Below, piece by piece: positions 1-40,629 of a DNA stretch of 40,629 bases. The number at the start of each line of letters is the position of its first letter. Position 1 is the stretch's first letter. The notes under the pieces were generated by a model, which saw only the letters and a list, made by a program, of their open reading frames with translations, had not been told where the DNA came from and ran no database searches. The translations under genes and the position numbers were made by a program. Source of the DNA: Pseudobdellovibrionaceae bacterium (GTDB lineage Bacteria; Bdellovibrionota; Bdellovibrionia; Bdellovibrionales; UBA1609); contig JAUVAX010000019.1 in the NCBI GenBank assembly GCA_030591685.1, positions 1 through 40,629 of the forward strand. Direction: 5' to 3'.

Positions 1-789
1 AGCCGAAAGCCCAAGCTCAGACCCTCCCATCATCGTAGGTAAAATGAGAAGGCTAGAGCCCTCAATTTGCACCATTGGTTCATTAGAGTTTTTTAACTGT
101 ATAACTATTCGAGCAATTTTACTGCCCGACTCTTGGTAAGCATTCACACCATTAAATGCAGAGTTTCTAAAGTCTTTTGTAATTAATGGCCTTTTGGCCT
201 CTTCAGGCAAATTTGCATTGGCGATCTCTACAACGAACTGATTGGTCTGAGCATTTAAGCGCGTTTGATAAACGGGCTCACCTGAAGTTTTAATAACGAC
301 AGTCCCCCCAGATTTGTTACTTTCATAAGTGATTTTATTTACATCTATCGGCTCAGCCGTTGCAAATCCCTCGGGAGCCTCAGCACCCATTTCTTCATCC
401 GGCGCCTCCACATCTAACGGGGCCTCGTCCTCAACAGCAGCCTGTTGATCAGACTCTTCCTGAAACGGATCCGCTTGGTCATCAAGCCCTTCATCTTCAA
501 CAGTGGACTCCTCCTCGGCTAATTCATCCTCATCACCTTCAGTTATTTCATCTTCAAAGGAGTCTTCATCTCCTTCCTCGGCTAACTCATCTTCGTCGGA
601 CTCAGAGTCATCATCAAAAGAGCCCTCATCGTTGCTGGCATCGCTCTCTGAGTCTTCACCTTCTCCCCAGTCTTCGTCCGCCAATAACTGGTTTAACTCT
701 GTATCTTCTGGTTTTTCATTAGATGCACAGTTCACAAAAACCGCACAAAGCATAAACACCGTCAGTGCTCTTATAAGATATCGATTCAT
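1..789 (-). CDS. pilQ: PilQ-like type IV pilus secretin, N-terminal part (runs off left edge)
   Basis: The gene starts with ATG at 787-789, overlapping the pilP stop as ATGA, and stays open for 263 codons to the window edge. The product begins with a hydrophobic signal segment (residues 1-20) followed by Cys21 in the context VNCAS, which could be a non-canonical lipobox. Residues 24 to about 140 are extremely rich in Asp, Glu and Ser, with DEDELAEE occurring twice. Residues about 146-250 (from IDVNKITYES) look like an AMIN domain, the peptidoglycan-binding module at the N-terminus of PilQ secretins. Identity rests on this domain and on being the last gene of pilMNOPQ. The secretin pore domain would lie outside the window. 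PilQ is the outer-membrane channel through which the pilus fibre passes. The long acidic linker is unusual. Composition bias makes plus-strand reading frames across it look open, but these are shadows. Confidence 0.85.
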   Translation of the reverse strand, partial: MNRYLIRALTVFMLCAVFVNCASNEKPEDTELNQLLADEDWGEGEDSESDASNDEGSFDDDSESDEDELAEEGDEDSFEDEITEGDEDELAEEESTVEDEGLDDQADPFQEESDQQAAVEDEAPLDVEAPDEEMGAEAPEGFATAEPIDVNKITYESNKSGGTVVIKTSGEPVYQTRLNAQTNQFVVEIANANLPEEAKRPLITKDFRNSAFNGVNAYQESGSKIARIVIQLKNSNEPMVQIEGSSLLILPTMMGGSELGLSA

Positions 790-1391
790 CCTCGACCCTC
801 TTTGTCTTTATTAGTTGCTAATCTCATAACCTTTGTTGAGTAAATGAGTTCACCGTTTTTCTCTGTTGTTTCAACAACGATAATCTCACCCTCTCTAATC
901 ACAGCAATATATCCTTGATTTCGACCTATTCTCTCATCTTTACCAAGCACATGAACTTTTTTAGTGGGGTCTAAAAACATGGCCCTAGGGTTTTTAACAT
1001 TCCACACTATTCCAATTAATTTAATTTCATTAAGATCATACCTTTCTAGGGGCAATAACGGTCGAGGCTGCGCCCCATGAGCTGCGTCAAGAGAGGCCTC
1101 ATCACCAATTCTAACAAATGGGTCTCTCCGGCCTATTGGATCGTAGTTATAGGGCTCTAAAAATAATATGTAGTCATCTTCTTGTACTCCCGTAACCTGC
1201 AATCCAATTTCTTTAATTGTTCCCTCATCATTATTTATTTTACTAGACCTAATTTTAGCATCTAGGTCTTCAGCTGGTTGAGAAAATGAGGGCTGGATTA
1301 AATAAGTCGACACATAAAACGCAGCGCCAACACTTCCAAAGCCTACAAGTGCGTATACTAATAATAATTTATATGAAGCCACCACATTCAT
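786..1391 (-). CDS. pilP: PilP, type IV pilus alignment-complex protein
   Basis: PilP links the inner-membrane PilN/PilO complex to the PilQ secretin in the periplasm. The 201-residue product has an N-terminal transmembrane or signal segment (about residues 8-30), a low-complexity linker, and the family core: a GRRDPFVRI segment, LERYDLNEIKLIGIV, and a C-terminal beta domain with GRNQGYIAVIREGEIIVVE. Most PilP proteins are lipoproteins, but no cysteine follows the signal segment here (the protein contains no Cys), so it is probably held by an uncleaved helix. The start ATG overlaps the pilO stop as ATGA, and the stop overlaps the pilQ start in the same way. Position between pilO and pilQ supports the call. 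Confidence 0.88.
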   Translation of the reverse strand: MNVVASYKLLLVYALVGFGSVGAAFYVSTYLIQPSFSQPAEDLDAKIRSSKINNDEGTIKEIGLQVTGVQEDDYILFLEPYNYDPIGRRDPFVRIGDEASLDAAHGAQPRPLLPLERYDLNEIKLIGIVWNVKNPRAMFLDPTKKVHVLGKDERIGRNQGYIAVIREGEIIVVETTEKNGELIYSTKVMRLATNKDKEGRG

Positions 1392-1975
1392 CGCCGCAAA
1401 CCGCCTGACTTATCTTTTATGTACCTATAACCAATAAATGTTCCTGAAAAACTGACAGCTGAGGGCTCTCCTTTAATTTTTGCCCCTACAGTAGACAAAG
1501 TCATTTTATCCATCACAATAACTTTATTAATTTTAGTTAAATTCGAGAGAAATAAAATAATTTGAGAATAAGCACCCTTAAGGCGTACAGTAACTTTTAT
1601 TTCTTCATAAAAACTAAACTTTTCACCCCCCCCTACACTTTTTAACGAGGTCACTTCAGCTCCCACACTTCTAGCTTCAGTAGAAATAATTTTTTGCTGA
1701 TCATTTACATTAAATTTTTCGGGTATATATTGAAGTAATTTATCAAACTTAGCCCCTAGTTTATTCATTGTGACTATGAACCCTTGAATCTCTCGGATTT
1801 CTTTTTTTAATTTAATAATTTCGGTTGTATTTTTTTGTACCTGAACATTCAGGTTTTCTATTTGGTTCTCTTTTATAGAGCCATCGTCATACATAGTGAC
1901 ATAAAAAATAGCGCCCAATATAATGCTATATAAAAATGCTTTTGAATTATCTAGTCTTTCCAAAAACTCTGTCAA
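1388..1975 (-). CDS. pilO: PilO, type IV pilus inner-membrane assembly protein
   Basis: The 195-residue bitopic protein has a short cytoplasmic tail, one transmembrane helix (about residues 13-28), a coiled-coil stretch (about 35-70), and a periplasmic ferredoxin-like domain (about 85-190). This is the PilO layout. PilO pairs with PilN through the coiled coil and connects to PilP. The start is TTG at 1973-1975, overlapping the pilN TGA as TTGA. The next in-frame Met lies inside the membrane helix, so the TTG is the sensible start. Overlap with pilN and pilP implies coupled translation. Sequence similarity in this family is low, so the call leans on architecture and gene order. Confidence 0.85.
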   Translation of the reverse strand: MTEFLERLDNSKAFLYSIILGAIFYVTMYDDGSIKENQIENLNVQVQKNTTEIIKLKKEIREIQGFIVTMNKLGAKFDKLLQYIPEKFNVNDQQKIISTEARSVGAEVTSLKSVGGGEKFSFYEEIKVTVRLKGAYSQIILFLSNLTKINKVIVMDKMTLSTVGAKIKGEPSAVSFSGTFIGYRYIKDKSGGLRR

Positions 1976-2580
1976 TCTAAGCTCCCCATAACTGATGAAA
2001 CCTCAAAGGCATTCACGGTTCCCTTTCCTTGACCACTCACCTTCTCTGCTTTCAATAAAATAACAGTTTTAAAATACTGGCTCTTATCAAGGTTTTTTAC
2101 GAAAACATCTAATTCTTTATCGTTTATGGCCCCCCCCTTGAGAACAACACTTGTGCCATCATATGTGATTTTATTTAGCCACACACCATCTGGGATGTTG
2201 TCTTGTAAAAAGTCTAGTGCCTTTAGTTCCTTAAGACGTTTTTTTGATAAAGAATCCAGAAGATTTAATTTTTCATTTAATTTTTTTATTTCGTTCTGTA
2301 ACTCACTTGATTTTCCGGCCTCGACCCTCAGCTTAGTAATGTCAGCGGCCCCTCTAGAGATTTTTGCATTTTTTTGACGAATAACATCATCTAAGTTTCC
2401 AATATTATACACTTGATAGCCATATAAACATCCTGAGACCAATAAGATGAGCACAACTTTAACAATAGTTTCTGATTCGTCTGAAAAACCATTCGACGAA
2501 TTATCCGACAAGGAGACCCCGTGTCCGACCTCTAATGATTCAGTGCTTACATGATTAGTGAGTAAATTCGTTTTTATCAT
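1972..2580 (-). CDS. pilN: PilN, type IV pilus inner-membrane assembly protein
   Basis: PilN connects the cytoplasmic PilM ring to the periplasmic PilO/PilP complex. The 202-residue protein starts with IKTNLL, matching the conserved Asn-Leu-Leu motif by which the PilN tail docks on PilM, although the usual following Pro is a Thr. The cytoplasmic tail (about 38 residues) is longer than usual and Ser/Asn-rich. A transmembrane helix follows (about 39-58), then a coiled coil (65-120) and a periplasmic alpha/beta domain containing FLQDNIPDGVWLNKITYDG, which is typical of PilN. The ATG overlaps the pilM TGA and the stop overlaps the pilO start. Confidence 0.88.
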   Translation of the reverse strand: MIKTNLLTNHVSTESLEVGHGVSLSDNSSNGFSDESETIVKVVLILLVSGCLYGYQVYNIGNLDDVIRQKNAKISRGAADITKLRVEAGKSSELQNEIKKLNEKLNLLDSLSKKRLKELKALDFLQDNIPDGVWLNKITYDGTSVVLKGGAINDKELDVFVKNLDKSQYFKTVILLKAEKVSGQGKGTVNAFEVSSVMGSLD

Positions 2581-3629
2581 GCATCACCGGCCTTTCTCAA
2601 GCCTAAGCCTAAAGCCACTGAAATAAAATCACCGTATTGACTCTTAAAATCAACACCTAGTGATTTACTCACCTTTATATTCAAAAGCGGATTGAAAACT
2701 TCAATTTCAAGCTGTAGTTCTTGAGACAACGCCTCCACTATACCTGGAGTTCGACTGCCTCCGCCGGTTACATAAACTTTAGAAATATTTACGCCTGGAG
2801 TTGTGTTTAAAAAAAACTCCATGCTGCCCTGAATTTCATTACAAAATGTTTCATGAGCGGATTCAATGACCTGACCTAGCTCTTCGGGCATAGATGTATT
2901 ATATGCCGCACTTAATTTTAAAGCCTCTGCTTCATCGTAGCTCATATTCATCGATTTTTGAATTTCAGAAGAGTAAAGATCTCCTCCTACTGAAATATCA
3001 CGACAAAACAGAGTGTCACTTCCGTTAATGACAATGAAGTTTGTGTACTGAGCTCCAATATTTAAAACAACAGTTGGTTCTTTTGGCTTGCCAAGGTTGT
3101 ACTCAAAACAATTAGCCAGCGCAATTCCGTTTACATCTACGATTGAACAGGTTTGACCACTGGACTCAATAATTTCAATGTATTTCATTATTTGATCACG
3201 CCGGGCGGCTATTAATAATATATCCATGGAGTCTTCATCTTCATTGGTGGTACTTAGAAAATGAAAGTCTAGATTTACATCAGAAATTTCAAAGGGGATA
3301 TACTGTTCAGCCTCCCACTTAATTTGCTCTGCAGCGAGTTTTTTATCCATTTTTGGAATACTAATTTTTTTAACGATGACTGAAGGTCCCCACAGGCCCG
3401 TTGCCGTTTGTTTAACTTTAGTCTTAGCCTCTTCACAAACAAAGCGCACAGCCTCAGCTATAGGAAGCACATCTATAATTTCACCACCAGCAATCCCTGT
3501 TTTTGGCGTTTCAACCATAGCAAAATGAGAGAGATGTGCCGTTCGACCAGAGACGTACAGTTCAGCCAGCTTGATAGAGCTAGTTCCTATATCTAATCCA
3601 ACAATTTTCTTAGACTTAAATAGTACCAT
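2577..3629 (-). CDS. pilM: PilM, actin-like ATPase of the type IV pilus machine
   Basis: PilM is a cytoplasmic FtsA/actin-fold protein that binds the PilN tail and helps assemble the pilus platform. The 350-residue product shows the phosphate-1 loop VGLDIGTSSIKLAEL (residues 10-24), a second nucleotide-binding strand NIGAQYTNFIVINGSD (about 190-205), and the adenosine loop VYVTGGGSRTPGI (about 286-298). Length is normal for the family. The ATG at 3629 is preceded by AAGGGCCAGG. It is the first gene of the pilMNOPQ unit, with a good promoter about 100 bases upstream, beside the 3' end of pilD. Confidence 0.93.
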   Translation of the reverse strand: MVLFKSKKIVGLDIGTSSIKLAELYVSGRTAHLSHFAMVETPKTGIAGGEIIDVLPIAEAVRFVCEEAKTKVKQTATGLWGPSVIVKKISIPKMDKKLAAEQIKWEAEQYIPFEISDVNLDFHFLSTTNEDEDSMDILLIAARRDQIMKYIEIIESSGQTCSIVDVNGIALANCFEYNLGKPKEPTVVLNIGAQYTNFIVINGSDTLFCRDISVGGDLYSSEIQKSMNMSYDEAEALKLSAAYNTSMPEELGQVIESAHETFCNEIQGSMEFFLNTTPGVNISKVYVTGGGSRTPGIVEALSQELQLEIEVFNPLLNIKVSKSLGVDFKSQYGDFISVALGLGLRKAGDA

Positions 3630-3729
3630 CCTGGCCCTTATTAGATGTTTAACTCGAGTACCGCTTAACCCCTCTTTAGCCGCTAACCTAGCAGTACTAC
3701 TTAAGGATAGGAAAAACTTTCCTTATTAA

Positions 3730-3758
3730 ATTAAATCGAACACTTACAGACTTGTCAA
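3730..3758 (-). promoter_or_regulatory. sigma70-type promoter for pilMNOPQ
   Basis: On the minus strand TTGACA (3758-3753) is followed after exactly 17 bases by TTTAAT (3735-3730). The -35 is a perfect consensus and the -10 matches 5 of 6 positions. Transcription would start near 3722, leaving a leader of roughly 90 bases before pilM. A small hairpin (AGGAAA, loop, TTTCCT, 3707-3721) lies at the very start of that leader. The -35 box overlaps the last codons of pilD. Confidence 0.6.
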
Positions 3759-4570
3759 TGTGCTTGAGTCAGGCTTGGAATGAATAAATCCATGTACCAC
3801 TGAGCCAGCTCTTGCCCCCAAAATATATACAATAATGCGGCAAGGGCTAAATAAGGGCCAAAGGGTATTGTTGAACGCATTCCGGCCTTGTTTTTCAAGG
3901 CCACAAACACTCCAAATACAGTGCCAATAATAGATGAAACAAGTATGACAAACGGGACCGAAGTCCAGCCTAAAATAGCCCCAATCCAGGCGAGAAGTTT
4001 GATATCCCCACCCCCCATGCCCTCTTCCTTTCTAATCAAATAGTAAATATAAGCCACTGCCCATAAAAAACCACCGCCAAACAGGACTCCCCAAACAGCC
4101 GGCATGAGTTCGCGGGCGGGGTTCAAAATGCCCCCCAAAAGCCCAAGAACAACTCCTGAGAGCGTAAAACTATCAGGCAAAATCATATGGTCTAAATCTA
4201 TAAAACTCACCACGACCAAGCCAAAGCTAAAAATTAAATACTCTAATAAAAGCCATGACCATCCTACTTTCAAATACATTCCACAAAACAAAGCGCCCAT
4301 AAGCAGTTCGACTAAGGGGTAACGCCAGTGAATTTTAGCTTTACAGTTTCTACATTTTGCACCTAATAAAACCCATGAAATAACGGGGATAAGGTCAAAC
4401 CAACGGATACTTTTTTCGCACTTTGGACACTTGCTTCTTGGTTTCACTACGCTCATATTTTTAGGTAGCCTAAGAATAATCACATTCGCAAAACTTCCAA
4501 ACAACAAACCATAACAAAACAGTAATACCGATGTGAACACAACAGAATCAAAAACTGAGAGGTCAGCCAA
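3755..4570 (-). CDS. pilD: PilD prepilin peptidase / N-methyltransferase
   Basis: This membrane aspartyl protease cleaves the leader of type IV prepilins (and pseudopilins) and methylates the new N-terminus. The 271-residue protein has the N-terminal methyltransferase-type domain with the zinc-type motif CPKC (Cys48, Cys51) and CRNC (Cys73, Cys76), and about eight membrane helices. Both catalytic aspartates are present: Asp125 in SFIDLDHMILPD and Asp189 in GGGDIK. Length is normal. The start is TTG at 4568-4570, supported by AAGGAG eight bases upstream. It overlaps the preceding ABC permease gene by eight bases, so it is probably co-transcribed with the exporter and only adjacent to pilM. Confidence 0.95.
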   Translation of the reverse strand: MADLSVFDSVVFTSVLLFCYGLLFGSFANVIILRLPKNMSVVKPRSKCPKCEKSIRWFDLIPVISWVLLGAKCRNCKAKIHWRYPLVELLMGALFCGMYLKVGWSWLLLEYLIFSFGLVVVSFIDLDHMILPDSFTLSGVVLGLLGGILNPARELMPAVWGVLFGGGFLWAVAYIYYLIRKEEGMGGGDIKLLAWIGAILGWTSVPFVILVSSIIGTVFGVFVALKNKAGMRSTIPFGPYLALAALLYIFWGQELAQWYMDLFIPSLTQAH

Positions 4571-5330
4571 AATCTTTTCTCCTTAATACTAAAGCCGTTA
4601 AAGTTACTAAAAAACTAAACCATGCCAATGAGTATATGGATGCCGATAAAATTTCGGTAATAAAAATATCATCATTGTATAAAAATAAACTTCTCCAGTT
4701 AAATTTTTCTAGATTGGGAAAAATAATATTAATGATATTTGCAAACCCCATAAAAAATTCAGATTCACTTTTAGAGGCAAAAAATTTTAAATCCCCCAGC
4801 CAGTGGCCTATTAAAAAAACTCCCCCAGTAAAACAAACCACCATGATGGGCCTAGAGAAACTACTAAAAAAAAGGCTTAATCCTAATAGCAAAAAAGATT
4901 CCAAAAAAATGCCATATAAGCCGACTAAAAACAGGTACGTCACCTCAAGCCCTAAGCCATTAAAAATTAATAACATCACTCCGGCCAGGCCCGTAATCAC
5001 AACTGTAATAACAGCTGCAAGGCCCAGTGATTTGCCAATTAAAAACTGAACCCTTGTTAGCGGACGAACCAAAATAGTTAAAATTGTCTTTTTGTCTATT
5101 TCTTTTGACACGAGTGTGCTACCTACAAAAATAGCCAAAAAAACGGCACTTATGTGAGCCCCTGTAAATCCGAAGTTTGCTGATATTCGCGCTTGCTCTG
5201 AAAACGTCAACTGGCCCAGGACAAGGCTTACGCCCACTAAACCGAGAGCAAAAACAATAAGTCCATATAAAATACGATCCCTTATGATTTCTCTAAATGT
5301 ATTTCGGGCAATTAATAATATTACATTCAC
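4563..5330 (-). CDS. ABC-2 type transporter permease
   Basis: The 255-residue protein is the membrane partner of the ATPase encoded immediately upstream. It shows about six hydrophobic helices (near residues 20-40, 58-72, 100-125, 130-155, 160-178, 228-250) and the characteristic sequence GSTLVSKEIDKKTILTILVR after the second helix, typical of ABC-2 permeases in the NatB/Gld-like group. The start is GTG (5328-5330), overlapping the ATPase TGA as GTGA. Substrate is not predictable. In relatives this pair exports lipids, sodium or peptides, or works in gliding (GldF-like) or envelope processes. The overlap with pilD suggests an envelope role, but that is inference. Confidence 0.8.
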   Translation of the reverse strand: MNVILLIARNTFREIIRDRILYGLIVFALGLVGVSLVLGQLTFSEQARISANFGFTGAHISAVFLAIFVGSTLVSKEIDKKTILTILVRPLTRVQFLIGKSLGLAAVITVVITGLAGVMLLIFNGLGLEVTYLFLVGLYGIFLESFLLLGLSLFFSSFSRPIMVVCFTGGVFLIGHWLGDLKFFASKSESEFFMGFANIINIIFPNLEKFNWRSLFLYNDDIFITEILSASIYSLAWFSFLVTLTALVLRRKDFG

Positions 5331-6211
5331 GACTTCGCCCCCTTCATGGCCATAGATATAAAGGCTTGCTCCAGGCTTATCAATTCAGGTTCGACGGATA
5401 ATATTTCAAATTTTTCTTTAAGAAGGGCGGACAGCTTTATTGTTAACTCAGCCCCTGCTTTAACCATTTCAATGTTTTTAGCCCCTGCTTTTTGGTAAGT
5501 GATTTTCAACTGAGAATTCATTTTACTTATTAACTGCTCTGTTTTACCTTCAAAAATCACAACCCCATCTTTTAAAATAACTAAGTTTTCACAAAGCTTT
5601 TCAGTGTCATAAAGTAAATGACTACTAAAAAAAATAGCCGTGCCCTCCCTAGCTGTTTCATTGATCAGTTCACTTAAGTAGTACCGACCATCGGGGTCAA
5701 GGCCGGCCATGGGCTCATCTAATACAATAAATTCGGGCCTGTGCACAAGGGCCTGAGCTATGCCAATTTTTTGCAACATGCCCTTTGAGTACTCTCGAAG
5801 AGTTTTATTTTTAGAGTCGTATAAATCTACTTTTTTTAACAAAAAATCGATTCTTTGTTTTAAATCTAATCTTTTTTTAAATTTCCCTGAAATATCCCCG
5901 TAAAATTTTAAAAATTCTTCACCGGTTAAATAATCATAAAAATAAGGTCTTTCTGGTAAAAAGCCAATTCGTGATTTAGTTTCTGAGGTTAAAGACTGAC
6001 CGTTAAAATAATTAATTTGCCCTGAATCCGGAAAGGCGAGACCTAGAATACACTTCATAGTGGTGGTTTTACCAGCACCATTGCCCCCTAAAAACCCAGT
6101 AATCGTACTGGGCTGAAGTGTAAAACTCACACCCTTTAATACAGTTTGTTTTTTAGGTATAAAGCCCTTTTTATAGGATTTTACTAAGTTTTGTACCTGA
6201 ATAATTGACAC
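5327..6211 (-). CDS. ABC transporter ATP-binding protein
   Basis: The soluble ATPase of the exporter has Walker A GGNGAGKTTT, the ABC signature YSKGMLQKIGIAQAL, and Walker B FIVLDEPMAGLD followed by the switch His in FFSSHLL. A C-terminal extension of about 80 residues follows, as in ABC-2 exporters of the CcmA/NatA type. The frame is open to a TTG at 6220, but that codon sits one base from GAGGGGG. The in-frame GTG at 6209-6211 lies ten bases from this Shine-Dalgarno sequence and is preferred. This gives about 294 residues starting MSIIQVQNLVKSYKKG. It overlaps the permease gene by four bases. Confidence 0.88.
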   Translation of the reverse strand: MSIIQVQNLVKSYKKGFIPKKQTVLKGVSFTLQPSTITGFLGGNGAGKTTTMKCILGLAFPDSGQINYFNGQSLTSETKSRIGFLPERPYFYDYLTGEEFLKFYGDISGKFKKRLDLKQRIDFLLKKVDLYDSKNKTLREYSKGMLQKIGIAQALVHRPEFIVLDEPMAGLDPDGRYYLSELINETAREGTAIFFSSHLLYDTEKLCENLVILKDGVVIFEGKTEQLISKMNSQLKITYQKAGAKNIEMVKAGAELTIKLSALLKEKFEILSVEPELISLEQAFISMAMKGAKS

Positions 6212-6402
6212 TGGCCTCAAGCCCCCTCTTTAGCTTTTGTATGATTTCAACATAAAAAACAAAGGCAGGTCAATTTGTTCGTGCCCGTGGCAAAAGAATA
6301 GACCTCCGGAGGCGCAAGTACTTTAAATACTAAAATTTTAAACACGCATGGGGAGTTTAGTGACGCTTTAAGCTTAAGCCTAATGGGATTTGTGGATCTA
6401 AG

Positions 6403-6432
6403 AAACCCTTACTCTAGGGCTAATAAGGGTTT
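6403..6432. terminator. candidate (bidirectional) terminator downstream of nuoI
   Basis: A 9-bp perfect inverted repeat (aaaccctta / taagggttt) with a 12-base loop lies 30 bases beyond the nuoI stop. The run of six T follows the stem on the plus strand. On the minus strand, the direction of nuo transcription, only TTTCTT follows. It may end nuo transcription weakly and plus-strand transcription strongly. The rest of 6212-6461 holds no gene. It contains two 10-bp palindromes (CCTCCGGAGG at 6303-6312, TTAAGCTTAA at 6368-6377) and presumably the promoter of the ABC unit, which I could not place. Confidence 0.45.
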
Positions 6433-6461
6433 TTTACGAATCTCTTTAGAAAAGCTACTCT

Positions 6462-6986
6462 TTATATCCCCGCGTGATGGCGCTCTTCATCATCAACACG
6501 AGAGAGCACACCACCTTTTAGATTCGCACGGTAAGCTAACTTTTGAATATCATAATGAAAATCTTGATGCCCGAGGCCAGGAGTTTGCCACTCCGGACCC
6601 ATGCGAATAGCATCTACAGGGCAGGCCTCTTCGCAAAACCCACAAAAAACACATCTCAAGATATCGATTTCATAAGAGATGGGATATTTCTCTACAGTGG
6701 GGTCCTCATGCTCGGCCGCTGCAATTGTAATACAGTTTGCCGGACAATTTGTGGCACACAACATACACGCCGTGCACCTCACCGAACCGTCTTTTTTAAC
6801 CGTTAATACGTGGTTGCCCTTAAACCGGGGCCCATACTCGTATTTTTCTTCGGGGTAATTTACCGTTGGCATTTTGTCTTTATTAAAAATATTGATCACC
6901 ATAGTTTTTAAAGTAAACCATAGGCCGCTGAATATACCAATGAGGTACCAGTTAGCTTTCCAATCAGGCTTTTTAACAATACTCAT
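6462..6986 (-). CDS. nuoI: NuoI, complex I 2x[4Fe-4S] ferredoxin-like subunit
   Basis: NuoI carries clusters N6a and N6b and passes electrons to NuoB in NADH:quinone oxidoreductase. The 174-residue protein has an amphipathic N-terminus (about 1-35) that would lie against the membrane. Two ferredoxin motifs follow: Cys71-x2-Cys74-x2-Cys77-x3-Cys81 (CTACMLCATNC) and Cys112-x2-Cys115-x2-Cys118-x3-Cys122 (CVFCGFCEEAC). Its ATG shares a base with the nuoG stop (TAATG). It is the last gene of the operon; nuoH, which usually sits between nuoG and nuoI, is absent. Confidence 0.95.
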   Translation of the reverse strand: MSIVKKPDWKANWYLIGIFSGLWFTLKTMVINIFNKDKMPTVNYPEEKYEYGPRFKGNHVLTVKKDGSVRCTACMLCATNCPANCITIAAAEHEDPTVEKYPISYEIDILRCVFCGFCEEACPVDAIRMGPEWQTPGLGHQDFHYDIQKLAYRANLKGGVLSRVDDEERHHAGI

Positions 6987-8533
6987 TATAACTCCCCTGA
7001 TTTATTAACAAAAAAGTTAGTCTTCATGGCCTTTTGTGGCCCAACTGGCTTTGTTAAAATACTTTCACCAGACATTAACGTCACAGAGTCACTTAAGCTT
7101 AAAGCTCCACGAACAATCGTAGTCACCTTGTGCGAGCTCTGGTGAGTCCCCTTGTAATTAACGTAAGTGCCTGACTTTTCGGCATATGTTTTAGTCGGTA
7201 TCACAAGGGTGTGCTTACTTGTCGCCGCACTCACTGGGCCAGCAGAGAACCAAATAAGATTACTGGCCTGACTAAAGAGACTTGCCCTTTCATTAAAGTC
7301 CGGGTAAACAGCTTGGTTTTCTGGACCAGCCACCACAATGGTCTTTATTGTATTGGACTTAATGGCCCCCTCTAGGTCTGACATATTAGTTTGGATACTA
7401 TATTTTTTCATAATTTCTTTTAGTCCGTATGTATTTGGATTTTTATCGCCTCTTAAAAGCAGGCCATCAAAGTCATCCATGGTGTCTGAGTTGTTCACCC
7501 AATGATATATGTTTTTAACTTTTAATTTATTAACCATATAATCAAATAAGCTCTCGTACTCTTCGTTTGTATATTGGCCTGTAACGACAACTCCTACACT
7601 TTCGGGGCCATTGACCTTGGTCAGTTCCTTAAGCTTCTCGCCCGCTAATTGGGCGGCCTTTCCGGCACTTAACGGCTCTGCTTGGCCCTCAGTAACAGAC
7701 TGAGCTTCAAGTAACCTGAAGTCTTTGTTTACAAATTTATAAACGTCCCGGCCCTGATCACACATCCAGTAACCATTGATGTCTTCGTTAAACTCAGGCT
7801 TAACCCTAAATAGTCCCTCTTCGTTATAATAAACCTTAACATTGCAACCCGTTGAGCAGCCCGTGCATATTGTAGACTGGTTTTTCAAATACCAAACCCT
7901 CTGCCTAAATCGAAAATCTTTACTTGTTAAGGCTCCTACGGGACAAATATCTACAGTGTTCAAGGCGTAATCGTTCTCAAGCGGCTTGTCTTCAAAAGTA
8001 CCCACTTCACTACGGTCACCTCGGTTAAAAATACCCAGCTCGTTAGTTTTTGAAACCTCGTCTGTAAAACGAACACAGCGAGAACAAAGTATACACCTCT
8101 CAGTGTCGAGGACTATCTTTGAACCCAAATCAACAACTTTACGTTTTTTAACTTTTTTTTCTGCCATTTCAGGGTCGTACTGACCAAACTTCATGTATTG
8201 AATTTGCAGTTCACACTCGCCCGCTTGATCACATATAGGGCAATCTAAGGGATGGTTAATTAAATGAAAATCAAGCCCCCACTTAACGGCATCTTTAACT
8301 TGCTCGTCTTCATTTGAGATCTCCATGCCCTCTTGCACCGGAGTATTGCAAGCAATTTGTAACCTTGGGTTATCACCAATTTTTACCATACACAAACGGC
8401 AAACCCCAGCTACTGAGAGACCTGGGTGATAGCAGTAATGTGCTACATCATAGTCGGCCTGCTTAATGGCATCTATAACAAGTGTGCCCTGTTTAACTTT
8501 GATTTCTTTACCGTTCACTTTACAGTTGAGCAT
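6986..8533 (-). CDS. nuoG: NuoG, complex I iron-sulfur subunit (short form)
   Basis: NuoG is the large electron-wiring subunit of the NADH arm. Visible ligands are the [2Fe-2S] set Cys34, Cys45, Cys48, Cys62; the His-ligated cluster His94, Cys98, Cys101, Cys107; a [4Fe-4S] set Cys147, Cys150, Cys153, Cys197; and Cys223-x2-Cys226-x3-Cys230-x27-Cys258, the signature of the off-pathway N7 cluster. At 515 residues it is much shorter than the 700-900 residue NuoG proteins I know. The molybdopterin-oxidoreductase-like domain (from about 220) is cut down and ends soon after a segment containing VIPTKTYAEKSGTYVNYKGT. The reading frame is clean, so this is a compact subunit rather than a broken gene. 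It overlaps nuoF by 14 bases. Confidence 0.93.
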   Translation of the reverse strand: MLNCKVNGKEIKVKQGTLVIDAIKQADYDVAHYCYHPGLSVAGVCRLCMVKIGDNPRLQIACNTPVQEGMEISNEDEQVKDAVKWGLDFHLINHPLDCPICDQAGECELQIQYMKFGQYDPEMAEKKVKKRKVVDLGSKIVLDTERCILCSRCVRFTDEVSKTNELGIFNRGDRSEVGTFEDKPLENDYALNTVDICPVGALTSKDFRFRQRVWYLKNQSTICTGCSTGCNVKVYYNEEGLFRVKPEFNEDINGYWMCDQGRDVYKFVNKDFRLLEAQSVTEGQAEPLSAGKAAQLAGEKLKELTKVNGPESVGVVVTGQYTNEEYESLFDYMVNKLKVKNIYHWVNNSDTMDDFDGLLLRGDKNPNTYGLKEIMKKYSIQTNMSDLEGAIKSNTIKTIVVAGPENQAVYPDFNERASLFSQASNLIWFSAGPVSAATSKHTLVIPTKTYAEKSGTYVNYKGTHQSSHKVTTIVRGALSLSDSVTLMSGESILTKPVGPQKAMKTNFFVNKSGEL

Positions 8534-9806
8534 CGGTGACTCCTTTAACCTTTGAACGACCTTCTCTTACATAAAATTCAAATTCATTTCTAAACTTTTG
8601 TATAAAAGCTCTTGCTGGCATAGCGGCCGCATCTGAAAGTGCGCAAATTGTACGACCCATCATGCGAGACGCCACCTCATCAACAAGATCAATATCTTGC
8701 AGACGGCCGGTGCCCGAAGAGATACTGGATACAACCTTATGAAGCCATCCCGTACCCTCCCGACAAGGGGTGCACTGACCACAAGACTCATGGTGATAAA
8801 AATGCATAATTACATTCAACATATCCACCATACAGTTAGAATCATCTATTATTATCACGGCACCTGAGCCCAGCATACTACCCAGTTGAGCTAAGCTCTC
8901 GTAGTCCATATTTGCTTTTTGGCACTCTTCGGCGGTTAAAACAGGGGCCGAAGACCCTCCGGGTATAACGGCCTTTAACTTGCGACCGGGCTTTAAACCA
9001 CCACACTCGTTGTTAATTAAATCCATTAACGGATAACCCAAAGGCACTTCGTAAGTCCCAGGTTTGTTAATATTACCACTCACTGAAAAAAGTTTGGTCC
9101 CTGCTGACTTTTCGGTCCCATACTTTCGGTACCCATCAACGCCATCACGAAGTATATAAATAACTGAGGCTAAGGTCTCTACGTTGTTTACAATTGTTGG
9201 CTTACCCAAGTAGCCCTTAATGGCCGGAAACGGTGGTTTTAATTTGGGCTGACCCTTTAAACCCTCTAAAGAAGAAATCATCCCCGTTTCTTCACCACAA
9301 ATATAAGCACCAGCGCCCCTATAGATATCTAAATCAAAATCAAAACCAGAGTCTAAAATATTTTTACCCAGCAACCCGGCGTCATAAGCCTCTTTAATGG
9401 CCTGTTCTAAAACTTTTGCAGCATATGAATATTCGCCCCTTATGTATATATAACCTTTATGAGAGTTCACTGCAAAAGCAGAGATAATCATGCCCTCGAT
9501 AAGTTGGTGAGGGGCTCGTTCCATCATTTTTCGATCTTTAAATGTACCGGGCTCTCCCTCGTCAGCGTTACAAAGTAAGTAGCGCTCTTCTCCATTATCA
9601 GGTAAAAAGCCCCACTTAACACCTGTTGGAAAGCCGGCTCCGCCGCGCCCTCTCAAGCCAGAGCTTTTTACCTCATCAATAATTTGTTGAGGCGACATTT
9701 TAAATGCTTTTTTTAGCATTTTATAGCCATCAAATTTTTTATACCCCTCAAGGCTTATAAACTCGTCCTTGTCGTAATGTTCTGTAATAATTTTTACTTC
9801 AGCCAT
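8520..9806 (-). CDS. nuoF: NuoF, NADH- and FMN-binding subunit of complex I
   Basis: NuoF oxidises NADH at FMN and feeds cluster N3. The 428-residue protein has the FMN/NADH glycine-rich segment GLRGRGGAGFPTGVKW (residues 50-65), the nucleotide-binding segment GAGAYICGEETGMISSLEG (164-182), and the N3 ligands Cys342, Cys345, Cys348 and Cys388 (SCGQCTPC and TICALSD). Length is standard. The ATG lies three bases after the nuoE stop and the 3' end overlaps nuoG, so the genes are translated as a chain. Confidence 0.97.
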   Translation of the reverse strand: MAEVKIITEHYDKDEFISLEGYKKFDGYKMLKKAFKMSPQQIIDEVKSSGLRGRGGAGFPTGVKWGFLPDNGEERYLLCNADEGEPGTFKDRKMMERAPHQLIEGMIISAFAVNSHKGYIYIRGEYSYAAKVLEQAIKEAYDAGLLGKNILDSGFDFDLDIYRGAGAYICGEETGMISSLEGLKGQPKLKPPFPAIKGYLGKPTIVNNVETLASVIYILRDGVDGYRKYGTEKSAGTKLFSVSGNINKPGTYEVPLGYPLMDLINNECGGLKPGRKLKAVIPGGSSAPVLTAEECQKANMDYESLAQLGSMLGSGAVIIIDDSNCMVDMLNVIMHFYHHESCGQCTPCREGTGWLHKVVSSISSGTGRLQDIDLVDEVASRMMGRTICALSDAAAMPARAFIQKFRNEFEFYVREGRSKVKGVTDAQL

Positions 9807-9809
9807 ATA

Positions 9810-10283
9810 CTACTTTCCCAACTTTTCAATAATCTTAGTCGCACTTTCTGGTGTTAAGTTTTCATAATACTCGTCATTGATTTGCATCATTGGCGCTGTA
9901 TCACAAGATCCTAAACACTCAACTTTACTCACTGTAACCCGCCCATCGCTACTTACTTCTCCGGATTTTACGTTAAAGGTTTTACAAAGGTGATCCGTCA
10001 ACTCTCTTGAGCCATTCATCGTGCACGAAATATTATTACACACCTGAACATGCAGTTTACCTACAGGTTGTTGATTAAACATCGTGTAGAACTTCATAAC
10101 TTCATTGATTTGTACCGGAGGGATATCCATAGCCACAGCCAATTGGCCAATTTGTTCAGGGCTTATCCAACCCCTTTTTTCTTGCAGCTTATAGAGGCAA
10201 GGTATAATCGCTGAGCGCCGAGTTTCATACCGACTGCACTCTTTTTTTATAAACACTAAAATGTCATCACTAAAAGCTTCCAT
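9810..10283 (-). CDS. nuoE: NuoE, [2Fe-2S] thioredoxin-like subunit of complex I
   Basis: The 157-residue protein carries cluster N1a next to NuoF. An N-terminal helical domain contains the segment ending in EVMKFYTMFN. The thioredoxin-like domain has ligands Cys82, Cys87, Cys123 and Cys127 (CNNISC and CLGSC). Size and motif spacing are typical. The ATG at 10283 lies 14 bases after the nuoCD stop, and nuoF follows after three bases. Confidence 0.95.
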   Translation of the reverse strand: MEAFSDDILVFIKKECSRYETRRSAIIPCLYKLQEKRGWISPEQIGQLAVAMDIPPVQINEVMKFYTMFNQQPVGKLHVQVCNNISCTMNGSRELTDHLCKTFNVKSGEVSSDGRVTVSKVECLGSCDTAPMMQINDEYYENLTPESATKIIEKLGK

Positions 10284-10297
10284 ATGATACCTAACCC

Positions 10298-11977
10298 TTA
10301 CCTGTCGAGTTCTCCTGCAATTAAATTCATACTACCTAATACCGAAATAACATCCGCCACTAACCCGCCCTTAACCTGATCAGGGAAGGACTGATAAATA
10401 GGGAAACAAGGCGGCCGCACTCTTAACCGATAAGGGTTCGCCGAGCCATCACTCACTAAGTGAAACCCCAACTCTCCATTTGCAGCCTCAGTGGCATCGT
10501 AAATCTCGCCCTTTTTAGGCCTTAACCCATTAACGACCAACATAAAGTGATTCATTAAGCCCTCTATATTGCCGTAAACGTCTTTTTTCTCGGGTAACAC
10601 TATGTTTTTATCTCTAATCGTAAAGTCACCACCAGGGACGTTTTTACAAACCTGCCTAATAATTTTTATCGATTGCTTCATTTCTTCAATACGAACCAAG
10701 TACCGGTCATAACAGTCGCCACTTGTGCCCACAGGTATATCAAAATCAAGTTGATCATAACCATAGTAAGGGTCTGCTTTTCGAAGGTCTAAACCAACAC
10801 CTGTAGCTCTGAGTAACGGGCCTGTATACCCCCAATCAATAGCTTCTTGAGGGGATATTTTTCCAATGTCTCTTGTTCTCTGAATCCAAATTTTATTACC
10901 GCTGAGTAGGCCTTCGACATCTGAGATGCCCTTTTCAATCTTTTTACACGTCTCCAGAACATCATCAAACCAACCCTCCGGAGCATCTTGAGCCATCCCC
11001 CCCACTCGAGTCATTGAAACCGTTAAACGGGCCCCACATAATTTTTCAAAAAGAGTGTACACCATTTCACGATATGTAAATAAATGAAAAAACCCGGTCA
11101 AAGCCCCTAAGTCTACAGCATTGGCACCAATACAAACAAGGTGGTCAATGATCCTCGACAACTCACAAAGAACTACTCTCATCGCTTGAGCTTTTGCAGG
11201 GATCTCGACCCCGAGCAGCTTTTCTACTGTTTTGCAGTAGCCAATATTATTCATAGGGGCTGAGCAGTAATTAAGCCTATCGGTATAAGGTATTACCTGG
11301 TTATAGGGGTGTGTTTCGGCCATTTTTTCAAAGCAGCGATGCAGAAATCCTAATTCAACGTTGGCTCGGTTTACAGTTTCGCCATCTAACTCACACATGA
11401 CCCTTAAGGTCCCATGAGTTGCCGGATGAGAGGGGCCAATATTTAGTGGCACTAAATTAGAAGTTTCTTTGGGGGTGTAGTTAGGTTCATCATCAAAAAA
11501 TATAGGTCGGGCTTCGGTGCAATGCTGTTGCTGATCAGCATCGTAGTCTTTTCTTAGGGGGTGGCCCACAAATTGATGATGACACAATATACGAGACAGG
11601 TTGGGGTGACCCGCAAATTCAATACCAAACATGTCATAAGCTTCACGCTCAAACCAGTTCGCGCATTTCCATACAGGGATGACTGAGTCAATAGTTTCAT
11701 CTATACCCACCTGTGCTCGCAAACGAAGGCGCTTAAAGTCTTTTGATGAAAACAGCTCATAGGCCACTTCAAAGCGCTTTTCACGGTGGGGATAATCTAA
11801 GCCCGTTAAGTTCATTAGAAAATCAAACTCTTTGGTGTCTTTGAGAAACTTTAATATAGAAACTATTTTATCTTTTGGAACATCCACAGAAATGTTGCCA
11901 AACTCATTAACAAAATTCAGGTTAACGTCTGAAAAATTTTTTGATAAAAGCTCTTTGTACGTATCTAATTGGCTCAT
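10298..11977 (-). CDS. nuoCD: NuoCD, fused quinone-module subunit of complex I
   Basis: One 559-residue reading frame joins NuoC and NuoD. The NuoC part covers about residues 1-160 and shows the 30-kDa signature [18 protein letters not shown] (108-125) and HPLRKDY (139-145). The NuoD part begins at about 175 with [19 protein letters not shown] and ends in NLIAGELDR, the usual conserved C-terminus of the 49-kDa subunit. NuoD forms the quinone site with NuoB. The fusion is known from E. coli and relatives, and the linker here (about 160-175) is short. It starts with ATG, 16 bases after the nuoB stop. Confidence 0.96.
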
Positions 11978-11993
11978 TTAATCACTCCAGAAT

Positions 11994-12569
11994 TTAAATT
12001 TGTGTCTCTAACTCACTACTCCATGACCGCCTTTGGGACCGGTCTCTATAGGTCCCAGGAGTCCAGTTATCCCGCCACGGTCGAGGGGTATTGTCTTGAA
12101 TCATTTTTTGCAAACTCATAAGCCCATCTAAAACAGCCTCAGGAGTGGGTGGACAACCGGGGACATATACGTCCACCGGAATAATTTTATCAACCCCCTG
12201 AAGAACATGATACGCTCGATAAAAACCACCCGAACTGGCACAGGCACCCATGGCAATAACATACTTGGCCTCCAGCATTTGCTCATAAATTCTAATAATC
12301 ACAGGGGCCATTTTTTCAGTGATTGTACCGGCAACCAAAAGTAAATCCGCCTGCCTTGGTGAGAACCGAACCACCTCAGCCCCAAAACGAGCTAAATCAT
12401 AACGGGGTCCCATTACAGACATCATCTCTATCCCACAACAGGCAGTACCGTAAGGCATGGGCCAGAGTGAGTTTTTACGCCCCCAAGCGATGACCTTGTC
12501 TAAACTTGTCGTAAACGCGTAAGAACGGGAGCTTTCAATGAGATCTATTTGAGTTTTATCCTCTGACAT
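11994..12569 (-). CDS. nuoB: NuoB, [4Fe-4S] N2 subunit of complex I
   Basis: NuoB holds the terminal cluster N2 that reduces quinone. Ligands in the 191-residue product are Cys44 and Cys45 (TACCGIEMM), Cys110 (GACASSGG) and Cys139 (VPGCPP). The frame extends upstream to a GTG at 12587, but the Shine-Dalgarno sequence GGAGAGG lies inside that extension, seven bases before the ATG at 12567-12569. The protein should therefore begin [10 protein letters not shown]. It is the first gene of the nuo unit; nuoA, which commonly precedes nuoB, is missing. Confidence 0.95.
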
Positions 12570-12909
12570 GTAAACGCCTCTCCGCACTTAAGCCTACTGT
12601 GGTCAATGAACAACCCTAAAACGACCCCTTTAAACTAAGGAGAAAATTAAAGTGAAAACAGGTAGTTATAAAAGACCTTGTAAATAAAAAAAGTAAATAT
12701 TTTCAATTAGCTTCTAGCATTTTCATAAATATGTGTCACTAGTATTTAGGTTCGGATTTGATTAAAATATCTACGCGTAAAAGGCGCTAATATCGACCTA
12801 ACTGATACTTAATTTCAGTTACGCCGCCATTAAACTACTTGTGCAATAATAAGGGGCACAATGATGTAAAAGCCCCCTCAAACTCGCTTATTTAAGCGCT
12901 CACTTTTTG
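12570..12909. other. intergenic region upstream of nuoB
   Basis: This 340-base AT-rich stretch contains no coding sequence I can support. It should carry the nuo promoter; TATAAC-like and TTGAAA-like boxes occur near 12665-12705, but none has good spacing. At 12853-12877 a weak inverted repeat (ggggc / gcccc) and at 12885-12898 a 6-bp hairpin (CGCTTA / TAAGCG) follow the stop of the minus-strand gene at 12910 and may end its transcription. Neither has a convincing T-run on that strand. Confidence 0.3.
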
Positions 12910-13473
12910 CTAAGTAGAAAAGTAGTAGCACGCTTGGTAGACCTTTTTTCGCGGAAAACGCCCCTGAGGATCTCCCTCGTCCGTCACATAGGAGAGAACA
13001 ATCAAGTAGTCCTCGTACTGAGAAATCTTTAGCTCCAACCCAAAATGGCGCTCTTGGCTGTAAAAGGACTCTTTAGATTTTAACAGTGGCAACTGCGGCA
13101 AGTGTCTATCAAGAAGCCTCTGAATTTGAGATGACTCACTAGAAGTGAGATGGTCATAAAAGTCAGCCTTATAGTCTGGGTCCACGAAAGAGATGACCTT
13201 GTACAGGCTCTCATCCGGAAACAGAGGCCCCGAATCCGGCGTATCCACCTCGTTCATTGTCATTAAAGTGGCCGCCGCCACTTGAGGAGAGTTGTAAAAA
13301 AAACACCGACCTGTAAACCAACCCTCCCAGTCGCTGAGAACTGGCTTTTGATCGGCTTGCTTTGCAAAACGAATAAGTTGTCGGTATTGAGTTTCTAAAG
13401 AATATGTTTCATTAAAAATAGAAAAACTATTTAATGAAATAAGTAGTGTACAAAAAATGACTATGATTTTCAT
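12910..13473 (-). CDS. secreted protein of unknown function
   Basis: The 187-residue product begins with a clear signal peptide (MKIIVIFCTLLISLNSFS, cleavage near residue 18). I do not recognise the family. Features visible in the mature part are WEGWFTGRCFFYNSPQ at about 50-65, a central helix-rich segment, and a C-terminal beta stretch ending KKVYQACYYFST. The two mature cysteines (Cys57 in GRCFF and the one in QACYYF) may form a disulfide tying the ends together. It stands alone between the nuo operon and the second gliding unit, with gaps of over 300 bases on both sides, so context gives no function. Confidence 0.75.
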   Translation of the reverse strand: MKIIVIFCTLLISLNSFSIFNETYSLETQYRQLIRFAKQADQKPVLSDWEGWFTGRCFFYNSPQVAAATLMTMNEVDTPDSGPLFPDESLYKVISFVDPDYKADFYDHLTSSESSQIQRLLDRHLPQLPLLKSKESFYSQERHFGLELKISQYEDYLIVLSYVTDEGDPQGRFPRKKVYQACYYFST

Positions 13474-13827
13474 TGCGATACCCCGATAGTTGTAGTTACT
13501 AAAAGTCTACGAGGGAAAAAGAGGGATGATCAAGAGAAACTAATAACTTTCACTAGTTAAACTCATTATTTTTTAAAAAAGCGTCACTAGTGATACCTAA
13601 CTATTTTTTCAAAATCAAAAAGTGCCTCACCGTATTTTTTTTATATCAAAAAACCATTCAAAGCTCCCTTTAAAACTTATGCTCTTTGATGGCAATAGAT
13701 ACATAAAAAAATGACTCTCTATGAGTTTTTATACTATGTATTGTGTGAGGTCGCGCTACAATGCCGACCTAAAACGAGGTCACACTCGAAAATGCAAGTG
13801 CGACACTAAAAGAACACCCCGACTGAG
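13474..13827. other. intergenic region with possible promoter and an inverted-repeat structure
   Basis: No coding sequence is supported in this AT-rich gap. For the downstream minus-strand gene, TTGATT (13618-13613), a 17-base spacer and TATCAC (13595-13590) form a possible promoter with 4 of 6 matches in each box. It overlaps the 10-bp palindrome TCACTAGTGA (13584-13593). A nested inverted repeat at 13743-13785 follows the end of the gliding unit and is listed separately. Confidence 0.3.
13743..13785. repeat. nested inverted repeat, possible terminator or structured RNA
   Basis: An outer 6-bp stem (GTGTGA 13743-13748 with TCACAC 13780-13785) encloses an inner 6-bp stem (AGGTCG 13748-13753 with CGACCT 13765-13770, sharing one base with the outer arm). 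A third copy of AGGTC in the right arm allows alternative pairing. It lies 43-85 bases past the stop of the coiled-coil gene at 13828. No long T-run follows on either strand, so a simple intrinsic terminator is not certain. Confidence 0.4.
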
Positions 13828-14460
13828 TTAGTTGGCGAGCTCTTTATACTTGCCGTACTGGCTGTCGGCAATTTTAGATTCATTAGACCATTTTTTCATT
13901 TCTTTTTTGTATGATTTCTTTTTTTGAGCCCATGATTTGTTTTGCTTTAAAACTTCATTTTGCTTTTCATCAATACTTGCGAGCACTTCGCCCATAGTTT
14001 GCTTTTGGGTTACCCACAGGGCCTTTTCACTTTCTATTTCCTGCACCTTTTGATCATACGCAGCTATGCTTTGCTCTCGCATTAATTTTTGCGCCTCCAT
14101 TTTTACCAAGAGATCTTTTAACTTATTAATTTTAGCTAAATCTCTCGCCAGCCGCTTCGACTCCTGAGCCTTAAAATTTAAAATTTTAGCTTTCATTTTG
14201 TTGATTTTTAATTTATTTTTCTCTATGTTTTTACTGTTATTTACGAGCTGTTTTCGTTTAGACTTAAGGTCCTTAAGGGCCAAATAAGCTTGCTTTTCGT
14301 TTTCTTTTGAAATTTTATAATTCTCATTATATTGTTCAAAATTAAATTTTGCATTTTCATTATTAGCTTTTAGCTGTTCAAGCTTCTCTTCAACATTCAT
14401 TTTTGCAAACGATGAAATCGATGCTAAAAGTAAGGTTATAACTAGTACTTTATTTCTCAT
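13828..14460 (-). CDS. secreted coiled-coil protein of the second gliding unit
   Basis: The 210-residue product has a signal peptide (MRNKVLVITLLLASISSFA) and then an almost unbroken Lys/Glu-rich heptad-like helix to the C-terminus, predicting a periplasmic coiled coil. No cysteine or catalytic motif is visible. The ATG at 14460 has AGGAGA six bases upstream and lies 21 bases after the 833-residue TPR gene, so it is the last gene of the barrel-TPR-coiled-coil unit. A structural spacer or clamp between peptidoglycan and envelope proteins is plausible, but I know no named family for it. Confidence 0.75.
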   Translation of the reverse strand: MRNKVLVITLLLASISSFAKMNVEEKLEQLKANNENAKFNFEQYNENYKISKENEKQAYLALKDLKSKRKQLVNNSKNIEKNKLKINKMKAKILNFKAQESKRLARDLAKINKLKDLLVKMEAQKLMREQSIAAYDQKVQEIESEKALWVTQKQTMGEVLASIDEKQNEVLKQNKSWAQKKKSYKKEMKKWSNESKIADSQYGKYKELAN

Positions 14461-14481
14461 TTTCGTCTCCTGTTAAAAATC

Positions 14482-16983
14482 TTAATTTTTTGCCGATTTA
14501 GGGATTGCATACTTCTTTTTAGGGCAGTTATTTTTCAGTGCCGATCTGTAGCTCCCTATTTCGTCCTCCCAATACTCTCCCGTGACACTCCATGTGAGGG
14601 TCTGCTTAGGCTTTATACTTGAGGGGAGCCTGTTTGCACCAGATGTTCTACCCCCTGCTGACAGGTACCTAATGTTCTCTCCACTGCCTGCGAAAACCTC
14701 GTAGCGTAAAAACTCATTGTTTTCAACTACACGGCTCATATGCTTTGCAATAAGTTTCATGTTCGTTTTTAATGCGTAGCTGGCGATAGACCTTAATTTA
14801 GACTTTTCTTTATTGAGCCTTTTTGAAACTCGTTTTTTTAACTGATTAAAACCCTTTTTACTGTTTTCTAAGACTGATAATTTAAATCGGGCTTCGTTAT
14901 AGGCCCTTATTTTTATGGCCTTTAGCTTTTTCCATGATTTAACAAGAGCTAGTTTTTCATCTGTCTTATGTGTTCTTGCTGATTTTATTTTAGCCTTTAA
15001 TGTCGCTATGCTCTTTCGAGCACGGCCCATTTTTCTTTTTGTTTTATATTTATCTTTCTTTATATAACTACTAATAAATCTAAACTGCGCCAGCTCATCT
15101 GCTTTCTGATTGAGTGAATCCTGATGGTTTAAAAAATTACGCTTTCGCGCCATCTCTCGAATCACCTGATAGGGTAATCCCTTTACGGTCGCCGAGCTCT
15201 TTCCGGCAAGGTATTTTTTTAATGTATTATAGTAGCTTTTTGAACTTTTGTTTTTTCTTATATATGCTTTTATGTTCTTCAACCAAGGCTTATAATTTTG
15301 CTCCATAAGGCCAAGAGTTTGGTACGCATCCCCGTACTGACAAATATTAATATATCCAATACTTCTAACAGCATAGCTTTCAGGAATGAATACGGCTTTA
15401 AAGTACGGCGAGTGCAGTGAATACATATTACCAATGGCGCCCGAGACATCACCAAGCATAAGCTGAGTCCAACCCTGCTCGACAAGGGCACTCACCCATA
15501 AAGGGTGGTCCTTGCCAACCTTTAAGTACTCAACATGAGAAAGCTTATATTGACCGGTTTGAAAGTAAATACGGCCTAAATCTGTAGAAATTAAATTTTC
15601 TAAATTTGTATTATTCACCGAACTCTTATCCATCCACTGACGCGCTTTTAATAAGGTAGCTATAGCCGTTTTTGGCTGGCCGCCTGCATACTGGGCCACG
15701 GCCAGTATGAATAATGACTTTGGATAATGCTCACTTTTAGTTTGTACTTTTTGAGCCCATTTCGCGGCCAATTTAAAGTTTCGCTTTTTAGCCTCTGTGC
15801 GCGCTAAAATAAAATGAACTCTATTAAGGCCACCATCTGGAATAAGTGATTTATTTTTAATACCCTTAATGGCAGCAGCAATGCGCGGCTCGTACTCTAT
15901 AGGTAAACCTTGAAGTACTAACTCTATGGCCTTAGGGCTAAAATAAGGGTCCTCACTGGAAATAACCCTTACAAGACGAATTGTACTCTCAGAGTAAAAA
16001 CCCATCTTATGAGAACAAGCACCTAAATGAAAGTTCGCCTCTCTTGAAAACTCAGGTACATTTGACAACTCATCAAATAAACCCACAACCGCATGACACT
16101 GCCCACCCTTTGAGTATAAAATTAAGGCTGAGAGCATTTTTCTTTCATTTTTAGTGAGCCTTAACATACCCCTTTCATCTATAGATGCCTCAGGGGTTAA
16201 TTGAGGGCTTATAGCCTCTATGGTTTTAAGAGTAACAACCTTTGCCACGCCAAAATCTTTAAACTTTATATTTTTTGCGTTCTTTATTTTTTTTAATTTA
16301 GTTTTTAACCATGTCTTTACTAACTTTCTATTTACCGTCTCTTTTGACTGGAGCTTTTTGGCTAATTTATAATTTGGTGAATGAATATTTAATTGACTGA
16401 TTTGCATGTCATTTTTAGAAACCTGCGGCTCTTGACCGATGTTTAGTCTTGGCAGGATAGAGACTTTTATTTTTATTGTCCTTAACCGCCCTGACTTCGC
16501 CTTTATTTTTTTACGGCTATAAAGTGAAAATGTAGGCACTCCTGATTTCGTTTTCTTAAGTCCTAAGTCCCCTTGAGTGCCCTTATCGTTAACTTTTAAG
16601 GGCCTATATTGACTCAACTGACTCTTCACACTCTTGACTGAAGTTAAACTATCATTAGCCTCAGTAGAGCTGTACTTTGGCAACTGTGAATAAAGCTCAT
16701 TAACTCTTGCTTCAGATTTTTTTTGCTCCTGCTTTATTTTTTGATCTAAAAGACTTATTTTTTCAGCTCTTTTTTTAGTGTGCGGCTCACTGGTTTTACT
16801 TACAGGGGCGTACTGTTTTTTTATGCCTGCTCGTATGACCTTTGTCTTTTTCTTCACCCATGTTTTTATGCTCATCCACGTCGACTGACTGGTTGTTGAC
16901 TTAACTGAATAGGCCCCCTCAATCAATCGAGCCTGTGAGCTGAGTGAAAAAATTAAAACTAGGCTTATAACAAAAGTTCTCAT
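14482..16983 (-). CDS. large secreted TPR/coiled-coil protein, GltC-like
   Basis: The 833-residue product has a signal peptide (MRTFVISLVLIFSLSSQA), a basic, low-complexity N-terminal third, and TPR-type helical repeats at about 290-560. A long Lys-rich coiled coil follows at about 635-740. The C-terminal segment contains FAGSGENIRYLSAGG and GEYWEDEIGSYRSAL. The passages WVSALVEQGWTQLMLGDVSGA and FIPESYAVRSIGYINICQYG resemble the TPR protein encoded with outer-membrane barrels in myxobacterial gliding clusters (GltC with GltA/GltB). Here too it follows a barrel gene, after 14 bases. It probably acts as a periplasmic scaffold for the barrel. The GltC link is by architecture and context, not alignment. 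Confidence 0.75.
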   Translation of the reverse strand: MRTFVISLVLIFSLSSQARLIEGAYSVKSTTSQSTWMSIKTWVKKKTKVIRAGIKKQYAPVSKTSEPHTKKRAEKISLLDQKIKQEQKKSEARVNELYSQLPKYSSTEANDSLTSVKSVKSQLSQYRPLKVNDKGTQGDLGLKKTKSGVPTFSLYSRKKIKAKSGRLRTIKIKVSILPRLNIGQEPQVSKNDMQISQLNIHSPNYKLAKKLQSKETVNRKLVKTWLKTKLKKIKNAKNIKFKDFGVAKVVTLKTIEAISPQLTPEASIDERGMLRLTKNERKMLSALILYSKGGQCHAVVGLFDELSNVPEFSREANFHLGACSHKMGFYSESTIRLVRVISSEDPYFSPKAIELVLQGLPIEYEPRIAAAIKGIKNKSLIPDGGLNRVHFILARTEAKKRNFKLAAKWAQKVQTKSEHYPKSLFILAVAQYAGGQPKTAIATLLKARQWMDKSSVNNTNLENLISTDLGRIYFQTGQYKLSHVEYLKVGKDHPLWVSALVEQGWTQLMLGDVSGAIGNMYSLHSPYFKAVFIPESYAVRSIGYINICQYGDAYQTLGLMEQNYKPWLKNIKAYIRKNKSSKSYYNTLKKYLAGKSSATVKGLPYQVIREMARKRNFLNHQDSLNQKADELAQFRFISSYIKKDKYKTKRKMGRARKSIATLKAKIKSARTHKTDEKLALVKSWKKLKAIKIRAYNEARFKLSVLENSKKGFNQLKKRVSKRLNKEKSKLRSIASYALKTNMKLIAKHMSRVVENNEFLRYEVFAGSGENIRYLSAGGRTSGANRLPSSIKPKQTLTWSVTGEYWEDEIGSYRSALKNNCPKKKYAIPKSAKN

Positions 16984-16997
16984 TAACTATCCTTACT

Positions 16998-17843
16998 TTA
17001 AAAATAAAATGATACGCCAAAAGTAAACAAGGTGGCGTTTGTTGTTCGGCTACGCTTTGGGTTGCCAGTCACATAATCTAGTATTTCTTCTTTAAAAAAG
17101 GTGTTTTTTAGATCTGCCCTCAAAGCAATATGTCTACCTATAAAGATATATTGAGTTATATCTACACCATATGAAATTGAAGACTGACTACTGGTTTCAG
17201 TTCTGAAGTTTGGCGTTACCCCCACTCTAAACAGCTGATCATAACTGACAGTTCCTATATGTGGGGTGATAGCCATATCTAGGTACACAATTTTTTTGCC
17301 CAGAACACTCACTTTAGCGTATACAGGCACATAGGTGTACCCCACTTGAATTTGACTTTTTATCCTTCCATAATCCGGCTTCAACGACGTTGTATTTCCT
17401 GGTGCTCCTAAAAAAGCATCTATTAACTCTCCGTCTCTTAAATCATATTCTTGATAGGAGACCTGTACCCCCGACCGTTCGCTAAAAAAATAATTGCCCG
17501 TCAAGGACAACGCATAACCCTGATTATAGGGATCATTAATTGGTACGCCGTACATTAAAGAGACCACATATTTATTTTTTTTCGTATAAGTTCTATTTTG
17601 TACAACTGTAAAATCAGTATCCTTAGGTGCCCAGTACTTTTTTTCAAGGCCCGTAATATCTAACTTGTCTGAAGTCTTCTTTTTAGTTTTTGATTTCACT
17701 GATTTTTTTACAGATTTTTTGCGTGAGTACTGTTTAGACTGCGCATAAGAGGACTCCCCAAACAGAACTAATGTACAAAACATTATTAGTAATCCAAAGT
17801 TAAACCACTGTAACCACTTATTATTTTTTAAATCTCTTGTCAT
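16998..17843 (-). CDS. outer-membrane beta-barrel protein with lysine-rich neck, GltA/GltB-like
   Basis: The 281-residue product has a long signal sequence (hydrophobic 14-34, cleavage near SSYAQS), a Lys/Ser-rich neck (about residues 38-62, repeats of KKSVK type), and then amphipathic strands to a C-terminal YF ending. That C-terminal aromatic residue is the usual barrel-insertion signal. The segment FTVVQNRTYTKKNKYVVSLM followed by YFFSERSGVQVSY is typical of the delta-proteobacterial outer-membrane barrel domain found in gliding clusters. In Myxococcus, GltA and GltB are such barrels at the outer-membrane end of the Glt complex. The gene leads the second unit. The basic neck might contact peptidoglycan or acidic partner proteins. 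Confidence 0.8.
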   Translation of the reverse strand: MTRDLKNNKWLQWFNFGLLIMFCTLVLFGESSYAQSKQYSRKKSVKKSVKSKTKKKTSDKLDITGLEKKYWAPKDTDFTVVQNRTYTKKNKYVVSLMYGVPINDPYNQGYALSLTGNYFFSERSGVQVSYQEYDLRDGELIDAFLGAPGNTTSLKPDYGRIKSQIQVGYTYVPVYAKVSVLGKKIVYLDMAITPHIGTVSYDQLFRVGVTPNFRTETSSQSSISYGVDITQYIFIGRHIALRADLKNTFFKEEILDYVTGNPKRSRTTNATLFTFGVSFYF

Positions 17844-18341
17844 ACGATCATCCCGTTAATGTTCATCCTAAAGACAAATCGGATACAAGTGTTTAAATCG
17901 TTAACTCTGACAATAAATTTTCGCCAATAATTACATGATGTTAACTATATCTTAGACAGTTTCTTAAACTTTCAAAGACTGTGAAAACTTGTTTAACAAA
18001 AAAATGAATTTTGGCTTCCCTACATGAGCTGTAATCTAAAACATGAAGAAAATAGAAGCACTAAAGAGCCCCTGCCATATGAACTCTAACCTAAAGTATA
18101 GATAATACCTGACTGGCAATATAAAAATCCTATCTTAAATTGAGACTCTTTGATTTTACAATATCTGAAGCGGTAACAGGATTGGGCATATTATGTATTT
18201 AAATGATACAAGGGACTCAATAGTTAAAACAGAGTCACTTGCTCGACTTAAAGTAAGGTCACAAAGTAAGATCACGGAGAACCGAGTCAGACCAAGGAGC
18301 CCCCTGCCTGTTGGCATACACATGCCTTAGGCCTCTATGGA
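17844..18341. other. 498-base intergenic region between the two gliding units
   Basis: The minus strand should carry the promoter of the barrel unit. A TATAGT box lies at 17949-17944 without a good -35. On the plus strand, TTGAGA (18140-18145), a 16-base spacer and TATCTG (18162-18167) could start a short transcript. That transcript would cross a tandem repeat (18250-18275) and two hairpins: GGCAT/ATGCC at 18313-18326, and CCTCTA/TAGAGG at 18332-18348 followed by GTGCTTTT. The second hairpin overlaps the stop of the FHA gene. No protein-coding gene is convincing here. Confidence 0.35.
18250..18275. repeat. two tandem 13-bp direct repeats
   Basis: AAAGTAAGGTCAC (18250-18262) is followed directly by AAAGTAAGATCAC (18263-18275), a single mismatch. 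The repeat lies about 70 bases beyond the stop of the FHA/AgmX-type gene and about 410 bases upstream of the barrel gene. It could be a protein-binding site or part of a small RNA; nothing in the sequence decides this. Confidence 0.5.
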
Positions 18342-19835
18342 CTAGAGGGTGCTTTTAAATAAAAATGGATAAGACACACTGACCTCCGTGCCACCTTTTG
18401 GTTTTGGAAACTTCCATTTAGCTACTTTTCGTAACATACAACCCTCTACCATTCGGCTGTTCATCGTCGAAGAACCTATACCTTGAGCACTCACCCTCCC
18501 ATTACCAGCAATAGTAAACCGAACAAGTACTTTACCATACAGACCCGGATGAGCGGCCAATTGACGTTCGTAGCAGTACCTGATTTGCCCCAGATAGGTT
18601 GCAATAACCCTTGCAATCACCTCTCTTGGTAGGCCCCCCTCGATAACAGTTTCTTCTTCAATTATACCAACATCTGCTGTGCCAATGCCCCCAGTGGAGA
18701 GGCTGGCTGTGCCTCTAAAATTTGTTGCGCCGCCCCCTTTACCCCCTGTAGAAACGCCTGCCACTTTAAATGATTTACCTAATTTTGAACTAGAGGCCCC
18801 AACACTGGCCCGACCCATCCTAGACAAAGCACGACCTGATGGCCCAGAGCCAGCAACTCTCCCCGTAGCCCTAATAAGGTGTGCTGTTTTAGAAGCTCGT
18901 TTTGCTATCTTACCAATAAGCTTTGATAAGCCCGAGGCCTTTAGCTTATTAACCACCTTGACCACTGTTTTTTGCTTAGATAATTTTGTAATCGTTGTCG
19001 ATTTAGAGCTTATTGACCGTGCCGCCGGCTGCCGATTGGCGATTTTCGACTGACTTTTTTTAGCCTGAGCCTTGAACTTTTTAACAGACTTTGCGTCAAA
19101 TATTATTTTTGTGTACTTATTCACTTTTGGCTTATTCTCATCCGCAACCTCTTCACTATTGTTTGGGGATAAAATCATAATCGATGTAAATATCAACATT
19201 AAAGCTAAAGCGCCCAGAAGAGGTTTTTTTAACGAAGGGTCTACAAAGTTTTTTACCTTTTCAGAAGGGCTATAATCAAGCTCATGGCAATCTATTATAC
19301 GTTGCTGTATTTCTGTATCACCAAAAGTGCAACTCAACCATTTACCACCCTCTGGTGGCGCTAAGATATTATCTTTCTTATCATACAAAAAGTGATAAGA
19401 GCTCGATTCCGGCAACAGAATAGTTTCAATAACATAATCAAGCTTTCTAACAACAATTTGATGGCGCCTGCAGTTTGTAAAAAGTTTCTTTTTATTAACG
19501 TTTTCTTTCGAGAAAAGTGTGCTCTCTACTATTTTTGGAGCGAGCTTTAATACATGCTCCCCAATGTGAATAGTGGTGAGTTTATGTATTTTTCTTTCAA
19601 CAATCTTATTAGACTGCAGCCAAGTCCCCGACTCACTACACAAGTCAGAAATGACCCAGTTGTTGTTTAAAAACTCAATATGAGCATGAAAGGGGGACAC
19701 ATGATCACCCAAAAGCCTTAATGTCGCCTCACGAGAGCTCCCAAGGGTTGTTAAGCCAGAGGTGTGTTTGATTCTATGGCGACCCATAAACTTTTCTTTA
19801 TAACTATGCTGAATTTCTAATTCTATACGCTTCAT
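18342..19835 (-). CDS. gltG: GltG-like FHA - transmembrane - AgmX/PglI C-terminal domain protein
   Basis: The 497-residue protein joins cytoplasm and periplasm in the gliding machine. A forkhead-associated domain spans about 25-100 (LGSSREATL, SPFHAHIEF with the conserved His). The usual Gly-Arg and Asn-Gly phosphopeptide residues are replaced, so phosphothreonine binding is doubtful. One transmembrane helix (about 205-223) is followed by a long basic and Gly/Ser-rich periplasmic linker (240-400). The TonB-like AgmX/PglI C-terminal domain (401-497) has Cys421 in IRYCYERQLAAHPGLYGKV, Cys466 in VEGCMLRKVAKWKFPKPKGG, and a final SYPFLF strand. This domain order matches myxobacterial GltG. The C-terminal domain would contact the barrel or TPR proteins. 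It is the last gene of the first unit. Confidence 0.87.
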   Translation of the reverse strand: MKRIELEIQHSYKEKFMGRHRIKHTSGLTTLGSSREATLRLLGDHVSPFHAHIEFLNNNWVISDLCSESGTWLQSNKIVERKIHKLTTIHIGEHVLKLAPKIVESTLFSKENVNKKKLFTNCRRHQIVVRKLDYVIETILLPESSSYHFLYDKKDNILAPPEGGKWLSCTFGDTEIQQRIIDCHELDYSPSEKVKNFVDPSLKKPLLGALALMLIFTSIMILSPNNSEEVADENKPKVNKYTKIIFDAKSVKKFKAQAKKSQSKIANRQPAARSISSKSTTITKLSKQKTVVKVVNKLKASGLSKLIGKIAKRASKTAHLIRATGRVAGSGPSGRALSRMGRASVGASSSKLGKSFKVAGVSTGGKGGGATNFRGTASLSTGGIGTADVGIIEEETVIEGGLPREVIARVIATYLGQIRYCYERQLAAHPGLYGKVLVRFTIAGNGRVSAQGIGSSTMNSRMVEGCMLRKVAKWKFPKPKGGTEVSVSYPFLFKSTL

Positions 19836-19837
19836 TT

Positions 19838-20074
19838 TTACCTCAAGTAATCTACTGATTCCTTAATCTCACTATCAAATTTATTTTTCACTTTATAAAG
19901 GGGGATAAATTTCAAGCCCCTTTTTTGCATTAAATAAGCTCCATCTGGGTTTCTTGAAACTCCATCAACGGAGGCTCCGTCAAAACTAACGTTTTGCTTT
20001 TTTCTGTAAATAACATTTTTTGAAAATGCCGGGAGCACGATGCTCATCGATAGAACAATAATAAAGGCTCTCAT
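19838..20074 (-). CDS. small secreted protein in the gliding unit
   Basis: The 78-residue product has a signal peptide (MRAFIIVLSMSIVLPAFS) and a short mature part of about 60 residues with the segment DGAYLMQKRGLKFIPLYKVK. Its ATG overlaps the stop of the TPR lipoprotein gene as ATGA, and its stop lies two bases from the FHA gene, so it is a true gene of the operon. Position between GltE-like and GltG-like genes recalls GltF of Myxococcus. The protein is too short to confirm this. Confidence 0.65.
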   Translation of the reverse strand: MRAFIIVLSMSIVLPAFSKNVIYRKKQNVSFDGASVDGVSRNPDGAYLMQKRGLKFIPLYKVKNKFDSEIKESVDYLR

Positions 20075-21000
20075 TTAGTAACCCCTTTCTTTTTTGTTTT
20101 GCTCAGTGAAGATAGATTTCTTTTTTTTGTAAGCTTCTGAGTTTGAACTATTTTAGATTTTAAATTTTTTATCTTTTTCTTTACACTAACCCCTGTAACC
20201 TTAATTACTTTTGATTGCCCATGGTCACTTTGCAAGTCTTCATAGGCATCAAGAGCCGCACTTAAATTTAGTAGCTTTTCCTCATACAGTAGCGCTAAAT
20301 TCAGTCTTGCAATTAGGCTTTTTGAATTTTTACGTAGTGATTTTTTAAGGTGAGTCACTGCTAACTTATGCTCTCCTGTATCTATATAAACTTGACTGAT
20401 GCCATGTAGAGCCGATAAGTTATCTGACTCTTTTGTGAGCACATACTTATAGTGTTCTAAAGCCTTTGAAGGCATCGCATCTCTGGCATAAATTTGAGCT
20501 AAAAACAGGTGTGCTTCAATAATTTTCGGATCTAACGAGAGCGCCTTCTCCAAACTCTTCACAGCAAGAGTTTGGTTTTTTAACTTCCAGTGAATCCTGG
20601 CTTTTTGAAACTCAAGCAGCCCTACATTTGGTGCTTTCTTTTGGGCCAAATCAACCATCCATAAGGCTCTTTCAAAGTGTTTACTATGCAGTGCCGACAA
20701 GCTTAAATAGTAAGCCCCCCAGGGAGCCTTTGAGTGCTTTTCAAGCATTAATCGACTGACAGTGAGCACTCGCTTCCAACGGTTCACCTTTACGCATGAA
20801 TTAGCATAGGACATCAATGATTTTAACTCTTTGAATTTTTTTAATACGTGAGTCCCCTTACAATCTCTTGAGCTCACATCAGACATTGATTTGGGCTCAT
20901 ACTTTGATTTAAAGTTTAAGACCTTTTGCTTGTTAGTAGGACCGACACTGGCACAGGCAGTAAACATAAACGCAAATAAAAGTATATAAATTAACTTCAT
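20071..21000 (-). CDS. gltE: TPR outer-membrane-type lipoprotein, GltE (AglT)-like
   Basis: The 309-residue product starts with a lipoprotein signal (MKLIYILLFAFMFTACAS) with lipid attachment at Cys16. About six TPR repeats follow between residues 60 and 270, for example AKRVEKAL-type pairs such as LAQIYARDAMPSKALEHYKYV. The C-terminal 40 residues are strongly basic. In Myxococcus, GltE (AglT) is a TPR lipoprotein encoded next to GltD and GltG, which fits this position. TPR lipoproteins of this type act as periplasmic docking platforms. The gene overlaps the GltD-like gene upstream and the small secreted gene downstream, each by four bases. Confidence 0.78.
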   Translation of the reverse strand: MKLIYILLFAFMFTACASVGPTNKQKVLNFKSKYEPKSMSDVSSRDCKGTHVLKKFKELKSLMSYANSCVKVNRWKRVLTVSRLMLEKHSKAPWGAYYLSLSALHSKHFERALWMVDLAQKKAPNVGLLEFQKARIHWKLKNQTLAVKSLEKALSLDPKIIEAHLFLAQIYARDAMPSKALEHYKYVLTKESDNLSALHGISQVYIDTGEHKLAVTHLKKSLRKNSKSLIARLNLALLYEEKLLNLSAALDAYEDLQSDHGQSKVIKVTGVSVKKKIKNLKSKIVQTQKLTKKRNLSSLSKTKKKGVTK

Positions 21001-23948
21001 AATGCCCCTCCGTATTCAATGGCCAAAACTGGAGGCAGGTGACCCACTTTAACTAGGCTTGGCAGTGACTTAACCATATTGGCCTCGTTCAACTTATTTT
21101 GCAACTCAGTAACACTGCCATCATGTAATTGATACTTTTTAGCTAAGCTCAGGGCCTCTGAAAGAGTCTCAACACTACGCTCTTCCACTGGGTATGCTAT
21201 TTTTTCAATTTCTTGCCGAAAGGTAGGCTCATCTTTACTTTCAAGACCTCTTGGTGTTGGCATATTTAAAAGGCTTTTATAAAAATTCTTATATATGCTC
21301 GTCAACCGGGTCATTGCTTTAACAGAAACCCCAGGGTCCCCGTATCTAATGGCCGATTCGTAAGCTCTTTGTGCTTTATCGAGTTTTCCTGTTTTTAAAT
21401 TTAATACTAAGGATAATCGATCTAAACTTGTTTTTAAACTTTGGTTTTCAAATTCACCTTGTAAAATTTCTGCCTGTATAAATCGAGCTCGAGCTTTTGC
21501 ATATGTAGAAGCTTTAGAGCCCATGCTTAATATTTTCTTTGCCTCAACAAAGGCCTTTGGCAATTGATTTGTTTTAGCATAATTTTCAACATATTTAAGT
21601 TGAGCCAAGCTGGCATCAGGTTGAAACTTATTTTTTATAATTATATTAAGTATCCTTTGATGGGCCTTTGATAAGGGCTTTGAAGACTCCAAAATCTCCA
21701 AACTCTTAAGGGCCTGGTGCTGAATCTTTTTATTGGGGCTATTTAACAACTTAAAGTAAAGGGCCTTTGCCTTTTTTGTTTTACCTGATAAAAAATAAAA
21801 ATCAGCTGCTAATGTTAACCATTTAACAGACTCTTTTTTATCCTTCTTACTTAAAGACTCTAAAATAACTGCAGCTCTCTGAGTATTACCAATCGCCTCG
21901 TATGATTGGGCCGCCTTTACTAATGCCTCTTTTACGTGAGGGGCCGCTGGAAAAAGTCGGTAGTAAGATTCAGCGGCCTTCGCGCCGACGAGGAAATCCT
22001 GCATCTTATAATGGATTTGTATCGCATTCCACCAAGCCTTTTCTGCTAATTCTGACTTAGGGTTTTGTATGGCAAACTTTTTGTAATCACTAGCGGCCTT
22101 TTTAAGCTTTCCCTTTTCTTCAGTCTTTTGAACAAGTAGAAAGTAAGACTGCTCGTAGAGGTGATTTAATTTTATTTTTCTACCCTTTGACTTCTCTCTT
22201 TTTATTAATTTATATACATAAGTTTTTAATTGAGCGTAATCCTTTTGGATATTTAAAATATCAAGGTAAATATCCTGGGCCTTAATCCCCTTTTTATGGT
22301 CCTTGTAGGATTCACCAAGTACTATAAACTTAAGTTTAGCTTCTTTGTACCTGGCTTTCTCGTAGGCGATAAGCCCTAGTTTAAACTCAACATCTAACCG
22401 GTGTTTACCTCTTTTATGATTGCTAATGTAATTATTTGATAATTTAACGAGACTCTTTTCATCTGTATCGTTCCATTTATCTTTAACTGATTTTTGCAGA
22501 CTCACAATGGCTGCATACCGTGAATCATGTGCCATCTGGCCTTTACTGGACTTAGTCCCCAGCACATAACTGCCCACAAGGCTATACTGTGATGATGCAA
22601 GGGAGTACTTTTTTAATTGAAATAACAGGTCCGCATATATATATCGAGCCTTTGTAGCAACAGATCCTTTAGTGTTATGAGATAAATACACAGAGAACGC
22701 CCCCTCTGCCGAATGGGCAAATACTGGGTGCGTGGGGTTCTTTTTCCATAGTCTAATCCACTTAGAGCTTAAGTTTAGACTTAGTTTGTTCAGGTCTTTT
22801 TTGCAGTCCCTGATCTCTGTAAATCGCTTTTTATCTTTGGCACTCACCCTTGACCAATCACTCTTAAAGCAAAATTCATCGTAAGCTTTGAGGTGTGAGA
22901 CCACCTGAGGCCTGTTTTTCATATCTTCATAGTTTTCAACCCTATATCGGTGGGCCGTAGGTAACAACGATGAGCTGGTTTCATTTTCTATAAAATCCTT
23001 TAAAATAATTTCTCGACTTTTATACTTACTGTGAATTTTATAAAGGTGTGAAAGTTTCATTATGTAAACACTGGCATCAAGTTCGCCAGCCCACTTTTTA
23101 AAGTACTCGTAACCTCTATTAGCTGAGTGGACATCTTCAAAAAATAAACTCATATCGCCAAGGGCTTCCTTTCTTAAATCAAGCCTCGCATCAATATTAT
23201 TTTTTACTACATAACGGCCATATTTAACAACATCCTCTAATTGTTTTAACCCTAGGTCTGTTTTTCGCAAATTATAATAAGTCCAAGCCGCCTTATATAA
23301 ACCGTAAGGATAAACCCGTGAGTCCGGATACTTTCTAATGGCTTGAAAATGTGACAATGCGTTTTTAAAACTTTTTGCTTTATAATTGATCTCTCCTATT
23401 GCCAAATGTGCATCTGGAACAAGTGGTGAGTACGAGTAGTTTTTAACTAATTTCCAGTATTTTTTTTCGGCATTACGGCCCTGTCCTATTTGTTGATAGG
23501 CCATTCCGTTGTTAAATATAACAAGATCTATGTTTTCATATGTTGGGAATTTTGACTCAATATAGCTATAAACCCTAATGGCCTTTTTTAAAAACTTCTT
23601 AGATGATTGATTTTTAAGCGTCCTGGGCATAAATGAGATTACTTTTCTTGAATCCTTATTGAGTTCAAAAAACAATACTGTTTTTGACCTTCGAACATAC
23701 AACTCTGCAAGCCTCATTTGCATATCTGGCTCTAGAGGTGTGTTCTTGTACTTTCTTATCAGTTTTTTTAATAATTTTATGGCCTTTTTTTCAGATTTTG
23801 AGACTAATATTTCAGTTTTCAGGGCCGTAATATCTGAAGTCCCCCTCAGCTGACTCTCAATTGAGCCTTTCTGCGCTGAATAGGCCTTGAACCCACTTAA
23901 TATAGTGAGCAAAAGAATTATTAGAATGGTTTTTACCGCCTTAAACAT
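20997..23948 (-). CDS. gltD: very large periplasmic TPR protein, GltD (AgmU)-like
   Basis: The 983-residue product has a signal peptide (about 1-25) and TPR-like repeats along almost its whole length. Clear examples are MQMRLAELYVRRSK, HLAIGEINYKAKSFKNALSHF, WWNAIQIHYKMQDFLVGAKAAESYY and AADFYFLSGKTKKAKALYF. No catalytic motif is seen. GltD (AgmU) of Myxococcus is a long periplasmic TPR protein needed for gliding and encoded with GltE and GltG; order and architecture agree here. It may form a periplasmic scaffold or a moving track partner between the inner-membrane motor and outer-membrane barrels. It starts seven bases after the second TolR-like gene, joining motor and Glt genes in a single unit. 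Confidence 0.8.
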   Translation of the reverse strand: MFKAVKTILIILLLTILSGFKAYSAQKGSIESQLRGTSDITALKTEILVSKSEKKAIKLLKKLIRKYKNTPLEPDMQMRLAELYVRRSKTVLFFELNKDSRKVISFMPRTLKNQSSKKFLKKAIRVYSYIESKFPTYENIDLVIFNNGMAYQQIGQGRNAEKKYWKLVKNYSYSPLVPDAHLAIGEINYKAKSFKNALSHFQAIRKYPDSRVYPYGLYKAAWTYYNLRKTDLGLKQLEDVVKYGRYVVKNNIDARLDLRKEALGDMSLFFEDVHSANRGYEYFKKWAGELDASVYIMKLSHLYKIHSKYKSREIILKDFIENETSSSLLPTAHRYRVENYEDMKNRPQVVSHLKAYDEFCFKSDWSRVSAKDKKRFTEIRDCKKDLNKLSLNLSSKWIRLWKKNPTHPVFAHSAEGAFSVYLSHNTKGSVATKARYIYADLLFQLKKYSLASSQYSLVGSYVLGTKSSKGQMAHDSRYAAIVSLQKSVKDKWNDTDEKSLVKLSNNYISNHKRGKHRLDVEFKLGLIAYEKARYKEAKLKFIVLGESYKDHKKGIKAQDIYLDILNIQKDYAQLKTYVYKLIKREKSKGRKIKLNHLYEQSYFLLVQKTEEKGKLKKAASDYKKFAIQNPKSELAEKAWWNAIQIHYKMQDFLVGAKAAESYYRLFPAAPHVKEALVKAAQSYEAIGNTQRAAVILESLSKKDKKESVKWLTLAADFYFLSGKTKKAKALYFKLLNSPNKKIQHQALKSLEILESSKPLSKAHQRILNIIIKNKFQPDASLAQLKYVENYAKTNQLPKAFVEAKKILSMGSKASTYAKARARFIQAEILQGEFENQSLKTSLDRLSLVLNLKTGKLDKAQRAYESAIRYGDPGVSVKAMTRLTSIYKNFYKSLLNMPTPRGLESKDEPTFRQEIEKIAYPVEERSVETLSEALSLAKKYQLHDGSVTELQNKLNEANMVKSLPSLVKVGHLPPVLAIEYGGAL

Positions 23949-23955
23949 CTTTCAC

Positions 23956-24468
23956 CTATTCCATTGATAATGTAGCCATTTTTAAGTCCGCATACCCTGC
24001 CATCGAGGCTGTATACATAACTTTTTTTAACACCCCGTAGGGCAGCTCTTTATCTGCTTGCATAATTATTTTTCCGTCAAATTTATATTCTTCGTTCTTC
24101 TCAGCAATAGCCCTAGCCTTCTCAGCTTCATTATTTAAAGCCTTAAAAAGGTCACTAATAAAATCTGAGTCTTCACTAGCAATATCTCTATTTAAAATTT
24201 TACCATTCTCAAATGTAATTACCTGCCTGTCCTGAACAAAAATACCCATTTTTGATACCACAACCTTAACCCCTTCCACCGGGCTTGTGTAGGAAGATGA
24301 CATTGGTAAATCTAAACCCTTTTGAGGAGTTATATTAACCGCACTTGTTGAGTAGCTTTTAAGTAAGAATACAATAATAATAGTAAACATATCCACCATC
24401 GCCGTAAGCTGGAGGATGAATGTAGATTTTTTATTATTTCTCTTCATTGCATTAACAACTCTACTCAT
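23956..24468 (-). CDS. TolR/ExbD-like motor subunit that keeps the transmembrane Asp (AglQ/AglS-type)
   Basis: The 170-residue protein has one N-terminal transmembrane helix (about 18-37, LQLTAMVDMFTIIIVFLL) and a periplasmic domain with the TolR/ExbD fold, including KIIMQADKELPYGVLKKVMYTASMAGY. Asp26 occupies the position of the proton-carrying aspartate of TolR and ExbD, although the normally preceding Pro is Ala23. With the TolQ-like protein and the paralogue upstream it should form the proton channel that powers gliding. Its ATG directly follows the TAG of the first TolR-like gene. Whether it corresponds to AglQ or AglS cannot be decided by eye. Confidence 0.85.
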   Translation of the reverse strand: MSRVVNAMKRNNKKSTFILQLTAMVDMFTIIIVFLLKSYSTSAVNITPQKGLDLPMSSSYTSPVEGVKVVVSKMGIFVQDRQVITFENGKILNRDIASEDSDFISDLFKALNNEAEKARAIAEKNEEYKFDGKIIMQADKELPYGVLKKVMYTASMAGYADLKMATLSME

Positions 24469-25035
24469 CTAGCCCCCCACTACGTTTGAGAAAATAATAT
24501 CCGGAAACATAACTGTCGTCTCGACTCTTTTATTGGACTCTTTGTCTCGTATATAAAGCTTAGGATCCTCTGACTTAGTACCACGCGCCTCATCAATAAC
24601 TTTTACAATATCCTCATATGATACTGATTCAGCAGGAACTAGATCAATCCTAAAAGTTCGTGGGTACTTTTGCTTAATTGTTACTAGTTGAGTATGGAGA
24701 CGATTCAGATCCCACTGACCACCTCGACTAGATATTTTAATGCTCTTTCTTGACCTTTTGCCTTTTGAAATATTTAAGTAAAAGGACTTGTTCTTCTTCA
24801 TATTCAGTTGAATAGATATTTTTTTGTTTTTATTATTTCTATCTTCCTCAATTGCTTTTTGCACTACTTGTGGAAGTGCACTTTCAATAATAGTGACTTT
24901 TACAAATACTGTGGCTAGGAGCATAATTGGAATTAAAGTTACCATTAGAGCTAACATTGGGGATAGATCGAGGTCATATGTGCTCTCCTCGTCACTACCA
25001 CTCTTAAATCGTATTTTATTTCTTTTAAAAGCCAT
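24469..25035 (-). CDS. TolR/ExbD-like motor subunit lacking the transmembrane Asp (AglQ/AglS-type)
   Basis: The 188-residue protein has the ExbD/TolR layout: a short cytoplasmic tail, one membrane helix (about 27-48, LSPMLALMVTLIPIMLLATVFV), and a periplasmic domain with a C-terminal segment containing PAESVSYEDIVKVIDEAR. The conserved Pro26 is present, but at the place of the usual proton-carrying Asp (three residues later) there is Ala29. Two aspartates (Asp21, Asp23) lie just before the helix instead. It may therefore be a structural or non-conducting subunit. Gene order (TolQ-like, then two TolR-like genes) matches aglR-aglQ-aglS of Myxococcus. Confidence 0.85.
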   Translation of the reverse strand: MAFKRNKIRFKSGSDEESTYDLDLSPMLALMVTLIPIMLLATVFVKVTIIESALPQVVQKAIEEDRNNKNKKISIQLNMKKNKSFYLNISKGKRSRKSIKISSRGGQWDLNRLHTQLVTIKQKYPRTFRIDLVPAESVSYEDIVKVIDEARGTKSEDPKLYIRDKESNKRVETTVMFPDIIFSNVVGG

Positions 25036-25051
25036 TTTAAAAGTCCTTAGG

Positions 25052-25780
25052 TTAAGCTGATTTTCTATTTGATGGCGGAGGAGACCCTTTACTGCTCGAC
25101 TCAGGGATTTTCTTAGCCTCTAGGTCATCAGGGAAAGCGGCATCTTCTGTAAAAGGTTGATAGTGACGAGTCATTAGTAAGTCTACAACTTTTGTAGAGT
25201 ACTCTGAGATTTCCTCAAGTAGTTTATTTTGCCTTGAATGTAAAAACGAATAAGCAATCATAACTGGGATCGCTACCGATAGTCCTAAAGCCGTTGTGGT
25301 CATGGCCATTGAAATACCCTGTGATAATATAATTTGTTTTTGTGAGGGGTCGGCGAAACTCACAGCCTTAAAGGCCATAATTAAACCTAGGATAGTCCCT
25401 AATAATCCAACAAGTGTAGCTACGTTTGAGATCATCGATAAGTACCCGAGTCTTCGACCAAGATTTGGTATTACCTCCGAGAGCGAAATATCAAGCCCCT
25501 GATAGATCCCCTCATCATCCCTATCTGACCTTTCGAGAACACCTTTAATAACATGAGCCAAAGGTGCCTTTTCATTTGCAGCACAAAAGGTCACAGCATC
25601 CTCAACCTTATCACTAAGTATATAGCTTTTAACCTGAGTCATAAAGGACTCGGATTGTATTGCATAATCGAAATACAATACTTTAACTCGCTCTACGATG
25701 AGCGCAAGTCCACAAATGCCCATAACTACAATTACGTAAACTGGCCCGTGATCGACAATTGCTGATATTAACGAATCCAT
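25052..25780 (-). CDS. aglR: TolQ/ExbB/MotA-like proton-channel protein, AglR-like
   Basis: The 242-residue inner-membrane protein has three helices (about 14-32, 110-132, 150-175). Its central MotA/TolQ/ExbB core contains LGRRLGYLSMISNVATLVGLLGTILGLIMAF and ISMAMTTTALGLSVAIPVMIAYSFLHSRQ. This subunit forms the ring around TolR-type helices and uses proton flow to drive movement. The short Pro/Ser-rich cytoplasmic tail (about 222-242) is variable. The gene starts at ATG 25780 with GGGGG six bases upstream. Presence with two TolR-type genes and Glt TPR genes distinguishes it from the housekeeping Tol-Pal system. Confidence 0.88.
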   Translation of the reverse strand: MDSLISAIVDHGPVYVIVVMGICGLALIVERVKVLYFDYAIQSESFMTQVKSYILSDKVEDAVTFCAANEKAPLAHVIKGVLERSDRDDEGIYQGLDISLSEVIPNLGRRLGYLSMISNVATLVGLLGTILGLIMAFKAVSFADPSQKQIILSQGISMAMTTTALGLSVAIPVMIAYSFLHSRQNKLLEEISEYSTKVVDLLMTRHYQPFTEDAAFPDDLEAKKIPESSSKGSPPPSNRKSA

Positions 25781-25815
25781 TTATATCCCCCTGATATATT
25801 ATTTTTACATTCAAT

Positions 25816-25843
25816 AAAGGAGACATTATATACTTCTCCCTTT
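25816..25843. terminator. weak candidate terminator between PilZ and aglR-like genes
   Basis: An inverted repeat (AAAGGAGA 25816-25823 with TCTCCCTTT 25835-25843, one bulge) lies in the 128-base gap. On the minus strand the stem is followed by TTTATT, a weak tract. On the plus strand it is followed by a longer T-run. It may reduce read-through from the PilZ gene into the motor genes. The remaining gap should contain a ribosome-binding site for the AglR-like gene and possibly a promoter. Confidence 0.3.
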
Positions 25844-25908
25844 TTTTTTATTTTGCTCTGGAGGGTACATACAGAAGTTTGAGCGTATTAAATTTAAATC
25901 TAAAAAAG

Positions 25909-26745
25909 CTATGCGGCCTTAGCGCTATTCGAGTAGGCCATAATTGCTTTTTGAGTATCATCATTAATTGTAGTAAATTTTAAACCATACCTAATGGGCG
26001 AATCCTTTGATTTAACACCATCAACAAACTGCTTACTAACAACTTCACAGACAGCATTAAATGGCGGAACCCCATCACAGGGTTTAAAATGTAAATACAA
26101 GGTATCACCAGGGACAGCCAGAGAGTTCTCCATAATAACGCCGGCCCCGCCGGAGCTGATCTCCATGGCCCGACCTTTCCAAACGTTACTGTTATTGTGT
26201 ATAATTATAGTGCCATTATACACTGATCTTTTATGTCTTCTTCTGAAAAACAATTCTGATACTTCGGCCGTAGATTCACTTTTTAAATTCTTAATTTTTT
26301 CTGGAGTAAATGACTCTACTTCTGCGATCCTCTTCCAAACATCCATATCTGACTTCCAAATAAAATCGAATTCAAAAATGAGCTTTTCTTGTAACATCTT
26401 AATGACGTCCCCGTATGAGAACGGACCAAATTTATTTTCACCCTTTAATAGAAACCACTCTGTAATGTCACCAGCCTCACCAATCTTAATATCTGAAGGC
26501 TCGTCATCGACCAAGCCATGAGGCTTTTCAACAGTATTTGTAGGGGGCGCTTGTGGCTTCACCGACTTAACTTGTTTCATAAGCTCATCATGATCTACAA
26601 AGGAGACCCACTCACCTGATTCTTCACTATAGATATAATCCATAACCGATAACTTTTTTGATTTAACTTTTTTAACAATTTCATTAAGAGTTAATGGACC
26701 CATTTCTTGGCCCTCATGTGAAACATGAAATTTTTCTTTACTCAT
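25909..26745 (-). CDS. GYF-GYF-PilZ protein, putative cyclic-di-GMP-responsive adaptor
   Basis: The 278-residue cytoplasmic protein has two GYF_2-type repeats: residues about 5-55 (VSHEGQEMGPLTLNEIVKKV) and 96-145 (WFLLKGENKFGPFSYGDVIKML). A PilZ domain follows at about 166-272. The PilZ motifs are RRHKR at 169-173 (RxxxR) and EISSGG at 195-200, where the usual Asp/Asn of (D/N)xSxxG is Glu. The domain may thus bind cyclic-di-GMP, perhaps with altered affinity. GYF domains bind proline-rich peptides; GltJ of Myxococcus gliding complexes contains one. Placement just before the motor genes suggests a regulator or adaptor of this machine. The ATG at 26745 has AAGGA eight bases upstream. Confidence 0.85.
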   Translation of the reverse strand: MSKEKFHVSHEGQEMGPLTLNEIVKKVKSKKLSVMDYIYSEESGEWVSFVDHDELMKQVKSVKPQAPPTNTVEKPHGLVDDEPSDIKIGEAGDITEWFLLKGENKFGPFSYGDVIKMLQEKLIFEFDFIWKSDMDVWKRIAEVESFTPEKIKNLKSESTAEVSELFFRRRHKRSVYNGTIIIHNNSNVWKGRAMEISSGGAGVIMENSLAVPGDTLYLHFKPCDGVPPFNAVCEVVSKQFVDGVKSKDSPIRYGLKFTTINDDTQKAIMAYSNSAKAA

Positions 26746-27200
26746 AACTTAAGTCCTTGCTTCAAAGTTAATCAATATTTATAAACTAAAATCGGATGTT
26801 TATTTCATCGACTTAAGACTTTGTATGTAAAAAAAATAATAATTACAGGCATCTACAAGCTTTAAATGAGCTTATTTTAATTATTTTGTACAACTTGTTT
26901 TCAATGCTCATTTTTTAGTTTCAATCTGAAACATACCGGATTGAGATATAGCACAATCTATACTTTAATCTGATTGCATTTACATTTGCCTCAAAAGACA
27001 ATTTTTACCTTTTAAACACTCAACTTGTTTAGTAATGAGCAAGTGAGTTTTAAATAAGTGGATGATAAGCGTTGCCAACAGAAGACTCACTGAGTACTTA
27101 ACTGAGGTGGTCTATTTTAAATGAAACACCTTGGTCATAACCCACTTCATAATGATTTTACTCGTGACAATTGAGATGAGTCTTTGTTAAGGTCTAAATC
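26746..27200. other. divergent intergenic region between the PilZ and HAD genes
   Basis: This 455-base AT-rich region should contain promoters for both the gliding unit (minus) and the HAD gene (plus), but I found no box pair with good spacing. An imperfect inverted repeat at about 27013-27051 (ACTCAACTTG pairing with CAAGTGAGT, one bulge, plus flanking AAAC/TTTT) could be an operator or hairpin. No further coding sequence is supported. Confidence 0.3.
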
Positions 27201-27923
27201 ATGCCCTTAGAAAGCTTAGTTAAAATAGTCACAAAGAGCACTCAAGAGGCCCCCACCTTGGTCGTCTTTGATTTAGATTCAACAATTTTTGATGTAAGCC
27301 CGCGAACTGAAGAAATACTTAAAAGCATAGCTAATGACCCTGAGTTTGCATCGCGCCACCCTGACCAGGCCTTGGCTCTTAAATCTATCGTTGTAAAGTC
27401 AACGGACTGGGGCATTAAAGAAGCTCTTTCTAGAGCTAAAATCACAGGCACTATTGATTTTTTTGAAGAGATCCATAAGCAGTGGTCAAAGTTATTTTTT
27501 AGTAATGATTTTTTACATTTTGATAAACCCTATGAGGGAGTTATTAAGTACATTAAGTATTTAGAAAAGCTAGGGGCACGAATTATGTACCTAACAGGGA
27601 GAGACTCCCATAGGATGGGCAAGGGTTCTCGAGAAGTATTGCTCATGCATGAGCTTCCTGTTGATGACAGCCATCATCAACTTATTTTAAAGCCTCAAAA
27701 GGGCATGAGTGATTCAAAATTTAAACGAGATATTTTTATAGATTTAATAAAAAATCATGATGATATTTGGTTTTTTGAAAACGAACCGGCCAACGTAAAT
27801 TTAATCATAAAAGAAATACCTGAGGTGCAAATTATATTTGTAGACTCTGTCCACTCTAAAAGAGAAGAGAAGCCTGATGAAATACTCTCCATTGGTATGA
27901 ATTTTAACTATAAAGAAAAATAG
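27201..27923 (+). CDS. HAD-superfamily hydrolase (putative phosphatase)
   Basis: The 240-residue protein has HAD motif I FDLDSTIFD (Asp24 nucleophile, Asp26 acid/base), motif II in YLTGRDSHRMG, a motif III lysine probably in LKPQKGMSDSKFKRD, and an acidic segment WFFENEPANV. Substrate cannot be told. The overall order suggests a cytoplasmic phosphatase of the DxDST class. It is the only convincing plus-strand gene of the window. The ATG has AAGG eight bases upstream. It converges on the nudix gene with a 54-base gap. Confidence 0.85.
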   Translation: MPLESLVKIVTKSTQEAPTLVVFDLDSTIFDVSPRTEEILKSIANDPEFASRHPDQALALKSIVVKSTDWGIKEALSRAKITGTIDFFEEIHKQWSKLFFSNDFLHFDKPYEGVIKYIKYLEKLGARIMYLTGRDSHRMGKGSREVLLMHELPVDDSHHQLILKPQKGMSDSKFKRDIFIDLIKNHDDIWFFENEPANVNLIIKEIPEVQIIFVDSVHSKREEKPDEILSIGMNFNYKEK

Positions 27924-27977
27924 ACCCTCTGCCCACTTAGATACTTCATTATTGCTGACTTGGCTGTATTACAATAC

Positions 27978-28520
27978 TCACAAGTTAAATATATGATTTT
28001 TTGCTAACAATAATGAGGCCAACATTAAGCCATGGCCGATTTCACCTGACTGCGCTAAATTATAAACCTCATTTATAGGTAAAAGTTTAACATCTATATC
28101 CTCAAAGGGGTCTAAATTTTGTGGACCACACTTTTTACAGTCTCTTGAAATATAAACATACACCTCATTTGTTTGAAGGGCGGGGTTGGGGTAGTGCGTC
28201 CCTATCAACTCTAACTCACCACTGTAACCCGTTTCTTCCTCTAGTTCTCTAAGGGCTGCTTGTGCTACAGTCTCATTTTTACCGGGTTCATAGGTCCCAC
28301 CTGGCAATTCTAAAAAACGCCTCTCAGCAGCATGGCGATATTGATCAACAAGCACCATTTTATCCCCTTCTGTGAGAGCAATCACATGCTCCCAATGAGG
28401 AAACTCAACCACATAGTACTTAGGCATAATTCGACCATCTGGGAGTTCACACCGGTCTCTTCTGATTTTAAATAACCCTAATTTTATAAGCTCTTCAGAC
28501 TCTAAAACTTTCCATTTCAT
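27978..28520 (-). CDS. Nudix hydrolase, ADP-ribose pyrophosphatase-like
   Basis: The 180-residue protein has a Nudix box at about 74-99 (GGTYEPGKNETVAQAALREL, then EEETGY). The glutamates that bind the metal are all present; two extra residues (Lys-Asn) follow the glycine part. The upstream VDQYRHAAERRFLELPGG segment is typical of ADP-ribose and other nucleoside-diphosphate-sugar hydrolases. It probably removes ADP-ribose or related metabolites. The gene starts 18 bases after the rsmI stop and is likely co-transcribed with it. A Nudix and rsmI pairing has no obvious functional logic. Confidence 0.88.
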   Translation of the reverse strand: MKWKVLESEELIKLGLFKIRRDRCELPDGRIMPKYYVVEFPHWEHVIALTEGDKMVLVDQYRHAAERRFLELPGGTYEPGKNETVAQAALRELEEETGYSGELELIGTHYPNPALQTNEVYVYISRDCKKCGPQNLDPFEDIDVKLLPINEVYNLAQSGEIGHGLMLASLLLAKNHIFNL

Positions 28521-28538
28521 TATTTAGGTCTCCCTCTT

Positions 28539-29189
28539 TTATTTTATTAACAATATAAACTCACCCTTATGCCCTAAGAACAGTTGAGCCAGTTCATCAG
28601 GATAACCTTCAATTATTTGCTCCTCTTCTTGAGTGAGTTTATAGCCAATAATGCATACTTTTTTGGGGAAATATTTTTTCATATCTCCAAGGGTTTTCTC
28701 TAAACGGTAGGGGGTGTCCATGATTATTACGGCGCGAGATTCTTTTTGAAGGGCTTTGAGCTCAACTTCACGTTTTTCATTATTTGCGGGTAAAAAGCCT
28801 CTAAAGTAGAATTGATCTAAACGATGCCCACAGACACTTAAAAAGGTCATTAAACTAGAGGCTCCAGGCACGGGGACCACCTGAATGTCGTTTTGTCGAC
28901 ACAAATAAACTAAGTCCGCTCCGGGGTCACAAAACCCAGGGGTTCCACAATCAGAGATTAAACTCACAACTTGATTTTTACACTGATCAAGCAAAAACTC
29001 TAAATCACTTTTGTCACTATGCTCATTTAAAAGCTCAATAGGTCGACCGGTTAGCTTGTACTTTTTTAAAAATGAGGTTGTTACTTTTCGCTCTTCACCG
29101 ATGATTAAGTCTGAAGACTTAATACAGGCAAGTGCTCGTTCACTGATATCTTGTATATTCCCAATGGGCGTGGAGACAATGTATAGCAT
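28539..29189 (-). CDS. rsmI: RsmI-like SAM-dependent methyltransferase (short form)
   Basis: RsmI methylates the 2'-OH of C1402 in 16S rRNA. The 216-residue protein shows the tetrapyrrole-methylase fold: LYIVSTPIGNIQDISERAL at the start, ISDCGTPGFCDPG (79-90), VPVPGASSLMTFLSVCG, and FYFRGFLPANNEKREVELKAL, all RsmI hallmarks. Two differences stand out. The usual EDTR motif is EER (32-34), and the protein is about 70 residues shorter than E. coli RsmI, lacking the C-terminal extension. Activity on 16S rRNA is therefore likely but not certain. A TATAAT promoter lies 37 bases upstream of the ATG. Confidence 0.8.
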   Translation of the reverse strand: MLYIVSTPIGNIQDISERALACIKSSDLIIGEERKVTTSFLKKYKLTGRPIELLNEHSDKSDLEFLLDQCKNQVVSLISDCGTPGFCDPGADLVYLCRQNDIQVVPVPGASSLMTFLSVCGHRLDQFYFRGFLPANNEKREVELKALQKESRAVIIMDTPYRLEKTLGDMKKYFPKKVCIIGYKLTQEEEQIIEGYPDELAQLFLGHKGEFILLIK

Positions 29190-29225
29190 GCCCTAAGCTC
29201 ATTCATGCACCGTTTGAAGTCAATA

Positions 29226-29253
29226 ATTATATTACAAGTTATCTTTGTTACAA
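29226..29253 (-). promoter_or_regulatory. sigma70-type promoter for rsmI-nudix
   Basis: On the minus strand TTGTAA (29253-29248), a 16-base spacer and a perfect TATAAT (29231-29226) precede rsmI. Transcription would start near 29219, giving a leader of about 30 bases. The TACGACAC repeat cluster lies 43-87 bases upstream of the -35. Confidence 0.6.
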
Positions 29254-29295
29254 TGAAGGCCTTATAGGTCAGGTTTTGTTTTTAATATATTCATT

Positions 29296-29340
29296 TACGA
29301 CACTAGTACGACACCATTACTACGACAACTATTACGGCAC
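29296..29340. repeat. four degenerate TACGACAC repeats
   Basis: TACGACAC (29296-29303), TACGACAC (29307-29314), TACGACAA (29321-29328) and TACGGCAC (29333-29340) recur at intervals of 11, 14 and 12 bases, close to one helical turn. They lie upstream of the rsmI promoter, in the position of an activator site. No known regulator is matched. Confidence 0.5.
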
Positions 29341-29447
29341 TGTATTTTGATCATCCAATGGGTCAATTTTTCTTCTCAAACAGAGGGGGTTGCATCAGCA
29401 TACCTAAGAAAGGGTGAATTTAATTTTAGCAGCAAGTTGACAAAAAA

Positions 29448-29528
29448 AGCCCTTAATTCACTGGGGCCTCTTTTTTTTATCACGCGCTAACGTTTACAAA
29501 AAAAAGGTATGCCAGTGAGTTAAGGGCT
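29448..29528 (-). terminator. long-stem intrinsic terminator after the 240-residue outer-membrane protein
   Basis: Terminal arms of 17 bases (AGCCCTTAATTCACTGG at 29448-29464 and its complement at 29512-29528) match at 16 of 17 positions. Inside, eight T (29471-29478) can pair with eight A (29498-29505). On the minus strand the stem is followed by TTTTTTTG, giving a classical rho-independent terminator 18 bases past the stop of the gene at 29547. The remaining part of 29190-29546 holds the rsmI promoter, the repeat cluster and no gene. Confidence 0.7.
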
Positions 29529-29546
29529 CTTTAAATACCTATCACT

Positions 29547-30269
29547 TTAAAAGTTGTATGTAAAAGTCACACCAAAATCGTCATCCACAGGAGCATCATT
29601 GGGGCTAAAAGCAACAGCAAGCAACCAACTGTCCCTACCATAGCCAAGGGTGACCTCAGATTTATCCGTATCTGCACCTATTTTTTTAGTGGTCATAGTA
29701 TGTTTAACCCCTGCAAAAAATCCACCCCCATTAAAGCCGACTCCTACACCTAAATGTGTATCATCGTCCTCATCTGTGGCGTAGTCTAAGGCCAGAGTTA
29801 CGCTGCTCATATCCCAGGCTAATCCAAGAGTATTTGTTTTGTCTGTATTTGCAGAGTCTGTTTCAGACTTAATACCCACTCTAAAGCTGTTAGAGATGTT
29901 AAATAAAAGCCCCACATCTATATCATCATTGACCCCTAGACTAACCATAGAAAACCGGACAGCACCCATGATTTCATCTCCAGTAACCTTTGGGGTCGTG
30001 TCAGCCTCAAAGTACGACCCGCCTAGAGCGAAGTTATCATGACCATAATGCAAGCCAAGCCCTATAACATTAATTCCACTAAAGGACCCTGACTGTGCTG
30101 TGACTCCAAACCCATCATTAGCCAGTATTCCAACAGGGCTTGAATCCCCAAGGTAATTAGGGTGTGCGACCCCAAGATCGTATCTAAATTTTGAGTTACT
30201 TGATCCCTTTGCCCATCCTGTGATTGAAAAGAGTAAAACCAACCCAAGCGTCCATACTAGTTTTTTCAT
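29547..30269 (-). CDS. putative outer-membrane beta-barrel protein
   Basis: The 240-residue product has a signal peptide (MKKLVWTLGLVLLFSITGWAKG). Alternating hydrophobic/polar strands rich in Gly and Asp follow, with a C-terminal VTFTYNF ending typical of outer-membrane barrels. The strands are broken by short Asp/Thr loops (for example DEDDDTHLGVG). No family is recognised. The size would fit an 8- to 12-strand barrel. The ATG has a very strong Shine-Dalgarno sequence (GGGAGG, six bases away), suggesting high expression. A strong terminator follows, so it is probably a single-gene unit. Confidence 0.75.
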   Translation of the reverse strand: MKKLVWTLGLVLLFSITGWAKGSSNSKFRYDLGVAHPNYLGDSSPVGILANDGFGVTAQSGSFSGINVIGLGLHYGHDNFALGGSYFEADTTPKVTGDEIMGAVRFSMVSLGVNDDIDVGLLFNISNSFRVGIKSETDSANTDKTNTLGLAWDMSSVTLALDYATDEDDDTHLGVGVGFNGGGFFAGVKHTMTTKKIGADTDKSEVTLGYGRDSWLLAVAFSPNDAPVDDDFGVTFTYNF

Positions 30270-30440
30270 AAAAATCCTCCCTCATTTATTTTTCTATTAT
30301 CATAACCTAATATGCTTAAGACTACAGAACATAGATGCTTCGGCCCTACAAAGGTCTATGAAATTAAACCTTTTTAACTAAAGTTTTTTATTTGTACATT
30401 AAACACATACATTAGTTTGTAAGAAGACCTGTGTTGATAG

Positions 30441-30484
30441 CTTTAATTCGTTTTTGGTGCCTAAGTGGGAGTAACTAATTAAAG
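30441..30484. repeat. inverted repeat after the secreted-protein gene
   Basis: Twelve-base arms (ctttaattcgtt 30441-30452, aactaattaaag 30473-30484, one mismatch) lie directly after the stop of the gene at 30486. A hairpin is possible, but no T-run follows on the minus strand, so termination is uncertain. The gap 30270-30485 otherwise holds the leader of the gene at 29547, with a TATGAT box near 30310. Confidence 0.35.
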
Positions 30485-30485
30485 A

Positions 30486-31187
30486 CTATATACGACAAAG
30501 TAAGTTTCTATTTTGTGAGTCTGTAAACTTAATCACAGCCAAGTGTAGGTCCTCCAGGTTGGGGAACACAAATACAAACTGACCGGCCAAGGTGCTCACA
30601 TGAGACAGGTTTTCTGAGTCCACAAGAAGACCCTCAGCATGCACCGTTTTATTAAAAAATTGAGTTACATCATGATAAGAATAGCACCCTGATCCTAATT
30701 TTATTTTTTTAATATATCTTTTCTTTGAGTTTCCTAAAAAATATACCCTCATATTTTTTTTAAAATCCTCAACATCAACGCTGACCTTTTCGCCCAATGA
30801 AATATCAAAAAACACTTTAAATCGGCCAGACACTTTTGAATTAATATGCTCTCCAAGCTGTATAACACCACCCCCCAGCGGCAAATTAAACCTTATAGGG
30901 TCAGATAATGGGGCTTTATCTACAGGAACAAACCTTATGGTGGTTTTTAAACTTTTTCTCTTAAGTTTTACTAATATTTCAGCGTCTGATTGCTCGCGCA
31001 CCCTTACTGTATCTTTTGTTTTAAAGCTTTCTAAGTATAGTGTTTCAATAGTTTTAATCATCGACTTTGGCAGGGATAAATTTTTATAAGACTCAAAAAT
31101 TTTACCTTCTATGGGTTTTGCACTCGAGCAAACCCCATAGCTTGTAATTATAAATATGGATACAATAATTAGTGTTTTAATAAACAC
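30486..31187 (-). CDS. secreted protein of unknown function, partner of GYF-TPR protein
   Basis: The 233-residue product has a signal segment (about 1-23, MFIKTLIIVSIFIITSYGVC). The mature part is mixed alpha/beta with many Lys residues. No family is recognised. The start is GTG at 31185-31187, which overlaps nothing but directly follows the stop of the GYF-TPR gene (TAA then GTG). GAGG lies eight bases upstream. Two C-terminal-half cysteines (GSGCYSYHD and RNLLCRI) may pair. The tight linkage suggests it works with the GYF-TPR protein in the periplasm. Confidence 0.7.
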   Translation of the reverse strand: MFIKTLIIVSIFIITSYGVCSSAKPIEGKIFESYKNLSLPKSMIKTIETLYLESFKTKDTVRVREQSDAEILVKLKRKSLKTTIRFVPVDKAPLSDPIRFNLPLGGGVIQLGEHINSKVSGRFKVFFDISLGEKVSVDVEDFKKNMRVYFLGNSKKRYIKKIKLGSGCYSYHDVTQFFNKTVHAEGLLVDSENLSHVSTLAGQFVFVFPNLEDLHLAVIKFTDSQNRNLLCRI

Positions 31188-32930
31188 TTACTCGGCCTCT
31201 TGCATCTGCTTTTTAAGCATCAAAAGGGGTGAATACTCTGTCGAAACCCTTAATCCGTCTCTTAATAATTGTCCGGCTTTGTCAAATTCTCCGTCGTGAA
31301 AATGTGTGGTAGCCAACATGGAAAGAGCCATTAAATTACGGGGTTTATTTTTAAGCACAAGCGTTGACTCCCTCAATGTGCACTCGTAATTTTGCTCTCT
31401 CATACAGAAGCGCGCTTGTAATATCATTGGCAGTGAAAATTTATGCTTACTATTGTTTTTGACGGCTCCCTTGACGGCAATACGCGCCTCAGACTCTAAA
31501 TTTAAATTGTCCTTTATATAGCCCACCACGGCTTGTGCCAGTGCATCCTTAGGGGCTTGATGGGCTAATTTATCGGCTAACTTACTGGCCTTATCCCTTT
31601 TAAGAGCTTTGATGCTACAAAAAGCATCTAACGTTGTTTTTAAATGCTCTTTTTTTACAGATAACTTTATGGCGTTACAATACTCCACTAAAGAGCTCCA
31701 CTGAACCCAGTTTTGATTAATAAATAAGTTATACCTATGATTATTAGACTGTTCAGGGTCCATATCTAAGAGACTTGTAACCTCTTTATCCGCATATTTT
31801 TTAGGGTTAGTCAGCACACTCAGATATATGAGCATCAGTTTAGACTCTTGAGCTAAAAAAGCGCCCTTTTTAGCCACCCACCTTAGGTGTTTTTGAGCTT
31901 GCAACAATTTATTTAATACTATTTCACCTTTTAATTGAGCCACTAAACTGAGTGCATAATAAAATCGAATCATTTCAGGTTCATCATCAATTTTTAATGC
32001 TCTCTTGAAGCTTTTACTGGATTTTCTATAATTTGACCTTAATGACTGAAGCAGGCCAAGGTTAACAAGTGCAGGGGTATAGTTAGGGTCTATATCAAGG
32101 GCTTTTTTATAAAAAATTGTTGCTAAACTTTTATTACCATCTTTATATCCCAAGGTCCCTAAGGCTGTTATAGCCCGTTTTTTTATTTTAGGCTCACCAT
32201 CGCTTTCAACACTATGGAGAAGTTCCTCTGCCAAAAAAGACTGGCTGGTGAGATGAACTAAAAGAGGTGCTAAAAAAATATATATGTCTTTGCCCTCAGA
32301 ATTTATCTCATAGGCTGCACTTAAATTATCTAGCGCCTCCTTGTAAAGTCCTAAATGAATTGCATCTTTACCTAACGATACGTACTCGTCATATTTTTCA
32401 TGATCGCTCTTTGGTTTTATGATCAGCGTCTGTATTAAAACTAAGACCAAAAGAAGAACCGCAACCGTCCCAACAGTAAGCCACATTTTTTTATTTAACA
32501 TTTGTGCGCCAGCAGAGGCCACATCTGAAGCTTGATACCCAAAAGACTTCACTGGCTGCGGAGTGGTTTCAGGAGGAATTTGAGTTTCATCCTTAAGGTT
32601 TTCAATAATAATTTCTTTAGTCAGCTCTAAATTTTTAGTGTCAATTTCGCCTGTGAGGTCGTCAGAAATAGGGTGATACTCATCTGTAAGAGTCATCTCA
32701 TCGCTAAAGGTTTTTGTTATGCTCGTATCGCTATTTACTTCTTGTCTTACTTCGTTAACAATTTTTTCAAATTTCTTTTCATCACACAGAGGTCTCCAAA
32801 AAGCCTGAGGAACAGCGGCCTCATCATGAATAGAAAGTTCACGAGTTTTTAATTTAGCACTCAGTTCAGCTTGTGTGAAAGGGCCCAGTATACGGCCCGA
32901 GCTTTTAACAAGCCAATTTGCCGAATCCAT
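31188..32930 (-). CDS. GYF - transmembrane - periplasmic TPR protein
   Basis: The 580-residue protein begins with a GYF_2-type domain (about 5-50, WLVKSSGRILGPFTQAEL). An acidic, proline-containing linker (60-145) and one transmembrane helix (150-171) follow, then TPR repeats (about 175-575) on the other side. Examples are AIHLGLYKEALDNLSAAYEI, ALVNLGLLQSLRSNYRKSSKS and LMALSMLATTHFHDGEFDKAG. The topology should be cytoplasmic GYF and periplasmic TPR. This mirrors the cytoplasm-to-periplasm linkage of gliding proteins, and the GYF shares its type with the PilZ protein at 25909. It begins 18 bases after purH with AGAGG five bases upstream. No named family is known to me. Confidence 0.8.
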   Translation of the reverse strand: MDSANWLVKSSGRILGPFTQAELSAKLKTRELSIHDEAAVPQAFWRPLCDEKKFEKIVNEVRQEVNSDTSITKTFSDEMTLTDEYHPISDDLTGEIDTKNLELTKEIIIENLKDETQIPPETTPQPVKSFGYQASDVASAGAQMLNKKMWLTVGTVAVLLLVLVLIQTLIIKPKSDHEKYDEYVSLGKDAIHLGLYKEALDNLSAAYEINSEGKDIYIFLAPLLVHLTSQSFLAEELLHSVESDGEPKIKKRAITALGTLGYKDGNKSLATIFYKKALDIDPNYTPALVNLGLLQSLRSNYRKSSKSFKRALKIDDEPEMIRFYYALSLVAQLKGEIVLNKLLQAQKHLRWVAKKGAFLAQESKLMLIYLSVLTNPKKYADKEVTSLLDMDPEQSNNHRYNLFINQNWVQWSSLVEYCNAIKLSVKKEHLKTTLDAFCSIKALKRDKASKLADKLAHQAPKDALAQAVVGYIKDNLNLESEARIAVKGAVKNNSKHKFSLPMILQARFCMREQNYECTLRESTLVLKNKPRNLMALSMLATTHFHDGEFDKAGQLLRDGLRVSTEYSPLLMLKKQMQEAE

Positions 32931-32948
32931 TTAAACCTCTTATTACAG

Positions 32949-34484
32949 TTAGTGTTGAAAGTGTCTTTGACCGGTCATCACTAAGTTTACACCCAGTGAC
33001 TTAGATTTGGCTATGACTTGTTCGTCCCTTATGGACCCCCCAGGCTGGACAACCCATTCAATCCCAGCTTTATGGGCTTGTTCAATGCTGTCCGGAAACG
33101 GGAAGAAGGCATCGCTTGCCAAAACCAGACCTTTTGCCTGTGTATGATGCTTTAATTGACGACCAATGGCCTGCTCAACAGCATCCACTCGATTCACCTG
33201 ACCCATACCTAAGCCCACAGTTTGGTGATCACTCACCAGCGCAATAGCATTACTCTTTAAATGCGCGCAGACCTTCCAGGCGAATTCGATATTTGATTTT
33301 ATAAAGTCATTTGGAGTGTCGCCAATAATATCCCATTTTTCGGACCACGAAGAAACTTCATCTTGGGTTTGAACCAAAAACCCACCGGATACGGTCCTTA
33401 CTTTTACCTCTTGATCTTTAGTCATCATTTCTGGCCACTTTAAAACACGAAGATTTTTTTTAACGGAAAGCACTTCAAGAGCTTTTTTTGAAAAATCAGG
33501 AGCGATAACACACTCAACAAACCCCTCAACAAGTGCTTCAGCAGCCTCTTGGTTGAGCATTTGATTCACGGCAATGACTCCACCAAAAACACTCACCGGG
33601 TCTGCTTTTAAAGCCTTTATAGTGGCCTCACTTATATTGTCAGAAGTCGCGACTCCACATGGGTTTAAGTGCTTTACGGCCACGCAAGTGGGCTTATTAA
33701 ATTCACGTATAGTAGTTACTGCAGCATCTATATCTAAAATATTATTATATGAAAGTGGCTTGCCCTGTAAAATCAAAGCGTTATGTAGGCCCGAGGATTC
33801 ACCTTTACCCCTGTACCAACTCGCATTTTGAACAGGGTTTTCACCATATCTTAGCTTTTCAACAAACCCTCCGCCTACTGAAAACTCTGGATCTGTAATT
33901 CCTATGCCTAGCTCTTTTGCAACCATGGAGTCATAAACGGATACATGGGCAAACACCTTAGACGCCAAATGCCTACGTTCATCAAGGGTGATTATTTTTT
34001 TATTATGAAAAATACTATAATCTTTGGGGTCACATAACACAGTGATTCGCTCAAAAGATTTTGCAGCGGCTCTTAAAAAACTCGGACCGCCTATGTCAAT
34101 AAATTCGTACAAATCGCGGCCTTTTGCTTCGTTTGATACCTTCGCTTGTTCAAATGGATAAAGATTACCTATAACTAAATCAAAGGGCTGAATATTATAA
34201 TCTTTTAAAATTGAACTATCCTCTTCGACGTAATCTCTCGCCAAAAGACACATGTGAATTTTAGGATGAAGGGTCTTAACCCGCCCCCCCATCACTTCAG
34301 GGAACCCTGTTTGCTCACTGACGTCAATAACATCCAAGCCCTCTTGTCGAAGGTAATTAGCCGTGCCGCCAGTAGAAACTATTTCAAGCCCCTTTTGCTG
34401 CATAGGCTTTAAAAACTCTGCCAAACCCTCTTTGTTTGATGTACTAACAAGAGCACGCTTGAAGCTTGAAATTTGTTTATCCAT
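32949..34484 (-). CDS. purH: PurH, bifunctional AICAR transformylase / IMP cyclohydrolase
   Basis: PurH carries out the last two steps of IMP synthesis. The 511-residue protein has the N-terminal MGS-like cyclohydrolase domain (about 1-195) with VSTGGTANYLRQEG, TLHPKIHMCLLAR and VIGNLYPFEQ. The C-terminal transformylase domain (200-511) has LRYGENPVQNASWY, AVKHLNPCGVA (catalytic Lys-His) and DAFFPFPDSIEQAHKAG. Length is standard. Its ATG shares a base with the stop of the MCE gene (TAATG), an unusual place for a purine gene. Confidence 0.97.
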   Translation of the reverse strand: MDKQISSFKRALVSTSNKEGLAEFLKPMQQKGLEIVSTGGTANYLRQEGLDVIDVSEQTGFPEVMGGRVKTLHPKIHMCLLARDYVEEDSSILKDYNIQPFDLVIGNLYPFEQAKVSNEAKGRDLYEFIDIGGPSFLRAAAKSFERITVLCDPKDYSIFHNKKIITLDERRHLASKVFAHVSVYDSMVAKELGIGITDPEFSVGGGFVEKLRYGENPVQNASWYRGKGESSGLHNALILQGKPLSYNNILDIDAAVTTIREFNKPTCVAVKHLNPCGVATSDNISEATIKALKADPVSVFGGVIAVNQMLNQEAAEALVEGFVECVIAPDFSKKALEVLSVKKNLRVLKWPEMMTKDQEVKVRTVSGGFLVQTQDEVSSWSEKWDIIGDTPNDFIKSNIEFAWKVCAHLKSNAIALVSDHQTVGLGMGQVNRVDAVEQAIGRQLKHHTQAKGLVLASDAFFPFPDSIEQAHKAGIEWVVQPGGSIRDEQVIAKSKSLGVNLVMTGQRHFQH

Positions 34485-35854
34485 TAAAAAGACACCTTTG
34501 AAGCAAATGTTTTTAAATCTTCATTTGTAATAAAGAGCCCTGCCCCTAAGAAGGTATTTGTATTTGCAGCATCTGACAAATCATCACCCCCGGCAATTAC
34601 ATATATGCCCTTCCAAATGTCGTACTTAACGTAGGATTTAACTTTCATATCATCAAAACTATACAACTCTGTAGACCATCTCAGTTTTTTACGCAGCCAA
34701 AAGTAATCAAACCCTAAACCTCCGGAGCTCTCTATAACACCACCACGCACCGTAAAGTTATAGAAATTCTTTGCAAACTGAATACTATACTTTAGAGCCT
34801 TTCTATCTAAGGTTGTTGTAGTAGTTGGGATACCGTCGACGGTATCCGTGCGGTCTGCCGTTTGACTGCCTAGTGGGTCACTAATTATTTGAATCAAATA
34901 GTAACGATCCAGTCCGGGTTGAATTTTTATATCTAAATAAGATTTTGTAAAACCACCATTATCTGGGATATGTTCAGCATGATAACCAATGCTGGTTTCT
35001 AAGTCAGATGTATTACCTAAGAATTCGTTCACGGAATCCATTGTTGTTTCTACTTTTTGTAGAACCTCATCATCATTAATAAGACGCCCTAAAGTCCCTT
35101 GACCATTATTTAATTTTTGAGAGGCCTCTGAAAGGTTCCCCATAGCAGAGTTGAGTTTATCAAGACTATCGACGGCCTTACTCCAGGCGGGCCTAAATCC
35201 GTTTTCTCCCTTACCGTTAATGATGTCATCAAGAGTCCCCGTAATTTCGAGGAGGCTATCCATGACGTCACTCACTTTATCTCGGTTTGCGGCAGTTACG
35301 CTGGCTAAATCTTTAGTCGCCTTTTCAATGTTAAGTATTATTCGACCAATAGGCGTGTTCGCATCGCCATTTCCTTTTGAAGCGTTCGTAATAATATCGG
35401 CAAGTTCACCGAGGGATTTAGAGATCTTACCCACATCACTCACAACCTCATCAATAGCGCCATTGTCGATAACCTTTAATACCTGCGAGCCAGAGGGTAG
35501 CTCTTCAGCTCCGACAGGTCCCGGATAAAGCTCAACAACTTTATCCCCAAGTAAACCCTGGGCACGAATGTTTACATATCCCTGTTTTGTGAACGACAGC
35601 TTGGTGTCTATGGCTATTTCGACTCTGGCTTTGCCCTCTTGCAGGCGAATACGATCGATTTTACCCACTCGTATCCCTGCCATACGAACCGCTGAATTTG
35701 GGACAAGGCCTGTAGAGTTTTCAAGTACAAACCAAAGATGTTTTTGAGTCGTAAACATCCCTGGGCCATCTGAAACCTTTAGCGTTAGGCTTGCTATCAA
35801 ACCGGTAACAATAACAATTAATAAGCCTACTTTAAACTCTGGTGTTTTAAACAT
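34484..35854 (-). CDS. MlaD-like MCE protein with long C-terminal beta-rich domain
   Basis: MlaD is the periplasmic substrate-binding ring of the Mla lipid transporter. The 456-residue protein has an N-terminal membrane anchor (8-26), one MCE domain (about 38-115) and a helical or coiled-coil segment (130-280). A C-terminal beta-rich region (about 288-456) has strands such as KYSIQFAKNFYNFTVRGGVI and LRWSTELYSFDDMKVKSYVKY, ending in Phe. E. coli MlaD has only about 183 residues and lacks this part. The C-terminal region looks like an outer-membrane-type barrel or a large beta-sandwich. If so, one polypeptide could span the periplasm. It overlaps mlaF and purH by one base each. Confidence 0.85.
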   Translation of the reverse strand: MFKTPEFKVGLLIVIVTGLIASLTLKVSDGPGMFTTQKHLWFVLENSTGLVPNSAVRMAGIRVGKIDRIRLQEGKARVEIAIDTKLSFTKQGYVNIRAQGLLGDKVVELYPGPVGAEELPSGSQVLKVIDNGAIDEVVSDVGKISKSLGELADIITNASKGNGDANTPIGRIILNIEKATKDLASVTAANRDKVSDVMDSLLEITGTLDDIINGKGENGFRPAWSKAVDSLDKLNSAMGNLSEASQKLNNGQGTLGRLINDDEVLQKVETTMDSVNEFLGNTSDLETSIGYHAEHIPDNGGFTKSYLDIKIQPGLDRYYLIQIISDPLGSQTADRTDTVDGIPTTTTTLDRKALKYSIQFAKNFYNFTVRGGVIESSGGLGFDYFWLRKKLRWSTELYSFDDMKVKSYVKYDIWKGIYVIAGGDDLSDAANTNTFLGAGLFITNEDLKTFASKVSF

Positions 35855-36612
35855 TAACTACGCCTAATCCCTTTATCAATAAACTTTCGTATAAACTCAT
35901 TGTCTGTATTTAAAAACTCTTCTTTTGTTCCTCTCAATAATACCTTACCTTTATCAAGCATGACAATATAATCTCCAAGACGAAAGGCTGCCATCAAATC
36001 ATGAGAAATAACAAGCGAGGTGGCCCCCTTATGAAGCTTATGGGTATCTAAAATTAAGTTGTCCACCATTTCAGTTAAAATGGGGTCTAGTCCTGTTGTC
36101 GGCTCATCATAAAGCAGTATTTTAGGGTCTAAGGCAAGTGCCCGAGCCAGGCCCACCCTCTTTTGCATACCCCCACTAATTTCAGCAGGTAATTTTTGGT
36201 CGTGCTCCCTGTCCATTCCCGTGACTTTCAATTTATGACGCGCAATCTCAAGTCTTCGTGCTTTAGACAGGTCTCTTCGATGCTCACTCAACGGAAAGAG
36301 CACGTTTTCAATAACAGACATATCATCAAATAAAGCAGCGTGCTGAAAAAGAACACCCATTTGACAGCGAAGGGCAATTAACTCTTGCTCTGATCGCTGA
36401 GATAAATTTTTACCAAATACTTTTATATTTCCACTTGTGGGCTTCATAAGGCCTAAAATATGCTTCATAAGTACGGACTTTCCTGTACCACTAAAGCCAA
36501 TAAGCATTGTGATTTTATCTGCTGGGATGACTAGATCTATTCCATTTAAAACAAAAGATTTCCCGCCATCAAATGATTTTTTTAAATCTTGTATCTCTAC
36601 TGCCATTTCCAT
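35854..36612 (-). CDS. mlaF: MlaF, ATPase of the MCE lipid transporter
   Basis: The 252-residue ATPase has Walker A GFSGTGKSVLMKHIL, Q-loop LFQHAALFDDMSVIENVLFPL, signature ISGGMQKRVGLARAL, and Walker B ILLYDEPTTGLDP. The MlaF-type TTGLDPILT and a C-terminal segment RKFIDKGIRRS are typical. It powers lipid movement by MlaE with MlaD. Starts at ATG 36612 (a second ATG two codons later is also possible). The gene shares a base with mlaE and mlaD on either side. Confidence 0.94.
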   Translation of the reverse strand: MEMAVEIQDLKKSFDGGKSFVLNGIDLVIPADKITMLIGFSGTGKSVLMKHILGLMKPTSGNIKVFGKNLSQRSEQELIALRCQMGVLFQHAALFDDMSVIENVLFPLSEHRRDLSKARRLEIARHKLKVTGMDREHDQKLPAEISGGMQKRVGLARALALDPKILLYDEPTTGLDPILTEMVDNLILDTHKLHKGATSLVISHDLMAAFRLGDYIVMLDKGKVLLRGTKEEFLNTDNEFIRKFIDKGIRRS

Positions 36613-37376
36613 TAAAAAGACTCCACAAGGCTAAAATACAATCGAATTAAATTAGATACGAGAAGGTTTAACACAATAATAAGAACCATCGAGTAAACGA
36701 CCCCTTTATTTGTTGTATCGCCAACCCCCTTGGCCCCGCCTTTAGTGTAAAAGCCCGTCTTACAACAAACGGTCGCAAATGTTAAACCAAATACGGCCGC
36801 TTTAATTAACCCCTCCATGACATCACGAGGGCGAATCCAAAGTTCAATTTTATTCCAGAAAATAGCCTTATCTAAGTCTAATAGGTTCACGCAAAGAAGT
36901 TCTGAGGCCTGAATAGCTACAATGTCAAAAATACCACAAAGCAAAGGTAATGTTAAAACCGCCGCCAAAACTCTTGGTGAGGATAGGTATTGAATGGGGT
37001 TCACCCCCATAACTTCAAGAGCATCGATTTGCTCACTCACCCTCATGGTACCAATTTGTGCTGCCATAGCGCCACCAGCTCTTGCAGCAACAATTAAACC
37101 CGTTAACACAGGGGCGAGTTCTTTAAAAATGCCCAAGGCAACGGTTGGGCCGACCAAATTTGTAGCGTTGACCAAGTTAAACCCTATGTAGATTTGGTAC
37201 GACATTGCAAGGCCTGTGAAAACACCTGTTAAGCAAATAATTATAACAGAGTCATTGCCAATAAATTTCATGTGGCGAATCATATCAGGCATGCGGGACG
37301 GCTTCGCAAACATGAGCCTCACAGAGTCTGTGAAAAATAACGTAGTACTGCCGACCTCATAAAAAAACTTTTTCAT
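36612..37376 (-). CDS. mlaE: MlaE, permease of the MCE lipid transporter
   Basis: The 254-residue permease has about five helices and the MlaE family signature VAARAGGAMAAQIGTMRVSE with EQIDALEVMGVNP, and CCKTGFYTKGGAKGVG later in the chain. With MlaF and the MCE protein it forms an inner-membrane complex that moves phospholipids between membranes. Its ATG overlaps the alr stop as ATGA. MlaB and MlaC genes are not in the window. Confidence 0.94.
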   Translation of the reverse strand: MKKFFYEVGSTTLFFTDSVRLMFAKPSRMPDMIRHMKFIGNDSVIIICLTGVFTGLAMSYQIYIGFNLVNATNLVGPTVALGIFKELAPVLTGLIVAARAGGAMAAQIGTMRVSEQIDALEVMGVNPIQYLSSPRVLAAVLTLPLLCGIFDIVAIQASELLCVNLLDLDKAIFWNKIELWIRPRDVMEGLIKAAVFGLTFATVCCKTGFYTKGGAKGVGDTTNKGVVYSMVLIIVLNLLVSNLIRLYFSLVESF

Positions 37377-38527
37377 ATATGACCTTTATAAACCCTAGGC
37401 ACCCTTTTGCCAACACCGGTTAAGATTTCATAAGAGATCGTGTTTAATTTTTCAGCAATACTCGCCGCTGAAGGACCCTCTTCTGGCCCCCTGCCTATTA
37501 CATACACCCAATCGCCCTGTTGAGCCTTAGTTAAAACAGTAATATCAACCATGCAAAAATCCATACAGATGGTCCCAATTATAAGACACTTGCGGCCAGA
37601 CACTAATACTTCGCCCCTATTACTCAAGGCTCGGCTCAAACCATCAGCATACCCGATAGGCAATACTCCTATAGTTGTTGGCTTTTGAGCCCTCCACGTG
37701 CAGCCATAAGACAGTGACTCCCCCTCCTGAAGCCTATGAGTATGAATAATTTTTGTTTTTAACCCCATAACGGGCTTTAAACCTAAAAGTTTAAGTTTTT
37801 CTTGAGACATTGAGTTTGAAAGCTCACTCATAGCACCGTATAAAGAAATACCAGGGCGAGAGCCTATATTGTTAAATATATCAAAACCAGAATGAACATT
37901 TTTACCAATAAGGCCCGCTGAGTTGAATACATGAAAATTATCTGTGAGCCCTTTAAATGCTTTTTTTATGCTCTCAAACTTTTTAAGCTGTAACGCTGAA
38001 AAGCTCTCACTATGCCCCATATCTTCAGCTAAATTTAAATGAGTGCACACACCTTTAAGTTGGATGTTTTGATTCGACTTTATTTCACTAATTGCTGACT
38101 CTATATGCTCCATATCAAGCCCTAAACGGTTCATCCCTGTATTAATCATTAAGTGAACCGGTTGAGGTTTTGTAAATTCAAACGATGAAAGTATCTTAAA
38201 ATCTGACAGGGTGGCCAACACTGGAGTGAGGCTCAATTGTTGGCTCAACTTTAAGGCCTCTAAGCTAAAGGGCGCAAACACTAAAAGGTGGGGGGCCACT
38301 ATCCCTAACTCTCTTAACTCCTGAGCCTCCTCATAAAGCGCAAGACCAAAATTATCAACACCAAGATCCATCAGAGTTGTTACAACTCTTTCAGCCCCAT
38401 GCCCATAGGCATCGGCCTTCACCATAGGACAAAAAAATAACCCTTTGGGTTGAAGAGACTGCATTTGACGGCAGTTATGGGTTAAGTTATTTAGATTGAT
38501 CTCAACTAATGTGGTCCTTATTGACAA
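37373..38527 (-). CDS. alr: alanine racemase
   Basis: This PLP enzyme makes D-alanine for peptidoglycan. The 384-residue protein has the PLP-lysine in PMVKADAYGHG (Lys37), the catalytic tyrosine in ESLSYGCTW (Tyr274), and IGYADGLSRAL with GTICMDFCMVD in the C-terminal beta domain. Length is standard. The start is TTG at 38525-38527 with AGGAG six bases upstream. It is joined to mlaE by a four-base overlap and lies ten bases after the GGDEF gene. Confidence 0.96.
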   Translation of the reverse strand: MSIRTTLVEINLNNLTHNCRQMQSLQPKGLFFCPMVKADAYGHGAERVVTTLMDLGVDNFGLALYEEAQELRELGIVAPHLLVFAPFSLEALKLSQQLSLTPVLATLSDFKILSSFEFTKPQPVHLMINTGMNRLGLDMEHIESAISEIKSNQNIQLKGVCTHLNLAEDMGHSESFSALQLKKFESIKKAFKGLTDNFHVFNSAGLIGKNVHSGFDIFNNIGSRPGISLYGAMSELSNSMSQEKLKLLGLKPVMGLKTKIIHTHRLQEGESLSYGCTWRAQKPTTIGVLPIGYADGLSRALSNRGEVLVSGRKCLIIGTICMDFCMVDITVLTKAQQGDWVYVIGRGPEEGPSAASIAEKLNTISYEILTGVGKRVPRVYKGHI

Positions 38528-38537
38528 ACACAGGCTC

Positions 38538-40049
38538 CTATATTTTTTTTACCAGAAAATCGGGAGTAAAACTCTCACTGACCTGAACAACCCCCACTTG
38601 ATTTTCAGAAGCTTTCATTAATTTTTCTAACACTCCATCGGCTGTAGTAAATAACTCACGACTGTCATGGCAAAAGCTCGGATACTCACTGACCCCAATA
38701 CTAAGAGTGACCTTTGTGTCTCTACTTAATGGTTTAGAAAAGTCAACATCCTCGACCATGGCTCTCAGTCTCTCAGCTTTTATTAAAGCCCCTTCAAAAG
38801 ATGTGTGTGGCAACATAAGTGCAAATTCATTATCTGAAATGCGCCCTAAAACATCGTTTACCCGGCAAGTTTTAGATATGATTTGAGATACTGTTTTTAA
38901 TAAAACCTGTTTGTGATCTATCAAATCGTCTCCCCTTAAAATCTCATTCTCATCTAAAGAAATAATAAGCAAAGAAACGGGCAAAAAAGTTCTTCGGGCT
39001 CTTTTTATTTCGTCTGAAATGTGAGAGAAAAATTTTGTTCTGTTTAACTCGCCGGTGACGTCATCAAAAACACCTAATTGATCCAGCTTGCTCTGTGTCA
39101 ATAACGATAAGCATTTTTGCTCTACAGATTTATGCCTCAGTTGAGGCCGTACACGCTCCTCTTTACTCTTATCATCAGAAAAAATAACAAAAAAACCAAA
39201 AAAAACATCACTAAATTTTAACTCTTTAATTTTATAATTCTCAATATTGAATTTTTGCTTTAGCAGCTCAGTAACTCCTTTAATTTTTTTAGGGGCGGAC
39301 AGGAGCCTTTCAACACCCACCCCTCCTTCGGCTAACAAATCGACAGTTAACCCAGGCACCCCCTGCACATCAAAATACCGGCTGTCTTTAACGGCAAGGA
39401 CTCTATAGTTAGGGTAGTATTTAAAAAATAAAACTTCTGCTTCCGTATTTTCAGTCGAAAGGTACTGCAAATACTCTTGAATAACCTGATCTAGAGATGA
39501 TTGCTCATTTAGTGTGTTTAACCAGCTCAGGTCTGAACTATTAAACACCTCTCCGCCGCCGACGTTTCCACCCATGTTTCCACAGACGTTTTCAGGTAAG
39601 GTATTGTCTAATACCATGGGTATCGACCCCAAGGTCTGTTTAATTTGCTCGTTTTCATAAAACAGATGATCTCTCTCCACAGCCCTGTCTACTGACTTTG
39701 TTAAAAGCCCACCCATCAAGGGGTATTCAATACAATCACAGGCCCCCATATTAAGGTACTCAACGGCGTTTAAAAGAGTTAAATCTGTGGCCACTAAGAT
39801 TAAATGAGACTCCGGGAGGCGATAAAAAATAGATTTAATAAACACGTCGTCAACAAAGCTTCCGTCAAACACGTACACAATAACATGAGGCGGAGACACC
39901 TTAATACTCTCATCAAACTGAGCCTTAGTTTTTAACATTCGCGAAAAATAACCGTGCCCCTGAAGAGCCTCAAAAAGCTCTTTCGAGCGAGCCTGGTTTT
40001 CATCTAAAATACATATTGAGAAATTATCTCTTATTTCTGTCAAATCCAT
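38538..40049 (-). CDS. receiver-like / degenerate GGDEF protein
   Basis: The 503-residue protein has an N-terminal receiver-like fold (about 8-128). A candidate phosphoacceptor is Asp62 in VIVYVFDG, and the usual Lys before Pro is Tyr109 in CIEYP, so it may not be phosphorylated normally. A middle region (about 180-300) is unrecognised; a GAF-like fold is possible. A C-terminal GGDEF-type domain (about 326-495) has VTGELNRTKF and GRISDNEFALMLP. The signature reads SDNEF at 405-409 instead of GGDEF, so diguanylate cyclase activity is unlikely. It may act as a protein-protein switch or bind GTP. It starts six bases after the histidine kinase stop, which suggests they work together. Confidence 0.85.
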   Translation of the reverse strand: MDLTEIRDNFSICILDENQARSKELFEALQGHGYFSRMLKTKAQFDESIKVSPPHVIVYVFDGSFVDDVFIKSIFYRLPESHLILVATDLTLLNAVEYLNMGACDCIEYPLMGGLLTKSVDRAVERDHLFYENEQIKQTLGSIPMVLDNTLPENVCGNMGGNVGGGEVFNSSDLSWLNTLNEQSSLDQVIQEYLQYLSTENTEAEVLFFKYYPNYRVLAVKDSRYFDVQGVPGLTVDLLAEGGVGVERLLSAPKKIKGVTELLKQKFNIENYKIKELKFSDVFFGFFVIFSDDKSKEERVRPQLRHKSVEQKCLSLLTQSKLDQLGVFDDVTGELNRTKFFSHISDEIKRARRTFLPVSLLIISLDENEILRGDDLIDHKQVLLKTVSQIISKTCRVNDVLGRISDNEFALMLPHTSFEGALIKAERLRAMVEDVDFSKPLSRDTKVTLSIGVSEYPSFCHDSRELFTTADGVLEKLMKASENQVGVVQVSESFTPDFLVKKI

Positions 40050-40055
40050 ATTTTT

Positions 40056-40629
40056 TTAATTTCTTACCTTTGGTGGCCTTACTTTAACCTTTTGGTTATC
40101 ATTGTCTTTAGACTTTTGTTCTGAACGTTCAGCTTCTAAGCCCTCACCAGTCGCAGGGTCTTCTCTCTCAGTCTTGCTTACCCGTGTCTCCTGCGAACTT
40201 ATACCACTCAATGAAGTTGCAATCATGAGGTCGGGCATTTCGTCATCATCCTCGTCTTCATCGTTGCGATTTTCTGCGTAAGATTTTGTTAAAGTACTCT
40301 TTGGAGCCTCTGGCCTGTCAGGGGCTTTTACTGAAAAGCTCTCAAGAGAGCTTTCGTGGGCAGCTCCCTCATCCTCATACTTCGCCAAGGGGTTTTTAGT
40401 TGAAAAGCTCACCCATGGGTCGGCCTTATCACCCAAGCCTGACTCTCTAAAGTCAGTGATATCCCCTGATGTCGCGTCGATAAATAAATCTACCTTTTTT
40501 TGAGCCTCTTCAATTTTGTGTACAAGTGGAATTATAAGCTCGAACGCACAGCCCTTGCCTGGCGTATTAGTGATCTTAATATCACCATTATATTTGTGTA
40601 AATGATTTCTTGCAGCGGTGAGCCCTAAA
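40056..40629 (-). CDS. histidine kinase, C-terminal part (runs off right edge)
   Basis: The frame is open through the right edge (it is not a 126-residue gene starting at a TTG near 40436). The first visible residues, LGLTAARNHLHKYNGDIKI and PGKGCAFELIIP, are the G2 box and last strands of a HATPase_c domain, which is the end of the ATP-binding region of a sensor kinase. The domain is followed by about 155 residues of tail rich in acidic and charged residues, without a receiver domain, ending in VKVRPPKVRN. It is the first visible gene of the operon going leftwards. Sensor and His-box lie beyond the window. Confidence 0.85.
   Translation of the reverse strand, partial: LGLTAARNHLHKYNGDIKITNTPGKGCAFELIIPLVHKIEEAQKKVDLFIDATSGDITDFRESGLGDKADPWVSFSTKNPLAKYEDEGAAHESSLESFSVKAPDRPEAPKSTLTKSYAENRNDEDEDDDEMPDLMIATSLSGISSQETRVSKTEREDPATGEGLEAERSEQKSKDNDNQKVKVRPPKVRN

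Follow-up and report, generated by a model that had tools for sequence, protein, structure and literature searches.

A gene encoding a protein with two GYF domains and a PilZ domain stands at the head of an operon for an AglRQS/Glt-type motor in a genome of the Pseudobdellovibrionaceae, and this arrangement is conserved across the order and beyond it. We propose for the protein the role of a soluble effector, located in the cytoplasm, that responds to cyclic dinucleotides and acts on this motor of Bdellovibrionota. Its PilZ domain would sense a cyclic dinucleotide, c-di-GMP being a likelier ligand than cGAMP, and one or both GYF domains would tether the protein to the motor by binding a proline motif in the cytoplasmic tail of AglR, which is disordered. 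Binding of the ligand would change either the seating of PilZ on AglR or the grip of the GYF domains on the tail, and the motor would in consequence be braked, clutched or licensed, in a way that resembles the action of YcgR or MotI on MotA but employs another docking module. For all these elements together, i.e. a cyclic-dinucleotide-controlled adaptor that docks on the AglR tail and affects gliding, we estimate a probability of about 0.45.

Domain architecture and gene order

The window, i.e. the whole stretch of 40,629 nucleotides that was analysed, carries the following features, all on the minus strand:

25909..26745, minus: GYF-GYF-PilZ protein, 278 aa, ATG start (open reading frame, Pfam, AlphaFold pLDDT 87.5)
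26560..26733, minus: GYF domain 1, residues 5-62 (family-specific GYF model, 71.7 bits)
26542..26559, minus: KPQAPP, residues 63-68, in the linker that follows GYF1 (P64 in at least 90% of A1)
26296..26460, minus: GYF domain 2, residues 96-150 (Pfam GYF_2; family GYF model, 78.7 bits)
25933..26244, minus: PilZ domain, residues 168-271 (Pfam E 1.3e-10; Foldseek matches MotI, YcgR, Alg44)
26227..26241, minus: RxxxR motif, R169-R173 (both Arg in 96/96 homologues)
26146..26163, minus: ExSxxG motif, E195-G200, instead of (D/N)xSxxG (comparison of 96 homologues)
25052..25780, minus: AglR-like proton channel subunit of the TolQ/ExbB family (MotA_ExbB E 5e-25)
25055..25126, minus: disordered C-terminal tail of the AglR-like protein, residues 219-242 (pLDDT <50)
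25073..25081, minus: PPP in the tail motif SPPPSNRKSA, residues 234-236, candidate GYF ligand (PP conservation in AglR tails)
24469..25035, minus: ExbD/TolR-like motor subunit 1, AglS/AglQ-like (ExbD E 5e-13)
23956..24468, minus: ExbD/TolR-like motor subunit 2 (ExbD E 1e-10)
20997..23948, minus: large TPR protein in a GltD-like position (TPR matches; conserved neighbour)
20071..21000, minus: TPR lipoprotein-like protein in a GltE/AglT-like position (TPR matches)
18342..19835, minus: FHA - membrane helix - TonB_C protein, GltG-like (NCBIfam)

In the 278-aa protein Pfam recognizes GYF_2 (PF14237) in two stretches, above the gathering score (53.7 bits, E 1.8e-14), and PilZ (PF07238) with 41.9 bits against a gathering score of 22.5 (E 1.3e-10); GYF1 taken alone scores 24.8 bits with the generic Pfam model, slightly under the cut-off of 25.8. 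The AlphaFold model, built from 55 sequences (mean pLDDT 87.5), comprises two small α/β domains and a β-barrel, with residues 70-92 forming a disordered linker. A Foldseek search with this model placed MotI/DgrA, an inhibitor of motility, at the top and the PilZ domain of YcgR third, and also retrieved Alg44 (probability 1.00). The double GYF joined to PilZ that the initial annotation had read from the sequence is thus agreed upon by Pfam, AlphaFold and Foldseek, and its numbering of R169, R173 and E195 is correct. No Pfam match to the YcgR-type N-terminal domain was found in the protein, which has the GYF domains there instead. Foldseek likewise retrieved 7z3c, the GYF domain of GltJ from Myxococcus (probability 1.00). 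A sequence search of the PDB with the single protein returned chance matches only, whereas the GYF1 region of the family profile did reach the 7z3c sequence with E 3.2e-5; judging from this profile match, GYF1 is homologous to the solved GltJ domain, whose presence in the Myxococcus machine the initial annotation had pointed out.

A gap of 128 bp separates the GYF-GYF-PilZ gene from the TolQ/AglR-like (MotA_ExbB) gene downstream of it on the same strand, after which come two ExbD genes, two TPR genes and one FHA-TM-TonB_C gene, likewise on that strand. The locus has the genes that define an AglRQS set, a tandem array of one MotA_ExbB gene and two ExbD genes. The GltG-like protein matches the NCBIfam GltG equivalog with E 2e-46 and 158.7 bits, below the cut-off of 650; its AgmX/PglI C-terminal domain scores above the cut-off and its FHA-TM-TonB_C order fits GltG. 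A scan for promoters and terminators around the GYF-GYF-PilZ gene found signals no commoner than in shuffled sequences. Elsewhere in the window (31188-32930, minus strand) a 580-aa protein combines an N-terminal GYF domain, weakly matched (domain E 6e-5), with a membrane helix and TPRs, and its homologues occur near the GYF-PilZ gene at four further loci (L058, L091, L096, L105).

Chance is excluded as an origin of the GYF-GYF-PilZ combination, because a match is present in 129 of 141 genomes of the order. The gene belongs to the motor operon at no fewer than 76 of 91 aglR-type loci, usually directly upstream: it is upstream on the same strand, mostly less than 200 bp away, at 65 loci, upstream and overlapping the start of the longest AglR open reading frame at seven (L107, L108, L111, L122, L124, L254, L265), and downstream in the same operon at four. 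These 91 loci were fetched around GYF-PilZ matches as well as around AglR matches, so the share is biased upward. The same arrangement is found in a family of another order of the class (L294-L296), and the position before the motor genes, to which the initial annotation had drawn attention, is therefore conserved order-wide and also in a sister family. The operon of family f8 is broken into two parts, each with its own GYF-PilZ gene (e.g. in genome G085, L062 with the TPR half and L094 with the AglRQS half), and at 17 loci GYF-PilZ adjoins only the TPR half of the machine. Scored per genome (GYF-PilZ profile E <= 1e-10, AglR type E <= 1e-46), both are present in 114, both absent in 17 and discordant in 10 of the 141 genomes; the Fisher value of 5e-14 overstates independence, because many absences fall in reduced or incomplete genomes. 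Taken as a sequence pattern, these data make it very probable that the GYF-PilZ protein is linked to the window type of AglRQS motor.

Further relatives with variant architectures were also encountered. Families f20 and f21 (L297, L298, L299) have two GYF-PilZ-like genes in tandem, one of them with long and very proline-rich linkers, which suggests self-binding or mutual binding. The source genome encodes a second, stand-alone GYF-GYF-PilZ paralogue of 237 aa with no adjacent motor (C41, L106:7273-7983, plus strand), and, in a protein of some 583 aa, another two GYF_2 domains (C56, around 21732-22094; L041, L042).

PilZ motifs and the candidate ligand

Among 96 homologues, R169, R173 and G200 show no variation and S197 is almost fixed. 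Position 195 is Glu in most of them and Ser or Asn in the operonic (Bd1482-type) copies of Bdellovibrionaceae, so that E195 is a trait of the family and no local mutation. Of the two motifs expected in a c-di-GMP-binding PilZ domain, RxxxR is therefore present and (D/N)xSxxG is not. In known PilZ domains the Asp or Asn at the position equivalent to E195 contacts guanine, and its replacement weakens the proposed explanation. It is nevertheless very improbable that the domain, with E195 marking its decay, has given up nucleotide binding and persists in a fixed role, either structural or as an adaptor. Such decay would agree with a Glu that lies outside the (D/N)xSxxG pattern, with Ser or Asn at this site in the Bd1482 types and with the variation of residues flanking RxxxR in some members, but non-binding PilZ domains have as a rule lost the two Arg, which are retained here in 96 of 96 sequences together with an almost equally constant SxxG. 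We consider it probable, on these motifs, that the window-type protein binds a cyclic dinucleotide.

The ligand need not be c-di-GMP, because position 195 is non-canonical and the genomes carry GGDEF enzymes of the cGAMP (Hypr) type. Six GGDEF matches were found in the source genome, and two of these domains (L277 on C73 and L283 on C77) show Ser instead of the Asp of ordinary cyclases at the Hypr selectivity position, with the same surroundings as in the Bd0367-like enzyme of the genome taken as Bdellovibrio bacteriovorus HD100 (L281; 'DHLFGS'). The source organism may thus make cGAMP besides c-di-GMP. We know of no cGAMP receptor protein for the effect of Bd0367 on gliding exit. Bd0367 makes cGAMP, which is reported to control this exit (PMC9140294). 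The conserved replacement of Asp or Asn by Glu (or Ser) where the motif contacts the base would alter which base is preferred. The GYF-PilZ protein could then recognize either 3',3'-cGAMP or both this nucleotide and c-di-GMP, as a receptor linking signals from Hypr-GGDEF enzymes directly to the gliding motor; we regard this as quite unlikely. The c-di-GMP input into gliding put forward in the initial annotation accordingly stands as far as the invariant RxxxR is concerned, and is qualified by E195, by the Hypr GGDEFs and by the fact that the idea had already been proposed for Bd1482.

The proline tail of AglR

GYF domains bind proline-rich peptides. In the family studied here GYF2 is the one retained by single-GYF relatives, and over the 96 aligned rows its W97 and P108 are invariant and W137 is present in all but one. 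Proline-rich tails on motor proteins were what the initial annotation had advised looking for, and a conserved one was found on AglR: the window protein ends in SSKGSPPPSNRKSA, with residues 219-242 predicted to be disordered, and in most relatives the end follows the pattern PP(P)...K-[AV]-[SAV], which is new in the present analysis; the HD100 tail reads VTPPSPGQKVS. A PP occurs in the last 25 aa of 42 of 57 AglR proteins of the window type, whereas all 20 ExbB/TolQ paralogues taken from this genome group lack it (p 2e-9, kinship ignored). The PP mostly lies 7-9 residues from the end; Lys or Arg is found at -3 in 51 and Ser, Ala or Val at -1 in 55 of the 57. The linker is divergent among these relatives while the PP is retained.

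Several distributions connect this tail with GYF-PilZ. In two Bdellovibrionaceae whose motor operon lacks the gene (L112, L230) AglR stops before the tail; AglR homologues from elsewhere in the phylum without a GYF-PilZ neighbour (L301, L303-L313) have no PP in any case; and the PP is kept where motor and GYF-PilZ sit apart in the same genome (L232, L233, L235, L236, L246). On the other hand, the docking step is weakened by the absence of PP from 22 of 83 AglR proteins that do have a GYF-PilZ neighbour (family f8, genus g14 and others) and by its presence in G119, a genome in which the search gave no clear GYF-PilZ. On the AglR tree six independent pairs gave 2.3 concordant and 1.0 opposed changes of adjacency and PP, which is not significant with so few events, and with so few independent pairs the contrast in tails is largely one of a single lineage against the others. 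The pairing is a lead worth testing and coevolution is not demonstrated; that GYF docks on the AglR tail is, from sequence patterns, a matter of even odds.

It is possible, though rather doubtful, that the protein is instead a scaffold of the same machine, still under cyclic-dinucleotide control, whose GYF domains bind some other proline-rich partner such as a Glt or polarity protein, and which positions or assembles the complex without gating AglR, as GltJ may do in Myxococcus. The homology of its GYF to that of GltJ, the 17 loci adjoining the TPR half only, the f8 AglR tails devoid of PP and the second GYF protein of the window (GYF-TM-TPR, 31188-32930) would all suit such a role. It is countered by the AglR tail, which is conserved though its linker diverges; no other motor subunit of the window has a free proline tail. 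On the N-terminal tails of AglS/AglQ no PP was found in the window, and no pattern emerged. Within the GYF-PilZ protein itself, a PP in the linker between GYF1 and GYF2 was considered as a universal internal ligand and rejected, since only 36 of 71 linkers contain it. KPQAPP (residues 63-68) is a possible internal or self ligand that could compete with AglR.

The motor, Bd1482 and comparison with known systems

In the genome taken as HD100 (G004) a 206-aa GYF-PilZ protein (Pfam GYF_2 and PilZ; L107) precedes aglR. By position this single-GYF gene is Bd1482, and the 18 PilZ matches in G004 equal the count reported for HD100 (PMC9140294). According to Hobley et al. (2012), Bd1482 might be a c-di-GMP receptor through which DgcA signals act on gliding (PMC3271064), so that the idea of a PilZ protein at the gliding operon is already known; their description makes no mention of the GYF part or the AglR tail. 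Like the window protein, Bd1482 stands at the operon head before aglRQS and combines GYF_2 with PilZ; unlike it, it has one GYF domain rather than two, and Ser in place of E195. The HD100 sequence nearest to the window protein is not Bd1482 but a stand-alone GYF-GYF-PilZ at 3.009 Mb (L074), and Bdellovibrionaceae retain such a copy distant from the motor. A degenerate GGDEF gene, at 3.029 Mb, is found 20 kb away from L074. The window too has a degenerate GGDEF, CdgA/Bd3125-like, at 38598-39068 (minus strand; RISDNEF for GGDEF), in the same order relative to GYF-GYF-PilZ as in HD100. Because a degenerate GGDEF is near both, the stand-alone copy would seem to have stayed behind at the original site when the motor operon relocated or underwent duplication.

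That the adjoining set is the motor, as the initial annotation had it, holds insofar as it is of AglRQS type, but it is one of several: six AglR-like matches were found in G000, and Luciano et al. (2011) considered Bd0828-0838 the set closest to the Myxococcus motor and found no GltJ in B. bacteriovorus. An apparent counterpart of Bd0828-0838, a second AglR/TPR cluster, occurs in the source genome (C93, 58109-68390; L209), and sets related to it persist in reduced genomes from which the window-type cluster has been lost. The window-type cluster might therefore perform another envelope task, such as transport or surface remodelling (cf. the paralogous Glt-like sets of Myxococcus), with GYF-PilZ regulating that task. 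The multiplicity of sets and the preference of Luciano et al. for Bd0828-0838 speak for this, but we hold it unlikely, since bd1480 of the window-type operon is surface-induced and lowered in mutants of Bd0367, and predation on biofilms is impaired when Bd1481 (aglR) carries a transposon insertion (PMC2277423). The same two observations favour the Bd1480-series set as the gliding motor, against Luciano et al. The off-motor GYF-GYF-PilZ of Bdellovibrionaceae, and the chance that the motor set is not the gliding set, weaken the explanation that we prefer, i.e. an effector docking on AglR.

Cyclic-dinucleotide control of gliding in Bdellovibrio, a question since 2012, has a known synthase, the GGDEF enzyme DgcA/Bd0367 that is required for gliding (PMC3271064, PMC9140294), and no receptor was found in the open literature. 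A PilZ protein with docking domains of its own, encoded with the motor order-wide, together with a proline tail on AglR, offers a concrete candidate for both receptor and docking site. In the open literature we found no paper that treats PilZ and GYF together, none that connects GltJ, GYF and gliding, and no description of the operonic GYF-PilZ architecture, its spread, its duplication in split operons, the family-wide Glu or the AglR proline tail; the GYF part of the operonic PilZ protein appears to be undescribed so far.

Among known systems, PixA, PixB and PlpA of M. xanthus are PilZ proteins that affect gliding (PMC8316039), but they have other domain partners, govern how often cells reverse and their polarity, and are not presented in that paper as part of a motor operon. 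GltJ/AgmX of M. xanthus shares the homologous GYF domain and the Agl-Glt context; it is a membrane protein without PilZ, whereas here the GYF domains are on a soluble PilZ protein. The best fold matches, MotI/DgrA of Bacillus and YcgR of E. coli, are PilZ effectors that act on a proton channel of the MotA family. The GYF-PilZ protein has GYF domains and lacks the N-terminal domain of YcgR, and its proposed target is a channel of the ExbB/TolQ type, belonging to a gliding-type machine, and not a flagellar stator; by analogy it would work like MotI and YcgR, without being a member of that group. If this is true, motor brakes under second-messenger control extend from flagellar stators to ExbB-type gliding motors, and a second messenger could act directly on the surface movement of predatory bacteria.
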